From the NCBI RefSeq assembly GCF_004339595.1, contig NZ_SMFU01000009.1, forward strand, positions 372,001 through 436,000: a stretch of 64,000 nucleotides of DNA, given 5' to 3'. The stretch's first letter is position 1; each line of letters opens with the position of its first letter. Position numbers and translations under genes: made by a program. This DNA comes from Marinobacterium mangrovicola. Lineage in GTDB: Bacteria; Pseudomonadota; Gammaproteobacteria; Pseudomonadales; Balneatricaceae. Positions 1-64,000 of this stretch are shown piece by piece. The notes below the pieces were generated by a model, which was not told the DNA's origin, made no database searches, and saw nothing but the letters and a program-made list of their open reading frames with translations.

Positions 1-1
1 G

Positions 2-484
2 GAGGCGGCCTTTAAATGGAGCCAGGGTGTATTAGCGGCGGATATCAACCGCGAGACCATGAGCCAGGTCTACCGCGATAGAGCGCCCGACGGTGAGCTG
101 GAACCCGCCCACGCCGACTTTATGCGCGACCTGCTGTTTGAAAGTCACTGCGGCCAGTTACCCCGCTCCCAACTGGATCCGATGCGCCAGGTACAGCTTG
201 CCCGGGATCAGAGCATCGCCCGCGTATTAAGAAACCATACTGCAGCCGATCGCACCGGCATTCTCCTCACCGGCAGCATCCATGCACGCAAGGACCTGGG
301 CGTACCACGCTGGCTGGACGCTACGCCCTCCGTCACCCTGATATTGCAGGCTGTTGAAGAGGCGCATAGCGACGACCCAAGCAGCTATGAACCCGAAAGC
401 TTTGGCAATCTTGCAACAGTTGACCTGATACTCTTCACCCCTGCCAGGGAAAACCCCGATTACTGTGCGGAGCTGAATCAGTAG
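2..484 (+). CDS. ChaN family haem-binding lipoprotein, C-terminal part
   Basis: The reading frame is open from the first bases of the window, so the N-terminus (signal peptide and lipobox expected) lies outside. The visible 160 residues show features of the ChaN/Tiki-like family of iron-regulated lipoproteins. These include a QLARDQSIARVL helix and the block GSIHARKDLGVPRWL, which matches the G-x-x-HARxDxGVPxxL signature. ChaN-type proteins bind haem at the outer membrane, often near TonB systems. No iron-uptake gene is visible here because upstream sequence is missing. The family call rests on the C-terminal motifs only. A stretch of 122 bp with a perfect inverted repeat separates it from pta. 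Confidence 0.7.
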   Translation, partial: EAAFKWSQGVLAADINRETMSQVYRDRAPDGELEPAHADFMRDLLFESHCGQLPRSQLDPMRQVQLARDQSIARVLRNHTAADRTGILLTGSIHARKDLGVPRWLDATPSVTLILQAVEEAHSDDPSSYEPESFGNLATVDLILFTPARENPDYCAELNQ

Positions 485-536
485 AGCAGGAGCCCCCCCC
501 TGCACACTTTCAGGGTTTCCTTGATCTGAATCCAAG

Positions 537-569
537 GCGTATATTTTGTGCATCGCACAAAATATACGC
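537..569. repeat. Perfect 15-bp inverted repeat upstream of pta
   Basis: Two 15-bp arms (537-551 and 555-569) are exact reverse complements separated by the 3-bp spacer ATC. The arms are AT-rich and are not followed by a T-run, so an intrinsic terminator is unlikely. The element ends 37 bp before the pta start and could be a regulator-binding operator or an RNA hairpin in the pta leader. No regulator is assigned. Confidence 0.75.
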
Positions 570-606
570 ACCGTTTCGACAGGGACATCAAAGGGGAAGC
601 CAGGTT

Positions 607-2748
607 ATGCCGCACAGCATTCTGATCGCGCCCGCCGGACTCGGCAGCGGTCTGACCACCACCGCACTCGGGCTGGTTCACGCTCTCGAGCAACAGGGAA
701 TTCGCGTCGGCTTTTTCAAACCGATAGCGCAGACGCGCAACGGCGACAGCACCGACCGCAGTGTGGCGATTTTGCGCTCCAGCAGCGCCTTTGCGATCGC
801 CGATCCGATCCCGATGCGCGAGGCTGAGCACCTAGTCAGCAACGGGCAGCAGGATCAGCTGCTGGAACAGATCATCGAGCGGTTTCAGACCTGCTATAGC
901 GATACGCCGGACGTGGTCGTCATCGAAGGTCTCGTCTCCACCTCGACCCAGCCCTATGCCAACACTCTGAACCGGGAAGTGGCCAAGGCGCTGGATGCGG
1001 ATGTGGTGCTGGTGGCATCACCGGGGCTGGATTCCGTTGAAGCCACCCAGGACCATATCGATATCGTCGCGCGGCTTTATGGCGGAATCGGCAACCCCAA
1101 GGTACTGGGCTGCATTCTTAACAAACTGGATGCGCCGCTGGACCTGGAGGGCAATCCGCGACCCGATCTGGCGATGGATGAAACCCAGACCCGCAGTTTC
1201 ACCCTGGCCAAGCTGCAAACCGGCGCCAGCCTGTTCAACGAGGGTTTCCGACTGCTCGGCGGTATTCCCTGGGATGCGGCCATGGTGGCTCCTCGCCTCT
1301 GCGATATCACCGATTACCTGGGCGCCAGCATCCTTAACGCTGGCGAGATCTCCACCCGCCGCGTCAGCAATATCACGCTCTGCGCGCAGACGTTGAGCAA
1401 CGCCGCCAGCCGACTGCGCCCGGGCACGCTGATTCTGACGCCCGGGGATCGCGAGGACATTATTCTGGCCGCCTGCCTGGCCGCCGCCAACGGCGTCGAG
1501 CTGGCCGGACTGGTTCTGACCGGTGGGTTTCGCCCCTCAGAACAGGTGATGAAACTCTGCAGCAAGGGACTTGAATCCGGCCTGCCACTGGTCTGCGTCG
1601 ATACGGACAGCTGGCAGACGGTGCTGAATATCCCCCGCTATTCGCTGGAAATTCCGGTAGAGGACAGTGAACGGATCAAGCGAGTCAAAGAGTTTACCGC
1701 CGCTCACCTGGACGCCGACTGGCTGGCATCCCTGCGCACCTGCAGCAGCGAGGTTCATCTCTCCCCTGCCGCGTTCCGCTATCAACTGACGCTCCGCGCC
1801 CGCGAGGCCAACCGCTGTATTGTTCTGCCTGAGGGTAACGAGCCGCGCACCCTGCGCGCCGCCACCATCTGCGCTCAGCGCGGTATCGCCCGTTCAATTC
1901 TGCTGGGAGACCCAGAGGAGATAGAGGAGCTGGCACAGAACCAGGGCATCCATCTACCCGAGGGTGTGCTGGTAGTCGATCCAGAGGTCAAGCGCGAGCA
2001 CTATGTGCAGCGGCTGATGCAGCTGAGGGCACATAAGGGAATGACCGAGCTGCAGGCCCGGGATGAGCTGCAGGATAACGTCATGCTCGGTACGCTGATG
2101 CTGGAAGCCGGCGAGGTGGACGGCCTGGTCAGCGGCGCGGTGCATACCACGGCGAACACCATCCGCCCGCCGCTGCAGCTGATCCGCACTGCGGCTAACA
2201 CCAGCCTGGTCTCTTCCGTCTTCTTTATGCTGCTGCCGGACCAGGTACTGGTTTACGGTGACTGCGCCATCAATCCCGATCCCAATGCGGAAGAGCTGGC
2301 CGATATCGCCATCCAGAGCGCCGACTCTGCTGCCGCATTCGGTATCCCGCCGCGGGTGGCGATGATCAGCTACAGCACCGGCCAGTCCGGTCAGGGTGCC
2401 GATGTGGATAAGGTTCGCAAGGCGACAAGCCTGGCGCAGGCCAAGCGTCCCGACCTTCTCATTGACGGACCTTTGCAATATGACGCCGCTATCATGGAGA
2501 GCGTGGCCCGCAGCAAAGCCCCGGACAGCCCCGTGGCCGGTCGCGCTACCGTCTTTATCTTCCCCGACCTGAACACCGGCAACACCACTTACAAGGCGGT
2601 ACAGCGCAGCGCCGATGTCATCAGTATCGGACCTATGCTGCAGGGGATGCGCAAGCCGGTAAACGATCTGTCCCGCGGCGCGCTGGTCGAAGATATTGTT
2701 TTCACCATCGCGTTGACGGCGATACAGGCCGCATCTGCCGGCCACTGA
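607..2748 (+). CDS. pta: Phosphate acetyltransferase
   Basis: Interconverts acetyl-CoA plus phosphate and acetyl phosphate plus CoA, linking acetate metabolism to the acetyl-phosphate pool in the cytoplasm. The 713-residue length matches the long (class II) Pta of enterobacteria. The N-terminus has a BioD-like P-loop segment (APAGLGSGLTTTALGL, about residues 8-23). A DRTGG-type middle domain follows to about residue 340. The catalytic PTA/PTB domain starts near residue 390 (IVLPEGNEPRTLRAA) and includes the GLVSGAVHTTANTIRP block. ackA, its usual partner, is not in the window. A purine-rich stretch (AAAGGGGAA) precedes the ATG. The long frames on the opposite strand are shadows. Confidence 0.96.
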   Translation: MPHSILIAPAGLGSGLTTTALGLVHALEQQGIRVGFFKPIAQTRNGDSTDRSVAILRSSSAFAIADPIPMREAEHLVSNGQQDQLLEQIIERFQTCYSDTPDVVVIEGLVSTSTQPYANTLNREVAKALDADVVLVASPGLDSVEATQDHIDIVARLYGGIGNPKVLGCILNKLDAPLDLEGNPRPDLAMDETQTRSFTLAKLQTGASLFNEGFRLLGGIPWDAAMVAPRLCDITDYLGASILNAGEISTRRVSNITLCAQTLSNAASRLRPGTLILTPGDREDIILAACLAAANGVELAGLVLTGGFRPSEQVMKLCSKGLESGLPLVCVDTDSWQTVLNIPRYSLEIPVEDSERIKRVKEFTAAHLDADWLASLRTCSSEVHLSPAAFRYQLTLRAREANRCIVLPEGNEPRTLRAATICAQRGIARSILLGDPEEIEELAQNQGIHLPEGVLVVDPEVKREHYVQRLMQLRAHKGMTELQARDELQDNVMLGTLMLEAGEVDGLVSGAVHTTANTIRPPLQLIRTAANTSLVSSVFFMLLPDQVLVYGDCAINPDPNAEELADIAIQSADSAAAFGIPPRVAMISYSTGQSGQGADVDKVRKATSLAQAKRPDLLIDGPLQYDAAIMESVARSKAPDSPVAGRATVFIFPDLNTGNTTYKAVQRSADVISIGPMLQGMRKPVNDLSRGALVEDIVFTIALTAIQAASAGH

Positions 2749-2770
2749 GGAAGCTGATTACAAAGTTCAA

Positions 2771-2807
2771 TGGGATCCGGGGTTGAAACAGCAGATACCG
2801 GATCCCA
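2771..2807 (+). terminator. Stem-loop after pta, possible terminator
   Basis: Arms 2771-2780 (TGGGATCCGG) and 2798-2807 form a perfect 10-bp stem with a 17-nt loop, 23 bp after the pta stop. No T-run follows, so its role as an intrinsic terminator is uncertain. Confidence 0.4.
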
Positions 2808-2820
2808 ATGAATTCATTGG
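2805..2820. repeat. 16-bp perfect palindrome upstream of ahpC
   Basis: CCAATGAATTCATTGG is fully palindromic and overlaps the right arm of the preceding stem-loop by three bases. It lies about 130 bp before ahpC, in a region that should contain the peroxide-responsive promoter. It may be an operator. No match to the four-part OxyR consensus is evident. Confidence 0.5.
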
Positions 2821-2949
2821 CAGCGGCTATTGGCTGCTGATTAAGGATAGCTATCAACAACCTTGGAATAATCAATTTCTCATATCCAACGGAGAAAACT
2901 ATTCTAAGTCCTGTCGAAACGCTACTGACAAACCTAAAGGAGATTAGAC

Positions 2950-3516
2950 ATGGCTCAGCCAATCAACACCCCGATCAAGCCGTTCACCGCGACTGCATTC
3001 AAAAACGGCGAATTCATCGAAGTTTCTGACGCTGACCTGAAAGGCCAGTGGTCCGTATTCTTCTTCTACCCGGCCGACTTCACTTTCGTTTGCCCGACCG
3101 AACTGGGCGACGTTGCTGATCACTACGAAGAGCTGCAGAAGCTGGGCGTCGAAGTTTACTCTGTTTCTACCGACACTCACTTCGTACACAAAGCTTGGCA
3201 CGATGCTTCTGAAACCATCGGCAAGATCAAGTACACCATGATCGGCGATCCGAACTGGACTGTAACCACCAACTTCGACGTACTGCGTGAAGGCCAGGGC
3301 CTGGCAGACCGCGCTACCTTCATCGTCGATCCGGAAGGCATCATCCAGGCCGCTGAAGTGACTGCTGAAGGCATCGGCCGTGAAGCTGAAAGCCTGCTGC
3401 GCAAGATCAAAGCGGCTCAGTACGTTGCCTCCCACCCGGGTGAAGTTTGCCCGGCTAAGTGGAAAGAAGGCGAAGCGACTCTGGCTCCGTCTCTGGACCT
3501 GGTCGGCAAGATCTAA
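2950..3516 (+). CDS. ahpC: Alkyl hydroperoxide reductase peroxiredoxin subunit C
   Basis: A typical 2-Cys peroxiredoxin that reduces H2O2 and organic hydroperoxides in the cytoplasm and is recycled by AhpF. The peroxidatic cysteine is C48 in [11 protein letters not shown] and the resolving cysteine is C167 in [10 protein letters not shown]. The 188-residue length is standard. Strong AAAGGAG (2936-2942) sits 7 bp before the ATG. Codons look strongly biased towards favoured ones, as expected for an abundant protein. ahpF follows 114 bp downstream in the same direction, with a GC-rich hairpin in the gap. Confidence 0.98.
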
Positions 3517-3531
3517 GACCGGTTCCACCGA

Positions 3532-3571
3532 GGGCTGTGCCGGGGTGTTTAAAAGCACCGGGGCGCAGCCC
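3532..3571 (+). other. GC-rich hairpin between ahpC and ahpF
   Basis: GGGCTG (from 3532) pairs with CAGCCC (to 3571), with inner GGTG/CACC pairing around TTTAAAAG. There is no T-run. It could lower read-through into ahpF or stabilise the ahpC message, so that AhpC is made in excess over AhpF. The function is inferred from position only. Confidence 0.4.
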
Positions 3572-3630
3572 CACCCCTCGATTTTCCCCGAACACCGATT
3601 TTCCTTGAACATTGAATGCAGGACGGGCTC

Positions 3631-5202
3631 ATGTTGGATGCAAACCTGAAACAGCAACTGAACACCTATCTGCAGGCGCTGGTTACTCCGATTGAGATAA
3701 CCCTGTCTGCAGACGACTCAGCCAAGGGTAAAGAGCTGCGCGAACTGGCGCAGGAGATTGCCCCTCTGTCTGACAAGATTTCCCTGAACGAAGAGGGCAA
3801 CGCCGCTCGGAAACCAAGCATGGCGGTATCACCTGAGGGTGTGACTCCTCGCGTTCATTTTGCCGGTATCCCGATGGGACACGAGTTCACCTCACTGGTG
3901 CTGGCACTGCTGCAGAACGGCGGTTACCCACCGAAGGTGGCCGACGAGCAGATTGAACAGATCAAGGCACTGGATAAGGAGCTGCACTTCGAGACTTACA
4001 TCTCACTCTCCTGCCAGAACTGCCCGGACGTGGTACAGGCACTGAACCTGATGGCCACGCTGAACCCGAAGATCACCCACACCATGATCGACGGCGGCGT
4101 ATTCCCGGATGAGGTGAGCGAGCGCAACATCATGGCCGTTCCCAGCGTATTCCTGAACGGCGAAGCGTTCGGCCAGGGCCGTATGACTCTGCCGGAGATT
4201 CTGAACAAGGTCGACGACGGTGCCGCAGAGCGCCAGGCTGCCGAGTTGTCCGAGAAAGAACCCTATGACCTGCTGGTCGTCGGTGGTGGCCCGGCCGGTG
4301 CCGCAGCCGCGATCTACGCCGCTCGTAAGGGCATCCGTACCGGTATTGTCGCCGAGCGTTTCGGTGGCCAGGTGATGGACACCGTGGGGATCGAGAACTT
4401 TATCTCCACCAAGTACACCGAAGGTCCCAAACTGGTCGCCAGCCTGGAAGAGCATGTCCGCGATTACGAAGTGGATATCATCACCGAACAGAAAGCCGCC
4501 AAGTTGCGCCGTGAAGGTCAGGTTGAGGTTGATCTGGAAAGCGGCGCCACTCTGAAAAGCCGCGCGGTCGTCCTGGCTACCGGTGCCCGCTGGAGACAGA
4601 TGAACGTCCCTGGTGAGAAAGAGTACAGCGGCAAGGGCGTGGCCTACTGCCCGCACTGCGACGGCCCGCTGTTCAAGGGCAAGAGTGTAGCGGTGATCGG
4701 TGGCGGTAACTCCGGTATCGAAGCAGCGATCGACCTGGCCGGTATCGTTAAAGACGTGACCGTGCTGGAGTTCGGCGACACCCTGCGCGCCGACGATGTC
4801 CTGGTGCGCAAGGCGGAGTCACTGCCGAACATCAAGATCATCAAGGAAGCGGCCACCACCCAGGTGAATGGCGATGGCGAGCGTGTCACCGGTCTGACCT
4901 ATACCGACCGTGCCAGCGGCGAGTCCCATGATGTGGATGTGGCAGGTATCTTCGTCCAGATCGGACTGGTACCAAACAGCGAATGGCTCAAGGGCGACCT
5001 GGATCTGTCCAAGTTTGGCGAGATCGAGATCGGTGCCAAGGGTGAAACCTCCATGCCGGGCGTTTTCGCCGCAGGCGATGTGACCACCGTGCCGTTCAAG
5101 CAGATCATTATCGCCATGGGTGCAGGCGCCACCGCCTCACTGGGTGCTTTCGACTACCTGATTCGCGAGTCGGTACCGGAGAAGGACGAAGCAGCCGCCT
5201 GA
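3631..5202 (+). CDS. ahpF: Alkyl hydroperoxide reductase flavoprotein subunit F
   Basis: NAD(P)H- and FAD-dependent disulfide reductase that passes electrons to AhpC. The N-terminal tandem thioredoxin-fold domain carries a CQNC dithiol (C128/C131). The thioredoxin-reductase-like part carries the FAD motif [12 protein letters not shown], the CPHC redox pair (C340/C343), a second dinucleotide motif ([12 protein letters not shown]) and the C-terminal [10 protein letters not shown] block. I choose the ATG at 3631 (523 aa, [10 protein letters not shown]) over the ATG at 3616. It aligns with the family start and is preceded by AGGACGG about 4 bp away. It forms a unit with ahpC. Confidence 0.97.
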
Positions 5203-5240
5203 GCTGAGCCCGGCTAATTCGTACGATTCGGAACCTCACC

Positions 5241-5269
5241 AGCCCCGGCTTAAGCCGGGGCTTCTTTTT
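5241..5269 (+). terminator. Intrinsic terminator after ahpF
   Basis: AGCCCCGGCT and AGCCGGGGCT form a near-continuous palindrome (5241-5262) followed by TCTTTTT, 38 bp after the ahpF stop. Confidence 0.9.
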
Positions 5270-5352
5270 ATCCACAGCCATCCCATCCAGCGACTATCTA
5301 CACCGATTTTGACCTTCGACAAAGCGCACCTCTCCACGCTTTGTAATGCGAG

Positions 5353-5367
5353 TGATAATATGTATCA
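5353..5367. promoter_or_regulatory. Fur-like box upstream of the cytochrome c peroxidase
   Basis: TGATAATATGTATCA matches the 7-1-7 Fur consensus (TGATAAT-N-ATTATCA) at 12 of the 14 consensus arm positions. It lies about 117 bp before the peroxidase start in an AT-rich stretch. Iron-responsive repression is an inference. Confidence 0.5.
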
Positions 5368-5483
5368 TTCAAAAATTAACGTGACATTTCGTCCGGTTAT
5401 TTATTGATTCTATTTATTGCTACTTATTCTCGCGACTTGTTCTCATTACTTTAGGCTGTCCGCACCGGTGAAGAGGGTCTCTC

Positions 5484-6653
5484 ATGAAGCTTTACAACGC
5501 TGTGCTTCCCACCGCTATAGCGGTTTTACTGGGCTCACTGCTGGCCGGTTGCCAGAAAACGGCCAGCAGTGAACTCAGTCACACAGCCGACGCCGCGGGT
5601 AAAGATATCCAGGCTGCAACCAGCCTGGCCGATCTGGGCCAGCGGCTCTATTTTGACGTTAACCTGTCGAAAAACCGTACCCAGTCCTGCGCCACCTGCC
5701 ACGATCCCTCCAGCGGTTTTGTCGATCCCAAACGCACACCGGACTCGCTCGGCGACGATGGCAGCTCTCACGGCGGCCGTAATGCGCCCACCGCCAGCTA
5801 TGCGGCGTTTTCACCGGAGTTTCATCAAACCGAGGACGGCAGCTATAAGGGTGGGCAATTTCATGACGGTCGTGCGTCGACACTGGCCGACCAGGCGATG
5901 GGGCCGCCGCTGAACCCGGCGGAGATGGGGATGCCCAGCAAGGCAGCGATCATCGAGAGGCTACGCGACAACGCCTACTATCAGCAGAGTTTTGCGAAGC
6001 TGTTTGATGATGCGATATTGAACGACCCGGAACGGGCCTATCAGGCGCTGGGCGACAGTATCCAGGCTTTTGAAAAAACCGAGTTTTTCTCGCCGTTCGA
6101 CTCCAAATACGACCGCTACCTGCGCGGCGAGTACAAGATGACCGCCGAAGAGGAACTGGGCCGCACCCTGTTCTTCTCTCAGCAGTTCACCAACTGCAAC
6201 CAGTGTCATCAGCTGAGTCAGACACCGATGTACAAACAGGAAACGTTCACCGATTACAGCTACCACAATATCGGCGTACCGATGAATCCGGCACTGGATC
6301 GCGGTATCGATCTGGGACTCTCCGCCAACGCGAACATCGACGATCCGACCCGTGACGGTAAATTCAAGGTGCCTACACTACGCAACGTCGCGGTTACCGG
6401 CCCCTACATGCACAACGGCGTCTTCGAAGATCTGCGCACAGTAGTTCTGTTTTATGACCACTACAACAGCCGCAACCCGGCCCGGGCGATCAACCCGGAA
6501 ACCGGTAATCCCTGGAATGCAGCCGAGGTAGAGCGCAACCTGTCGGAAGAGATCCTCAAGGATGCCCCGGCTCTGGATGATCGCCGTGTCGATGCCCTGG
6601 TCGCCTTTATGAAGACCCTGACCGACCAGCGCTATGAGGCTCAGCTGCATTAG
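5484..6653 (+). CDS. Di-haem cytochrome c peroxidase (CcpA/MauG family), lipoprotein
   Basis: Predicted envelope di-haem c-type peroxidase that reduces H2O2 with electrons from small c-type cytochromes. A type II signal peptide ends in LLAGC (lipid-anchored Cys23). Two haem-binding motifs are visible, CATCH (C69, C72, H73) and CNQCH (C238, C241, H242). The C-terminal block FKVPTLRNVAVTGPYMHNG is typical of the family. Length is 389 aa. The lipobox suggests membrane anchoring rather than the soluble periplasmic form. Together with ahpCF it makes a peroxide-defence neighbourhood. A Fur-like box lies upstream. A MauG-type modification role cannot be excluded, but no partner genes are visible. 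Confidence 0.88.
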   Translation: MKLYNAVLPTAIAVLLGSLLAGCQKTASSELSHTADAAGKDIQAATSLADLGQRLYFDVNLSKNRTQSCATCHDPSSGFVDPKRTPDSLGDDGSSHGGRNAPTASYAAFSPEFHQTEDGSYKGGQFHDGRASTLADQAMGPPLNPAEMGMPSKAAIIERLRDNAYYQQSFAKLFDDAILNDPERAYQALGDSIQAFEKTEFFSPFDSKYDRYLRGEYKMTAEEELGRTLFFSQQFTNCNQCHQLSQTPMYKQETFTDYSYHNIGVPMNPALDRGIDLGLSANANIDDPTRDGKFKVPTLRNVAVTGPYMHNGVFEDLRTVVLFYDHYNSRNPARAINPETGNPWNAAEVERNLSEEILKDAPALDDRRVDALVAFMKTLTDQRYEAQLH

Positions 6654-6711
6654 AGGCGCGCACCCAAGGGGCATAATAACCTCGCGCCGATTAATCACGC
6701 CTCAGCGGGAA

Positions 6712-6732
6712 TCGCGACGAGGGCGTCGCTAC
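6712..6732 (+). repeat. REP-like element, copy 1
   Basis: TCGCGACGAGGGCGTCGCTAC contains a CGACG/CGTCG hairpin. Related sequences occur at 39665-39685 and, inverted, at 44094-44119, all between genes. This resembles the extragenic palindrome families of Pseudomonas-like genomes. Confidence 0.5.
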
Positions 6733-6927
6733 GAACACGCGCGTCAGGTAGTGCGAACTTGCGCCGATTGACTCAGTCACGGAGTAAAACGGGATATAGA
6801 AGCAATAGCATTGCTACGCCCCGGGGGACTCAACCTGCTAACGTGCTGACAATCGGGCGATAACGGCTTTTCGAGATAACACAGAGATAAAGCGGATAGT
6901 GTAACCAGTTTTAACGCAGTGCTTTTT

Positions 6928-6963
6928 ACAAGGAACGTTACAAGAAACGTCACAAGGAACGCA
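6928..6963. repeat. Three tandem 12-bp repeats
   Basis: The units ACAAGGAACGTT, ACAAGAAACGTC and ACAAGGAACGCA occupy 6928-6939, 6940-6951 and 6952-6963 without gaps. They share ACAAG(G/A)AACG. Spacing near one helical turn is compatible with a multi-site binding element, but no regulator is known to me. Confidence 0.6.
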
Positions 6964-7023
6964 TAAAGAAGAGAAAGGGCTTTTTTATTCTATCCCCAGC
7001 CCTGGGGAGGGCTGTTCTACCGA

Positions 7024-7215
7024 TCAGTGAGCGTGACGGTGGAACAGCGCAGATACTTCGTGAGCAACCTGGGAAGCTTTAGCAGAAACCCAGCTGGTCA
7101 GACCGTGGATCAGTTCAGCGATGTATTCAGCGCGCTCGATCTGAGCCAGGACGATCGGATCTTCACAACCGTTACGACGAGCGATTTCAGCAGTAGTAAG
7201 ATTTTGTTCAGCCAT
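7024..7215 (-). CDS. Small conserved-looking protein of unknown function
   Basis: A 63-residue protein that I do not recognise. It starts MAEQNLTTAEIARRNG, is mostly polar and helical in composition, has one cysteine (CEDP), a more hydrophobic stretch (AELIHGLTSWVSA) and a histidine-rich end (FHRHAH). It is likely real. AGAGGTG lies about 5 bp before the ATG, codon use fits the neighbours, and a palindromic site with a TATTAT -10 candidate lies upstream. No export signal is seen. It lies alone between the peroxidase and the nitrate genes. Confidence 0.6.
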   Translation of the reverse strand: MAEQNLTTAEIARRNGCEDPIVLAQIERAEYIAELIHGLTSWVSAKASQVAHEVSALFHRHAH

Positions 7216-7274
7216 GGTGGCACCTCTTTGGATTCGACTTTAGTTGAATGTCTAACTTGAGGCCTATAATACGT

Positions 7275-7286
7275 AGCCACCTGGCT
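7275..7286. promoter_or_regulatory. 12-bp palindrome in the promoter region of the small gene
   Basis: AGCCACCTGGCT (arms AGCCA/TGGCT) lies directly upstream of a minus-strand TATTAT -10 candidate (7266-7271), inside the spacer to a poor -35. The position suits a repressor site. Confidence 0.35.
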
Positions 7287-7312
7287 GAAAAAAAACGATC
7301 CTTTTTTGATCC

Positions 7313-7335
7313 ATAGTTGAGTTTATCTCAACTAT
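7313..7335. repeat. Inverted repeat downstream of the nitrate-locus reductase
   Basis: ATAGTTGAG (7313-7321) and CTCAACTAT (7327-7335) are perfect 9-bp arms around TTTAT. Nearby minus-strand T-runs (from the A-rich 7288-7295) could help stop transcription of the nrt operon. Alternatively it is a control site for the small gene downstream. Confidence 0.5.
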
Positions 7336-7372
7336 TATTTTTAAGTCTGAACAAACACCCCGGTGCCGTCGC

Positions 7373-8593
7373 TCAGGCGACCTTTTGCCGATCCGCAAGA
7401 CCAAACAGCAGTGACTCTCGCTGGACGGAGAGATCCTCCTTCGCCAGCAAGGCCTTGAAGTACTCGGGACCGAAACGGGTATCGCCATATAACACCGCGC
7501 CGACCAGACGCCCTTCACGCAACCAGATTCTGCGATACTCACGCTGTCCCAAATCACGATATTCCAAGACCTGGGCGTCCTCCGCATCAATCTCGCCACA
7601 GGAAAACAGTGAGATACCGCTCACCTTTAACTGGGTCGCGACGGGCTGCTCAACATACCCACTGTTGTCCTGACCGGCGAGCACCTGGGCCAACACCTCG
7701 GCCTGACGCCAGATCGGCGCTACCAGACCGTAGGTCTGGCCCGCAAATTCACAGCACTCGCCCAGAGCAAACACCCGCTCGTCGCTGGTCTGCAGTCTCG
7801 CATCCACCGCTATCGCCCGATGGCAGACAAGCCCCGCTGCCTGCGCCAGCGTGATTTCCGGGGTGATACCCGCCGCCAGCACCACCAGATCGGCTTTCAG
7901 CGTACGCCCATCCTTGAGCATCACGCCGCTCACCCTTCCCGCCTCGCCTTCAATCAGTTCAATACCGACATCGGTATGGATATCGAGCCCACGCTCCTCC
8001 AGCGTCTGCTGCAGCAGACTGGCGGCACTGCGGTCCAGCTGTCGATTGAGCAGCCAGGCACCACGCTGTAACACACTGGTCTGCATACCCAGTTTGCGCA
8101 GGCCTTCCGCCGCCTCCAGCCCGAGAAGGCCGCCACCGACAACCACCGCGCAACCTCCCTTGGCCGCCTGCGCCTGCATAGTCTCCACATCGGCCCAGGT
8201 ACGAAAACCCATCACACCGCTGAGATCTGCGCCCGGGATTGCCGGAAGCGCGGAGCGTGAGCCGGTGGCGAACACCAACCGACGATACCGAACCACCTTG
8301 CCTTGAGCTGTTCTGACCAGGCGCAGCGACAGGTCCAGATCCTGAACGGGGTCGCCACACAGCAGCTCTATGCCCTGCTCTGCGTACCATTCCACGCCGT
8401 TAAGCTGAAGATCAGATTCATTCAGCTCACCCGCCAGCAGCGGGGACAGCAGCACCCGGTTATAGGCCGGCCGAGGCTCTTCACCAATCACCAGGATCGA
8501 CTCGGGACGGTTGGGCTGTTTACTCAACTCCTGCAGCAACCGGTTGGCGGCCATGCCGTTCCCGATAATCAGCAGATCAACCAGTTTTCTCAT
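7373..8593 (-). CDS. FAD/NAD(P)H-dependent oxidoreductase, probable nitrate reductase electron-transfer subunit
   Basis: Likely passes electrons from NAD(P)H to assimilatory nitrate reductase NasA. The 406-residue protein resembles the N-terminal flavoprotein half of NirB and NasC/rubredoxin-reductase proteins. It has an FAD motif at the N-terminus (IIGNGMAANRLLQEL), the PAYNRVLLSPLL block, a second dinucleotide fold (VVVGGGLLGLEAAE) and VFALGECCEF near the FAD site. I chose the ATG at 8593 because the family starts there and GAGGGA lies about 9 bp upstream. Extra in-frame codons reach back to 8770 inside nrtC. It is last in the nrtABC operon. The symbols nasB and nasC are used inconsistently, so none is given. 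Confidence 0.85.
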   Translation of the reverse strand: MRKLVDLLIIGNGMAANRLLQELSKQPNRPESILVIGEEPRPAYNRVLLSPLLAGELNESDLQLNGVEWYAEQGIELLCGDPVQDLDLSLRLVRTAQGKVVRYRRLVFATGSRSALPAIPGADLSGVMGFRTWADVETMQAQAAKGGCAVVVGGGLLGLEAAEGLRKLGMQTSVLQRGAWLLNRQLDRSAASLLQQTLEERGLDIHTDVGIELIEGEAGRVSGVMLKDGRTLKADLVVLAAGITPEITLAQAAGLVCHRAIAVDARLQTSDERVFALGECCEFAGQTYGLVAPIWRQAEVLAQVLAGQDNSGYVEQPVATQLKVSGISLFSCGEIDAEDAQVLEYRDLGQREYRRIWLREGRLVGAVLYGDTRFGPEYFKALLAKEDLSVQRESLLFGLADRQKVA

Positions 8594-8615
8594 GGCCTTG
8601 TCCCTCATCCATCGC

Positions 8616-9485
8616 TCAGGCCTGGGCCTGCTTTTTTGCCGGTGCGGTCTCCTGAGTGTTATCCGCCGCAGCCTTCTGCGAGCGATGCTGGCCGATATCC
8701 TCGACCTTGCGCTGCTTCTCGTAGAGGAAGCTGAGCACTTCATGGCGGTAGTGGTTGTACTGCGCATCATCGGCCAGCTGAATGCGGTTACGCGGTCGCT
8801 CCAGTTCGATATCGAGAATCTCGCCCACGGTCGCCGCCGGACCGTTGGTCATCATGACGATACGGTCGGAGAGCAGTACCGCTTCATCCACATCGTGGGT
8901 GATCATGATCACCGTGTTGTTCAAGTCCTTCTGGATCTCCATCAGCGAGTCCTGTAGATGGGCACGGGTCAGGGCATCGAGGGCGCCAAACGGCTCGTCC
9001 ATCAGCAGCACCTTAGGCTCCATGGCCAACGCACGGGCGATACCAACACGCTGCTTCATACCACCGGAGATCTCATCCGGGCGCTTGTGCATAGCGTGGG
9101 TCATGTGGACAAGCTCCAGGTTGTGTTCGATCCAGGCCTTCATCTCCGCCTTGGATTTCTTGCCCTTGAACACCTGCTTCACCGCGAGCTCCACATTCTC
9201 GTAGGCGGTGAGCCAGGGCAGCAGCGAATGATTCTGAAACACCACCGCGCGCTCGGGGCCCGGCTCGTTCACCTCTTTGCCATCCAGCACCACGCCACCG
9301 GTGGTGGACTGGTAAAGGCCGGCGACAATATTGAGCACCGTGGACTTACCACAGCCGGAGTGGCCGATCAGCGAGACAAACTCACCGCGGGCGATTTTCA
9401 GGTTTACGTTATCCAATGCCTTGAAGGAGCCCTTCGGCGTCGGGAACTCGATGGATACACCGGTCAGTTCAAGATGCTTGGTCAT
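8616..9485 (-). CDS. nrtC: Nitrate ABC transporter ATP-binding protein
   Basis: ATPase energising nitrate (or nitrite/cyanate) import with NrtA and NrtB. The 289-residue protein has Walker A GHSGCGKST, a Q-loop region (VFQNHSLLPW), the signature SGGMKQR, Walker B VLLMDEPFGALDA and the switch histidine in MITHDVDEA. It lacks the NrtA-like C-terminal domain of cyanobacterial NrtC, so it is closer to NrtD in build. The C-terminal 30 residues are Lys/Ala/Gln-rich and poorly conserved-looking. It starts 12 bp after nrtB. Confidence 0.93.
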   Translation of the reverse strand: MTKHLELTGVSIEFPTPKGSFKALDNVNLKIARGEFVSLIGHSGCGKSTVLNIVAGLYQSTTGGVVLDGKEVNEPGPERAVVFQNHSLLPWLTAYENVELAVKQVFKGKKSKAEMKAWIEHNLELVHMTHAMHKRPDEISGGMKQRVGIARALAMEPKVLLMDEPFGALDALTRAHLQDSLMEIQKDLNNTVIMITHDVDEAVLLSDRIVMMTNGPAATVGEILDIELERPRNRIQLADDAQYNHYRHEVLSFLYEKQRKVEDIGQHRSQKAAADNTQETAPAKKQAQA

Positions 9486-9497
9486 GATGAGCTCTCC

Positions 9498-10502
9498 TTA
9501 ACGGGTAATTGCGTTTTTGTCCCAGGACACACGGCGCTGCAGCAGCAACATGATCCGGTCGAGCAGGAAGCCGATCAGGCCGATCACCAGAACCGCGACC
9601 ATGATGCGACCGAGGGAATCGGAGCTGCCGTTCTGGAACTCGTCCCAGACGAATTTGCCCAGCCCCGGGTTCTGCGCCAGCATCTCCGCTGCGATCAGCA
9701 CCATCCAGGCGATACCCAGCGACAGACGCAGACCGGTAAAGATCATCGGCACCGAAGAGGGCAGCACGATCTTCACTACGTGAGTCATCCAGCTCAGGCG
9801 CAGCACCTTGCTGACGTTCTGCAGATCCTGGCTGACCGCAGACACTCCCACTGCCGTATTGATCAGCGTCGGCCAGAGACAGCAGAGCGCAACGGTGAAC
9901 AGCGAGGTCAGGAATGACTTGGCAAACATCGGATCGTCGGTTACGTAAGCCGCACTGACCACCATAGTCACCAGCGGCAACCAGGCCAGCGGTGATACCG
10001 GCTTGAACAGCTGGATAATCGGGTTCAACGCCGCATAGAGCGATGCGTTCAGGCCGATGCAGATTCCCAGCGGGATGGCGATCAATGCCGCGATGGCAAA
10101 GCCGGCCAGCACAGTCACCAGACTGGTGCCGATCTGATCGAAAAAGGTCGGCTTACCGGTGTAATCGCGAATCTTCGGCACATAGTTCGGATCCTTGGCA
10201 ACACGCTCGGCGTTACGCTGTTCCTGGCGCTCATAGAATGCCGTTTCCCGCTCACGCTCACTCATATGCTCGGCATAGAGTGCTACCGACTGCTCATAGA
10301 CCTGGGTCGGTCCCGGAAACTGCCCCAGGGATGTATCGATCTGCTTGGCGCCGGCCTGCCAGATAAACAGGAATACGGCCAGGCCAAGCAGCGGCAGCCC
10401 CAGGGCGCCAAGCATGCGCTTGAACCAGCTGCCCAGGGTGTCATTGGATTTAACCCCGGCGATACTGGAAACGCCGGCCAGAGTCATGCGGATGCTAGTC
10501 AT
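9498..10502 (-). CDS. nrtB: Nitrate ABC transporter permease
   Basis: Inner-membrane permease of the NrtABC system (334 aa). It has a first membrane segment near residues 25-45, then a periplasmic stretch, then the BPD_transp_1 domain with several hydrophobic segments and the cytoplasmic loop around GIAWMVLIAAEM, where the family contacts the ATPase. I chose the ATG at 10502 because AAGGAG lies about 9 bp before it. Longer in-frame extensions overlap nrtA. It lies between nrtA and nrtC in a tight operon. Confidence 0.92.
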   Translation of the reverse strand: MTSIRMTLAGVSSIAGVKSNDTLGSWFKRMLGALGLPLLGLAVFLFIWQAGAKQIDTSLGQFPGPTQVYEQSVALYAEHMSERERETAFYERQEQRNAERVAKDPNYVPKIRDYTGKPTFFDQIGTSLVTVLAGFAIAALIAIPLGICIGLNASLYAALNPIIQLFKPVSPLAWLPLVTMVVSAAYVTDDPMFAKSFLTSLFTVALCCLWPTLINTAVGVSAVSQDLQNVSKVLRLSWMTHVVKIVLPSSVPMIFTGLRLSLGIAWMVLIAAEMLAQNPGLGKFVWDEFQNGSSDSLGRIMVAVLVIGLIGFLLDRIMLLLQRRVSWDKNAITR

Positions 10503-10554
10503 CGGTGATCTCTCCTTCCCGGATAGGCAGCCAGGGCCTGGCTGCCCGCGGGGA

Positions 10555-11943
10555 TTAGATTTTCTGGTCGCCCTTAAGGCCGATAGAGAACTTCTCGAGG
10601 TATTCGTTAGGCTTGCGACCGTCGTAGGTAACACCGTCGATGAACTGGGTCTGCGGCGCCTTGAAACCCTCTTCGCTATCGAAATCCGGGAATTCAGATG
10701 CATCCATCTTGCCTTCGGCGATCAGCTCCTTGGCGGCGATGGCATAGATATCCGGGCGATAGACTTTTTTAGCGATATCCATATACCAGCTGTCCGGCTT
10801 GGACTCGGAGATCTGGCCCCAGCGGCGCATCTGGGTCAGGTACCAGATCGCATCGGAGTAGTACGGGTAGGTCGCGTTATGGCGGAAGAAGACGTTGAAG
10901 TCCGGTACATCACGCACATCGCCCTTCTCGTACTCGAAGGTACCGGTCATAGAGTTGGCGATTACCTCTTCATCCGCGCCCACATAGGTTGGGCGTGACA
11001 GGATCTCCACCGCTTCCGGACGGTTGGCGTTGTTGTTCTCATCGAGCCACTTGGCGGCGCGGATCATCGCCTTGACCACACGGATATGGGTGTTGGGGTA
11101 TTTTTCCGCCCACTCCTTGGAGACACCGAACACTTTTTCCGGGTTGTCTTTCCAGATCTCGTAGTCGGTGATTACCGGCACACCAATACCCTTGAACACC
11201 GCCTGCTGGTTCCAGGGCTCACCGACGCAGTAGCCGTAGATGGTTCCCGCCTCCATGGTCGCCGGCATCTGCGGCGGCGGGGTCACGGAAAGCAGCGCAT
11301 CGGCCTGCAGCTGGCCGCTGGTATCACCTTTTTCCGGAGCGTAGAAGCCCGGGTGAATGCCACCGGCAGCCAGCCAGTAACGCAGCTCATAGTTGTGAGT
11401 GGACACAGGGAACACCATGCCCATGTTGAACGGCTTGCCTTCGGACTTGTACTTATCCACAACCGGCTTCAGGTAATCGGCCTTGATCGGGTGAACCGGC
11501 TTGCCATCTTCACCCACCGGGATATTCGGCTTCATCTGCTCCCAGATATCGTTGGAGACGGTGATACCGTTACCGTTCAGATCCATGCTGAATGCGGTGA
11601 TGATATCCGCCTTGGTGCCGAAGCCGATGGTCGCACCCAGCGGCTGACCTGCGAGCATATGGGCGCCGTCCAGCTGCCCATCGATGACACGATCCAGCAG
11701 CACCTTCCAGTTTGCCTGGGCTTCCAGAGTTACATATAGACCCTCGTCCTCGAAGTACTGCTTCTCGTAGGCGATCGCCAACGGCGCCATATCGGTCAGC
11801 TTGATGAAGCCAAACTTCAGCTCCTCTTTTTCGGCATAACCTACTTCCGCAACTGCCGGCAGAGACAGGGCGCCAGAAGCCAGGCCGATGGAAGCCGCCA
11901 GCAGCAGGCGTTTGCACAGAGAACGACGATTAAACTTTTTCAT
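10555..11943 (-). CDS. nrtA: Nitrate-binding periplasmic protein of ABC transporter
   Basis: High-affinity substrate-binding protein of the NrtA/CmpA family (462 aa). It carries an N-terminal export signal with two arginines ([20 protein letters not shown], ending near AVA), compatible with a Tat- or Sec-type leader. Family features include [20 protein letters not shown], a [16 protein letters not shown] segment and [14 protein letters not shown] prefer the ATG at 11943 because GGAGG is 7 bp upstream. The ATG at 11949 is almost on top of that site. A strong terminator hairpin lies 19 bp upstream, so expression is probably controlled by antitermination. Confidence 0.95.
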
Positions 11944-11961
11944 ATCCATTCCTCCAGAAAC

Positions 11962-12021
11962 AAAAAAAGGCGCCGTTCCTGCACCACAAACCTCGGTCTG
12001 TGATACTGGAACGGCGCCTTT
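11962..12021 (-). terminator. Leader terminator in front of nrtA
   Basis: On the minus strand a 14-bp perfect outer stem (AAAGGCGCCGTTCC with its complement) encloses an inner CACAGACC/GGTTTGTG stem. It runs into seven T residues. It ends 19 bp before the nrtA start, so transcripts must pass it to express the operon. Such leaders in nitrate assimilation operons are controlled by ANTAR proteins (NasR, NasT). A short GCTCT/AGAGC hairpin (12043-12055) precedes it in the transcript. Confidence 0.85.
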
Positions 12022-12130
12022 GCCGAATTCGCTAATTGTCAGGCTCTAAAAGAGCATTCGGGGCGGGTAATCTGCTTTCAACCTTGACTCTTGAGAGCAA
12101 GACGGCACGCCACCGATCTGCCAAAACATA

Positions 12131-12146
12131 AGCGAAGCCTGTGCCA
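12131..12146 (-). promoter_or_regulatory. Sigma-54-type promoter of the nrt operon
   Basis: Read on the minus strand: TGGCAC-N5-TCGCT. The -24 element is perfect. The -12 element has one change from TTGCW but keeps the GC. It gives a leader of roughly 170 nt containing the terminator before nrtA. Confidence 0.6.
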
Positions 12147-12428
12147 GTTTTTTATTAATTCATAAAAAACAAACTCATAGTCTACATTTGTTCTTTTTCT
12201 TAGCTGCTCTGCACAGAGAAATCGCACCGAGATCAGGCAGGATCGGCCGTTTTTTGATCAAAAATAGAGCAGCCTTTTCCTGAAACTGGTCATTAGACGG
12301 TCCCCTGATACCGCGCAAAAAACAGGTCCTTCTTTATATGCCTAACGAGCCTAATCGAATCTCACTGGAAGCATCCTTAAACCGGCAGGCGCTGGGAGCC
12401 CTTTACACCTGATGACACGTCAGATTTC

Positions 12429-12443
12429 GCACCACCTGAGTGC
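12429..12443. promoter_or_regulatory. NtrC-type enhancer site
   Basis: GCACCACCTGAGTGC fits the NtrC consensus GCACY-N5-RGTGC at every defined position. It lies 84 bp upstream of the nasA -24 element, the usual distance for a sigma-54 activator. It could also serve the divergent nrt promoter at long range. Confidence 0.7.
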
Positions 12444-12526
12444 GCGATGCATGTTAGGGAGGCATAAAAGCAGAGACCAAAACCATCCTTTCAGCTAACT
12501 CTTTGAAATTCATACGCGCCTACGAA

Positions 12527-12542
12527 TGGCATCAGAATTGCT
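12527..12542 (+). promoter_or_regulatory. Sigma-54-type promoter of the nasA operon
   Basis: TGGCAT-N5-TTGCT has exact -24/-12 spacing and one mismatch to TGGCAC-N5-TTGCW. Transcription would start near 12553, giving a leader of about 125 nt that holds both hairpins. Confidence 0.7.
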
Positions 12543-12572
12543 TGGTTTATGGACAGTTAATCAACAATTTCA

Positions 12573-12597
12573 CGGAAATGTCTTAGCGACGTTTCCG
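12573..12597 (+). promoter_or_regulatory. First leader hairpin of nasA (candidate antiterminator-protein target)
   Basis: CGGAAATGTC and GACGTTTCCG form a 10-bp stem with one G-U pair and loop TTAGC. It sits 13 bp before the terminator stem. ANTAR targets consist of two such hairpins, the second overlapping the terminator. I could not confirm the conserved hexaloop bases. Confidence 0.55.
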
Positions 12598-12610
12598 ATA
12601 GATGGCAAAG

Positions 12611-12664
12611 GCGCCTGAATCTCACCCTGCTCTGGCAGGACTGAGGTTCAGGCGCTTTTTTTTT
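12611..12664 (+). terminator. Leader terminator in front of nasA
   Basis: GCGCCTGAATCTCA (12611-12624) pairs with 12642-12655 (one G-U pair). An inner CCTGC/GCAGG stem is enclosed. Nine T residues follow (12656-12664), only 13 bp before the nasA ATG. Expression therefore requires antitermination, as with the nrt leader. Confidence 0.88.
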
Positions 12665-12677
12665 GCAGGGCTGAAGC

Positions 12678-15329
12678 ATGAACAATACCACCTGTCCTTA
12701 CTGCGGTGTCGGCTGTGGCGTAACTGCCCAGGTGCAGGATCAGGCGATCATTGCCGTCTCCGGCGATAGCGATCACCCCGCCAATCGCGGGCGGCTCTGC
12801 GTCAAAGGCAGCGCGCTGCATGAAACCACAGGAACGCACGACCGGCTGCTGCAGCCCCGCGTAGATGGCGTTGAAACCGGTTGGGAGCAGGCCCTGGACA
12901 GCGCCGCCGAACGGCTGGCCAACATCATCGAACAGCACGGCCCGCGGTCGGTCGCCATGTATCTCTCCGGCCAGCTACTGACCGAGGACTACTACGTCGC
13001 CAACAAGCTGATGAAAGGCTTCATCGGCTCCAGCCAGGTGGATACCAACTCCCGCCTGTGTATGTCATCCACCGTTGCCGGTTATAAACGCGCCTTCGGC
13101 GGCGACCTGATGCCCTGCAGCTACGATGATATAGACCACGCCGAACTGATGGTTCTGGTGGGTTCAAACGCCGCCTGGAACCATCCGATTCTGTTTCAGC
13201 GTATGACCGCCGCCAAGAAAGCCAACCCCTCGCTGCGCGTTGTCGTGATCGACCCCCGCCGCACCGCGACCTCAGAACTGGCGGACCTGCATCTTTCACT
13301 GAAGCCCGGCAGCGATGCGGTTATTTTCAATGCGATCCTGGTTGAGCTGGAGCGGCGCGGACAGATTGACCGAGACTACGTCGAACAGCATACCGAGGGC
13401 TTGGATGCAGCGCTTGCGGCAGCCCAGCGCAGCGTCCCGGATCTAGCCACAGCAGCCCAAATGACGGATATCCCGCAGGCCGATCTGGAAACCCTGGTCG
13501 ACTGGTTCTGTAACACCGAAAAGACGCTGACCTTTTTCTCCCAGGGGATCAATCAGTCCAGCAGCGGCACCGACAAGGTCAACAGCATCATCAACTGCCA
13601 TCTGGCAACGGCACGTATCGGCAAACCCGGCATGGGGCCTTTTTCGCTGACCGGCCAACCCAACGCCATGGGCGGGCGCGAAGTGGGCGGGCTGGCCAAC
13701 CAGCTGGCTGCGCATATGGATTTTTCCAGCGCCGAGAACATCGACCGGGTACAGCGTTTCTGGCAGGCACCCAATATGGCAACAACCGAGGGGCTGAAAG
13801 CGGTCGAACTCTTTTCGGCCATCGAACGCGGCGAGATCAAGGCGGTCTGGATCATGGCCACCAACCCGGTCGTCAGCCTGCCTCGCGCCAGCCAGGTTCG
13901 CGCCGCGCTGGAGAAATGCGAGCTGGTAATCGTCTCCGAATGTATGGCAAAGACCGATACGCTGGAACTTGCCGACATCGCCCTGCCCGCCACCACCTGG
14001 GCAGAGAAAGATGGCACCGTGACCAACTCTGATCGCAGAATTTCGCGCCAGCGCGGACTGATTCCCGCGCCCGGCGCTGCAAAAAATGACTGGTGGATTA
14101 TCTGTGAGGTCGCCAAACGCCTGGGCTTTGCCGAGTCCTTCACTTATACGGGCCCCGCAGCGATCTTTCGCGAGCACGCTGCGCTTTCCGGGTTTGAAAA
14201 CAACGGCCGCAGGGGCTTCGATATCAGTGGGCTCACAGAGATTGGCGATCACGAATACGATGCGCTGAAGCCCATCCAGTGGCCGGTTAACGCTACAGCA
14301 CCGCTGGGAACGGCTCGCCTGTTCACAGACGGCCAGTTTTTCACGCCCTCCGGCAAAGCTCGCCTGCTGCCGGTAGAGCCCAGCCTGCCGCAGCAACAGC
14401 CTGACAAAAGCTATCCACTGGTGGTCAACACCGGACGGATCAGGGATCAGTGGCACACCATGACCCGCACGGGACGCGCCGCCCGACTTCTACAGCATAG
14501 AGCCGAGCCGTTTATCGAACTCCACCCCAAGGATGCCCTGCGTTTCGATATTGCCGACGGCGATATCGCCGTGCTGGAAAACGCGCTTGGCCGCTACGTT
14601 GCCAGGGCACAGTTGAGTGAAGCCCAGCGTCCAGGCGAGCTGTTTATCCCGATGCACTGGAACGCCCAGTTTACATCCGCCGCGATCAGCGGCGATCTGA
14701 TCGACGCGGTGGTCGACCCGATCTCCGGCCAGCCGGAATCGAAACAGGGCATAGCATCGATTTCGGCTCTGAAAACAGTCTGGCAGGCTCGCCTGATCAC
14801 AGTTTCAAACGCCCCTCCTCCGAGCGAGTACTGGAGCCGTGTTCCACTGCAGCACTGCACCAGCTTCCGCGTGGCCGACACCAACGCCGTGGATGACTGG
14901 TCAGTCTGGTGCGCAGAAAATCTGGGCCGCAAACCGGACCTGATGCTGGAAGACCGCAGCCAGGGACGTTTCCGTGGCTGCAGTTTTAAGGGTGACCGGC
15001 TCGAATGGGTGCTGCTGATCGAGCCGGATCAGAATCTGCCGGAGCTGGATTGGCTGGATACCCAGTTCGCCAGGGATTCTATCGATCAGGATGCTCGCCG
15101 CCAGCTCCTGGCAGCGCGCGACGCAGGCAGTTCAGGTTGTGGAGCCGTAATCTGCAGCTGCTTTCAGGTGCGCGAGACAGAGATTCTGGCGGCGATCCTC
15201 GCCGGCACAGACTCAGCCGAGAAGCTGGGTGAGCAACTCAAATGTGGAACCAACTGCGGTTCCTGCCTCCCCGAACTTAAGGCGCTGATTGCTGACAGCG
15301 CCAAGGAAGCCGATCATGTTTCTGTCTAA
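12678..15329 (+). CDS. nasA: Assimilatory nitrate reductase catalytic subunit
   Basis: Cytoplasmic Mo-bis-MGD enzyme reducing nitrate to nitrite. The N-terminal [4Fe-4S] ligands are C6, C9, C13 and C41 (CPYCGVGC, RLCVKG). The molybdopterin oxidoreductase core follows, including SRLCMSSTVAGYKRAFG and the dinucleotide-binding C-terminal fold (NTGRIRDQWHTMTRTG). The last 60 residues add a BFD-like [2Fe-2S] domain (ICSCFQV and CGTNCGSC), as in long 880-residue NasA proteins that take electrons from a flavoprotein partner. That partner is probably the reductase at 7373-8593. The next gene, cobA, overlaps its end by 14 bp. Confidence 0.96.
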   Translation: MNNTTCPYCGVGCGVTAQVQDQAIIAVSGDSDHPANRGRLCVKGSALHETTGTHDRLLQPRVDGVETGWEQALDSAAERLANIIEQHGPRSVAMYLSGQLLTEDYYVANKLMKGFIGSSQVDTNSRLCMSSTVAGYKRAFGGDLMPCSYDDIDHAELMVLVGSNAAWNHPILFQRMTAAKKANPSLRVVVIDPRRTATSELADLHLSLKPGSDAVIFNAILVELERRGQIDRDYVEQHTEGLDAALAAAQRSVPDLATAAQMTDIPQADLETLVDWFCNTEKTLTFFSQGINQSSSGTDKVNSIINCHLATARIGKPGMGPFSLTGQPNAMGGREVGGLANQLAAHMDFSSAENIDRVQRFWQAPNMATTEGLKAVELFSAIERGEIKAVWIMATNPVVSLPRASQVRAALEKCELVIVSECMAKTDTLELADIALPATTWAEKDGTVTNSDRRISRQRGLIPAPGAAKNDWWIICEVAKRLGFAESFTYTGPAAIFREHAALSGFENNGRRGFDISGLTEIGDHEYDALKPIQWPVNATAPLGTARLFTDGQFFTPSGKARLLPVEPSLPQQQPDKSYPLVVNTGRIRDQWHTMTRTGRAARLLQHRAEPFIELHPKDALRFDIADGDIAVLENALGRYVARAQLSEAQRPGELFIPMHWNAQFTSAAISGDLIDAVVDPISGQPESKQGIASISALKTVWQARLITVSNAPPPSEYWSRVPLQHCTSFRVADTNAVDDWSVWCAENLGRKPDLMLEDRSQGRFRGCSFKGDRLEWVLLIEPDQNLPELDWLDTQFARDSIDQDARRQLLAARDAGSSGCGAVICSCFQVRETEILAAILAGTDSAEKLGEQLKCGTNCGSCLPELKALIADSAKEADHVSV

Positions 15330-16197
15330 ACCTTTTTCTCCGCTTGCACAGATTCTGAGCCGCATTATTCACCAGAACAGCGACCATCGCTCTGCGTCGG
15401 TAACACCACCGGCTGTGGATAAAAGGCAGGTTGGCAAATCCAGAGGCCAGGTTCATCTGATCGGTTGCGGCCCCGGCGCCGCAGACCTGCTTACCGTCCG
15501 TGCCGATCAGCTGATCCGCAACGCTCAGGTAGTGATCTACGATCGACTGGTAAGCAAAGAGATTATCGATCTGATACCAGCGAGCGCTGAACGCCACTAC
15601 GTCGGCAAAGCCCCGGGGAATCACAGTGTGCTGCAGTCGAAAATCGGCGAACTGATGGTGAGTGAAGCGCGACGTGGAAAGAGCGTTCTTCGCCTCAAGG
15701 GCGGCGACCCTGCCATCTTTGCACGGATGGCAGAGGAGATAGATGCATTGAACCATGCCAGCATCGATTGGCAGATTGTACCTGGCATCACTGCTGCCTC
15801 CGGCTGTGCCGCCGCGGCCGGCATCCCACTGACCGATCGCGACAGTGCCCATCAGGTACGCTTTATCACCGCGACCCATCATGCAGATCATTTGCGCCAC
15901 GACTGGTCGTCGCTGGCCCGACGCGATCAGACGCTGGTGTTCTATATGGGCCTGGAGGCTCTGCCTTCCATCAGCGCCCGGCTGCAGAAACACGGTCTGC
16001 CGGCCGACTGGCCGATTCTGCTGATCGAAAACGGTACCCGTGCCGAGCAGCGCAATCTACTGGCCACTCTCGGCACCATCGTCGAGAAAACACAACAGGC
16101 GCAATTCCAGACACCCAGCCTGATCATCGTTGGTGAGGTAACACGCACCGCAAAGCAGCAGGCGATAGCCCTTGCCAGAGCGCAGGAGGTCGCCTGA
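15316..16197 (+). CDS. cobA: Uroporphyrinogen-III C-methyltransferase
   Basis: Adds two methyl groups to uroporphyrinogen III to make precorrin-2, the first step to sirohaem, the cofactor of assimilatory nitrite reductase. SUMT features are VHLIGCGPGAADLLTVRA, the VVIYDRLVS block, LRLKGGDPAIFARM and VPGITAASGCAAAAGIPLT. Compared with short SUMT proteins it has a roughly 45-residue N-terminal extension. I chose the ATG at 15316 (293 aa) because AAGGAAG precedes it. An ATG at 15289 is also in frame. No CysG-type oxidase/chelatase domain is fused, so sirohaem completion needs another gene. Confidence 0.94.
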   Translation: MFLSKPFSPLAQILSRIIHQNSDHRSASVTPPAVDKRQVGKSRGQVHLIGCGPGAADLLTVRADQLIRNAQVVIYDRLVSKEIIDLIPASAERHYVGKAPGNHSVLQSKIGELMVSEARRGKSVLRLKGGDPAIFARMAEEIDALNHASIDWQIVPGITAASGCAAAAGIPLTDRDSAHQVRFITATHHADHLRHDWSSLARRDQTLVFYMGLEALPSISARLQKHGLPADWPILLIENGTRAEQRNLLATLGTIVEKTQQAQFQTPSLIIVGEVTRTAKQQAIALARAQEVA

Positions 16198-16233
16198 CAA
16201 TGGGCGCGATCTTTGCGAGGAGTACAAGCGGTC

Positions 16234-16818
16234 GTGGCGAGCGAAAACAACAGAATAACAAACGATAGAAAAAACTATACGGGGTTGGTGCTTGCGGGCG
16301 GCCGTGGCCGCCGTATGGGTGGCCAGGATAAGGGCCTGATCAATCATGATGGCCAGCCCCTGGTCAGCTATTCGCTGCAGGCGCTGCAACCTCACTGCCA
16401 ACAGATCTATATCAACTGCAACAGAAACCAGGCGGCTTACGCCGCTTTCGGCTTTCCACTGATTTCGGATCCGGACGACAGTTTCCCCGGCCCGCTCAAA
16501 GCCTTGGCTGCTCTGCTGCCCAATCTACCCGAAAACGACCTGCTGATTCTGCCCTGTGATACACCGGAGATCGGCCCTGCGCAGATGCAAACGCTCATCG
16601 ATGTCAGTACCAGCTACCCCGGGCACTGGGTCTACCTCCGTGCCGATGGCAGGGATCACCCACTGCATGCCCTGTTACCTCAATCGATCAAACCGCTGCT
16701 ACTGGAGTTTATCCATCAGAGCGGTGAGCAGCGCCTGATGCGAGCCATTGACGCCCTCCCCCATGTGGCCGTAGAGCTGACCGATTCTCTGCTTCTTAAC
16801 CTGAATAGAATGAAATAG
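16234..16818 (+). CDS. mobA: Molybdenum cofactor guanylyltransferase
   Basis: Transfers GMP from GTP to Mo-molybdopterin to form the bis-MGD cofactor needed by NasA. The nucleotide-binding signature LAGGRGRRMGGQDKGL is near the N-terminus, and LLILPCDTPEIGP carries the metal-binding Asp. The start is uncertain. No ATG fits, so I prefer the GTG at 16234 (194 aa, the usual MobA length), with GAGGAG about 12 bp upstream. A TTG at 16213 would add seven residues. It is the last gene of the nasA operon. Confidence 0.9.
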   Translation: MASENNRITNDRKNYTGLVLAGGRGRRMGGQDKGLINHDGQPLVSYSLQALQPHCQQIYINCNRNQAAYAAFGFPLISDPDDSFPGPLKALAALLPNLPENDLLILPCDTPEIGPAQMQTLIDVSTSYPGHWVYLRADGRDHPLHALLPQSIKPLLLEFIHQSGEQRLMRAIDALPHVAVELTDSLLLNLNRMK

Positions 16819-16834
16819 CCGCCACGCCGAATTT

Positions 16835-16849
16835 TAGGAAAAATTCCTA
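16835..16849. promoter_or_regulatory. Inverted repeat at the sRNA promoter
   Basis: TAGGAA-AAA-TTCCTA is perfect and its right end overlaps the TATAGT -10 candidate. It is well placed for a transcriptional regulator of the RNA. It does not resemble the TGTAAG/CTTACA GacA element. Confidence 0.4.
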
Positions 16850-16859
16850 TAGTCCACAG

Positions 16860-17032
16860 GGCGCGGCTGAGGGATCATATGCTCATCCGCTGACGGGATC
16901 GCAGCAACGGCAGGAAGCCGTTTTCGGATGTGGGTAAGGAAACTCGCAGGCAATGGATAGCCTGGTATTGCGAAGGAAAGCGGCAGGACGCCAAGGAGGC
17001 TTGCACTACGGAACGTGTGCAAGCCTTTTTTT
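16860..17032 (+). ncRNA. Putative CsrA/RsmA-sequestering sRNA (RsmY/RsmZ/CsrB-like)
   Basis: About 173 nt between mobA and nadE hold ten GGA motifs (16872, 16896, 16913, 16926, 16938, 16955, 16975, 16986, 16995, 17010). Several are exposed in hairpin loops. AACGGC/GCCGTT presents AGGAA (16906-16922), GCTG/CAGC presents GGGA, GGGT/ACTC presents AAGGAA, CAGGC/GCCTG presents AATGGATA, and GGC/GCC presents AGGAC. The terminator loop also contains GGA. Repeated A(N)GGA in loops plus an intrinsic terminator is the hallmark of RNAs that titrate CsrA/RsmA. A TATAGT -10 candidate (16848-16853) sets the start. I see no clear GacA box. There is no credible coding frame. Confidence 0.75.
16997..17032 (+). 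terminator. Intrinsic terminator of the sRNA
   Basis: AGGCTTGCAC (16997-17006) pairs perfectly with GTGCAAGCCT (17017-17026) and is followed by seven T residues. The apical loop contains a GGA. Confidence 0.92.
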
Positions 17033-17157
17033 ATTTGTACCCGCCAGCTTTACTCAGCGGCAGCCCCTCCCCAGAGACCACCACCTCGATTTTATTCATC
17101 GCTGTGCCAGGTTACCCCAGCACGAAGACGCAATGTTTAGCGGGCGGCGAGCGTTAA

Positions 17158-18786
17158 TTACTCGCCTGGCTTCCATCCCGAAGTAATCGGATAACGCCGG
17201 TCCCGACCAAAACCTCTCTGGGTAAGGCGCGGCCCCACCGGCGACTGGCGTCTTTTGTACTCGTTGATATCCACAAGCCGTACCACACGATTCACGTCCG
17301 CCTCGGCGAAGCCTTCATCGATAATTGCCCGGGCGCTGTAGTCTCGCTCAACGTACAGTTCCAGAATTCTATCCAGTACATCATATTCCGGCAGGCTGTC
17401 CTGGTCCTTCTGATCAGGCGCCAGCTCGGCTGACGGCGGACGATCGATAACCCGCTGCGGAATCGCCGGCGAGATACCGTTACGGTAAGTCGCCAGTCGG
17501 TACACCAGGGTTTTCGGTACATCCTTGAGCACATCGAAACCACCGGCCATATCGCCGTATAGCGTGGAGTAACCCACTGCCATTTCGGATTTGTTGCCGG
17601 TGGTCAGTACCAGATATCCTTTCTTGTTGGAGATCGCCATCAGCAGCACACCGCGACAGCGAGCCTGAAGGTTCTCCTCAGTGGTATCGGCCTTGGTACC
17701 CGCAAACTCATTCGCCAGCGCCGCCATAAAGCTTTCGTACATCGGCTCGATAGAGATCACGCTGTGGCGGATGCCCAGCAGATCCGCCTCTCCGGCGGCA
17801 TCTTCCACGCTCATACTGGAGGTATAGCGGAACGGCATCATCACCGCTTCGACCCGATCGGCACCCAGTGCGTCCACGGCAACTGCGGCGGTCACGGCAG
17901 AGTCGATACCACCGGACAGGCCGAGAACAACGCCCTTGAAACCGTTCTTATTGACGTAGTCCCGCACGCCCAAGACCAGCGCGTCATAGACAGACTTCTC
18001 GAAGGAAGGCACCTCAATGGTCGGCTGTTCAGGCGTGACCTGACCCAATACCGGATCGATACTGAAGGCATACAGCCCTTCTTCAAAAAATGCTCCTGCA
18101 AATACCTGCCGACCGGCGGCATCCACCGCCTGGGAACCGCCATCGAAAATCAACTCATCCTGACCGCCCACCTGGTTGACGTAGAGAATCGGACAACCTG
18201 CGGTCTGTGCCTGGCGCGCCAGCAGGTCGGCACGCTGTTCGGCTTTTTTGGAATCAAAGGGAGAAGCGTTGATATTTAGGATCAGACGCACGCCAGCCGC
18301 TTTGAGCTGCTGAACCGGAGCCGTGTGCCAGATATCCTCGCAGACACTCAGGCCTACCGGATAACCGTCCAGATCAATCACTCCCGGCTCGGTGCCAGCA
18401 ACAAAGTAACGCTGCTCGTCGAATACCTGGTAGTTCGGCAGACACTGCTTGGCGTACTCGGTGAGGATCTCGCCGTCACGAATCACGCCGAGCATGTTGT
18501 ACAGGGCACCATTGCGGTAACGGGGATATCCCAACAGCAAGGTAATACCGCGCACTTCACTGAGCACCCGCTCCAGCGCCTGCTCGATACGGATCTCCAG
18601 GCTCGGACGCAGCAGCAGATCCTCCGGCGGATAGCCGCTCAGGGCCAGCTCGGGGAACATGACCAGATCGGCGTTTAGCTCGTCCCTGGCTTTACATGCA
18701 GTCTCGATAACCCGTGCGGTGTTGCCCGGAATATCACCCACCAAAAGATTCAGCTGGGCCATGGCGACCCGAATCGGCTTACTCAT
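17158..18786 (-). CDS. nadE: Glutamine-dependent NAD+ synthetase
   Basis: Final step of NAD synthesis, amidating deamido-NAD with ammonia released from glutamine. The N-terminal nitrilase-fold glutaminase domain (about 1-250) shows the Glu-Lys-Cys triad context (FPELALSGYPPEDLL, EYAKQCLPNY, GLSVCEDIW). The C-terminal synthetase domain carries the PP-loop GLSGGIDSAVT and the TGNKSE block. The 542-residue length fits two-domain bacterial NadE. It ends 125 bp from the convergent sRNA terminator. thiO ends 19 bp upstream, so the two may share a transcript. Confidence 0.96.
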   Translation of the reverse strand: MSKPIRVAMAQLNLLVGDIPGNTARVIETACKARDELNADLVMFPELALSGYPPEDLLLRPSLEIRIEQALERVLSEVRGITLLLGYPRYRNGALYNMLGVIRDGEILTEYAKQCLPNYQVFDEQRYFVAGTEPGVIDLDGYPVGLSVCEDIWHTAPVQQLKAAGVRLILNINASPFDSKKAEQRADLLARQAQTAGCPILYVNQVGGQDELIFDGGSQAVDAAGRQVFAGAFFEEGLYAFSIDPVLGQVTPEQPTIEVPSFEKSVYDALVLGVRDYVNKNGFKGVVLGLSGGIDSAVTAAVAVDALGADRVEAVMMPFRYTSSMSVEDAAGEADLLGIRHSVISIEPMYESFMAALANEFAGTKADTTEENLQARCRGVLLMAISNKKGYLVLTTGNKSEMAVGYSTLYGDMAGGFDVLKDVPKTLVYRLATYRNGISPAIPQRVIDRPPSAELAPDQKDQDSLPEYDVLDRILELYVERDYSARAIIDEGFAEADVNRVVRLVDINEYKRRQSPVGPRLTQRGFGRDRRYPITSGWKPGE

Positions 18787-18805
18787 CTGTACCTAAGGAT
18801 ACCTG

Positions 18806-19906
18806 TCAGTCGTGTTCAATACGGCCATCGACGGCATAGGGAGCCGGATCGATGATCGGCGCGCGATCCAATAGCAGATCACTGAGAAGACGCGTGGATG
18901 CCGGCGCCAGCACCAGCCCATTGCGGAAATGCCCACAATTGAGGTGAAGCCCGGACCAACCCGGGACCTGGCCGATATAGGGGATTCCCTCCGGCGATCC
19001 GGGCCGCAGCCCTGCCCAGTGATGTTCGACGGGATATTGTGCCAGATCAGGCAGAATTGTCAGAGCGGTTTTATAAAGTGACTCCCGCGCCTCTTCCGTG
19101 GTCTGCTTATCAAAACCCACATGTTCCAAGGTGCTGCCCACAAGGATACGGCCATCACTGCGGGGGATCAGGTAGCGACCGTTGAGCATCACGATGCGAT
19201 CGATCAGCCCCACCGGCGCCTTGAATACCATCATCTGACCACGCACCGGTTCTACCGGCAGGCGCAACCCGAGGCTTTCAAGCAGGCCACCACTCCAGGC
19301 CCCGGTAGCAACGACCGTATCGTCCGCCCGGATATCGCCCTTCGATGTATGCACACCCTCAACACGCTCGCCGGCCAGGATAAAGCCGGTCACCTCACAG
19401 TGTTCAATCAGTTCGATATTAGGATGCTGACTGGCGCTGATCCGCAGAGCGCGGCCGAGGCGGGGGTTACGGATGCTGGCCACTTCCGGCATCCACATAC
19501 CTGAGCTGAAATCACCGCTGATGCGAGGCTCTTTGTCGTGGATAAACTCGCTATCCACCTTCACCAATGGGCGATAGTGATCGTGACCCCATTGCAATGC
19601 CTCCTTCTCATCATGCACATCCACCATGATGATCCCTTTCTGGCGTAGCTCAGGATCACAGCCGGTTTCAGCAAACAGCTCCTGTGCCAGCAGGATATAG
19701 CTGCTCTGCGACCAGAGCGCCAGCCGGGTTACTGCCTCGCCATGACGCCAGGGATACAACGGAGAGACGATACCGCCGCCGGCCCAGGAGGCTTCGTGGG
19801 CGCTTTCTCCGCGTTCAACCAGAGTGACTTTAACACCGGCACGGGCCAGCTCCCGCGCTGTCATCAGGCCAATTACTCCGGCGCCGATGATAAGGATATG
19901 TTTCAT
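18806..19906 (-). CDS. thiO: Glycine oxidase
   Basis: FAD-dependent oxidase making iminoglycine for the thiamine thiazole ring. The N-terminal dinucleotide fold is IIGAGVIGLMTARELARAG. Family blocks include WAGGGIVSPLYPWR, GLRLPVEPVRGQMM and GLRPGSPEGIPYIG, with NCGHFRNGLVLAP near the C-terminus. Length is 366 aa. No other thiamine gene is nearby, but thiO lies beside the minor pilin genes in P. aeruginosa as I recall. A D-amino acid oxidase role is the main alternative within the DAO family. Confidence 0.9.
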   Translation of the reverse strand: MKHILIIGAGVIGLMTARELARAGVKVTLVERGESAHEASWAGGGIVSPLYPWRHGEAVTRLALWSQSSYILLAQELFAETGCDPELRQKGIIMVDVHDEKEALQWGHDHYRPLVKVDSEFIHDKEPRISGDFSSGMWMPEVASIRNPRLGRALRISASQHPNIELIEHCEVTGFILAGERVEGVHTSKGDIRADDTVVATGAWSGGLLESLGLRLPVEPVRGQMMVFKAPVGLIDRIVMLNGRYLIPRSDGRILVGSTLEHVGFDKQTTEEARESLYKTALTILPDLAQYPVEHHWAGLRPGSPEGIPYIGQVPGWSGLHLNCGHFRNGLVLAPASTRLLSDLLLDRAPIIDPAPYAVDGRIEHD

Positions 19907-19975
19907 ACTGCTCCCCGAGAAAAACGATCAGGGCATGATGTTACAACAGCTTCTGAAAAAACAGGGCGACAACGG

Positions 19976-20536
19976 TCAATCGCAGTCTTCTTGTTCCGCC
20001 GACCTCACCCGGCCCTGCAGCGAAAGTATTAAACAGTGGACAGTGTCGGGCTCATTACGGTGGATAAGTTTAAAAGTGCCATTCGAATAACCCGTAACGC
20101 TACCATCCGCCTCAAAGGTTATCGCGTCGCCGCGACTCCAGGTAACCCTCGTGACGTCGTCAAACGCGGTATAACGCAGTACTTCGTCATCAGCAGAGAT
20201 AAACGACCTAGTTTGGTTCGTATCGACAAACATTAACCCACCATCCCAGCGGGTCTCGCCCTGCATGGCGTTACCTGCGCAGGCAGCGGGCCCACCTCGA
20301 CAGAATGTCACGGGCTGCTGGCGCTGGATCGCCTCTGAACGTGCGAGAGACATCAGGGAGATCAACTCTTGTTGAGCTGAATCGCGGGAAGCTCGCTCGA
20401 TCATACCGGCCATAGAAGGGACCAGCATCGCTAAAATCGCCAGTATGGTAATAGCGACCAGCAACTCGATCAGCGTAAAGCCGTTAGGCCGCGGGCAAAC
20501 CTTGCCCGGCATTGGGGAAAACTCGGCGTCATCCAT
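19976..20536 (-). CDS. fimU: Type IV minor pilin, FimT/FimU (GspH) family
   Basis: Prepilin-like protein (186 aa) with a short basic leader ending PRPNG, then FTLIELLVAITILAILAML: Gly at -1, Phe at +1 and Glu at +5, as needed for PilD cleavage and methylation. SLMSLARSEAIQRQQPVTFCR is the typical GspH/FimT helix end. Such pilins help prime pilus assembly. GAGG lies 5 bp before the ATG. It is the last gene of the first minor-pilin operon. A second FimT-like gene opens the operon, and which one equals FimU or FimT is uncertain. Confidence 0.88.
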   Translation of the reverse strand: MDDAEFSPMPGKVCPRPNGFTLIELLVAITILAILAMLVPSMAGMIERASRDSAQQELISLMSLARSEAIQRQQPVTFCRGGPAACAGNAMQGETRWDGGLMFVDTNQTRSFISADDEVLRYTAFDDVTRVTWSRGDAITFEADGSVTGYSNGTFKLIHRNEPDTVHCLILSLQGRVRSAEQEDCD

Positions 20537-20584
20537 GACGTCCTCATTTATTCGGGGTTTTAGGTCACTCTAGACCCAGTAAAG

Positions 20585-21040
20585 TCAGCGCCCCCAGCAG
20601 TCATCCACATCACCGCCGGCGTCTTTAACACCGGCATTGGTCAACGTAAGCGTACCGCAGCGATCGCCATTCATTACACCTTTAGGCACCGCCTGCAGTG
20701 TGTAAGCACTGGTGGTCAGGTCATCCGCTGCGTTATTAAGAAGGCTCAGGTCATAGTATTTGGCCGAGCCATCTTTGGGCGACTCATCATAGGGCAAGGC
20801 CGGACCCGCAGCATTAGAAGCCGTGGTCACTGTATAACGCCCGTTACTTGTGTAATACCGTTCCATAAACTGCGCCAACTGCAACAGATCCACCCTGGCG
20901 TTGGAACGACGTGATTCCCTCACATGCTCCTGATAGGAGGGATAGGCGATCGCCGCCAGTATCCCGACCACGGCGACCACGATCATCAGTTCAATCAGCG
21001 TAAAGCCCTGCGCACGTCCCTTCACCTTGCCTCCCATCAC
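20585..21040 (-). CDS. pilE: Type IV minor pilin PilE
   Basis: Prepilin of 151 aa with leader GRAQG and N-terminal helix [33 protein letters not shown]. The body has the PilE-like pattern with a C-terminal disulfide pair (DRCGTL and DDCWGR). Its start codon overlaps the stop of pilY1, as expected for co-translation. In P. aeruginosa PilE is a minor pilin that joins the PilVWX-PilY1 tip complex to the shaft. It closely resembles the PilE at 32209-32643, suggesting duplication or a second pilin set. Confidence 0.93.
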
Positions 21041-24000
21041 TGCATTAGCTCACGCCAGGCGATACGGCCGCTTTCACTGCCGTCGTTGATGTTTACCGTT
21101 TCGGGCTCAACATTCCTTGAACCAGTGGTAACCAGCACCTGACCGCCGCTATCCTCATCAGTGATGCTACCGCTGCTTACACCTGCGTCGGTGTTTGAAA
21201 AGCCGGAAGATACCTGGCCATCAACTCCGTCATCTACATCAAACTCACCGTCTCCGTTCACGTCAAACACTTGGTAAGTCATTGCACTACCAGAGTTGTA
21301 ATCGAGTGCGAGGAACCAGCTACTACCGCCGCCGGCACAGGGATCTGCCGAAGGGATCAACGTACTAAATACAACGAGATCAGAGGTCAAACTCGCTCTA
21401 GAAACGACACGTTCACCCTCCGCACCAAAGCCTCCGTTAGCCGAGCTTACAAATAGATCCATAAACCAGCCCTTATTACTGGCGGTCAATGTATTCCGGG
21501 ATGTGGTGCGCAGCGCCAAGTTACCGTTGTGAACTTCCCGGGTAATATCCTGCTCCAGAAGTGCAGAGCGGTCAGAAATTTCGTTACCCTCATCATAGAT
21601 GCCATAGAACGACTGAATCTGAGGGTCGTCACTCACAATCTCATCACCCTGTTCATGGAAACTACCGGTACCAAAGAGTACAACCGGATCACCATTTCCA
21701 TTGAGCGCTGCGCTGAGCGGGGCCGTAATAGGCTGGCGAACACCAGCTGAATCCTTAGCGATGAACAGTGGCTTAGCAACATTGCCCTGTTTTAGAGAAT
21801 TTGGAACGTCCCACTGATTGGCATTTGATCCATCAATATCTATTCGCCAAAGGTTACCCTCGGTATCACCCACATAGATTCTGTCTGAAACCCGGTCACG
21901 TCCGAGATCAACGACCAACGGCGCTCCCAATTCACCGCCCGCGGTAGGCAGCTCTACCTCAGCGATAACAGACCCGTCAGCGGCATCCAGAACCCATACA
22001 TAACCTTCGTCCTGTGTAGTCTCGTAACCACTGCTGACAACTACACCAAACTTGCCGTTCGCCAAGGATACAAGAGAGGGCTGCTGTACCAGCCGTCCCA
22101 TATCATCATTCGTGAATTCCCAGAGAACACTATCCGAAGACATCGCGTCTGGATTGGAAATGTCCAGTGCGAAAATACTGTTTCCTCCAGCACCAGTGGT
22201 ACCCACGGCCAGGGTTGCCCAACGATTGCCCAGCCACGCATCGCCAAGCCTTGGTGTACCGTCAACATAATACCGGTGTAGATAATCAGGATTAGCTAGT
22301 TCATGAAGATTTTCTATGATTGCGCTGGGTACGTATCCAAATAGTTCTGTTCCACTGCCTGTTTCACCTTCACTGGCATCAAATACATGCAGCATTCCGT
22401 CATTAGCACCCACCACAACTACCGGCGGTTTGTTCTGATAAATACTGCTCTCACGATATTCCGTATAACTGGTACCTAGACTTCCAGATAACGCGGAGTA
22501 TCCGAAATCATCATGATAAAGATACTGGGGGCTAGAATTCACAATATCGCCCATACGACTCGCGCGTGGACGGAGGTATTCGGCGCTCTCATTACTACGA
22601 TCACCCTGAATGTAATCGATCAAGTCCGATTTTTCCTGGGAAGACAAAGACCCGTCGCCGAGACTATCTAGCTGAGACGGAGTTAGCTGAGAGAAACTGC
22701 GACCAGCGCGTGCAACACTACCGCCAGAGATATCTGAAAAATCGCCCGCCGTATAAATTTTGCGGCTGGAGAATGATGTCAGACCATCGAGCTTATCTGC
22801 AGCACTCCAAACCTCTGAACCTACATTACCGTACTGGTCTATATCTATAGCGATGAGGTCACCGCTCCAGAGGTTGGTATCGAAAAGCGCCTGAAAGATC
22901 AGTGAGTCAGTCTGGAGCTGATCACTATTGAAAGATACGGCTGTTGCTGTGGATGTCAGAGAAGCTGCAATATCCTCAAAGGCACTTTTCAGACCTTCAA
23001 CCATGTCATCAGCCTGACCGGCAGGAAAATAATTATCCGCTCTTTTCAAGTTCCTACCAGACTGTGTAAGCACTTCACCATTGGTGAACCACCAGTTATC
23101 AGGTAATGGATTGGGTATATCAGAGTCGTGAGGACCGGTTATTTCTGGAAGCTCACATCCCGGGTCGTTATCAGGGCAGCGCGGTGTAAGACCGCCATAT
23201 TTTGCCGTGAGCCAAAACTGGTTACGCCCTACGTCCTCGAGGATCTGGTTTTCCAGCACGTCCACCCAATAAGTTTCGATAGACTGTTTTCCATCAAGGT
23301 CGTCTCGGATATCTCGCGTACGCGCATCAAAGGCCAACCCAATCATATAGCCAGCATTACGTGTAGCACCAAAGCGGCTTTCGTTATTCAGGTTCAGCCC
23401 TTCCAGTGCTCCAACAACACCGTTAAGGTCTTCGACATCCACGTCTGTGTCATCAGATACGGCGCTGGGCCGCCCCGGCTCGCCCGATGTTCCTGTACGT
23501 CCCGGAAGGTTTTGATCGTTGTGGGTATATACGTCACCAATACCTAGAATCACGTTTTTCTGGCAACTATACTGGATTGGGTCCTCCCAAGTTCGCACAA
23601 CCGGGAAACCATCAACCCACGCAGCTTTGGTTGTGTTACTGGGGTTCGAATTATGGGCAGGGGATCGAGTTGAATACTCGGGTACCGATTCCAAACCACG
23701 GAAGTACCGAGTAGCCGTGTAGTAAAGTTCACTAACAGGGTCATTAGTTTTAAATTGGTTATTGTTCAGTTCACCAAACTTGTTGATGTAATTCATCGCG
23801 CCGCTATCTGCAACAGGAACACCGAAGTAAGTCGCTGTTGCTGAAGCGGCATCTGAGTCCGGGTTTTGAATTAATACACCCGTGTTAGCGTCCCATTCCG
23901 GAGCGCTATTGGTACCCCAACCGGTTTCAGGGTCTCGAGCACGTAAACCGATAAAACGCTGACTGGCGCGCAGCACACCGCCATCACGCCCTTTTTCCCT

Positions 24001-24450
24001 ATCATTCAGATAGCCAAAAACGCTGTATCGAATACGATCGGAATACTCCTGCATCAAGCCTTCGGGTTTCCAGCCTTGAGAATATTGCTGGCAATTACTT
24101 TCAACACCGACGGCTGGATCACATACTTTAGCCCTGACAACAGCACCGTAATTGGCGGAACCAGTAGGATCATACTTCGCCATACCCTCATTAAAATCAG
24201 GCGTATAGCTCGCAACCTCAAGGTCATCTACGTAATAGCCATCGCCATCTTGAAAATATAGCCGGGTAAAGTTACCAACCGACATATTATTTGTGCCAGA
24301 TACAGAAACGACCTGATTATTTCCGTCAAATATCGTCAGCGAAAGATGTCCTATCCCATCATTTACCAACTCAAACTTATACCATTTCCATCTATCCAAG
24401 TTAGCAGCAGTACCGGTGACATTCCCCTGTTGCCACTGGCTGTTTCTCAT
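21037..24450 (-). CDS. pilY1: PilY1 C-terminal part (Neisseria PilC beta-propeller domain)
   Basis: The first ATG after the stop gives 1137 residues. It lacks a signal peptide, so it would not be exported if translated alone. It holds the end of a LamG-like domain ([11 protein letters not shown]), the PilY1 middle region ([31 protein letters not shown]) and the PilC-type propeller ([34 protein letters not shown]). A canonical calcium-like loop DVNGDGEFD is near the C-terminus. The loop equivalent to DxDGDGxxD before YVGD reads DLGRDRVSD, losing one ligand position. Confidence 0.85.
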
Positions 24451-24672
24451 GATATCCAGCCATATATTATTTCCACCTTGAGCAGAGACAGTAACTCCAT
24501 AGCCGTTACCGTTATTATCAGCAATATATATTCCGGTATAGTTATCATTGGTCAGGTAAAATTTTCCGGAATAGACGAACCCACCATCAATATTAAAAGC
24601 GTTATAGATATAATTACTATTATTATATCCCCCTTGCCTTTTATTAAGTGAGTAGTTACCTCGATAACTTCT

Positions 24673-24675
24673 TTA
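24673..24675 (-). other. In-frame TAA stop inside pilY1
   Basis: The minus-strand codons run TCT AAT TAA AGA AGT, with the same frame open on both sides. A single-base change would restore the full-length protein. No frameshift is needed. Confidence 0.85.
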
Positions 24676-25386
24676 ATTAGACCTTCGTATCTGTTGATTG
24701 CTATAAGCTGAATCAGCGCCTGATCTCAAATTATTACTTTCAAAATCTTCCTGATATAGCAAAGTGGTGTTTCGATTAGACGCGTCTTCACCCAGATATT
24801 CGGCGCCGCTCGGCAAACCGATAGCCATATTTTTACCCTGGCCGTCGATATCTGTATAAATCCAGTCGGCATCAAAGGGAGTTAGGTCTGCAACCAGGCT
24901 AGAGCCACTAATAGTTCTGCGTGGAAAATAATTTCCCTGGCCATCATGACGTGCCTTTTCCACCCAAGTTTCCGTAGGTGTATCTTTGACCCGCAGACCA
25001 CCAGTCAGTGCCCAGCGGAACGGATCAATCGTTTGAGTAGTCGCCCAGTTTAAATAGTTACCGCTCCATACAGGCCCAGGACAGCGCATATTTTCGGAGA
25101 TCGATGTAGGATAAAAGTGTCGCTCACTCTCAGCAGCGCTGCCGTAATAGTCATAACACTTGCGGGAGTCGAAATATCCAATATAGGGCGTATCAGCATC
25201 ATAAGTATCAGCGAGATTCGCGACACTATTTACCGTGGGGAACTCGACCGACGGAACTATCGCCAAATTGCCCGGTACACTGCTACCCAGAAACAGCGGT
25301 TCCTGAGCCACGTCTGCTGCGGCTGGGCACGATGCCAACAAAGCGACAGAATATAGCCAGCTCTTGATACGAATTCCTTTCATCAT
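24673..25386 (-). CDS. pilY1: PilY1 N-terminal fragment
   Basis: 237 residues starting with a Sec-type signal peptide (IKSWLYSVALLASCPAAA). The typical PilY1 N-terminal segment follows: QEPLFLGSSVPGNLAIVPSVE, YIGYFDSRKCYDY, CPGPVWSGNYLNWATTQTIDPFRWALTGG. It ends at TAA just after entering the inserted domain (EDFESNNL). Alone it would be exported but lack the propeller. The start lies 8 bp after the pilX stop. A second ATG follows at once, so the exact start is ambiguous. Confidence 0.8.
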   Translation of the reverse strand: MMKGIRIKSWLYSVALLASCPAAADVAQEPLFLGSSVPGNLAIVPSVEFPTVNSVANLADTYDADTPYIGYFDSRKCYDYYGSAAESERHFYPTSISENMRCPGPVWSGNYLNWATTQTIDPFRWALTGGLRVKDTPTETWVEKARHDGQGNYFPRRTISGSSLVADLTPFDADWIYTDIDGQGKNMAIGLPSGAEYLGEDASNRNTTLLYQEDFESNNLRSGADSAYSNQQIRRSN

Positions 25387-25394
25387 CCTGTCGC

Positions 25395-25826
25395 CTATCG
25401 TTCTATTCTGTATGTCGATTCTAGCCGCACGTTACTATTCCCAGATAAACCTTGGGATTCAGCAACTACCCGCACAATCATAATCGCGAAGTCAGGACTC
25501 TCATTAGCATCCAGAGAGGGTTCATACTCAACCGCCTGCTCAGTGACAGTGTAGGTTGCAGGTACTGTATTACCGTTTATATCGACCGTGATTGTTCCAT
25601 TACCATCCACATCAGGAAAGTCATTCTCGGCATCGGACTCTCCCTGACGTAACGCGGCCTCCGCCGCCTGGAATGCCACGTGGCGATCCCTGAGGTTCCC
25701 TGCCATCCGCTCTTCCATCGTTGTCGTCTGCATCGCACTGACGCCAATGATTGTGATCAAAAGCAGCATTATAAGCGCGACTATTAAAGCCGCTCCCGAT
25801 TCGTCTTTATTCATTTTCGGGTTCAT
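25395..25826 (-). CDS. pilX: Type IV minor pilin PilX
   Basis: 143 residues beginning with a short leader and SGAALIVALIMLLLITIIGVSAMQTTTMEERMAGN, which is the PilX N-terminal pattern (AALIVALI and MEERMAGN). As in PilX proteins the +5 glutamate is absent. PilX belongs to the PilV-PilW-PilX-PilY1 tip priming complex. The start overlaps the pilW stop, and pilY1 follows after 8 bp. Confidence 0.92.
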   Translation of the reverse strand: MNPKMNKDESGAALIVALIMLLLITIIGVSAMQTTTMEERMAGNLRDRHVAFQAAEAALRQGESDAENDFPDVDGNGTITVDINGNTVPATYTVTEQAVEYEPSLDANESPDFAIMIVRVVAESQGLSGNSNVRLESTYRIER

Positions 25827-26845
25827 GGCAGTTTGTTCCTCAGTGCGACTGTGGAAGTAAACACCCTGCGCAACCTTCGATCCGACGTATCTACCGCCTG
25901 GAACGGAGCTGGCAGCGCATCGGCCGCTACTTCAAGAACATTGTCAGTCTCATCCGATACCAAAAGAGAAAGACGGGCAGACAGCACCTGGTCCCAGTTT
26001 CCTATTGCATCTGCGGTCTCGTATGAATTGACATTATTGTCGTTATCGCTATCTACTCCATACTCGACCTGCATGCTTTGTATGTTACTAACCAGCTCAA
26101 CATCGCCACCAAGCTTCCCATCTGACTGTAACCGAGCGCGACGCAAAGCTGGCCCCCCTCCCGTTCCTGTACCCACGTAGTAAAGCATCGAGTCAAACTG
26201 GAAGATCTGCATCTCATCATCATATTGGTGACTGAAATCATTGGTGCCCGGGTTTTTATTGCCGGGAACAAAACCACCGCCACCACCTGCGCCCCGCGTC
26301 AAAGACTGTGCATTGGCGTTATTCGCCTTTTGGAACAGGTCACAACCGATAGAATCAGCTACAAGAATTATCGTGCCTCTGGGAATTCCACTTGCAGCCG
26401 TGATTTGTATTGTATTTGCATTTGCGGGCGTGTTCCCCGAAGCAGTAACACCGGTGAGATTGGCTGCATTTTTAAGAAGGAGTACATCAGTGCCGGGCTG
26501 GTAACCAACCAAATCATCAGCGAAAGCTCCCGCGTCATTGTTCCAGCCAGAGATCCCTCCGGCAAAAAAATGAAGCAGCTCTGAATACTCGTCATCAGTC
26601 TCGTCTAACAAGTTATTTACGGTAGTGCAGCCTGCCTGAAACCCGGCCTGCCGGATGTCGCGGGACAAGAACTCCATCGCAAAGCGACCACTTTCTTGAA
26701 CTCGTGACAAGGCATCATTCACAGAATAGGAACGGATGCCTCCTACGTAAACGACCAAAACACCTAGAATAATGAAAAGGCCGATGGTCAGACTGACCAT
26801 CAACTCAATGAGCGTAAAACCCGTTTGAGCGGAGCGTCCCTGCAT
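25823..26845 (-). CDS. pilW: Type IV minor pilin PilW
   Basis: 340-residue prepilin with leader ending QTG and FTLIELMVSLTIGLFIILGVLVVYVGG, followed by RVQESGRFAMEFLSRDIRQAGFQAGC, the PilW signature. Length is close to the P. aeruginosa protein. It forms the pilus tip with PilV, PilX and PilY1. It starts 2 bp after the pilV stop, and pilX overlaps its end. Confidence 0.93.
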   Translation of the reverse strand: MQGRSAQTGFTLIELMVSLTIGLFIILGVLVVYVGGIRSYSVNDALSRVQESGRFAMEFLSRDIRQAGFQAGCTTVNNLLDETDDEYSELLHFFAGGISGWNNDAGAFADDLVGYQPGTDVLLLKNAANLTGVTASGNTPANANTIQITAASGIPRGTIILVADSIGCDLFQKANNANAQSLTRGAGGGGGFVPGNKNPGTNDFSHQYDDEMQIFQFDSMLYYVGTGTGGGPALRRARLQSDGKLGGDVELVSNIQSMQVEYGVDSDNDNNVNSYETADAIGNWDQVLSARLSLLVSDETDNVLEVAADALPAPFQAVDTSDRRLRRVFTSTVALRNKLP

Positions 26846-26847
26846 GA

Positions 26848-27318
26848 CTATATCTCTGTCTCGAACTCGAAAACGTTGTTTTGGGCGTTGACTCCAGCAG
26901 CCTGATCGCCTGCATCATCAAGCAATTCACCACGACTATCATCCCAGGTAAGGCTGATTGTTACCGAGTCGCCAGCCCAGCTGATTGCACCGCTGGCAGT
27001 GGCACCGAGTTCGCTTCTAACCCGGTTATCCCAAGCCTGGCGGAAACTACAGGAGCTAGAAGTACCGTTGCATGAATTGTCAAACTCTCCTGCTTCCGCA
27101 TCCGCGGGAGCGGCCCGCATGGCATCGGCTAGATCGTAGGCAAGGAAAGAAGCCTGAGAGCGCAGGTAGGCGCTGTGGTTGCCCTTGGTGGTGTAGGTCA
27201 TCATTCCGGCGACCCCCAACAACCCCACGGCAATCACAAACATAGCGATCAACACTTCGATAAGCGTTGAACCAGACTGGCTGTTTTTTGGAAGGTTAAC
27301 CTTCCCATCCCTGGACAT
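26848..27318 (-). CDS. pilV: Type IV minor pilin PilV
   Basis: 156 residues. The leader ends SQSG and is followed by STLIEVLIAMFVIAVGLLGVAGM, the PilV pattern with Glu at +5. SAYLRSQASFLAYDLADAMRA is the conserved helix end. It starts 5 bp after fimT and ends 2 bp before pilW, so it sits in a tightly packed operon. Confidence 0.92.
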   Translation of the reverse strand: MSRDGKVNLPKNSQSGSTLIEVLIAMFVIAVGLLGVAGMMTYTTKGNHSAYLRSQASFLAYDLADAMRAAPADAEAGEFDNSCNGTSSSCSFRQAWDNRVRSELGATASGAISWAGDSVTISLTWDDSRGELLDDAGDQAAGVNAQNNVFEFETEI

Positions 27319-27323
27319 AGACT

Positions 27324-27809
27324 TCAGTTCTCCTCAACTTCAAAGCCTCCGATGGCGGTTACTTTATAACCACCAATATTACCGTCTCCATACGATAACG
27401 AAAAGTCAAAAGTGTTCTGATTCTTCACTCCTCCCATGGGCGTGAACGTAATCATTTGTTCAGTGGTATTGAGAGTGAGCCCATGTTCACCTGGCACCGC
27501 ATCCCAAACCCTAACCGGCGCGGCCCCACTTGGCACCACAAGCCATCCTACACTCCAGTCAGCAGCGTTACTACACGCAGTACCTGCACTGTTTCTCCTA
27601 CAAAGCGTGGTTTCCACGCCACGCGTAACCGCTTCTGAGCGTGCCACCTTAACGGCAGATGCTAGACCTTCGCTGATAGCGCGGCGCTGACTGCTGTCAA
27701 TAAAGTTACTGAAGCTGGGGATACCGATGGTCAGCAAGATAGCCAGAATGGCAACCGCGACCATGAGTTCCAGGAGGGTAAAGCCTGATGTTTTACTGCG
27801 TGAGCACAT
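27324..27809 (-). CDS. fimT: Type IV minor pilin FimT (GspH family), first gene of the standard cluster
   Basis: 161 residues. The leader ends TSG, then FTLLELMVAVAILAILLTIGIPSFSNFI, then AVKVARSEAVTRGVETTLCRR, the FimT/GspH pattern. It is the first gene of the operon fimT-pilV-pilW-pilX-pilY1-pilE-fimU. AAGGA lies about 14 bp before the ATG, a weak ribosome site. A terminator-like hairpin upstream (27883-27916) separates it from the second pilin cluster, so a promoter should lie within 27810-27880, but none is clear. Confidence 0.88.
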   Translation of the reverse strand: MCSRSKTSGFTLLELMVAVAILAILLTIGIPSFSNFIDSSQRRAISEGLASAVKVARSEAVTRGVETTLCRRNSAGTACSNAADWSVGWLVVPSGAAPVRVWDAVPGEHGLTLNTTEQMITFTPMGGVKNQNTFDFSLSYGDGNIGGYKVTAIGGFEVEEN

Positions 27810-27882
27810 AGATCAGAACCAAATCCTTGCGGTTCCTGAAAACACTGAAGTTGTATCGAGACAGAAATATCCCACCCTAGTG

Positions 27883-27916
27883 CAAAAAAAGCAAGGCCGG
27901 GTAATGTTACTACCCG
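27883..27916 (-). terminator. Intrinsic terminator between the two minor-pilin clusters
   Basis: On the minus strand CGGGTA/TACCCG closes a 7-nt loop (27898-27916). It is followed by GCCTTGC and seven T residues (27883-27889). It would end the second cluster 120 bp after its last gene. Confidence 0.65.
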
Positions 27917-28035
27917 ACGAACTCAGAGTAATAATGCGTCTGACCAACCTTAATTGCGTATAGGAGCTGCTCTCTAAATGTATTCTGACCCGACTTTTCA
28001 AAGGGGGCTGGTTATAGAAAGACAACCATTTCCCC

Positions 28036-29832
28036 TTAGGTTTCGTCACACAAGTTGTTGCTTCTACCGAATTTGAAATCTTCACCGACTACAGATGTTG
28101 TCCCTGTGGCCGTTGATGCCGCAGGTATCCAATAATAAGCAAAGTTATTTGAGAGACTATCACCAGAATAGGTATTATCACCGCCGTCAATATTTGGGCA
28201 ACCGACAACTCCCGTCTCCCCTGACAGGCTATCATCTGGCTCTGCCGTTAAATAACCTTCCCAGCCAATGGGAATCTGACAATTATAAGGATAGTAGTGA
28301 CCTCCGTCAGTCAAATTATAAGTGCCGTCACCCTCGCTAACGCGGCAAATAATTGACACCTCAGGAAGCGGATTACCAACAATGTTGTAATTTAAAGGAT
28401 TTTTCAACGCGCTGTCATTCGAGCCAAGCGAATCAGCCAGAAAAAATCGGCCATTTATAGCGGTTCGTACTACAGTGTAGCCCAAAACGACAACCCCTCG
28501 CTCATCCGGATAAAGCGAGTCTTCGGCATTATTCCGGTCAGAACTATCAACCATAACGCCTGGCATTAAAATCTCATCAGAACCTGAAATATCAAAATTC
28601 TGGTCACTTAACGAGTTAACAAAATCGGAGTCAGTATTTATATCACCACAACTCACACTCTTGCCACTAGCCACTACATACGGTTGTTTTATTACGTTAC
28701 CTAGAATGGAGTCCGCCCCCGACGTAATAACATTGGGATTTATCCAGAAGTAATCACTAACATAAACATCATCCAATGCGCGAGTAGCGCCAGAAACCTC
28801 TGTGGTAAAGCGAACCATCCCTGACTGACCCACTACATTTAAATCAGAAACATTCCCCCCTGACACGGTAAACCCAGAGGGAAACTGATCAATAATACGG
28901 TATTGATAGCTCCTAGACTGAGGTTCGCAGACCAAGTCATTCTTGCCCAATTCGATCACATCGCCCAAGTGGTACCTGAATATATTGACCGAACCACGCC
29001 AACCTTCACCCATTAGACACTTGTAATCGGCCACCTTATAACTACCCGACTCATAGGCTTCATCATATATTTTATAAATTACGCAATTAGCACCAGCGGT
29101 TGCCAAAACATCAATATAATCGTCTTCATTTTCATAGTGATAATTGAATAGGCTATCTGGTAAAGGATTATCCGGATAATTAACGATCCTGCCCTCGATC
29201 TCCATAACGTTAGTTGATCCATTGAGGGAAATCAGCTCATAGGCCTGCGGCGTTCCATCTTCGCTTTCGATCACCACGCCTGCAGTATCACCTGAGGTAA
29301 CAACTGTTCCAATGGCACCAGAAACACCGGCCATCTCTTCACGATTCAATGCCGAGGCAGTACCCGTAGGAATTTCGATACTACCAAAATTACTACTGAC
29401 CCCAGCTTCTCCAGCATCTTCTGGCTCAACTATATTGACTACGGGCATCCAAAGAAGCTCTGATGTTAGGCGGACCGAATCATCCCCTCCATTCCAACTA
29501 ACAACAACAGTAACCTCCTTAAAGTCGGCCCCTGCCCCGCTCGCCGGCCCCACAATTTGCTGCACTGAAAAAATTGCGTTTGAACCTGAAACAGTACTCG
29601 AAGCGATGCTGGGAATAGCTTGAAAGTCTGCAGGCAAGGTGATGCCCCTGAGTTCATCAAGGCGTTTCTCAGCCAACTTCAATGCGTATGATCGAGCTTT
29701 CGAATTACCGCTCTCAGCAACCAAATAGCTTTGAAAAAGTGCCGCACCCAGCAAACCTACTGTGAGCACAAAAAAAGCTATAATTGCTTCAATTAAAGTA
29801 AAACCCGACTGTTTTCTACGATACGAGTTCAT
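28036..29832 (-). CDS. Large PilV-like prepilin with long C-terminal domain
   Basis: The N-terminus is a clear type IV prepilin: leader MNSYRRKQSG, then FTLIEAIIAFFVLTVGLLGAALFQSYLVAESGNSKARSYALKLAEKRLDELR, which is PilV-like. The protein is about 598 aa, roughly four times the usual PilV length. After residue 150 comes a long Ser/Gly/Asp-rich region with many paired cysteines (CVIYKIYDEA, CLMGEGW, CEPQS, CGDIN, CRVSEG, CQIPIGW, CPNIDG, CDET), which I do not recognise. An adhesive tip pilin is a fair inference. I chose the ATG at 29832 because GGGAG precedes it and the upstream gene ends at 29834. Confidence 0.8.
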   Translation of the reverse strand: MNSYRRKQSGFTLIEAIIAFFVLTVGLLGAALFQSYLVAESGNSKARSYALKLAEKRLDELRGITLPADFQAIPSIASSTVSGSNAIFSVQQIVGPASGAGADFKEVTVVVSWNGGDDSVRLTSELLWMPVVNIVEPEDAGEAGVSSNFGSIEIPTGTASALNREEMAGVSGAIGTVVTSGDTAGVVIESEDGTPQAYELISLNGSTNVMEIEGRIVNYPDNPLPDSLFNYHYENEDDYIDVLATAGANCVIYKIYDEAYESGSYKVADYKCLMGEGWRGSVNIFRYHLGDVIELGKNDLVCEPQSRSYQYRIIDQFPSGFTVSGGNVSDLNVVGQSGMVRFTTEVSGATRALDDVYVSDYFWINPNVITSGADSILGNVIKQPYVVASGKSVSCGDINTDSDFVNSLSDQNFDISGSDEILMPGVMVDSSDRNNAEDSLYPDERGVVVLGYTVVRTAINGRFFLADSLGSNDSALKNPLNYNIVGNPLPEVSIICRVSEGDGTYNLTDGGHYYPYNCQIPIGWEGYLTAEPDDSLSGETGVVGCPNIDGGDNTYSGDSLSNNFAYYWIPAASTATGTTSVVGEDFKFGRSNNLCDET

Positions 29833-29833
29833 A

Positions 29834-30946
29834 TTATAACTCCCAGTCCCGCCATCCACCGTTGACAGCACTTAAGACAAATCTATTTTTAAACCCGTCA
29901 CTCACACCGGGCGAATTCTCGATGGTAAAATTACCGTTACCTATATCTGCATCCTCTAAACCAATAATTCCACCATATATATACGGACCACCATTAATCT
30001 TTTCTATGGTTTTTGTTGATATAATAAGTCCATAAAATGTGCTATTGGCTTGAATATCAAGACTTCCATCAACGACTAAAATTACGGGACTATCTTCCGT
30101 ACCTATTGTTGTATTTGACGGAAGACCATACGCCTTATCGGGATCTGAATCATCAGTGTAATAAATAACGCCTGTACTACTATTTGCGACCGCAGAATTA
30201 AATTCATCCCTTGTCATTTCGTCAGCGTATACATTAGATCCCGCCATACCCTTTAATTCGGCGAGACTATATCCAACCAAGCTAACGAGCATTTCTTCCT
30301 TCGTAGCGCTAGCCAACTCAGGATCGCTATGAATGACATCAGGACCAATTGTATTTTTAGTAGTACTAATTTGATTGGGCTGCCCATCGATCATTATCTT
30401 CGTTTGAAAAGCCCCGTTTTTATCGATGCCACCACCTGTCCAGACATTTATATTTTCATCGTTATTAATGAGTTCAAATGTCCCTGATAAAGTTGCATTA
30501 CCTTTTGCAACAAGCGGTATTGTAGCCATTGACGGGAATAGAGGATTTTTAGCCAATACTTGATAGAGAATTCTCTGAGTTGACGAGTCATCACTATACC
30601 CCTCAGAGCGTATTACCGAAAACTCGGCTTCCGCTCCGCTAACCAAATCCGCCATATAACCGTATGAAGCCACATCGAATGAGCGCGATACAGGGAAAGC
30701 AGCGCTAGTTTGCTGTAGCTGTATTTCGTATATCCCTCTATCAATGCCCCCCTGTGCGGCATGAAACGCCTGCTTACCACGGTATTCATTTGCAACAAGC
30801 TGCGTCTCACGATTTACAACACCAGACATGTAGAAGAGGACACCAAGCACTGCAATAAGCAAAACGACTGCCGTCACCAAGGTAGCCATACCCTGCTGCC
30901 GATATTTGGGGGTAACCAAAGCTTTGGTAGTCATACACGATCTCAT
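29834..30946 (-). CDS. PilX-like prepilin with long repetitive C-terminal domain
   Basis: 370 residues. The N-terminus reads RQQG then MATLVTAVVLLIAVLGVLFYMSGVVNRE and AFHAAQGGIDRGIYE, a PilX-type pattern without Glu at +5. The rest is much longer than PilX. The C-terminal third has beta-helix-like spacing (IQANSTFYGLIIS, INGGPYIYGGIIG, IGNGNFTIENSPG), as in domains of other long PilX-like proteins. Probably exposed at the pilus tip. It overlaps the preceding pilW-like gene by one base and precedes the large PilV-like gene. Confidence 0.78.
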   Translation of the reverse strand: MRSCMTTKALVTPKYRQQGMATLVTAVVLLIAVLGVLFYMSGVVNRETQLVANEYRGKQAFHAAQGGIDRGIYEIQLQQTSAAFPVSRSFDVASYGYMADLVSGAEAEFSVIRSEGYSDDSSTQRILYQVLAKNPLFPSMATIPLVAKGNATLSGTFELINNDENINVWTGGGIDKNGAFQTKIMIDGQPNQISTTKNTIGPDVIHSDPELASATKEEMLVSLVGYSLAELKGMAGSNVYADEMTRDEFNSAVANSSTGVIYYTDDSDPDKAYGLPSNTTIGTEDSPVILVVDGSLDIQANSTFYGLIISTKTIEKINGGPYIYGGIIGLEDADIGNGNFTIENSPGVSDGFKNRFVLSAVNGGWRDWEL

Positions 30947-31680
30947 TAGTCGGTCAGCGTATTATTTCTGATTTTTACAGTTTCGCTTACACGGTTTTGC
31001 CAACTATCGTCCCTGGAAACCTCAGCCGAAAACGCCACACTCACAACCCTTACGGTGACGTAAGGATCAGCACCAAAGCTGGTGCACCCTGGCGACATAA
31101 AAGCTTCAGACGCCGCCGACGATGTCAGTGAATAACAACGGCTCTCTGATGTATCCGTAATAGCAAGCGACGTTACATACATAAAAGACGAATCTGTAAG
31201 AGAGACCCAGCCCGCATCATTCGTACACTGACTACTGTCTGAAATCGAGGCTGCACTAGCTTTATACTGAAGTTCTCCGTTGTCTCCGCTAGTAGGATAA
31301 AGCCTGAAGCCACTCCGATCCGTATCAGCTACCGTACTTAAACCCGCACTTTGCTTGTCATAGCTGTAAAGTACGCACGTAGAGCTCACAATATTCAGAG
31401 CCATTTCACCCGCAGGGTCCCCGCTATAAGGCGATGTACCGGCCGCCCCTGACGCCTGGGCATTCCAATACCCCGCCCTGCGCAGCTCGCCGGTCATCAA
31501 ATCACTCAGAGTCGCCACCTCCTGATTAAGACGGGTACTGTTTAGTACATCGGTACTCGACCTTAATGCAGTCAGAAAGATGTAGATCACACCCGATAGC
31601 ACGATCAAACCGACCAGCAGACCCACCATCAACTCAATTAGAGTATAGCCACTTTGCCTGCACTGTTTACCGAATTCCAT
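30946..31680 (-). CDS. PilW-like prepilin of the second cluster
   Basis: 244 residues. The leader ends RQSG, followed by YTLIELMVGLLVGLIVLSGVIYIFLTAL and LNQEVATLSDLMTGELRRAGYWNAQ, the PilW pattern (LIELMVGL and ELRRAGYW). It is shorter than the PilW at 25823-26845. GAGGAA lies 6 bp before the ATG at 31680, which I prefer to an upstream ATG at 31722 that would overlap the previous gene. One base overlaps the downstream pilX-like gene. Confidence 0.86.
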   Translation of the reverse strand: MEFGKQCRQSGYTLIELMVGLLVGLIVLSGVIYIFLTALRSSTDVLNSTRLNQEVATLSDLMTGELRRAGYWNAQASGAAGTSPYSGDPAGEMALNIVSSTCVLYSYDKQSAGLSTVADTDRSGFRLYPTSGDNGELQYKASAASISDSSQCTNDAGWVSLTDSSFMYVTSLAITDTSESRCYSLTSSAASEAFMSPGCTSFGADPYVTVRVVSVAFSAEVSRDDSWQNRVSETVKIRNNTLTD

Positions 31681-31690
31681 GTACGCTTCC

Positions 31691-32203
31691 TCACGGACAG
31701 TCTGGGTATTGGCTAACATCATCTGAACAGATTTCTACACGCCCAATCGGGCTTAGCGACACGATGACCTTCCAGCCTGAAGGAGAGCCAACTGCCAAGC
31801 TGCCGGAAACATTGGTGTTCAGGCCTGGCTTTTCAAAAGCAATCGTTACTGATGTCGCCACTTCTGTCGTCGGATAATCCTCAGAGTCAACATCAAGCAC
31901 TGGCAACCCATTAACCTCGCCTGCGGGAGGATTCGTATCTCCATATACCGAAGCCCAGTTCGCTCCGTTGGAAACCTGCAGATAGATAGTTTTATTGTTG
32001 GATATTGCTGCACGTTTGGCTTGCTGTATCTGCCCATGTAAGGCTTCAGTCGCGCCAACAAGGCGTTGCCGCTCGATATAGTTCCCGAAGTAGGGCGCAG
32101 CTAAAGCTACCAGCACTGCCAGAACAGCAATGGAGATAAGTAACTCAATAAATGTAACGCCAAGCTGACCTGAGGCTTGAGGAGTAAAGTCTTTTAGACG
32201 CAT
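31691..32203 (-). CDS. FimT/GspH-like prepilin of the second cluster
   Basis: 170 residues with leader ending QLG, then VTFIELLISIAVLAVLVALAAPYFGNYIERQ (Val at +1, Glu at +5). EALHGQIQQAKRAAISNNKTIYLQV is the GspH/FimT helix end. The C-terminus has a disulfide pair (EICSDD, YPDCP). GAGGTG lies 6 bp before the ATG at 32203. A GTG at 32212 overlapping the pilE-like stop is the alternative start. Confidence 0.85.
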   Translation of the reverse strand: MRLKDFTPQASGQLGVTFIELLISIAVLAVLVALAAPYFGNYIERQRLVGATEALHGQIQQAKRAAISNNKTIYLQVSNGANWASVYGDTNPPAGEVNGLPVLDVDSEDYPTTEVATSVTIAFEKPGLNTNVSGSLAVGSPSGWKVIVSLSPIGRVEICSDDVSQYPDCP

Positions 32204-32208
32204 CGGGA

Positions 32209-32643
32209 TCACCTCGACCAGCAGTCTTTATCTGCATACCCCGTATACTGAGGTCCGTCTTGACTCGGAGGGTCACGTTCAACTGCAAAAGTGCCACAGG
32301 AATCATTTACCTGATCACCGTTAGGCTCAGCCTTTACCAGGTAGTTAGTTGACTTTGTTGCATCCTCAACGGTGATCTCAATATCGTAATAACCGTCAGG
32401 AGACACAGTATCCACACCCAAGGACGCAGCATTAGAGGTAAAGCTAACGTTGTTAGCCCGCCACTTTTCCTGCTCAATGCGAATTTCGGCCAACGCATTC
32501 ATAGCATCGGCCCTGCGCGCCTTTCTGACGTAATCCTGATAAGCGGGGTATGCAATCGCCGCCAGGATGCCCACTACGGCAACGACGATCATCAGTTCGA
32601 TGAGAGTAAAGCCAGTCTGTCTCTTCATCCGTGCGGTATCCAT
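32209..32643 (-). CDS. pilE: PilE-like type IV pilin, first gene of the second cluster
   Basis: 144 residues. The leader ends RQTG and [33 protein letters not shown] follows, nearly identical in this helix to the PilE at 20585-21040. The C-terminal disulfide pair is DSCGTF and DKCWSR. The start is either the ATG at 32643 or at 32628, and neither has a good ribosome site. Only 49 bp separate it from fkpB on the same strand, so read-through from the ileS-lspA-fkpB operon is possible. A TATAGT -10-like sequence lies in that gap. Confidence 0.88.
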
Positions 32644-32692
32644 ACAAGTGTTTGCATTCCCGCACTATAGCAGACTGGCTTTCTATTAGAAG

Positions 32693-33121
32693 TTAGTTAA
32701 CTGAGAGAATTTTGACCTCGAACAGTAACGTCTTTCCTGCCAGCGGATGATTGAAGTCCACTGACACGCGTTCGTCGTTAAACTCGGTAACGACACCGGG
32801 GATTTCACCGCCTGGCTCCTGAAAGGAAACCACCAGACCAGGTTCAAGATCCATGTCTTTGAAATCCTTGCGTGACAGCACCTGGATGTTGCTCGGGTTA
32901 TGCTGACCGAATCCGCGTTCGGGGGCGATGGTCAGCTCGGCTTCATCGCCCTCTTTCAAACCAAGCAGCGCCTGTTCGAAACCTTCAGGGATATTGCCAT
33001 CGCCAAAGGTAAAGGTGGCCGGCTCGGCCTCAAAGTTGGAATCAATAATCTGGCCATCCTGGAGTTTGATGGCAAAGTGCAGGGTGACCTGCGTGTCGGG
33101 ACCGATGGTCGCTTGGCTCAT
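32693..33121 (-). CDS. fkpB: FKBP-type peptidyl-prolyl isomerase, SlpA type
   Basis: 142-residue cytoplasmic prolyl isomerase/chaperone of the SlpA (FkpB) group. It has TLHFAIKLQDGQIIDSNFE, then the FKBP core with the IF-domain insert (ELTIAPERGFGQHNPSNIQVL) and VDFNHPLAGKTLLFEVKI at the end. Its start overlaps the lspA stop by 4 bp. In many gammaproteobacteria ispH follows fkpB. Here a PilE-like gene follows instead. Confidence 0.94.
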   Translation of the reverse strand: MSQATIGPDTQVTLHFAIKLQDGQIIDSNFEAEPATFTFGDGNIPEGFEQALLGLKEGDEAELTIAPERGFGQHNPSNIQVLSRKDFKDMDLEPGLVVSFQEPGGEIPGVVTEFNDERVSVDFNHPLAGKTLLFEVKILSVN

Positions 33122-33627
33122 TTTCCACTCTCTTTGGCGTTTTCATCGCCAGCAAACAACATATCGATAATCAGAAGAATCGCGCCACAGGTGATCGCGG
33201 TGTCCGCCAGGTTGAAGGCCGGGAAGTACCAGCCGCCGTAGTGCACGGAGATAAAATCGACCACATGACCGTGAACTATACGGTCGTAGAGGTTACCCAG
33301 AGCACCACCGAGCAGCAGAGACAGGCCTGAGCCGAGCCACCAGGCGCGAGCCGGTGTGCGTTTCATCCACACCAGCAGCATCAGGCTCACTCCCAGAGCG
33401 ATCAGGATGAACAGCCAGCGCTGCCAGCCGCCCTCTGCCGCCAGGAAGCTGAACGCCGCTCCCTTGTTATAGAGCAGCGTCAGATCAAACACCGGCAGGA
33501 CCGACACGGGATCGGCATAGGTCAGCCGGGTATCGGCCAGGTACTTGGTACCCAGGTCCAACAGGATGACGACCGCGCTAAGCCAGAGCCAGCGCAGTGC
33601 GCTGGCCTTATTTGTGAGCGGCTCCAT
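33118..33627 (-). CDS. lspA: Lipoprotein signal peptidase (signal peptidase II)
   Basis: Inner-membrane aspartyl protease that removes signal peptides of prolipoproteins. The 169-residue protein has four hydrophobic segments and the two catalytic aspartate motifs (NLYDRIVHGHVVDFI and FNLADTAI). It lies within ileS-lspA-fkpB, sharing a base with the ileS stop. Confidence 0.96.
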   Translation of the reverse strand: MEPLTNKASALRWLWLSAVVILLDLGTKYLADTRLTYADPVSVLPVFDLTLLYNKGAAFSFLAAEGGWQRWLFILIALGVSLMLLVWMKRTPARAWWLGSGLSLLLGGALGNLYDRIVHGHVVDFISVHYGGWYFPAFNLADTAITCGAILLIIDMLFAGDENAKESGK

Positions 33628-36443
33628 CAGGCGTACTGGCGCTGTTCGCCTTCTCCGCTGACGTTTTCAACACAGCGACCACAAAGCTCCGGATCTTCAG
33701 CGTGCTGACCCACATCTTCACGGTGGTGCCAGCAACGGGCACATTTGGGCTGTTCGGAGGCTTTAACCGCCACCTTGAGACCTGCTACGTCTGTATCGCG
33801 GGCGCCTTCGCCCTCCGCCAGCGGCGCGATGCGGGCCACGGAGGTGATCAGTACGAAACGCAGCTCGTCACCGAGGCGCGCCAGATCCTGCTGCAGCGCT
33901 TCATCGGCATACAGAGTCACTTCGGCAGCCAGAGACGCTTTAACCAGCTTCTCGCCACGAGCATCTTCCAGACACTTGTTCACAGCATCTTTAACCGCCA
34001 TGACACGCTGCCAGAACTCCGGCGTGAACTCGTCATCGAAGGCGACGGTGGTAAGACCTTCATACCAGGTGGTCAGCAGCACACTTTCGCGACGCTCACC
34101 CGGCAGCACCTCGTAGATCTCTTCAGCGGTAAAGCTGAGGATCGGCGCGATCCAGCGGGTCAGCGCTTCAGCGATATGGAACAGTGCGCTCTGGCAGGAG
34201 CGACGCGCCAGGCTGTCCGGCTTGGTGGTGTACTGGCGATCCTTGATGATATCCAGGTAGAAACCGCCCAGCTCACGCACACAGAAATTGTGCACCTGCT
34301 GGTACACATCCAGGAAACGGTAACCGTCGTAGGCGTCGATCACTTTTTTCTGCAGTTTCGCTGCGGCATCGACCGCCCAGCGGTCCAGCGCCAGCATCTG
34401 TTCCGGCTCGACCCTATCTTTCTCGGGATCGAAGCCGCTCAGGTTAGCCAGCAGGAAGCGCGAGGTGTTACGGATACGGCGGTAAGAGTCGGCGGTACGC
34501 TGCAGGATCTGCTTGGACACGGCCATTTCACCGGAGTAATCGGTGGAGGCCACCCACAGACGCAGGATATCGGCGCCCAGGGAGTCGGTAACTTCCTGCG
34601 GTGCGATCACGTTACCGAGCGACTTGGACATCTTGTAGCCTTTCTCGTCGACGGTGAAACCGTGTGTCAGCACCTGCTTGTACGGCGCGCAGTCGTTGAT
34701 CGCGATAGAGGTCTTCAGCGATGACTGGAACCAGCCGCGGTGCTGGTCGGAGCCTTCCAGGTACATGTCCGCCGGGAAACGCAGACCGTCACGCTGGTTC
34801 AGCACGGAGTAGTGAGTCACGCCGGAGTCGAACCAGACATCCAGAGTATCGGTAACCTTGTCGTAGTCGTCCGCTTCGTTGCCCAGCAGCTCTTTGGCAT
34901 CCAGTTCGAACCAGGCATCCATACCACCCACTTCGATCTTCTGCGCCACCTGCTCGATCAGCTCTTTGGTGCGCGGATGCAGTTCGCCGCTCTGTTTGTG
35001 GGTAAACAGGGTGATCGGCACGCCCCAGGTACGCTGGCGGGAGACACACCAGTCCGGGCTCTGATCCACCATCGCTTCGATGCGGTTCTGACCCCAGTCC
35101 GGGAACCACTGCACGCCCTTGATCGCTTCCAGCGCGTGTTTTTTCAGCCCCTTTTCTTCCATAGACACGAACCACTGCGGGGTCGCACGGTAGATCAGCG
35201 GCGTCTTGGTACGCCAGCAGTGCGGGTAGCTGTGCTGGAAGCGCTTCTTGTGCACCAGCTTGCCTTCGCGCTCCAGCGCTTCGCAGACCGGCTCGTCGGC
35301 TTTGTAGACGTGTACGCCGGCGAACTCGCCCGCCTCACCGGTGTAGGTACCGTTAGCCTGCACCAGGTTCAGTGTGTTCAGGCCGTATTTCTGGCCGACG
35401 ACAAAGTCTTCCATACCGTGATCAGGCGCGGTGTGCACCGCACCGGTACCCGCATCGGTGGTCACGTGATCACCCAGGATCACCGGCACCTGCTTGGCAT
35501 AGATCGGGTGGTTCAGCTGCAGCAGCTCCAGTGCGGCACCGTTGACGGTCGCCAGCACGTCGTACTTATCCACACCCCAGCGCGCCATCACATCATCAAC
35601 CATGGATGCGGCCAGCACTTGGCGGTCCAGCCCCTGCTCGGTGTGGGCTTCAACCAGCGCGTAGTCCAGCTCGCCGTTCAGCGACACGGCCTGGTTGGCC
35701 GGAATGGTCCAGGGGGTTGTGGTCCAGATAACCAGGGATACTGGTGTCTCGGTCGCTTCCTGGCCGAACAGCGCCAGCACTTTCGCCTGATCCGCGAAGG
35801 TGAAGCGCACGTCGATGGAGGTAGAGGTCTTGTCTTGATACTCCACCTCGGCTTCCGCCAGGGCGGACTGACCGACCACGCTCCAGTAAACCGGCTTGTA
35901 GCCCTTCACCAGGTGACCGTTCTCGATGATCTTGCCGAGGGCACGGACGATGTTGGCTTCGGTATCGAAGTTCATGGTCAGGTAGGGGTTGTCCCAGTCA
36001 CCGAGCACGCCCAGACGGATGAAGTCGGCCTTCTGGCCTTCTACCTGCTCGGCGGCGTATTCGCGGCACTTCTGACGAAACTCACGGTACGGGACCTTGT
36101 CACCGGCCTTGCCGATCATGGTCTCGACCTTGTGTTCGATCGGCAGACCGTGGCAGTCCCAGCCCGGCACGTAAGGCGCGTCAAAACCGCTCAGGGTTTT
36201 CGACTTGATGATCATGTCCTTGATCACCTTGTTAACCGCATGACCGATATGAATATTGCCGTTGGCGTAGGGAGGGCCATCGTGCAGGATGAACTGCGGA
36301 CGTCCTTTACCCTCTTCGCGCAGTTTCGCGTAGAGGTCGATCTGCGCCCAGCGCTCAAGCCACTGGGGCTCACGGTTGGGCAGATTGCCTCTCATTGGGA
36401 AGGCCGTTTCCGGCAGGTTCAGCGTCGGTTTGTAGTCGGTCAT
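33627..36443 (-). CDS. ileS: Isoleucyl-tRNA synthetase
   Basis: Class I synthetase charging tRNA-Ile, with editing of valine. The 938-residue length equals that of the E. coli enzyme. HIGH-type motif: [17 protein letters not shown] motif: [10 protein letters not shown]. The CP1 editing domain contains [14 protein letters not shown] and [16 protein letters not shown]. The C-terminal zinc site has [12 protein letters not shown] and CGRCVENV. It follows ribF by 28 bp. The 613-codon frame on the opposite strand is a composition artefact. Confidence 0.98.
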
Positions 36444-36471
36444 AACAAATTACGTCCCAGGATTATCTTTT

Positions 36472-37401
36472 TCAGCATTGCGATTCGAGCCAGCCACGTG
36501 CGGCCTCGATATCGTCCTGAATCTGTGTCTTCAGCGCGTCGAGGCCGTCAAAGCGGCGCTCGTCGCGCAGGAAATGTCTGAATTCCACCTGCATCAACTC
36601 GCCATACAGGTTGCCGCTGAAGTTCAGCAGGTGAACTTCCAGCACCGGCTGTCTGCCGCTTACCGTAGGCCGCATACCCACGTTGCAGACGCCGGAATAG
36701 CGCTTGCCGTTGACCAGTGCGTCCACCACATAAACGCCACGCAACGGGCAGGCAAAGCGGTGCATACGCACATTAGCGGTGGGCGAGCCCAGCTGCCGGC
36801 CCAGCTTCTGCCCATGCATCACACGACCGGCGACGCGGTAAGGCCGCCCAAGCAGCCTGGCGGCCAACTCAAAATCATGCGCCTGCAAAGTGGTGCGAAT
36901 ACGGGAACTGCTGATGCGCTCGCCGTCCACCTCACAGGTGGCGGTTTCCTCAACCGAGAAGCCGTACTTGTCGCCGGCGTTCTTCAGCAGTTCAAAATCA
37001 CCGCGCCGGTCGCAGCCAAAACGGAAGTCATCCCCCACCACCAGGTGACGGATATTCAACCGGTCGATCAGCAGTTGGGTGACGAACTCATCCGCCGACA
37101 TGCTGCGCAGACGGGTATTGAACATCAGGCAGAGCACACGCTCGACCCCGGCAAACTCCAGAAACCGCACCTTCTCGCCAAACCGGGTCAGCCTGGGTGG
37201 CGCGCCCTCGGGAGAAAAGAACTCGCGTGGCTGAGGTTCAAAGATGATCACCACGCTGGGCAAGCCGAGTTCCGCCGCCTTCGCATGCAACTGATTCAAT
37301 ACCGCCTGATGCCCCAGATGTACGCCATCGAAGTTACCAATGGTCGCGACACACCCGAGATGGCGCTCACGCAGATTGTGTAAACCGCGAATCAATTCCA
37401 T
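36472..37401 (-). CDS. ribF: Bifunctional riboflavin kinase/FMN adenylyltransferase
   Basis: Makes FMN and FAD from riboflavin. The N-terminal FAD synthetase domain carries ATIGNFDGVHLGHQAVL, VVGDDFRFGCDRRGD and SSSRIRTTLQ. The C-terminal kinase domain carries GRVMHGQKLGRQLGSPTANV and GVCNVGMRPTV. Length 309 aa. It is first in ribF-ileS-lspA-fkpB, behind a TATAAT -10 element. Confidence 0.96.
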   Translation of the reverse strand: MELIRGLHNLRERHLGCVATIGNFDGVHLGHQAVLNQLHAKAAELGLPSVVIIFEPQPREFFSPEGAPPRLTRFGEKVRFLEFAGVERVLCLMFNTRLRSMSADEFVTQLLIDRLNIRHLVVGDDFRFGCDRRGDFELLKNAGDKYGFSVEETATCEVDGERISSSRIRTTLQAHDFELAARLLGRPYRVAGRVMHGQKLGRQLGSPTANVRMHRFACPLRGVYVVDALVNGKRYSGVCNVGMRPTVSGRQPVLEVHLLNFSGNLYGELMQVEFRHFLRDERRFDGLDALKTQIQDDIEAARGWLESQC

Positions 37402-37478
37402 ACGCGACTAAACGAGACTCCATAAAAGCGAGATGAGCAGCGCCAAAGGCGCAGCAACGGTTCTTGCGAAAACGCCGG

Positions 37479-37508
37479 ATTATAGCCTGAAAAGCAGGGT
37501 TTGATTAA
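37479..37508 (-). promoter_or_regulatory. Candidate sigma-70 promoter of ribF-ileS-lspA-fkpB
   Basis: On the minus strand a perfect TATAAT (37479-37484) is preceded by TTAATC at 18-bp spacing. It lies between murJ and ribF, 78 bp before the ribF start. The -35 is poor. Confidence 0.45.
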
Positions 37509-37515
37509 GCCCTGA

Positions 37516-39081
37516 TCAACCTCTCAGATGACGTGGACGCACGCCAGCCACCACGAGAACGATCACATAGACCGCAAGACCACCAAAAACCAGCGTTGCC
37601 ATCCAGACACCACGCTGCCAAACGTCCGCTGCCAGCCAGTCGGAAGAGGGTCGCGACAACCAGAACAACAAACCGCCCAGAGCCGCATTGGCCAGCAGCA
37701 ACCTGAGTGCAAAAATCCCCCACCCCGGCTGCCGATTAAAAACGCCATCCTTGATCAGACCACGTAGCAACAGCCCCGCGTTCATAAAGGCCGACAGAGC
37801 CGTCGCCAACGCCAGGCCCGCATGGGCCAGCGGCCAGATCAGAATCAGGTTAAACACCATATTCGTTGCCATCGCCTGCACCGCTACCTTGACCGGCGTC
37901 TTGGTATCCTGACGGGCAAAGAAACCGGTGGCCAATACCTTGATCAGCATGAACGCTACAAGGCCTATGGCATAGGCGCGCAAACTGCGGGCCGACATCT
38001 CGATATCCAGGTCGGTCATCGAGCCATAGTGAAACAGCGTGGTCAGCAGCTCTTCGGCCAACACCACCAGCGCAACGGCGGCGGGCACGCCGATCAACAG
38101 CACCATGCGCACCGCCCAGTCCAGCGTTTTACGGAAATGCTCCGGTGACTGCTCGGCGTGCTTGCGCGAAAGGCTGGGCAAAATAACGGTGGCGATCGCA
38201 ATACCGAACACACCCAGCGGCAACTCGGAGAGGCGGTCCGAGTAATACAGCCAGGACACGCTACCGGTCTGCAGAAAGGACGCCAATACCGTATCCAGCA
38301 ACAGATTGATCTGCGCCACAGAGACCCCAAAGAGCGCCGGCAGCATCAATTTCATAATCCGCTGCACGCCCTCATCCTTCCATCCACGCCGCGGCACAGG
38401 CACCAGCTGCAGACGCGCCAGAAACGGCAGCTGGAACAGCAGCTGCAGTGCACCGGCCATAAACACACCCCAGGCCAGCGCCATAATCGGCGTCTCGAAC
38501 TGCGGGCTTAGCACCACCGCCGAGAAAATCAGTGTCAGGTTCAGCAGTACCGGGGTAAACGCAGGTACGGCAAAGCGGCCATACGCATTGAGAATCGCAC
38601 CACAAAATGCGGTCAATGAAATCAGCGCCAGATAGGGAAAGGTGATTCTGAGCATCTCAGCGGCCAGATCAAACTTATCCCCGGCATCCATGTAAAACCC
38701 GGGCGCAAACAGCGCCGCCAGCAGCGGGGCCCCGAGCACCCCCAGCAAGGTGACAGCAACGAGAATCGATCCAAGCGTTCCGGAGACCCGGTAAACCAGT
38801 TGCTGCACAGCCTGCAGATCTCGCTGGGAGCGATATTCCGACAGAACCGGCACAAAGGCCTGGGAAAACGCGCCCTCGGCAAATAGCCGGCGCAAGAAGT
38901 TAGGAATCTTGAACGCGACAAAAAACGCGTCAGCACTGCCGCTAGCCCCAAAATAGCCGGCTATAACCACATCGCGCACCAACCCCAGCACACGCGAGAG
39001 CATGGTCATCACACCAACCACAGCGCTGGATCTAAGCAGGCCCGGCGGCGACTTTTCTGCCTGGGTTTGAGTACTGGACAA
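37516..39081 (-). CDS. murJ: Lipid II flippase
   Basis: MOP-superfamily integral membrane protein (521 aa, about 14 membrane segments) that flips the peptidoglycan precursor lipid II across the inner membrane. Family features: SRVLGLVRDVVIAGYFGASGSADAFFVAFKIPNFLRRLFAEGAFSQAFVPV near the N-terminus and RQDTKTPVKVA in the C-terminal half. It lies between rpsT (divergent) and ribF, as in related genomes. Confidence 0.96.
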   Translation of the reverse strand: MSSTQTQAEKSPPGLLRSSAVVGVMTMLSRVLGLVRDVVIAGYFGASGSADAFFVAFKIPNFLRRLFAEGAFSQAFVPVLSEYRSQRDLQAVQQLVYRVSGTLGSILVAVTLLGVLGAPLLAALFAPGFYMDAGDKFDLAAEMLRITFPYLALISLTAFCGAILNAYGRFAVPAFTPVLLNLTLIFSAVVLSPQFETPIMALAWGVFMAGALQLLFQLPFLARLQLVPVPRRGWKDEGVQRIMKLMLPALFGVSVAQINLLLDTVLASFLQTGSVSWLYYSDRLSELPLGVFGIAIATVILPSLSRKHAEQSPEHFRKTLDWAVRMVLLIGVPAAVALVVLAEELLTTLFHYGSMTDLDIEMSARSLRAYAIGLVAFMLIKVLATGFFARQDTKTPVKVAVQAMATNMVFNLILIWPLAHAGLALATALSAFMNAGLLLRGLIKDGVFNRQPGWGIFALRLLLANAALGGLLFWLSRPSSDWLAADVWQRGVWMATLVFGGLAVYVIVLVVAGVRPRHLRG

Positions 39082-39188
39082 GAGAGGGATTCCGTTCAGC
39101 TAAATGGAGCTATGATAGTCAGGTTCTGGCTGGCTGATCATACAGCGACAGGGTTGCATGGGAAACGGGCAAAAAGCGGATCGGTTAC

Positions 39189-39217
39189 TTGACACTCAAT
39201 CGTCAAACATGAATAAT
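39189..39217 (+). promoter_or_regulatory. Sigma-70 promoter of rpsT
   Basis: Perfect TTGACA (39189-39194), 17-bp spacer, AATAAT (39212-39217, one mismatch to TATAAT). About 70 bp before the rpsT start codon. Confidence 0.8.
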
Positions 39218-39285
39218 CTCGCGTCTAATTTTTCGGCATTACGTACCGCCGATCCTGATTAACTCAAATTTTAAGGAGCCAGATC

Positions 39286-39549
39286 GTGGCGAATTCCGCA
39301 GGATCCCGTAAACGTGCTCGCCAGGCGGAGAAGCGTCGTAAGCACAACGCTAGCCTGCGCTCCATGGTGCGCACTTACTTCAAGAAAGTTCTGAAAGCAA
39401 TCTCCAGCGGCGACCAGGCTGCTGCACAGGAAGCCTTCAAGACTGCCCAGCCGCTGCTCGACAGCGCTGTTAACAAGGGCATCTTCTCGAAGAACAAGGT
39501 AGCTCGCACCAAGAGCCGTCTGAATGCAAAGATCAAAGCAATGGCGTAA
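39286..39549 (+). CDS. rpsT: 30S ribosomal protein S20
   Basis: 87-residue, lysine- and arginine-rich protein (MANSAGSRKRARQAEKRRKHNASLRS). It binds 16S rRNA early in 30S assembly. Translation starts at GTG, with AAGGAG 7 bp upstream. Use of a non-ATG start for S20 also occurs in E. coli (TTG) and is linked there to autoregulation. Monocistronic, with its own promoter and terminator. Confidence 0.97.
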   Translation: MANSAGSRKRARQAEKRRKHNASLRSMVRTYFKKVLKAISSGDQAAAQEAFKTAQPLLDSAVNKGIFSKNKVARTKSRLNAKIKAMA

Positions 39550-39569
39550 TGCCTGCTGATCGAAGCTCC

Positions 39570-39597
39570 AAAAAAACCGGCGTAAGCCGGTTTTTTT
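39570..39597 (+). terminator. Intrinsic terminator after rpsT
   Basis: CCGGC/GCCGG stem around GTAA, flanked by A7 and T7. It starts 21 bp after the rpsT stop and could work in both directions. Confidence 0.9.
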
Positions 39598-39664
39598 GTG
39601 CCTGAAATTCGCCCTCGTGCCGATCGGGCGGGTACAACGGTTGTTTTTAGCCGATCAGGGTTAA

Positions 39665-39685
39665 TCGCAACAAGGGCCTCGCTAC
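39665..39685 (+). repeat. REP-like element, copy 2
   Basis: TCGCAACAAGGGCCTCGCTAC aligns with the copy at 6712-6732 at 17 of 21 positions. It lies between rpsT and proB, next to the proB terminator. Confidence 0.45.
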
Positions 39686-39722
39686 AAAAAAGCGCGCCAT
39701 TCCCATTACAGAATGGCGCGCT
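39685..39722 (-). terminator. Intrinsic terminator after proB
   Basis: On the minus strand AGCGCGCCATTC pairs with GAATGGCGCGCT (12 bp), followed by a T-run (39686-39691). It ends the obgE-proB transcript. Confidence 0.9.
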
Positions 39723-39749
39723 TCGCGACGATTAACGCCGGCAGAATCT

Positions 39750-40874
39750 TTAGGCCAGTACCAGGTTATCCCTGTGGACAAGCTCAGGCTCACCCACGAA
39801 ACCAAGGATATCCACAATCTCACCGCTGGCGTGACCGATAATCTGACGCGCAGCGCCGGTGCCATAATTGACCAGGCCACGAGCAACGATTGCCCCCGCC
39901 TCATCCTGCATGAGCACCATCTCCCCGCGGGAAAAATCACCCTGCACAGCTTTAACACCGGCAGGTAGCAAACTCTTACCACCGGTCACCAGAGCCTTAA
40001 CCGCCCCAGCATCCAGAGTAAGCGTGCCACGGGCCTGCAGATGACCAGCAATCCACTGCTTGCGCGCCGCGACCGGCTCTTTCTCCGGTACCAGCAAGGT
40101 ACCCAGCGCCTCACCGGCAAACAGGCGCAGCAGGACATCATCCTCGCGACCGCTGGCGATAACCGTCTGCGCCCCCGAACGGGCCGCCAGACGGGCCGCA
40201 CGCACCTTGGTAGCCATACCGCCACGACCCAGCTTGCCACCACCGCCCGCCATGGCGATCAGGCTCTTATCATCAGCCCGCGCTTCATGGACAAAGGCCG
40301 CATCAGGATTGGAGCGCGGATCTGCCTCGTAAAGCCCCTGCTGATCGGTCAGCAGAATCAAAGCGTCCGCTTCGATGGCATTGGCCACCAAAGCGCCGAG
40401 GGTATCGTTGTCACCAAAACGGATTTCACTGGTCACCACCGTATCGTTTTCATTCACAACGGCGATGACACCCAGCTCAATCAGCGTGCAGAGCGTGGAG
40501 CGGGCGTTCAGGTAGCGCTTGCGGTTGGACAGGTCATCATGGGTTAGCAGCACCTGAGCGGTACGCAGGCTGTGACGCTCAAAGGCGGACTCGTAAGCAC
40601 GCACCAGCCCCATCTGACCTACTGCTGCCGCGGCCTGTTGGCGATAGATCTCACGCGGTCGCGACGTCCAGCCCAAACGCTTCATCCCTTCAGCAATGGA
40701 GCCGGAGGAAACCATCACAACCTCGATACCGCGCGCGCGCAATTCGGCGACCTGGGCAACCCAGCGGCCGATAGCCTCCAGATCCAGACCCTGACCATCA
40801 TTGGTCAGCAGCGCACTGCCGATTTTTACCACCCAGCGACCTTTGCGGGCCAACCCCTTACGACCGGTTACCAC
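39750..40874 (-). CDS. proB: Glutamate 5-kinase
   Basis: First step of proline synthesis (glutamate to glutamyl-5-phosphate). The amino-acid kinase domain shows [42 protein letters not shown] and [17 protein letters not shown]-terminal PUA domain follows (from about residue 280, [14 protein letters not shown]). Length 374 aa fits the kinase-PUA form. It lies 33 bp after obgE on the same strand. Confidence 0.96.
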
Positions 40875-40907
40875 CTGCTTCTCCCTACCTAAACGGGCGC
40901 GACCTGA

Positions 40908-42116
<1,209 letters not shown>

Positions 42117-42162
42117 TTACCTCCCGAAAGAGCTGACGCCGGCAGACGACCGGCTTAAAAAC

Positions 42163-42193
42163 AAAAAAAGCCCCGCCTTAGCGGAGCTTTTTT
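42163..42193 (-). terminator. Intrinsic terminator after rpmA
   Basis: On the minus strand AGCTCCGC/GCGGGGCT closes a short TAAG loop and is followed by seven T residues. It lies 18 bp after the rpmA stop and 49 bp before obgE, so obgE depends on read-through or its own promoter. Confidence 0.85.
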
Positions 42194-42210
42194 CAACTTC
42201 AGCGTGCCGC

Positions 42211-42468
42211 TTAGGCAGGAACCACGCTGACGTATTTACGGCTGTTCGGGCCTTTAACCTCGAACTTAACAACACCGTCCGCTTTAGCGAACAGGGTGAA
42301 GTCTTTACCAACACCTACGTTTTCACCAGCGTGGAACTTGGTACCGCGCTGACGAATCAGGATGTTTCCAGCGATAACGTTCTGACCACCAAAGCGCTTA
42401 ACACCAAGGCGCTTGGACTGTGAGTCGCGTCCGTTACGCGTAGAACCACCAGCCTTCTTATGAGCCAT
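42211..42468 (-). CDS. rpmA: 50S ribosomal protein L27
   Basis: 85 residues, starting [29 protein letters not shown], the canonical L27 N-terminus that reaches the peptidyl-transferase centre. No N-terminal extension of the Firmicute type. It lies 18 bp after rplU. Confidence 0.98.
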
Positions 42469-42486
42469 TATAAATCTCCTGTCTGA

Positions 42487-42798
42487 TTAGCCACTGATAC
42501 CAGTGATTTTAACCTCAGTGAACCACTGACGGTGGCCCTGACGCTTCATGTGGTGCTTACGACGACGGAACTTGATGATGTTCACTTTCTCGCCGCGGCC
42601 GTGGGAAACGACTTCAGCCGCAACCTTGGCACCTTCAACAACCGGCGCGCCGACTTTGATGTCGTCGCCGTTGCCGACCAGCAGCACACGATCGAATTCA
42701 ACGTTGGAACCGGCTTCAGCGGTCAGCTTTTCCAGCTTCAGCGTCTGGCCTTCCTGTACGCGGTACTGCTTACCACCGCTAACAATAACTGCAAACAT
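42487..42798 (-). CDS. rplU: 50S ribosomal protein L21
   Basis: 103 residues from [25 protein letters not shown] to [11 protein letters not shown], the normal L21 size. I chose the ATG at 42798, with TGGAGAA upstream, over a longer frame from 42840. It heads rplU-rpmA and is divergent from ispB. Confidence 0.97.
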
Positions 42799-43072
42799 GT
42801 ATTTCTCCAGTGTTTTGCCTGCCCGGCTACTAGGACACAAACCTACTTCTAAGGGAGCAGCTCAGGATCATTACTGATCCGCTGAACCACGGCACCCTAT
42901 GGTAGGGAGCAAAGATGGACAGGCTTAGGGCGCGCAATTTTACACAAACCCCAGGTGTCGCTCAATAGATAACCCGGACAAAAAACCACCAGCCTGTGCA
43001 TTTCTTGACACCTCGAAAGCTTCTCCCTAGCATTCGGCCAACTATTCTGTCGACAAGTTACCTCTCTCGCCC

Positions 43073-44041
43073 ATGCAGCCACACCAGCTTAACCCGTTGA
43101 TAGAACCGCAGTTTGATGCGGTCACCGAGTACATTCTCAACCACCTGGGTTCCAACGTCCCTCTGGTTGAAAGTATCGGCCACTATATCGTGGAGAGCGG
43201 CGGTAAACGCCTGCGCCCTCTGCTGGTGCTGCTGGCGGCCAACGCCTGTGGCTACGAAGGTAAACAGCATATCCCGCTGGCGGCAGTGATCGAGTTTATC
43301 CACACCGCGACGCTGCTGCATGACGACGTGGTCGATAACTCCGACCTGCGCCGCGGCAATGCCACCGCCAATGCCAAATGGGGCAACGCCCCCAGCGTTC
43401 TGGTCGGCGACTTTCTCTACTCCCGCTCCTTCCAGGTAATGGTGGAGATCGGCGAAATGGCGATCATGAAAGTGATCTCCAACGCCACCACCGTGATCGC
43501 CGAGGGCGAGGTGCTGCAGCTTCTGAACCAGCGCAACCCGGACACCACCGAAGAATCTTACATGAACGTGATTCTCGGCAAGACCGCCATGCTGTTCGAA
43601 GCGGCCACCGAGTGCGGCGCCATTCTCGCCGGTAGCAATGACGAATCACGTGAGGCGCTACGTCTTTACGGCCGCCACCTCGGCATTGCCTTCCAGCTGG
43701 TCGATGACGTGATGGATTATCTGTCGAGCAGCGAAGAGATGGGTAAGAACGTCGGCGACGATCTGGCCGAAGGCAAGGCCACCCTGCCGCTGATCTACGC
43801 CATGCGTGCCGGCAACGAAGAAGAGCGCAAGCAGGTTCGCGAAGCGATCCGCAAGGGCGGACTCGATGACCTGACACCGATCCTTGAAATCGTGCGCAAA
43901 ACGGGCGCCATCGATTACACCCGCGACAAGGCCCAGGAACAGGTCGATCTTGCTCTGGCGGCTCTCGACACCCTGCCGGAAACCAGCTTCCGCGACACTC
44001 TGGCGCAGATCGCCGGCATGGCCGTGCAGCGCACCAGCTGA
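43073..44041 (+). CDS. ispB: Octaprenyl/polyprenyl diphosphate synthase
   Basis: Makes the isoprenoid side chain of ubiquinone. 322 aa with the two aspartate-rich motifs, LLHDDVVDNSD (D84, D85, D88) and LVDDVMDYL, plus GGKRLRPLLVLL. The position after rplU-rpmA is conserved in gammaproteobacteria. Chain length cannot be read from sequence alone. Confidence 0.94.
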   Translation: MQPHQLNPLIEPQFDAVTEYILNHLGSNVPLVESIGHYIVESGGKRLRPLLVLLAANACGYEGKQHIPLAAVIEFIHTATLLHDDVVDNSDLRRGNATANAKWGNAPSVLVGDFLYSRSFQVMVEIGEMAIMKVISNATTVIAEGEVLQLLNQRNPDTTEESYMNVILGKTAMLFEAATECGAILAGSNDESREALRLYGRHLGIAFQLVDDVMDYLSSSEEMGKNVGDDLAEGKATLPLIYAMRAGNEEERKQVREAIRKGGLDDLTPILEIVRKTGAIDYTRDKAQEQVDLALAALDTLPETSFRDTLAQIAGMAVQRTS

Positions 44042-44061
44042 AGCGTTTGCGGCGATCTTAT

Positions 44062-44119
44062 CGACGCGGGGACGCCTCCTGCCTGGTTCGTTTCAGGTAG
44101 GAGCAACAACCCCGTCGCG
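44062..44119. repeat. Paired REP-like inverted repeat between ispB and tpm
   Basis: Left arm 44062-44085 and right arm 44094-44119 form an imperfect long hairpin sharing CGCGGGG, CTCCT and CCTG blocks. The right arm reversed starts CGCGACGGGG and ends GCTCCTACCTG, like the element at 6712-6732. The layout resembles paired REP (BIME) structures. Confidence 0.5.
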
Positions 44120-44181
44120 CTCGACCTCCTCCGCTTGAGATTACCGCCGAGCAAGGTTTAATCGGCCCAAGGGCGGACCGC

Positions 44182-44814
44182 CTACTGCCGATGCAGCAGA
44201 TAGGCTACTTCACGCACCGCCACATCACTTTGGCTTTTTGTCGTTTCTGCGTCTGCCAAACGGATGACGGTGAATGCCGGCTCGAACAGTTCACGCACCT
44301 CGTTTTCAGGCACGGAAAAAGGCGGGCCACCATCGCCGCCAAACTCCAGGGAGATCAGCAGCACTTCCACGCCAGGCTCCAGCCGCTGCGCCAGGCGTTC
44401 GGCATAGCGCCTGCGCATGGTGGGCGGCAGTGCGATCAGTGCGGCCCGGTCATAAACGGCGCCGACACCACGAAAGACTTCCCAGGGCAGAGCAAACAGG
44501 TCGGCGGTCAGCAATACGATGCCATCACGTTCGCGCCGGTGATAGGTATCCACAGTCACCGCCGCCACATCGGCGCCCTGTTCATGGAAGAAATCCCGGC
44601 AGGCGATATCACTGAGCTCTACACCGAGTACCTCATGGCCCTGCTCCCGCAGCCAGAGCATATCCCTGGATTTACCACACAGGGGCACCAATACCCGGGT
44701 TCCCGGCTCAAAACGCAGCTTTGACCAATACTGTTGCAACCAGGGATTAACTTCCTGCTGATGAAAGCCGATGCGGTTTTCCTGCCAACGCTGATGCCAG
44801 AAATCATGTTCCAT
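44182..44814 (-). CDS. tpm: Thiopurine S-methyltransferase family protein
   Basis: SAM-dependent methyltransferase of the bacterial TPMT family (210 aa). In proteobacteria it methylates thiopurines and selenium or tellurium compounds. Signature: MEHDFWHQRWQENRIGFHQQEVNPWLQQYW, then RVLVPLCGKSRDMLWLREQGHEVLGVELS. Natural substrate unknown. Isolated between ispB and fabA. Confidence 0.93.
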   Translation of the reverse strand: MEHDFWHQRWQENRIGFHQQEVNPWLQQYWSKLRFEPGTRVLVPLCGKSRDMLWLREQGHEVLGVELSDIACRDFFHEQGADVAAVTVDTYHRRERDGIVLLTADLFALPWEVFRGVGAVYDRAALIALPPTMRRRYAERLAQRLEPGVEVLLISLEFGGDGGPPFSVPENEVRELFEPAFTVIRLADAETTKSQSDVAVREVAYLLHRQ

Positions 44815-44905
44815 TTTTTATTTATCCCAGCTGGACCCACACTTTAAGTAGAGCGCCATTCACGTATGTCACAGCGCTCCTTATGGAAATTAGCTGACAC
44901 AGCCC

Positions 44906-44934
44906 GTGCCTCACAAGCTGCTAACCGGTATAAT
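44906..44934 (+). promoter_or_regulatory. Candidate promoter of fabA
   Basis: Perfect TATAAT (44929-44934) with GTGCCT as -35 at 17-bp spacing, 47 bp before the fabA start. The weak -35 suggests activator dependence, but no FadR or FabR site is clear. Confidence 0.5.
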
Positions 44935-44980
44935 GTGCCGCTATTCTGAACAATTTTGTATGTGGATAAACAGTTTTCTC

Positions 44981-45496
44981 ATGACAAGACCTTCTTCCTT
45001 TGAACGCGAAGACCTGCTCAAGTGCGGTCACGGCGAGATGTTTGGCCCGGGCAACGCCCAGCTGCCAGTCGACAACATGCTGATGATGGACCGCATCACT
45101 CGGATCAGTGCCGAGGGCGGTGAATACGGCAAGGGTGAGATCATTGCCGAACTGGATATCCGGCCTGATCTCTGGTTCTTCGACTGCCATTTCCCGGGTG
45201 ACCCGGTGATGCCGGGCTGTCTCGGACTTGATGCCATGTGGCAGCTGGTAGGATTTTTCCTCGGCTGGCGTGGCAACGAAGGCCGCGGTCGCGCGCTGGG
45301 CTCCGGTGAAGTCAAATTCACCGGCCAGGTACTGCCGACCGCCAGCAAAGTGACCTACCACATCAACCTGAAGCGCGTTATCGAACGCAAGCTGGTGATG
45401 GGGATTGCTGATGGCTCCCTGTCCGTGGATGGCAGAGAGATCTACACTGCAAAGGATCTGAGAGTGGGTCTGTTCAAGAGCACTGACAGCTTCTAA
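44981..45496 (+). CDS. fabA: 3-hydroxydecanoyl-ACP dehydratase/isomerase
   Basis: Introduces the cis double bond of unsaturated fatty acids. 171 aa from [16 protein letters not shown]. The active-site His70 is in [16 protein letters not shown] and Asp84 in [12 protein letters not shown], with the same numbering as E. coli FabA. I reject the longer frame from 44906 because it runs through the promoter. Followed by fabB after 108 bp, the conserved fabA-fabB pair. Confidence 0.97.
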
Positions 45497-45604
45497 ACCA
45501 CTTACGCGCAGGACGCCGAGCCCGGCGAATGAATGCTTTAATGCAACCGGGCGGCGCACTGCAGGTCCAACTAACAGAACTCGACAAATTTAGAGAGGCC
45601 ACAC

Positions 45605-46822
45605 ATGCGACGTGTCGTAGTGACCGGTATGGGGATCGTATCCTGCCTTGGTAACGACAAGGAAAGCGTTCTGGAATCCCTGAAACAGGGCCGTTCAGGC
45701 ATCAGTTTCCAGCCGGAATATGCTGAACTCGGTTTCCGCAGCCATGTAGCCGGTAGCGTAGATATCGATCTCGACGCACTGATCGACCGCAAACTGCGCC
45801 GCTTTATGGGCAAGGCTGCAGCCTACGCCTACATTGCGATGGATCAGGCGGTTAAAGACTCCGGTCTGAGCGAAGATCAGGTTTCCAACGTACGTACCGG
45901 CCTGATCGCCGGTTCCGGTGGTGCATCCTCCGCGGATATCGTCGAATCTGCCGACGTACTGCGCGACAAAGGCGTTCGCCGTGTCGGCCCCTATCGCGTA
46001 ACCCGTACCATGGGCTCCACCGTTTCTGCCTGCCTCGCCACTCCGTTCAAGATCAAGGGCGTGAACTACTCCATCACCTCTGCCTGCGCCACCAGCGCGC
46101 ACTGCATCGGTAACGCGATGGAACAGATCCAGCTGGGCAAACAGGATGTGATTTTTGCCGGTGGCGGTGAAGAGCTGCACTGGTCACTGACCTGCATGTT
46201 CGACGCCATGGGCGCCCTGTCCAGCAAGTACAACGATATGCCGGAGAAAGCCTCCCGCGCTTACGACGCCAACCGTGACGGCTTCGTCATCGCTGGCGGT
46301 GCCGGCATGCTGGTACTGGAAGAACTGGAACACGCCAAGGCCCGCGGCGCCAAGATCTATGGCGAGCTGGTCGGCTATGGAGCTACCTCTGACGGCTACG
46401 ACATGGTCGCTCCGTCTGGCGAAGGCGCGGTGCGCTGCATGCAGCAGGCGATGTCCACCGTCGAGGGCAGCATCGACTACATCAACTCCCACGGCACCTC
46501 CACTCCGGCGGGTGACATCCAGGAGCTGAAGGCGATGAAAACTACCTTCGGTGAGGATATGCCTGCGGTCAGCTCCACCAAGTCTCTAACCGGTCACTCT
46601 CTGGGCGCCACCGGCGTGCAGGAAGCGATCTACTGCCTGCTGATGCAGCAGAACGACTTTATCTGTGCATCTGCCAACATCGAAGAGCTGGACCCGGAAG
46701 CGGAAGGCCTGCCGGTCGTTACCGAGCGTCAGGACGGTGTGAATCTGGAGCGTGTGATGTCCAACAGCTTCGGCTTCGGCGGCACCAACTCCACACTGGT
46801 ATTCCAGAAGTACAACGGCTGA
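45605..46822 (+). CDS. fabB: 3-oxoacyl-ACP synthase I
   Basis: Elongating condensing enzyme needed for unsaturated fatty acid synthesis. 405 aa with the catalytic triad Cys161 (SACATSAHC), His295 ([11 protein letters not shown]) and His330 ([11 protein letters not shown]), plus the C-terminal [16 protein letters not shown] lies before the ATG. Paired with fabA. Confidence 0.97.
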
Positions 46823-46840
46823 GTCATTCAGTGACTGATA

Positions 46841-46870
46841 AAAAAAACCGCCCATCGGGGCGGTTTTTTT
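46841..46870. terminator. Bidirectional terminator between fabB and plsC
   Basis: CCGCCC/GGGCGG stem around ATCG, flanked by A7 and T7. It serves fabB (plus) and the moa-plsC operon (minus). Confidence 0.9.
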
Positions 46871-46907
46871 GTGTCTGAAGAAAACACTACAGGTGACTGG
46901 ACTGCAT

Positions 46908-47645
46908 TCAAATAGCGCCGATCTCACGCATCTGCTGCTCCATCCATTCGACAGCATCCTTCTGCACTTCATCGACACTGCGATCTGCAACCTCAACCGG
47001 CTTACCGACCCGCACCTGCACCGTGCCCGGATATTTGATAAATGACTTGCCCGGCCAGAAAACGCCGGCATTGTGAACCAGTGGGACAACGGGAACGCCC
47101 GCCTTGCAGGCGAGCATGGATCCGCCCTTGTTCATGCGGCCAAGCTCACCCACGGGCAGACGTGTACCCTGGGGGAAAATCAGCACGGGGATCCCTTGCT
47201 GCAGACGATCCACACCCTGCTCCAGCAGCTGTTTTAACGCACCTCGGCGCTGGGAGCGATCCAGGGCGATCGGCTTCAACAGTGCCAGCGCCCAGCCAAA
47301 GAACGGGATTTTCAACAGTTCACGCTTGAGCACCACCACCTGGGGCCGTACCAGCAGCTGCAGATAGAGTGTTTCCCACTCGCTCTGGTGGTTGGCAACC
47401 ACCACAAAGGCCTGGTCTTTGGGTAGGTTTTCACGGCCCTGCACTTCAACCCTGACACCGCAGCTGATACGCAGCCAGGCGATATAGAAATAGTTGATGC
47501 TGCTCAGCACCGAGAAACGAGCCCGGAACGGTAGCAGAGGGCCGACGATCAGGCAGAAGATGGCGTAGAGAATAGTGACCGGGTACATCAGCAGATAGTA
47601 AAGCCCGGAGCGAATGACAGGTACGAACGTGGAGCGGTTAGCCAT
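46908..47645 (-). CDS. plsC: 1-acyl-sn-glycerol-3-phosphate acyltransferase
   Basis: Membrane-bound enzyme making phosphatidic acid. 245 aa with an N-terminal hydrophobic segment, the acyltransferase motif NHQSEWETL (an H-x4-E variant of HX4D), and FPQGTRLPVGE. It is the last gene of the minus-strand unit ending with moaC-moaD, starting 6 bp after moaD. Another phospholipid acyltransferase lies between moeA and moaC. Confidence 0.9.
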   Translation of the reverse strand: MANRSTFVPVIRSGLYYLLMYPVTILYAIFCLIVGPLLPFRARFSVLSSINYFYIAWLRISCGVRVEVQGRENLPKDQAFVVVANHQSEWETLYLQLLVRPQVVVLKRELLKIPFFGWALALLKPIALDRSQRRGALKQLLEQGVDRLQQGIPVLIFPQGTRLPVGELGRMNKGGSMLACKAGVPVVPLVHNAGVFWPGKSFIKYPGTVQVRVGKPVEVADRSVDEVQKDAVEWMEQQMREIGAI

Positions 47646-47651
47646 GCAGGA

Positions 47652-47906
47652 TCAGCCCCCTGTCACCGGTGGGAAGAACGCGACTTCGTCGTTCTGGGTA
47701 ATCACCGCATCCTGGGGGCTCATCTCCTGATTCACGGCACACAGCAGACGGGGGTTGCCGAGTACGCTTTCCCAAGGCTCGCCACGCTCACTTCTGAGCC
47801 AGGCGATCAGATCCGCCAGGGTACCCACACCAGCAGGAAGCTCCAGCTGCTCCTCATCGGTACCGAGTTGTTCGCGCACGCTGGCGAAATAGACCAGTTT
47901 CATCAA
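47652..47906 (-). CDS. moaD: Molybdopterin synthase small (sulfur carrier) subunit
   Basis: 84-residue ubiquitin-like protein ending in the required Gly-Gly (FFPPVTGG), whose thiocarboxylate donates sulfur to cyclic pyranopterin. The start overlaps moaC by 4 bp. The large subunit gene moaE, its usual neighbour, is not present in the window. Confidence 0.95.
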
Positions 47907-48385
47907 TCCTCTCCCAACTGCCAGTGGCCGCTTTTACCGCCTTTCTTTTCCACCAGGTGGATCGCATCGATTGTCATGCCGCGATCAACCGCCTTGCACA
48001 TGTCATAGATGGTGAGCCCCGCTACCGATGCGGCGGTCAGCGCTTCCATCTCTACCCCGGTCTGGCCGCTGACCTTGCAGCGCGCCTCGATATCGACGCA
48101 GGACTCCGCTTCGTTAGGCGTCAGCTCGACCTTGATGCCGGTGAGCATCAGCGGGTGACAGAGCGGAATCAGCTCATGGGTGCGTTTGGCGGCCTGAATT
48201 CCGGCGATACGCGCCACGGTCAGCACGTCACCCTTTTTGTGGCCGCCTTCGATAATCAGCTTCAGGGTTTCCGGTTGCATCCGCACCCGACCGCGAACCA
48301 CCGCCTCACGGAAGGTCGTATCCTTGTCGGTCACATCGACCATGGATGCCCGGCCATCGGCATCGAGATGGGTCAGTTTGCTCAC
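47903..48385 (-). CDS. moaC: Cyclic pyranopterin monophosphate synthase
   Basis: 160 aa. Acts after MoaA to form cyclic pyranopterin. Conserved blocks: [57 protein letters not shown] and KKGGKSG. Its start overlaps the stop of the upstream acyltransferase gene by 4 bp, and moaD overlaps its end. Confidence 0.97.
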
Positions 48386-49503
48386 ACCTTGCCCTCCGCC
48401 CGACGGCGATTGAACACCGGGTTGGCGTACATCTGCTTCATGATCTCCCGCTCCGGCCCCTCTTCCACCTGGGCCAGATGGGCATCGAACTTGGCCTGCT
48501 CAGCCGGCTCCACCTCTTCACCGGCAGCCGCCAGGTTGGACGGATGCAGGTGGTAGTTGGTGTAGATCTGGCGATCGATCTCCAGCGCCAGCTCTTCCGG
48601 GGTGTCGAACTGACCACGGATAGGCTCGCCAAAAGCCACATGGACATGCCCCTTGTTACCGGTGATTCCCTTGACGATGCTGTCGATATCCTCGAACTCC
48701 TGCTTTTCATAAGCGCCGGAGGTCGCCTTGGCGGCCAGCTCGCGCGCCTTGCTGGCATCGCAGGGGTCGAACTCGTAGGAGATCGATACCGGCACGATAT
48801 TGAGCCGCTCCACCGCCTCGGAGAAACTGCGCTGCTTGCGCTGGGACATGTAGAACATCTTCAGCAGGGCAGGATCGGTACGGTCGTTACCGTCCTTGGC
48901 CCGCCCTTCTCGCTGGGCGATCCAGATCGAATGGCCGTTCTGGATGCTGTGGTCTATATAGCTGGAGAGCTGGGTCAGCGCCGTCATCATTTCACGTCCA
49001 CGGGCGGAACGGTTAACGATAAAGCTCTTGTTCAGGCGCATCAGGTCGGAGATGTACGGTTTGCGCAGCAGGTTGTCGCCGATGGCGATCCTCACCGTGC
49101 TCATACCGTACTGGTAGCGCACCCAGTTCACAAAAGCAGGGTCCATGGCGATATCACGATGGTTGGAGACGAAGAGATAAGCCTCCTCTTCATCAAACTG
49201 TTCGATACCGGAACAGGTCATCCGTGTGGTGGTACGCGAGATCATCTTGGCCATGTAATCGGCCACCAGCTTCTGGAAGTCGTGCACATCGGCCACATCG
49301 CCGATACGTGCTGCCAGCGCTATGCGGACAATAGGGCGCAGCACCCAGCCCATCCACTCGGACAGGCGGGGAAATTGGTAGTGGGTGATGGCGCGAACGA
49401 ACTCATCGTTATAAATCAGGCTGGTCAGCACCTCGCCGACCTCATCGTCACGGTAGGGACGAATCGCCTGATAGGGATCGTTCACCAGATCTGTTTCACT
49501 CAT
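48382..49503 (-). CDS. Phospholipid/glycerol acyltransferase family protein
   Basis: 373 aa. The PlsC-like motif [13 protein letters not shown] (HX4D) is near residue 110, followed by [23 protein letters not shown], which is typical of a conserved gammaproteobacterial acyltransferase family distinct from PlsC and PlsB. Substrate unknown. It is translationally coupled to moaC, although no molybdenum-cofactor role is suggested by the sequence. It may be a passenger that links lipid genes to this operon. Confidence 0.82.
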
Positions 49504-49587
49504 GCGCCAGCGGTAACCTCGAACTTCGCGTCAAAAGGGCGCACATTTTAGCCAACAATTGCCCGGTTTTCATGTGCTGGCGACAAT

Positions 49588-50802
49588 TCAGCGCAATAAG
49601 GATGAAAACGGGTAGTAGCGCAGTGGCTGCCCCTGCTCCACCGTTTCCCCGGCAGGTATCAGCGCCAGGCCGTTGGTATAGAGAAGCGATGACAGCATTC
49701 CGGAACTCTGGTTTGCATAAGGCGTAACAATTCCCTGCGGATCACACTCTACCCTGAGGTACTCATCACGGCTCTGCGTACGGGTGCGACTGAACCCGGC
49801 CTTCACCGGCAGCGCCAGCGGTACTCGGGGCCTCTCTCCTCGCGCCTTACGCAGACAGGGCAGTGCCAGCAGCGCAAAGGTGATCAACGCCGAGCCCGGG
49901 TTTCCCGGCAGGGCGCAAAGTTGCGTATTGCCGATGCGACCCGCGGCAAAGGGTTTACCCGGCTTGATATTCACCTTCCACAGCTCCAGCTGCCCCAGGC
50001 TCTCTATCGCCGCCTTGACGTGATCCTCTTCACCCACCGAGACACCGCCGGTGGTGATGATAAAGTCCGCTTCATCGGCCGCACGGGTCAACGCCGCTTC
50101 GGTGGCCGAACGGGTATCGGCTACAGCCCCCGGATCCACGCACTCCATGCCCAGTTCGGCGATCAGGCCTTTCAGCAGATAGAGGTTGGAGTTATAGATC
50201 TGCCCCGGCGCCAGCGGCTGCCCAGGCTGCACCAACTCGCTACCTGTGGATAAAATCGCTACCCGCAGGGGCCTGTACACAGACACCTCGGCTAATCCCA
50301 CCGACGCCAGCACTCCCAGTGCCACCGGGCTTAATGCGGCTCCCGCCGGCAATACTTCGCTGCCAAGCTGGATATCCTGCCCCGCCAGGCGGATATTCTG
50401 GCCGGGCTGAACCTCGCGCGTAAAACGTACCTGGTCGTCTTCCACCTCGGTCTGTTCCTGCATCACCACGGCATCGGCACCGGCGGGAATCTCCGCGCCG
50501 GTAAAAATCCGCGCAGCAGTACCCGGCTGCAACGCATCCGGCGCCTTGCCTGCTGCGATACGCTGACTGACCCTCAGCGTATCGGCCTGTTCCAGGTCCG
50601 CTGCACGGACGGCATAACCGTCCATGGCGCTGTTATCCGCAGGCGGAACATTCACCTGTGCCATTACCGGCTCAGCCAACACTCGCCCTACCGCATCGGC
50701 CAGGGCACAGGTTTCCACATCGACGATGCAGCGGGTGCGTTCCAGCAGCTCCTCGATCGCCTGTTCCAGCGGCATCAACCCCGGCTTCATAGCATCCGTC
50801 AT
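49588..50802 (-). CDS. moeA: Molybdopterin molybdenumtransferase
   Basis: Inserts molybdate into adenylylated molybdopterin. 404 aa with DNSAMDGYAVRAADL, GAEIPAGADAVVMQE, ILSTGSELV, TTGGVSVGEEDHVK and LPGNPGSALITF, the standard MoeA blocks. The start overlaps the moaB stop by 4 bp. Confidence 0.96.
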   Translation of the reverse strand: MTDAMKPGLMPLEQAIEELLERTRCIVDVETCALADAVGRVLAEPVMAQVNVPPADNSAMDGYAVRAADLEQADTLRVSQRIAAGKAPDALQPGTAARIFTGAEIPAGADAVVMQEQTEVEDDQVRFTREVQPGQNIRLAGQDIQLGSEVLPAGAALSPVALGVLASVGLAEVSVYRPLRVAILSTGSELVQPGQPLAPGQIYNSNLYLLKGLIAELGMECVDPGAVADTRSATEAALTRAADEADFIITTGGVSVGEEDHVKAAIESLGQLELWKVNIKPGKPFAAGRIGNTQLCALPGNPGSALITFALLALPCLRKARGERPRVPLALPVKAGFSRTRTQSRDEYLRVECDPQGIVTPYANQSSGMLSSLLYTNGLALIPAGETVEQGQPLRYYPFSSLLR

Positions 50803-51341
50803 GCAAGCGCCCTGCGCTGATCACGGGCACGGATCAGGGTATCGACAAAGTTACAGGGGCGATGACGGCTGTCGAGCTGTTCGCTGATCACCTTGTCCCA
50901 ACCGGTGCGGCAGGCACCGGTGGAACCGGGCAGACAGAAGATCAATGTGCCATTGGCCAGTCCCGCCAACGCACGGGACTGCACGGTGGAGCTGCCAATC
51001 TCCTCCCAGGAGATATGGCGGAACAGCTCACCAAAGCCTTCCACCTCTTTATCAAGTAGCGGCGCGATCGCTTCCGGCGTCGAGTCACGGTGGGAAAAAC
51101 CGGTACCGCCGGTCAACACCACCACCTGGATCTCGGGGTCTGCAATCCACTGGGAGACTTTCGCCCTCAGACGATAGACATCGTCAGCAATCAGGGCGCG
51201 GTCGGCCAAGCGATGGCCGGCCCCGGTTACCCGCTCAGCCAGCAGATCGCCGGAGGTATCGTTTTCAGCTGTGCGCGTATCGGATACGGTAAGCACCGCG
51301 ATATCGAGGGGGATAAACGCTTTTTCGGCGCCGTGTGACAT
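50799..51341 (-). CDS. moaB: Molybdenum cofactor biosynthesis protein B
   Basis: 180 aa of the MoaB/Mog fold, probably the molybdopterin adenylyltransferase in this organism. Key motifs are AVLTVSDTRTAENDTSGD, VVLTGGTGFSHRDSTPEAI and LPGSTGACRTGWDKVI. It lies between moaA and moeA. Whether it acts like MogA or like E. coli MoaB is unclear. Confidence 0.92.
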   Translation of the reverse strand: MSHGAEKAFIPLDIAVLTVSDTRTAENDTSGDLLAERVTGAGHRLADRALIADDVYRLRAKVSQWIADPEIQVVVLTGGTGFSHRDSTPEAIAPLLDKEVEGFGELFRHISWEEIGSSTVQSRALAGLANGTLIFCLPGSTGACRTGWDKVISEQLDSRHRPCNFVDTLIRARDQRRALA

Positions 51342-51382
51342 GGACTCTCCTGTTTGTCGCTCTTGGCTGAATCAGTCGGCTG

Positions 51383-52381
51383 TCAGCCACCGGTCATATT
51401 CATGAACCGCAGAATCTGCGGCTCTTCATCAAGATTGAATTCGTGCTTCTCCGGCTTGATATCCATCGCCCGGCGCAAGGCCGCTTCGAGCTGATCCGCA
51501 TCGCCGGGATAGCTGCGCACGATCTCGCGCAGATCCAGGGAGTGCTCGTTACCGAGGCACAGCAGCAGCATCCCCTCGACGGTGAGACGGACACGGTTAC
51601 AGTCGCCACAGAAGTTATGGCTGTGCGGCGAGATAAAGCCGATGCGGGAAGCAGAATCGGCCATGCGGAAGTAACGCGACGGACCGCCGGTATTCTCTGT
51701 ACTATCGAGCAGTGAATAGCGGCTGCCGATCAGTTCACGCAGCTCGTCGCTGGAGCAGTAAGACTCGGCACGGCCATGCTCGCTGATCTGGCCCAGCGGC
51801 ATCTCTTCGATAAAGGTGATATCCAGGCCGCCGCGACGGGCGAAGTCGACCAGGTCGAGCACCTCATCGTCGTTACGTCCTTTCAGCACCACCGCGTTGA
51901 GCTTGATACGTTTGAAACCGGCGCTTTTGGCCGCTTCGATACCGCTGAGCACCTTGTCGAGCTTGCCGGTACGGGTCAGCTCCGAGAAGCGGTCGGCACG
52001 CAGCGAGTCGAGGCTGATATTGATGCGCTGCATCCCCGCCTTGACCAGATCCTGAGCCATATTTGGCAACTGGGAACCGTTGGTGGTCATCACCAGCTCG
52101 ATGGGCAGCTGTCCGAGGCGCTCAATCAGGCTCAGAACATCACGCCGCACCAGCGGCTCGCCACCAGTAAGACGGATCTTGTTGACGCCAAGACGCACGA
52201 ACGCTGCACCGATATCGTAAAGCTCCTCCAGGGAGAGCACTTCCGAACGGGGCAGAAACTTCATGTCTTCCGACATGCAGTAAACGCAGCGGAAATCACA
52301 GCGGTCTGTGACCGACATCCGCAGGTAGGTTACCTGGCGCCCGAAACGATCAATCAACGGAGCAGGACCTTTAGCACTCAT
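51383..52381 (-). CDS. moaA: GTP 3',8-cyclase
   Basis: Radical-SAM enzyme starting molybdopterin synthesis. 332 aa from [21 protein letters not shown]. The N-terminal cluster ligands are C28, C32 and C35 ([10 protein letters not shown]). The C-terminal cluster region reads [13 protein letters not shown], with a third Cys in LLLCLG, and the essential C-terminal Gly-Gly is present (NMTGG). AGGTG lies 6 bp before the ATG at 52381. A longer frame from 52432 lacks support. First gene of the moa unit. Confidence 0.96.
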
Positions 52382-52473
52382 AGAAACACCTATTACTTCC
52401 GGTTTTCCAATTGACTCGCCATACCCTTTCAAGCAAGGTTCTGGACGAATTAACTACGCAAGATATCCCAGCA

Positions 52474-52863
52474 ATGGCCACTCTCTACATCGCACTGAAA
52501 CATTTCCATCTCACGACGGTCGCCCTGACCATCCTGCTGTTCCTGTTCCGTTCGGCGCTGATGCTCTGGTATTCCAAGGGCCTTAACTGGCGCTGGGTGC
52601 GTGTGGTCCCTCATGTCATCGATACCCTGCTGCTGTTAAGCGGCATCGGGCTGATGTTCCTGATCCAGCAGTACCCGTTGGTCAACGGCTGGCTGACCGC
52701 TAAAGTGGCAGGCCTGCTGCTCTATATTCTGTTTGGTACGGTGGCGCTCAAGCGTGGACGTACACGTAAAATCCGCTATGTCGCCCTGCTCGGCGCCCTG
52801 TTAAGCCTCGGCTACCTGGTCAGCGTCGCCCGCACCCACTCCGCGACTCTGGGCCTGTTCTAA
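52474..52863 (+). CDS. SirB2 family membrane protein
   Basis: 129 residues with four hydrophobic segments (KHFHLTTVALTILLFLFRSALML, PHVIDTLLLLSGIGLMFLI, LTAKVAGLLLYILFGTVAL, ALLGALLSLGYLVSV), the SirB2/YchQ pattern. Function unknown. It is often near prfA or kds genes elsewhere. The ATG at 52474 is chosen by family length, because the ribosome site is weak. It is divergent from moaA. Its last 63 bp overlap the convergent rmlD-like gene. Confidence 0.78.
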   Translation: MATLYIALKHFHLTTVALTILLFLFRSALMLWYSKGLNWRWVRVVPHVIDTLLLLSGIGLMFLIQQYPLVNGWLTAKVAGLLLYILFGTVALKRGRTRKIRYVALLGALLSLGYLVSVARTHSATLGLF

Positions 52864-53760
52864 CCGGCCGGACTCGTAGAGTTCGCGCACCAGGCGCTGC
52901 AATTCGCTGCGCCAGGGGCGCTGACGTATACCAAAGGTATTTAAAAGCTTAGAACATTTGAGTACAGACGAGGCGGGACGTTCCGCAGCCTCGTCTGGCA
53001 GATCCTTCGACGACACCGGCACCAGCTCACTGACCTTCAACTGCTCATACTGCCTCGCAGCCGCGAGAATCGCTTCACTGAAACCGTAGCGCGTTGTTAT
53101 CTCGGCGCCACAGTAATGATAGGTACCCCAGGCTTCAGCGCCGTTGACCAGCTGCTGGAGTATGGCCATCAACACCCTCGCCACATCATCTGCCGAGGTT
53201 GGGCAGCCGCGACGATCATCGGCAGCCACCATGCGCGTTTCACTGCGCGCCTGCTGCAGAGTTTTGAGCAGGAAGTTGCTCCCGCTGTCGCTGAACAACC
53301 AACTGACACGGAGAATGATATGGCGTGGCAACTGCTGCCTGATCTGCTCCTCGCCCTGCCATTTGCTGTCGCCGTATATCCCCAGTGGGGCGGCATCATC
53401 CGCCTCGGTATATCCACTGGCGTAATGGCCATCAAAGACGTAATCGGAAGAGAGATGCAGCAGCGGAATCGACATGTCACCGCAGATCTCCGCCAGTAGG
53501 GCGGGCCCTTTCTGGTTCGCCTCATACGCCCATTGCGGATTCCGCTCGGCGGGATCAACCCGGTTAAAGCCGGCGCAGTTAACCACATAGTCAGGCAGCT
53601 CAGCGGCCAGCGCCTCGCTAACCTTTTCACGGCGGGTAATATCCATCTGCCGCCTGGAGAGGGCCGTCACGCTGAAATGAGGATCATTGCGGGTAAGACG
53701 CACCAACGCCTGACCGATCTGCCCCTCGGCTCCCGTAATCAGGATCCGGGTCGGTTCCAT
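52801..53760 (-). CDS. dTDP-4-dehydrorhamnose reductase (RmlD) family NAD(P)-dependent protein
   Basis: 319 aa extended SDR protein. RILITGAEGQIGQALVRL is the nucleotide motif. VVNCAGFNRVDPAERNPQWAYEAN, SSDYVFDG and GIYGDSKWQGE (YxxxK) are the RmlD-like blocks. It lies outside any rhamnose or O-antigen cluster, so the true substrate is unknown. The ATG at 53760 fits the family start, but no ribosome site is obvious. The 3' end overlaps the SirB2-like gene on the other strand. Confidence 0.85.
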   Translation of the reverse strand: MEPTRILITGAEGQIGQALVRLTRNDPHFSVTALSRRQMDITRREKVSEALAAELPDYVVNCAGFNRVDPAERNPQWAYEANQKGPALLAEICGDMSIPLLHLSSDYVFDGHYASGYTEADDAAPLGIYGDSKWQGEEQIRQQLPRHIILRVSWLFSDSGSNFLLKTLQQARSETRMVAADDRRGCPTSADDVARVLMAILQQLVNGAEAWGTYHYCGAEITTRYGFSEAILAAARQYEQLKVSELVPVSSKDLPDEAAERPASSVLKCSKLLNTFGIRQRPWRSELQRLVRELYESGRLEQAQSRGVGAGDADQVAEA

Positions 53761-53958
53761 GTAAAACTGAGACACGCTCTGCAAAACGTTTGCTCTCTCC
53801 TGAAAACCATACAACCTGAAAAGACGGTACAAGACCAGCTACGCTGCCGGCACCGAATTTCATACTACTAGAAAGCATCGATTCGATCATCGAATTTACC
53901 GCCGCATAAACAGCTGCTATCGGCTCGGTATTGCACAACAATAGCAGACAGCATGAAA

Positions 53959-55170
53959 CTAATGCTGCCCCTGTTTCAGCGCTCCGTTGCGGCAGTAAAA
54001 CCATAGACCCAACGCACAGAGTGTAAGCAGAATCTCCCCCATGGAGATCGCTAGCCAGCCACCCAGAGACCAGAGCAAGCCGGCCAGAGCTGAACCGATT
54101 GCGCCGCCGGCAAAGTTACTGACGATAAAGGCGGTGTTCAAACGGCTTCGGGATGCACTATCCACCGCCATCAGCCGGGACTGATTCAGTACATTCATCC
54201 CCTGAATCGCCACATCCAGCAGAATAACGGCGACCAAAATCAGCAGTATCGATTCCGAACCTAAATCGGCGACGATTAGCGCCACCAGCAACAGCAGCAG
54301 GAAAATACCGGTCGCCGGTACCGACAACCCTTTGTCATGCAGACTGCCACAGCGTCGTGCTGCCACGGCGCCGGTCAGACCCGCCAGGCCCACAAGCCCG
54401 ATCTGACTCGCACTGTAATTAAAAGGCTCACTGCTGAGCAGAAACGTCAGCCCGGTCCAAAACAGCGTAAATACGGCAAACATCATGGCTCCGAGCCCCA
54501 GTGTCACCTGCACCGCGGGATACTTTGCCACAATAGAAAACACCGATTTCAGCAGGCTCAGATACCGCACCGGCTCCCGGCGCTCTACTTTCGGCAGGGC
54601 TTTACTCATGATCAACGCCAATATCAGGGTCAGTAGCGCTGCCGCAATATAGATAGCCCGCCAGCCAAGCAGGTCCGCCATCAGGCCACTGATAGTGCGG
54701 GAAGCCAAAATACCGATCAGAATTCCCGAAACGATAATACCAATCAAGCGCCCCCGATCTCTGTTATCGGCCAGATCCCCTGCCAGGGGGATTAGCAGTT
54801 GCCCTGATACGGTGGTAAACCCAACCAGCATCAACGCCGATAGCAGCATCGAAAAACTCGGTGCGAACGCACTCAGCGTGAGAGCAGCCGCAGAACACAG
54901 CATGACCAGTGGTATAAATCGGCGTCTGTCGATCACATCCCCCAGGGGGACAAGCAAAAAGATCCCCAGTGCATAGCCAATCTGAGTAGCCGTCACCAGG
55001 AGCCCGGCAGAACCTGCAGACACGGTAAAGGCTTCACCTATGTAATCGAGCAGGGGCTGTGCCCAATAGAGGTTCCCCACCGCCGCTCCTGACGCCAGGG
55101 CAAAGAGCAAAGCGAGGCGGCTTGAAATACGACTTTCCGAGTCAGCACCTTCCATCTGTGACAAGACCAC
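53959..55170 (-). CDS. Major facilitator superfamily transporter
   Basis: 403 aa with 12 predicted membrane segments. It has the MFS loop 2-3 motif (PLGDVIDRRRFIPLV) and an N-terminal segment GNLYWAQPLLDYIGEAF typical of DHA1-type efflux permeases. Probably drug or metabolite export, substrate unknown. The start is uncertain between GTG 55170, TTG 55164 and ATG 55155, because the GGGAGG site suits the first two poorly. Confidence 0.85.
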   Translation of the reverse strand: MVLSQMEGADSESRISSRLALLFALASGAAVGNLYWAQPLLDYIGEAFTVSAGSAGLLVTATQIGYALGIFLLVPLGDVIDRRRFIPLVMLCSAAALTLSAFAPSFSMLLSALMLVGFTTVSGQLLIPLAGDLADNRDRGRLIGIIVSGILIGILASRTISGLMADLLGWRAIYIAAALLTLILALIMSKALPKVERREPVRYLSLLKSVFSIVAKYPAVQVTLGLGAMMFAVFTLFWTGLTFLLSSEPFNYSASQIGLVGLAGLTGAVAARRCGSLHDKGLSVPATGIFLLLLLVALIVADLGSESILLILVAVILLDVAIQGMNVLNQSRLMAVDSASRSRLNTAFIVSNFAGGAIGSALAGLLWSLGGWLAISMGEILLTLCALGLWFYCRNGALKQGQH

Positions 55171-55308
55171 CTCCCGGTGAACAGGACAAAGAGACAGAAT
55201 GTAGCAGGCCAGGTTTTAGAGATGAATAAACGTGAACTGATCCGACCTATTAGTCGAATTCATAAATAGGGTGGAACGTGAAACAGCGAGTTAAATCGGG
55301 CAGAACAA

Positions 55309-55345
55309 ACTGGCGGGGCAGCGCCGATCGGGCTGCTCCGCCAGT
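55309..55345 (-). terminator. Strong hairpin after ssb, probable terminator
   Basis: ACTGGCGGGGCAGC (55309-55322) pairs with 55332-55345 (14 bp, one G-U). It is followed on the minus strand by the T-rich GTTTGTTCTG. It lies about 65 bp after the ssb stop. Confidence 0.6.
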
Positions 55346-55410
55346 GATACGGCAGGATCTTGCTTCGGTGCGAGCACCGCGGAAGATCACCACCTGACTC
55401 TGAACACGTC

Positions 55411-55923
55411 TTAAAAGGGGATGTCGTCGTCGAACGAATCCATATCCGGTGCAGACGGCTGCTGGGGCTGCTGCTGAGGTGCCGGAGCCGGACGCTGCTG
55501 CTGACGCGGCTGACCTTGCGGCTGCCCCTGGGGCTGACCATAGCCCATGGGATCTGGCTGTGAGTAACCACCACCAGCGTCACCACCACGGCTATCGAGC
55601 ATCTGCATTTCGCTGGCAACGATCTCAGTGGTATAGCGATCCTGACCGTCCTGGCCCTGCCATTTGCGGGTACGCAGAGAGCCTTCAACATAGACTTTGG
55701 AGCCTTTGCGCAGGTATTCACCGGCGATTTCAGCCAGACGGTTGAAGAATACGACCCGGTGCCATTCCGTGCGTTCCTGCTGCTGACCGGACTGACGGTC
55801 CTTCCAGGACTCGCTGGTCGCCAGGGTTACGTTAGTCACCGCGTTGCCTGAGGGCATGTAGCGTACTTCAGGGTCGCCCCCCAGATTACCGACCAGAATT
55901 ACTTTGTTGATGCCACGCGCCAT
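55411..55923 (-). CDS. ssb: Single-stranded DNA-binding protein
   Basis: 170 aa. The OB-fold ([26 protein letters not shown] to [14 protein letters not shown]) is followed by a Gly/Gln/Pro-rich linker and the acidic tip DSFDDDIPF that binds partner proteins. GGAGA lies before the ATG at 55923, so the longer frame from 55956 is not used. Divergent from uvrA, as in many gammaproteobacteria. Confidence 0.96.
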
Positions 55924-56025
55924 CTCTATCTCCAATTTTGCGGTATTTGTTCTCAACTCATGTCCGTCGGAAACTCCGTTTCCCGAACAGAACGCGCAAT
56001 GCGCAGAATAACACAGCCAGGCGGT

Positions 56026-56054
56026 TTAAGGCGCCCTCTCTGAACGCCTATAAT
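56026..56054 (+). promoter_or_regulatory. Candidate promoter of uvrA
   Basis: Perfect TATAAT (56049-56054) with TTAAGG as -35 at 17-bp spacing, 32 bp before the uvrA ATG. No LexA-type CTGT-N8-ACAG sequence is visible in the ssb-uvrA gap. Confidence 0.5.
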
Positions 56055-56085
56055 AGCGGTTTTGCTCAATCTGGCCGGAGCGCTC

Positions 56086-58905
56086 ATGGACAAAATTCTG
56101 GTACGCGGGGCTCGCACCCACAACCTGAAGAACATCGATCTGGATATCCCCCGCGACAAACTGATCGTCATCACCGGTTTGTCTGGATCTGGCAAGTCCT
56201 CGCTGGCTTTCGATACGCTTTATGCGGAAGGACAGCGCCGTTACGTTGAATCACTTTCGACCTACGCCCGGCAGTTCCTGTCGATGATGGAAAAGCCCGA
56301 TGTAGACCATATCGAAGGGCTCTCACCCGCTATCTCCATTGAGCAGAAATCCACCTCGCACAATCCGCGCTCCACCGTGGGTACCATTACCGAGATCTAC
56401 GACTACCTGCGACTCCTGTTCGCCCGCGCCGGTGAACCACGCTGCCCAGACCACGATCTACCGCTGTCGGCACAGACGATCAGCCAGATGGTCGACCAGG
56501 TACTGAGCCTGCCCGAGGGAAGCAAGCTGATGCTGCTGGCTCCCGTCGTCCAGGGTCGCAAGGGGGAGCACCTGCACACCCTCGCCGATCTCAGAGCCCA
56601 GGGATTTGTTCGCGCCCGTATTAACGGCATCGTCGTCGATCTCGATGAAGCACCCAGCCTGGATAAGAACAAGAAACACAACATCGAAGTGGTCGTTGAT
56701 CGCTTCAAAGTACGTGATGACCTGCAGACACGCCTCGCCGAGTCATTCGAGACCGCCCTGAATCTGACTGACGGTATGGCCACTGTCGCCTGGATGGATG
56801 AGGATCAGGAGGAACTGGTGTTCTCCTCCCGGTTCGCCTGCCCCAAATGTGGTCACAGCATCCACGAACTGGAACCCCGCATGTTCTCGTTCAACAACCC
56901 CCACGGCGCCTGCCCAAGCTGTGACGGTCTGGGTGTTCGCCAGTACTTTGATCCTGCCAAAGTGGTACACGACGCCAGCCTGACGCTTTCAGAAGGCGCT
57001 ATTCGTGGCTGGGACCGCCGTTCGCTCTATTACTACCAGCAGCTCAAGGCCGTGGCCAAGCACTTCAGCTTCGATATGGATACCCCGTTCGGCGAGCTGG
57101 ACACCAAGCACCGCAAGATCATTCTTGAGGGTAGCGGCAAGGTAGAGGTGCCGTTTGAGTACGTGAATGATCGCGGCACTGTGGTCACCAAATCTCACGC
57201 GTTCGAGGGCGTTCTCAACAACCTGGAGCGCCGCTACCGGGAGACCGAATCTGAGATGGTGCGGGAGGATCTGGCCAAATTCCTCAACATGCAGCCCTGC
57301 CCGAGCTGCCACGGCACCCGCCTGCGCCGGGATGCTCGCCACGTCTACATCGATGAACGTACTTTGCCCGACCTGGTACACCTGCCCATCGGGTCCGCCT
57401 CGGACTACTTCGAGAGTCTGAAACTCACCGGTAAGCAGGGTGAGATCGCGGAGAAGATCCTCAAGGAGATCCGCGAGAGACTCTCTTTCCTGGTGAATGT
57501 GGGCCTGGATTACCTGTCACTGGAGCGCAGCGCAGAGACCCTGTCTGGCGGCGAGGCTCAGCGCATCCGCCTGGCAAGCCAAATCGGGGCAGGCCTGGTT
57601 GGCGTCATGTATATACTTGATGAGCCTTCCATCGGCCTGCATCAGCGTGACAACGAGCGACTCCTCGGTACGCTCGAACATCTTCGCGATCTCGGCAATA
57701 CCGTTATCGTCGTCGAACACGATGAAGATGCCATCCGAATGGCGGACTGGGTGATCGATATAGGTCCGGGCGCGGGTGTACACGGTGGCCGGGTGATCGC
57801 CGATGGCGAACCCAAGGAGATCATGGCGTGTGAAGATTCCATGACCGGGCAGTACCTCAGCGGCACCCGCCGCATTGAAGTACCGAAAGAGCGCAACCCA
57901 GTGGATGCAGCACGTATGCTGCGCCTGGAAGGTGCCAGCGGTAACAACTTGAAAGATGTGACCCTGGAACTGCCGGTCGGTCTGTTCACCTGTATCACCG
58001 GCGTATCTGGCTCAGGCAAGTCTACCCTGATCAATAATACGCTGTTCCCGGTGGCTGCTACCGAACTCAACAAAGCTACTACTCTCGAACATGCGCCGTA
58101 CAAAAAAATTGAGGGACTGGATCATTTCGACAAGGTGATCGATATAGACCAGAGCCCCATCGGTCGTACACCGCGCTCTAACCCGGCGACCTACACTGGC
58201 ATCTTCACCCAGGTACGCGAGCTCTTTGCCGGCACCCAGGAAGCGCGTTCCCGCGGCTACAAGCCGGGTCGTTTCAGTTTCAACGTGAAAGGCGGTCGCT
58301 GCGAGGCCTGCCAGGGCGATGGCGTAATAAAGGTAGAGATGCACTTCCTGCCGGATATCTACGTCCCCTGCGACGTGTGCAAGGGAAAACGCTACAACCG
58401 TGAAACCCTGGATGTTAAGTACAAAGGTAAGAACATCAACGAAGTCCTCGAATTGACCGTCGAGGACGCGCGCGAGTTCTTCGACGCGATACCCGCGCTG
58501 GCACGCAGACTACAGACGCTGATCGATGTGGGTCTGAGTTACATCCGCCTGGGTCAGGCGGCTACGACACTGTCCGGTGGTGAAGCACAACGTGTGAAAC
58601 TGGCGCGAGAGCTCTCCAAGCGGGATACAGGAAAAACACTCTATATCCTTGATGAACCGACTACCGGCCTGCATTTCTACGATATCGCCCAGCTACTTAG
58701 CGTGCTTGACCGCCTGCGTGACCACGGCAATACAATCGTGGTTATCGAACACAACCTCGATGTGATCAAAACCGCCGACTGGCTGATCGACCTTGGTCCC
58801 GAGGGTGGCAGCGGCGGTGGTGAGATCATCGCCACCGGCACGCCGGAAGAAGTGGCACAGAACCCAAGATCGCATACCGGGCGATTCCTAAAACCTATGC
58901 TGTGA
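56086..58905 (+). CDS. uvrA: Excinuclease ABC subunit A
   Basis: DNA damage sensor of nucleotide excision repair (939 aa). Two ABC units: Walker [10 protein letters not shown] and GVSGSGKST, signatures [13 protein letters not shown] and [13 protein letters not shown]. Zinc modules are [14 protein letters not shown]...CPSCDGLG and [11 protein letters not shown]...[10 protein letters not shown] use the ATG at 56086, with GGAG 7 bp upstream, rather than a TTG at 56062. Confidence 0.98.
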
Positions 58906-58986
58906 CGCTAATCGAGGCCGGTTCAGCGCATACCCGCTGCCCGGCCCTTTCTATCGACCGATAAACTAACACTTAATTTCAGACAC

Positions 58987-59020
58987 AAAAAAACCCGATC
59001 CGTGAGGATCGGGTTTTTTG
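58987..59020. terminator. Bidirectional terminator between uvrA and rplQ
   Basis: CCCGATCC/GGATCGGG stem around GTGA, flanked by A7 and T6. It ends uvrA (plus) and the ribosomal alpha operon (minus). Confidence 0.92.
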
Positions 59021-59040
59021 TTTGTGGCTAGGCCGCGGGA

Positions 59041-59433
59041 TTAGTCTTCAGACTCTTCCACAACAGCTGCACCAGCAGCGCGATCAACCAGCTCAACATA
59101 AGCCATCGGCGCGTTGTCGCCGGCGCGGTAACCGCATTTCAGAATGCGGATATAACCACCCGGGCGGTTCGCGTAACGCGGGCCCAGTTCGTTGAACAGC
59201 TTGCCCACAGCCTCAGGGCTGCGAGTGCGCGAGAATGCCAGACGACGATTCGCTACGGAATCAGTCTTTGACAGAGTGATCAGCGGCTCAGCAAAGCGGC
59301 GCAGTTCTTTAGCTTTAGGCAGAGTAGTCTTGATCAGTTCGTGTTCGAACAGAGACACTGCCATGTTTTTGAACATCGCCTTGCGGTGCGCACTTGTACG
59401 ATTAAAGTGTCGACCAGATTTACGATGACGCAT
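59041..59433 (-). CDS. rplQ: 50S ribosomal protein L17
   Basis: 130 aa starting [25 protein letters not shown], the canonical L17 N-terminus. The last 10 or so residues are acidic (VVEESED). Last gene of the alpha operon, followed by a terminator. Confidence 0.98.
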
Positions 59434-59472
59434 TTTCTAAATCCTTTGCAACTTAGGGTTAGAAGCCAGACC

Positions 59473-60477
59473 TTAAGAGGCCGCCTTGTCGTCGCCCTTG
59501 AGGCTGGCCGGCGGCCAGTTCTCAAGACGCATTCCCAGAGACAGACCTTTGGACGCCAGCACGTCCTTGATCTCGGTCAGGGACTTCTTGCCCAAGTTAG
59601 GAGTCTTCAGCAGCTCTACTTCGGTGCGCTGGATCAGATCACCGATGTAATAGATCTGCTCTGCTTTCAGACAGTTAGCGGAACGAACGGTCAGCTCAAG
59701 ATCGTCAACCGGACGCAGCAGAACCGGGTCGATTTCCGGCTCAGCCGGCTCGGACTTGGTCTGCTCGCTTGCATCTTCGAGGTCAACAAACACTGCCAGC
59801 TGCTGCTGCAGGATAGTTGCCGCACGACGGATGCATTCTTCCGGATCGATCGTACCGTTGGACTCGATATCGATAACGAGTTTATCCAGGTCGGTACGCT
59901 GCTCGACACGTGCGCTCTCTACCGCGTAGGAAACACGCAGCACAGGGCTGTATGTCGCGTCGAGCTGCAGACGACCAATAGCACGAGTTTCATCGTCCTC
60001 GCTGATACGGGCATCTGCTGGCACGTAGCCGCGACCGCGACTAACCGTCAGGTGCATATTCAGGTTTGCGCCGGTGTTGAGGTGAGCAATCACGTGATCC
60101 GGATTGGCAACTTCAACGTCCTGAGTCAGCTGGATATCACCAGCTGTCACAGGACCGGGCTCGGACTTGCTAAGAGTCAGCACCGCTTCATCTGCATTGT
60201 GCAGCAGAATGGCAACACCCTTGAGGTTCAGCAGGATCTCAATGACATCCTCCTGAACCCCTTCGATGCTGCTGTATTCGTGCAGCACACCATCAATCTC
60301 TGCTTCCGTGATGGCACAGCCAGGCATGGAAGAGAGCAGAATACGGCGCAGCGCATTGCCCAGAGTATGACCGAATCCACGCTCAAGCGGCTCGAGAGTC
60401 ACTTTGGCACGTGTCTTACTGATCTCCTGCACGTCGATGTGACGTGGGCTAAGAAACTCGTTTACTGAACGCTGCAT
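59473..60477 (-). CDS. rpoA: RNA polymerase alpha subunit
   Basis: 334 aa from [19 protein letters not shown]. The assembly domain has [29 protein letters not shown]. The C-terminal domain contains [60 protein letters not shown]-type sequence (contact with UP elements and activators). The ATG at 60477 matches the family start. Confidence 0.98.
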
Positions 60478-60504
60478 TAGTTCCACCAGTCAAGAGTTCA
60501 AGAA

Positions 60505-61125
60505 TTACTTCGAGTAGAGCTCAACGATCAGGTGCTCGTTGATATCGGCAGACAGATCGCTACGCTCAGGACGTGCCTTGAAGACACCTTCCATTTTCGC
60601 AGCATCTACCTCAACCCACTCAACCGGTGCACGCTGAGCAGCCAGTTCCAGTGCAGCTTTGATGCGCAGCTGGTTTTTGGACTTCTCACGTACCGCGATC
60701 ACATCACCTTCCTGTACCTGGTAAGAGGGTACATTCACAGACTGACCGTTAACGGTGATCTGACGGTGAGAAACGATCTGACGAGCTTCCGCGCGGGTAG
60801 AACCGTAACCCATGCGGTAGACGACGTTGTCCAGACGGCTTTCCAGAAGCTGCAGCAGGACTTCACCTGTTGAGCCTTTCTGACGAGCCGCTTCTTTATA
60901 GTAGCTACGGAACTGACGTTCCAGAACACCGTAGGTACGACGTACTTTCTGTTTTTCACGCAGCTGCAGACCGTAGTCGGACAGGCGACCACGACGGGCG
61001 CCGTGCACGCCCGGCACTGCTTCTGCTTTGCACTTGCTGTCGAGTGCGCGAACACCGCTCTTCAGGAAGAGATCGGTGCCTTCGCGACGGGACAGCTTGC
61101 ACTTAGGTCCAAGATAACGAGCCAT
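60505..61125 (-). CDS. rpsD: 30S ribosomal protein S4
   Basis: 206 aa, [24 protein letters not shown], with an S4 RNA-binding domain ([30 protein letters not shown]). Primary 16S rRNA binder and, in E. coli, the translational repressor of the alpha operon. Confidence 0.98.
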
Positions 61126-61140
61126 ATTACTGTCTCCAGA

Positions 61141-61530
61141 TTAAACGCGACGCTTCTTCGGCGGGCGACAGCCGTTGTGCGGAATCGGGGTCACATCGGT
61201 GATGTTTGTGATTTTGTAGCCACAGCCGTTCAGAGCGCGAACAGCGGACTCACGACCCGGACCCGGGCCCTTCACAAACACGTCCAGGTTTTTCAGACCG
61301 TATTCCAGTGCAGCATTACCGGCACGCTCAGCAGCAACCTGCGCAGCGAACGGAGTGCTCTTACGGGAACCACGGAAACCTGAACCACCGGAGGTCGCCC
61401 AAGACAGTGCGTTACCCTGGCGATCGGTTATGGTGATAATGGTGTTGTTAAAAGAGGCGTGAATGTGCGCGAGGCCATCCGCTACCTGCTTTTTAACCTT
61501 TTTACGTGTGCGATTACCTGGCTTTGCCAT
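61141..61530 (-). CDS. rpsK: 30S ribosomal protein S11
   Basis: 129 aa with [43 protein letters not shown] and the basic C-terminus ([14 protein letters not shown]). Sits between rpsM and rpsD, the universal order. Confidence 0.98.
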
Positions 61531-61549
61531 ATTCGGAAATTCCTATCGC

Positions 61550-61906
61550 TTACTTACGGATCGGCTTGCGCGGGCCCTTACGGGTGCGAGCATTGGTCTT
61601 GCTGCGCTGACCGCGAACCGGCAGGTTACGACGGTGACGCAGGCCACGGAAGCAACCCAGGTCCATAAGACGCTTGATGTTCATGTTGACTTCGCGACGC
61701 AGGTCGCCTTCAACTGTCAACTTGGCAATTTCACCACGAACATTATCGAGCTGCTCTTCGGACAGATCACCAACCTTAGTGGTCGGGGCGATGCCAGTAG
61801 CATCCAGGATCTGCTTAGCAGTCGTGCGGCCAATACCGTAAATGTAAGTCAGAGAAATTACCGCATGCTTATTGTCAGGAATATTGACGCCAGCTATACG
61901 GGCCAT
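61550..61906 (-). CDS. rpsM: 30S ribosomal protein S13
   Basis: 118 aa, [30 protein letters not shown], ending in the tRNA-contacting basic tail. First gene of the alpha operon, with its own promoter upstream. Confidence 0.98.
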
Positions 61907-61985
61907 TCAATGTACTCCATGTTTCTGTCCCCGACTGACTAATTGCGGGAACCGTTTTAATCAAATAGTTCGTGGAAGGCGCGCA

Positions 61986-62014
61986 ATACTACACCTTGAT
62001 CATTTTTAAATCAA
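61986..62014 (-). promoter_or_regulatory. Promoter of the alpha operon
   Basis: On the minus strand TTGATT (62009-62014), 17-bp spacer, TAGTAT (61986-61991). It lies in the 148-bp gap between rpmJ and rpsM, leaving a leader of about 70 nt where S4 autoregulation would be expected. Confidence 0.65.
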
Positions 62015-62054
62015 GTCGAGCAGCACAGCCTCCCAACAACCAGCCATTCGTGGA

Positions 62055-62171
62055 TTAACCCTGGCGCTGCTTGTGTCGGGGTTCCACTTTGCAGATCACG
62101 CGCACGGAACCGTTGCGACGTACGATCTTGCAGTGACGGCAAATCTTTTTAACAGATGCGCGTACTTTCAT
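62055..62171 (-). CDS. rpmJ: 50S ribosomal protein L36
   Basis: 38 residues, [20 protein letters not shown] and onward to PRHKQRQG. The zinc ligands CRHC, a third Cys (VICK) and a His (PRHK) are present, so it is the zinc-binding (C+) form. It lies between secY and rpsM, the conserved location, 17 bp after secY. Confidence 0.97.
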
Positions 62172-62188
62172 GATCCACCTCATTAGGC

Positions 62189-63514
62189 TTAGCGCAGGAG
62201 ACCCGCGCCGCCTTTAAGATTCGATTTTTTCATCAGTGATTCGTACTGATGAGACATCAGGTGTGATTGCACCTGAGCCATAAAGTCCATCACCACAACA
62301 ACCACGATCAGCAGAGACGTACCACCAAAATAGAAGGGTACGTTCCATGCCACGACCAGGAACTGCGGCATCAGTGACACGGCGGTGATATATAGCGCGC
62401 CGAACAGAGTCAGGCGGCTCAACACCGTGTCGATATAACGTGCGGACTGTTCACCAGGACGGATCCCAGGGATAAAGGCACCTGATTTTTTCAGGTTATC
62501 TGCCACGTCACGCGGATTGAAAACAATCGCGGTGTAGAAGTAGCAGAAGAATACGATCGCAATTGCGAACAGCAAGATGTACAACGGCTGTCCCGGCCCA
62601 AGAGCCAGAGCCACATCCTGCAGCCAGCCCATGCCTTCACCCTGACCGAACCACTGCCCGACTGACGCCGGGAACAGCAGAATACTGGAAGCGAAGATCG
62701 GCGGAATAACACCGGCCATGTTCACTTTCAGCGGCAGGTGGCTGGACTGTGCGGCGTACACACGGCGACCCTGCTGACGTTTCGCGTAGTTGATGGTAAT
62801 GCGGCGTTGACCGCGTTCCATAAACACCACAAAGCCAACAGTAGCCACCGCCATCACAGCGATAGCCAGCAACGCGAGGATGTTCATATCACCCTGACGC
62901 GCTGCTTCAAAGGACTGGCCGATTGCACTTGGCAACCCGGCCACAATACCTGCGAAGATCAGAATAGAGATACCGTTGCCGATCCCCTTTTCAGTGACCT
63001 GTTCACCAAGCCACATCAGGAAGACCGCGCCGGCCACCAGAGTTACAACCGCTACAAAATAGAAGCTGATACTGGCGCTGAACGCCACGCCCTGGTTCGC
63101 CAGACCCACCGCCATACCCAGCGACTGCACAGTGGCCAAAACCACCGTCGCGTAACGAGTATACTGGTTGATCTTGCGACGACCCGCCTCGCCCTCTTTC
63201 TTCAACTGTTCCAGCGTCGGACTCACAATCGTCATCAACTGCATAATAATAGATGCAGAGATGTACGGCATGATGCCCAGTGCGAGGATCGACATACGCT
63301 CCAACGCACCACCAGAGAACATATTGAACAGGCTCAGGATCGTCCCCTGATTCTGATCAAACAGCGCAGCGAGTCGGTCCGGGTTGATACCGGGAACCGG
63401 GATATGAGCCCCGATCCGGTATACGATAACCGCTATCAGAACGAAGCGAAGGCGCGCCCAAAGCTCACCAAGACCGCTCTGATTTCCCGCTGGTATTTGT
63501 CCTTTCTTAGCCAT
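62189..63514 (-). CDS. secY: Protein translocase subunit SecY
   Basis: 441 aa with ten membrane segments, forming the SecYEG channel. Recognisable blocks are [43 protein letters not shown] and [15 protein letters not shown], with the cytoplasmic loop [23 protein letters not shown]. It starts one base after rplO. Confidence 0.98.
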
Positions 63515-63949
63515 TTACGCCTCGACTTTACCGCCAGCAGCTTCGATCGCAGCCTGAGCACCTTTGGTCACTTTAAGACCTTTAACGGTGACTGCCTTTG
63601 TGATCTCACCAGACAGGATCACACGCGCAGATTTAATTTCCTGCCTGATGATGTCTGCCTGTTTCAGCGCGTCCAGATCAACCACTTCAACGCCAGCTGC
63701 AACCAGCTCGTTGAGGCGGATCTCAGCGACGTAACGCGCTTTACGGGAATTGAAACCAAATTTCGGCAGACGACGCTGAATCGGCATCTGACCGCCTTCA
63801 AAACCCGGGTTTACACTACCGCCTGAGCGGGATTTCAAACCCTTGTGGCCACGGCCACCAGTCTTACCCAGACCGGAGCCGATACCACGACCGACACGCT
63901 TGGGTGCCTGTTTGGAGCCGGCGCCCGGGCGCAGAGAGTTCAAACGCAT
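63515..63949 (-). CDS. rplO: 50S ribosomal protein L15
   Basis: 144 aa, [44 protein letters not shown], the glycine-rich L15 N-terminus. GAGGAG lies upstream of the ATG. Part of the spc operon. Confidence 0.98.
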
Positions 63950-63962
63950 TGGGTCACTCCTC

Positions 63963-64000
63963 TTACTCGCTAACTACCTGAACCATGTAGTTAACTTTGT
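63963..64000 (-). CDS. rpmD: 50S ribosomal protein L30, C-terminal end
   Basis: The last 11 codons are visible ([11 protein letters not shown] then TAA), matching the L30 C-terminus. The rest is beyond the window edge. The position before rplO is the conserved spc order. Confidence 0.88.

What the first reader, a model, noticed from the sequence alone, without database searches (positions are those of the whole stretch)
16860..17032. Likely RsmY/RsmZ/CsrB-type regulatory RNA between mobA and nadE
Ten GGA motifs in about 173 nt, at least six presented in small hairpin loops (best: AACGGC-AGGAA-GCCGTT at 16906-16922), finish with a perfect 10-bp terminator and T7. This is the design of RNAs that sequester CsrA/RsmA. 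It is absent from any protein-only annotation. Its promoter lacks a recognisable GacA box and instead has a perfect TAGGAA/TTCCTA repeat over the -10, so control may differ from the known Gac/Rsm RNAs. Its neighbours (nitrate assimilation and NAD synthesis) are not ones I associate with known Rsm RNAs.
Basis: partly seen in the sequence, partly recalled or inferred. Interest (0 to 1): 0.8.

Follow-up and report, generated by a model that had tools for sequence, protein, structure and literature searches.

The report
CsrA-sponge RNA with new switch
Between two ordinary genes lies an unannotated small RNA that very probably soaks up the global regulator CsrA; it and sister RNAs in related marine bacteria share a DNA switch unlike the one known for such RNAs, alongside a changed version of the protein expected to throw it.

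Summary
In detail: ten GGA motifs, the AACGGC-AGGAA-GCCGTT hairpin and a perfect 10-bp terminator. Comparison supports a real RNA gene: four of the seven other genomes of the genus carry a homologue in the same mobA-nadE gap, inverted in two, and hairpin 2 keeps all 6 pairs in 5 of 5 sequences, 3 of them with compensated changes. No Rfam family reaches its cut-off.

The odd promoter repeat is the main result. TAGGAA-N3-TTCCTA is shared by several GGA-rich RNAs: 19 of 20 boxes in the genus precede 6-11 GGA in 200 nt, and box variants occur in 77 of 116 family genomes (about half of these wider sites precede no obvious RNA). It does not lie over the -10: conserved spacing puts it near -42 and the RNA start near 16885.

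A GacA profile finds strong GacA in 14 of 21 genomes of other families of the order but 0 of 36 of this family, which instead has a diverged GacA-like regulator with an altered recognition helix, often just downstream of uvrC. Best reading: a CsrA-sequestering RNA in a rewired Gac system. The RNA part is strong by sequence; the regulator-box link is correlative. Nothing has been tested at the bench.

The parts
16835..16849 (.). Promoter box TAGGAA-AAA-TTCCTA, predicted activator site centred at about -42
   Evidence: Shared with sister RNAs; only match with at most 1 mismatch in the window
16873..16878 (+). Predicted -10 element GATCAT
   Evidence: Aligned position of CATAAT/CATTAT/CATCAT-like hexamers in related promoters; weak in the window itself; inference
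16885..17032 (+). CsrA-sequestering small RNA gene; start inferred, end at the terminator T-run
   Evidence: GGA content and fold; homologues in G003, G002, G005, G006
16889..16905 (+). Hairpin 1, GGA in loop
   Evidence: Minimum-energy fold; GGA at 16896 unpaired 0.98
16906..16922 (+). Hairpin 2 AACGGC-AGGAA-GCCGTT
   Evidence: Covariation in 5 sequences; GGA unpaired 0.92
16947..16964 (+). Hairpin CAGGC-AATGGATA-GCCTG
   Evidence: GGA at 16955 unpaired 0.88
16982..16992 (+). Hairpin GGC-AGGAC-GCC
   Evidence: GGA at 16986 unpaired 0.93
16997..17032 (+). Intrinsic terminator, 10-bp stem, GGA in loop, T-run
   Evidence: Sequence
16213..16818 (+). Flanking MobA-like gene (context)
   Evidence: TIGR02665 143 bits, cut-off 151.85
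17158..18786 (-). Flanking nadE (context)
   Evidence: NF010588 760.8 bits, cut-off 479

Best explanation
16885-17032 (+) encodes a CsrA/RsmA-sequestering small RNA: its looped GGA motifs bind CsrA dimers and so free CsrA's target mRNAs. Transcription is switched on by an activator bound to TAGGAA-N3-TTCCTA at about -42, a usual position for activators that contact RNA polymerase beside a weak -35. The activator is most likely the family's diverged GacA-like response regulator (G000:C1:1125392-1126063), presumably driven by the BarA/GacS-like hybrid kinase (G000:C3:332142-334796). The RNA is one of a small set sharing the box, at least two in this genome. Shown by computation: conservation, structure, inversion in two genomes, GGA richness, shared box and spacing, no canonical GacA found in the sampled family, CsrA present. 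Inferred: transcription and start site, CsrA binding, regulator-box pairing, kinase-regulator pairing. RNA part about 0.92 likely; regulator-box part about 0.65.
For: Homologues in the same gap in 4 of 7 other genus genomes, inverted in G005 and G006. Hairpin 2: 30 of 30 cells paired, covariation 0.70 against 0.32 in shuffles, 0 of 500 reach it. Box 19-mer with up to 2 mismatches: 20 sites in 8 genus genomes against 1 for the reversed control; 19 of 20 precede 6-11 GGA in 200 nt. Family: 141 sites against 13 for the control, 77 of 116 genomes; 53 of 144 sites have 7 or more GGA downstream against 3, 1 and 10 in three control stretches. Strong GacA in 14 of 21 other-family genomes, 0 of 36 here. 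Helix KT(V/I)N(S/T)YRYR in 14 of 14 GacA against K-T-x-H-x-H-R-x-N in 24 of 24. Same contig as uvrC in 24 genomes: same strand in 23, within 11 kb downstream in 15. Best NCBIfam model is UvrY/SirA/GacA. CsrA in 57 of 57 genomes, one copy in G000.
Against: No expression or binding data. G030 and G092 have boxes but no good match to the regulator. About half of the family-wide box sites precede no GGA-rich stretch. The tree does not place the regulator with GacA; its GacA score (150.8) is under the cut-off of 280 and only just above the next model, MctR (144.7), and a second G000 regulator (L232, 130.2) also ranks the GacA model first. G043 and G047, in other families, have low-scoring GacA-like genes beside uvrC, so a low score alone is not loss. 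G042 has canonical GacA but no clear GacA box near its CsrB-like RNA.
Confidence: 0.75

Rival explanations
1. The RNA is a CsrA sponge, but the box is read by another DNA-binding protein (another NarL-type regulator or another family of activator or repressor).
For: Regulator-box link is correlative: 63 of 89 good genomes with the regulator have a box against 2 of 8 without, P 0.015, not corrected for kinship, groups sorted by hand. A second G000 regulator (L232) also ranks the GacA model first.
Against: In G016 and G029, which carry box RNAs, the diverged regulator is the only NarL-type match at E<=1e-30 (capped first look, weaker ones could be missed). Altered helix, uvrC neighbourhood and absence of canonical GacA all point the same way. 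Other families of DNA-binding protein were not screened.
Confidence: 0.27
2. The element is a small RNA that acts mainly by base pairing with mRNAs, or a protein-binding RNA for something other than CsrA; the GGA motifs are incidental.
For: CsrA binding was not tested; the RNAs share the box but little sequence.
Against: GGA is enriched in otherwise dissimilar RNAs behind the same box; hairpin 2 changes its stem but keeps GGA in the loop in 5 of 5.
Confidence: 0.06
3. Not a transcribed gene: a chance GGA-rich gap with a bidirectional terminator for nadE and mobA.
For: No expression data; no Rfam match at gathering score.
Against: Conserved promoter box, covarying hairpin, terminator and inversion as one unit in relatives; 0 of 200 shuffles as stable.
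Confidence: 0.02

Closest known systems
CsrB/CsrC and RsmX/RsmY/RsmZ CsrA-sequestering RNAs (Rfam RF00018, RF00084, RF00195, RF00166; numbers for CsrC and RsmY recalled)
   Same: Short intergenic RNA, many GGA in small hairpin loops, intrinsic terminator, host has CsrA
   Different: No family cut-off reached; TAGGAA-N3-TTCCTA at about -42 instead of a GacA box; other genomic neighbours
BarA-UvrY / GacS-GacA two-component systems (E. coli, PMC4682653; Marinomonas PpoS-PpoR, PMC8523701; passages seen)
   Same: BarA-like kinase, NarL-type regulator, CsrA and sponge RNAs; uvrC-pgsA neighbourhood
   Different: Regulator and kinase below curated cut-offs (150.8 of 280; 543.1 of 890); helix HAHR instead of NSYRYR; regulator downstream rather than upstream of uvrC; in E. 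coli the csrB UvrY site is centred at about -183, and Marinomonas RNAs carry the canonical TGTAAGN6CTTACA box

Membership tests
Rfam PrrB_RsmZ (RF00166) | Score at or above the gathering cut-off of 44 bits | tested here: not met
   18.4 bits, E 0.27; no match in G000
Rfam CsrB (RF00018) | Score at or above the gathering cut-off of 71 bits | tested here: not met
   Not listed at E<=10 in 15500-18500; no match in G000
Rfam RsmY and CsrC | Score at or above gathering cut-off | tested here: not met
   Not listed at E<=10 nor at gathering score in the window
CsrA-sequestering RNAs as a functional class | Several GGA motifs exposed in hairpin loops | tested here: met
   9 GGA in 152 nt, 5 with unpaired probability 0.88 or more
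CsrA-sequestering RNAs as a functional class | Independent unit with own promoter and intrinsic terminator | tested here: met
   Terminator; box; inverted in G005 and G006; by sequence only
CsrA-sequestering RNAs as a functional class | CsrA in the host | tested here: met
   G000:C2:165113-165268, 89.6 bits, cut-off 27
CsrA-sequestering RNAs as a functional class | Binds and titrates CsrA | not testable with these tools
   Needs binding assay or co-purification
Gac-controlled Rsm RNAs | GacA box TGTAAGN6CTTACA upstream | tested here: not met
   None with up to 3 mismatches in 16300-17040
UvrY/SirA/GacA regulators (NF007018), for the diverged regulator | Score at or above 280 bits | tested here: not met
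   150.8 in G000, 200.6 in G008; a canonical GacA (G042) scores 307.7
UvrY/SirA/GacA regulators (NF007018), for the diverged regulator | gacA-uvrC-pgsA gene order | tested here: inconclusive
   Within 11 kb downstream of uvrC on the same strand in 15 of 24 same-contig genomes, not upstream; uvrC-pgsA-regulator order seen in G008; 74 kb away in G000
BarA/GacS kinases (NF008318) | Score at or above 890 bits | tested here: not met
   543.1 bits, best of the models listed; its PF09984 sensor domain passes its own cut-off (42 against 22.1)

The most novel reading that the evidence does not exclude
A whole gammaproteobacterial family has rewritten the Gac-Rsm switch: canonical GacA is gone, a GacA descendant with a new recognition helix reads a new box (AAAAW-TAGGAA-WWW-TTCCTA-TAT) at about -42, and several unrelated CsrA-sponge RNAs, this one included, carry that box. 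It would be a natural case of co-evolution between a transcription factor and its DNA code inside a global circuit.
Probability: 0.6. Interest if true: 0.75.

Novelty: new variant of a known kind. Interest (0 to 1): 0.64.

Why it matters
Neither Rfam nor a GacA-box search finds these RNAs, so Csr control in this marine family would look absent. If the regulator-box pairing is right, the family shows a switch of binding code in a two-component system whose main direct targets in E. coli are two RNAs (PMC4682653, passages), which makes co-evolution of helix and site directly testable. The box is also a simple pattern for finding further CsrA-sponge RNAs.

Tried and rejected
Rfam scans of the region, the window and 20 related loci gave nothing informative for these RNAs; weak ctRNA_p42d and SNORD hits were taken as terminator resemblance or chance. 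DNA similarity in plasmids and phages: no match. DNA similarity in relatives found the RNA only in G003 plus a terminator fragment in G005; looking in the same gap worked better. I first took TATAGT beside the repeat as the -10; the alignment of relatives speaks against it. MAFFT over the five full-length RNAs aligns the middle poorly, so covariation was counted only for hairpin 2, whose homologous segments I chose by eye, which favours the structure. The tree could not place the diverged regulator relative to GacA. Scanning 20 fetched regulator, kinase and uvrC regions, the only box with at most 1 mismatch is beside the regulator in G001, so no autoregulation is claimed. I did not work out what the box sites without a GGA-rich stretch do.

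Full report
WHAT IS THERE. The mobA-nadE gap holds 10 GGA motifs, the described hairpin and a perfect 10-bp terminator with a T-run. The 173-nt strand folds at -69.6 kcal/mol, z -3.86, 0 of 200 shuffles as stable. The 152 nt 16882-17033, which begin 3 nt before the re-placed start, contain 9 GGA; dinucleotide shuffles average 3.7 and 0 of 200 reach 9. The same count in homologues: G003 8 GGA (0 of 200), G006 11 (3 of 200), G005 9 (5 of 200), G002 9 (3 of 200). Neighbours: a MobA-like protein (143 bits, just under the cut-off of 151.85), NadE (760.8, cut-off 479), upstream a uroporphyrinogen-III methyltransferase and a molybdopterin oxidoreductase resembling assimilatory nitrate reductase but under the model cut-offs.

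CONSERVATION. Among named genomes NadE is nearest Marinobacterium (73% to M. sedimentorum, 71% to M. rhizophilum, the best 80 of a capped list). The genus set holds 8 genomes. G003 has the RNA at 82% identity. G002, G005 and G006 have a diverged homologue in the same gap, in the same direction in G002 and inverted in G005 and G006. Inversion speaks for an independent unit rather than a tail of mobA or nadE. In G001 a different gene follows nadE; G004 and G007 gave no NadE match good enough to find the gap. Hairpin 2 keeps 6 of 6 pairs in 5 of 5 sequences; 3 pairs change on both sides, covariation score 0.70 against 0.32 in shuffles (0 of 500 reach it), and sliding the partners destroys it. The loop keeps GGA in all five. 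The segments were chosen by eye, which favours the structure.

PROMOTER BOX. The 19-mer of the window's promoter with up to 2 mismatches occurs 20 times in the 8 genus genomes (reversed control: 1) and in 22 of 57 relatives. Of the 20, 19 precede 6-11 GGA within 200 nt; the exception is L110 in G007 with 2. The RNAs behind it are not all alike: one group begins GGATCTCCTGTTCA (18 aligned; 12 of 25 predicted pairs compensated, mainly in the terminator), another is GGGA-rich at its 5' end (L122, L126, L127, L129). In the family a variant is present in 77 of 116 genomes, 141 sites against 13 for the control, summed by hand from the table. Of 144 sites with a full 200 nt, 53 have 7 or more GGA downstream, against 3 on the complement, 1 upstream forward and 10 upstream reversed, the last partly boxes used in the other orientation. 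About half of all sites precede no GGA-rich stretch; unexplained. In 51 non-redundant sites, chosen for at least 10 of 12 core letters and 7 or more GGA, an upstream A-tract (A in 32, 42, 38 and 33 of 51) and an ATAAT-like element 30-31 nt past the centre are conserved though absent from the search pattern; the trailing TAT was in the pattern. That spacing puts the palindrome near -42, the window's -10 at GATCAT 16873-16878 and the start near 16885. The 80 named nadE loci (868 kb) contain no box at 11 of 12 core letters.

REGULATOR. CsrA is found in 57 of 57 genomes, one copy in G000. A GacA profile from three proteins beside uvrC in other families finds strong GacA (296-422 bits) in 14 of 21 genomes of other families and in 0 of 36 of the window's family, whose best score is 182 bits. 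Two other-family genomes, G043 (169) and G047 (122), have low-scoring relatives beside uvrC, so a low score alone does not prove loss. The window's family has one regulator clade (24 members in the tree, support 96/90, position relative to GacA unresolved) with an invariant K-T-x-H-x-H-R-x-N helix, against KT(V/I)N(S/T)YRYR in 14 of 14 GacA. Its profile matches 107 of 116 family genomes at E<=1e-40; three of these are weak (G004, G030, G092) and two partial (G006, G061). NCBIfam ranks UvrY/SirA/GacA first, below the cut-off of 280: 150.8 in G000 (next model, MctR, 144.7) and 200.6 in G008; another G000 regulator, L232, also ranks it first at 130.2. It shares a contig with uvrC in 24 of 30 genomes where both were located, on the same strand in 23 and within 11 kb downstream in 15; in G008 the order is uvrC-pgsA-regulator; in G000 it is 74 kb away. 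A BarA/GacS-like kinase is present in G000 (543.1 bits, cut-off 890); its sensor domain is found in 37 of 57 genomes. In G001 a box RNA lies beside the regulator gene. In G055, with canonical GacA, the RsmZ-type RNA has a near-perfect GacA box; in G042, also with canonical GacA, no clear box was seen.

AGAINST. G030 and G092 have boxes without a good regulator match; both are drafts (93% and 98% complete). Among 97 good genomes the association is 63 of 89 with the regulator against 2 of 8 without (P 0.015), sorted by hand and not corrected for kinship. The 19-mer count misses weaker boxes such as TCAGAAAAATTCCTA before a CsrB-like RNA in G011. Of 17 box sites scanned for a GacA box with up to 3 mismatches, 1 (L126) has one. 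Nothing here shows binding.

LITERATURE. Six searches of the paper library listed no title or abstract start describing these RNAs or this box; listings were capped, and 0 papers hold both Marinobacterium and CsrA. From passages only: Marinomonas mediterranea has canonical GacA boxes at its two RNAs and ppoR beside uvrC (PMC8523701); in E. [quoted passage not shown] That -42 is a usual activator position is recalled.

VERDICT. An unlisted CsrA-sponge RNA, about 0.92 likely; controlled by the diverged GacA-like regulator through the new box, about 0.65 likely.

Noticed in passing
L125 (G000:C3:640669-640687 and downstream; outside the window): Second box in the same genome, followed by a different GGA-rich RNA (9 GGA in 200 nt) beginning GGATCTCCTGTTCA, with relatives in many genomes of the family.
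   Followed up: partly
L329, L322, L166, L171: Two or three box-plus-GGA units in a row in one locus, as if these RNA genes duplicate in tandem.
   Followed up: no
L219:2393-3064 and relatives (alignment A2): Many of the GacA-like regulators have an insertion in the receiver domain after the conserved Asp-x-x-x-Pro stretch, absent in G008, G023, G035 and G011.
   Followed up: no
G014, G028, G050: Unusually many CsrA-family matches: 9, 14 and 9, where most genomes have one to three.
   Followed up: no
L224:2180-2671 (G001:C25): A box RNA lies directly beside the GacA-like regulator gene in G001 only.
   Followed up: partly
family-wide box sites such as L266, L269, L263, L243: Sites of the form (A/C)TAGGAAAAATTCCTATTT recur in several genera; some have GGA-rich sequence on the other side, others none.
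   Followed up: no
window 61874-61957 (-): Alpha operon ribosome binding site (RF00140), 38.7 bits against a cut-off of 38.
   Followed up: no
L115:54-126: Group II intron match (RF00029, 48.1 bits) upstream of a box site in G016.
   Followed up: no
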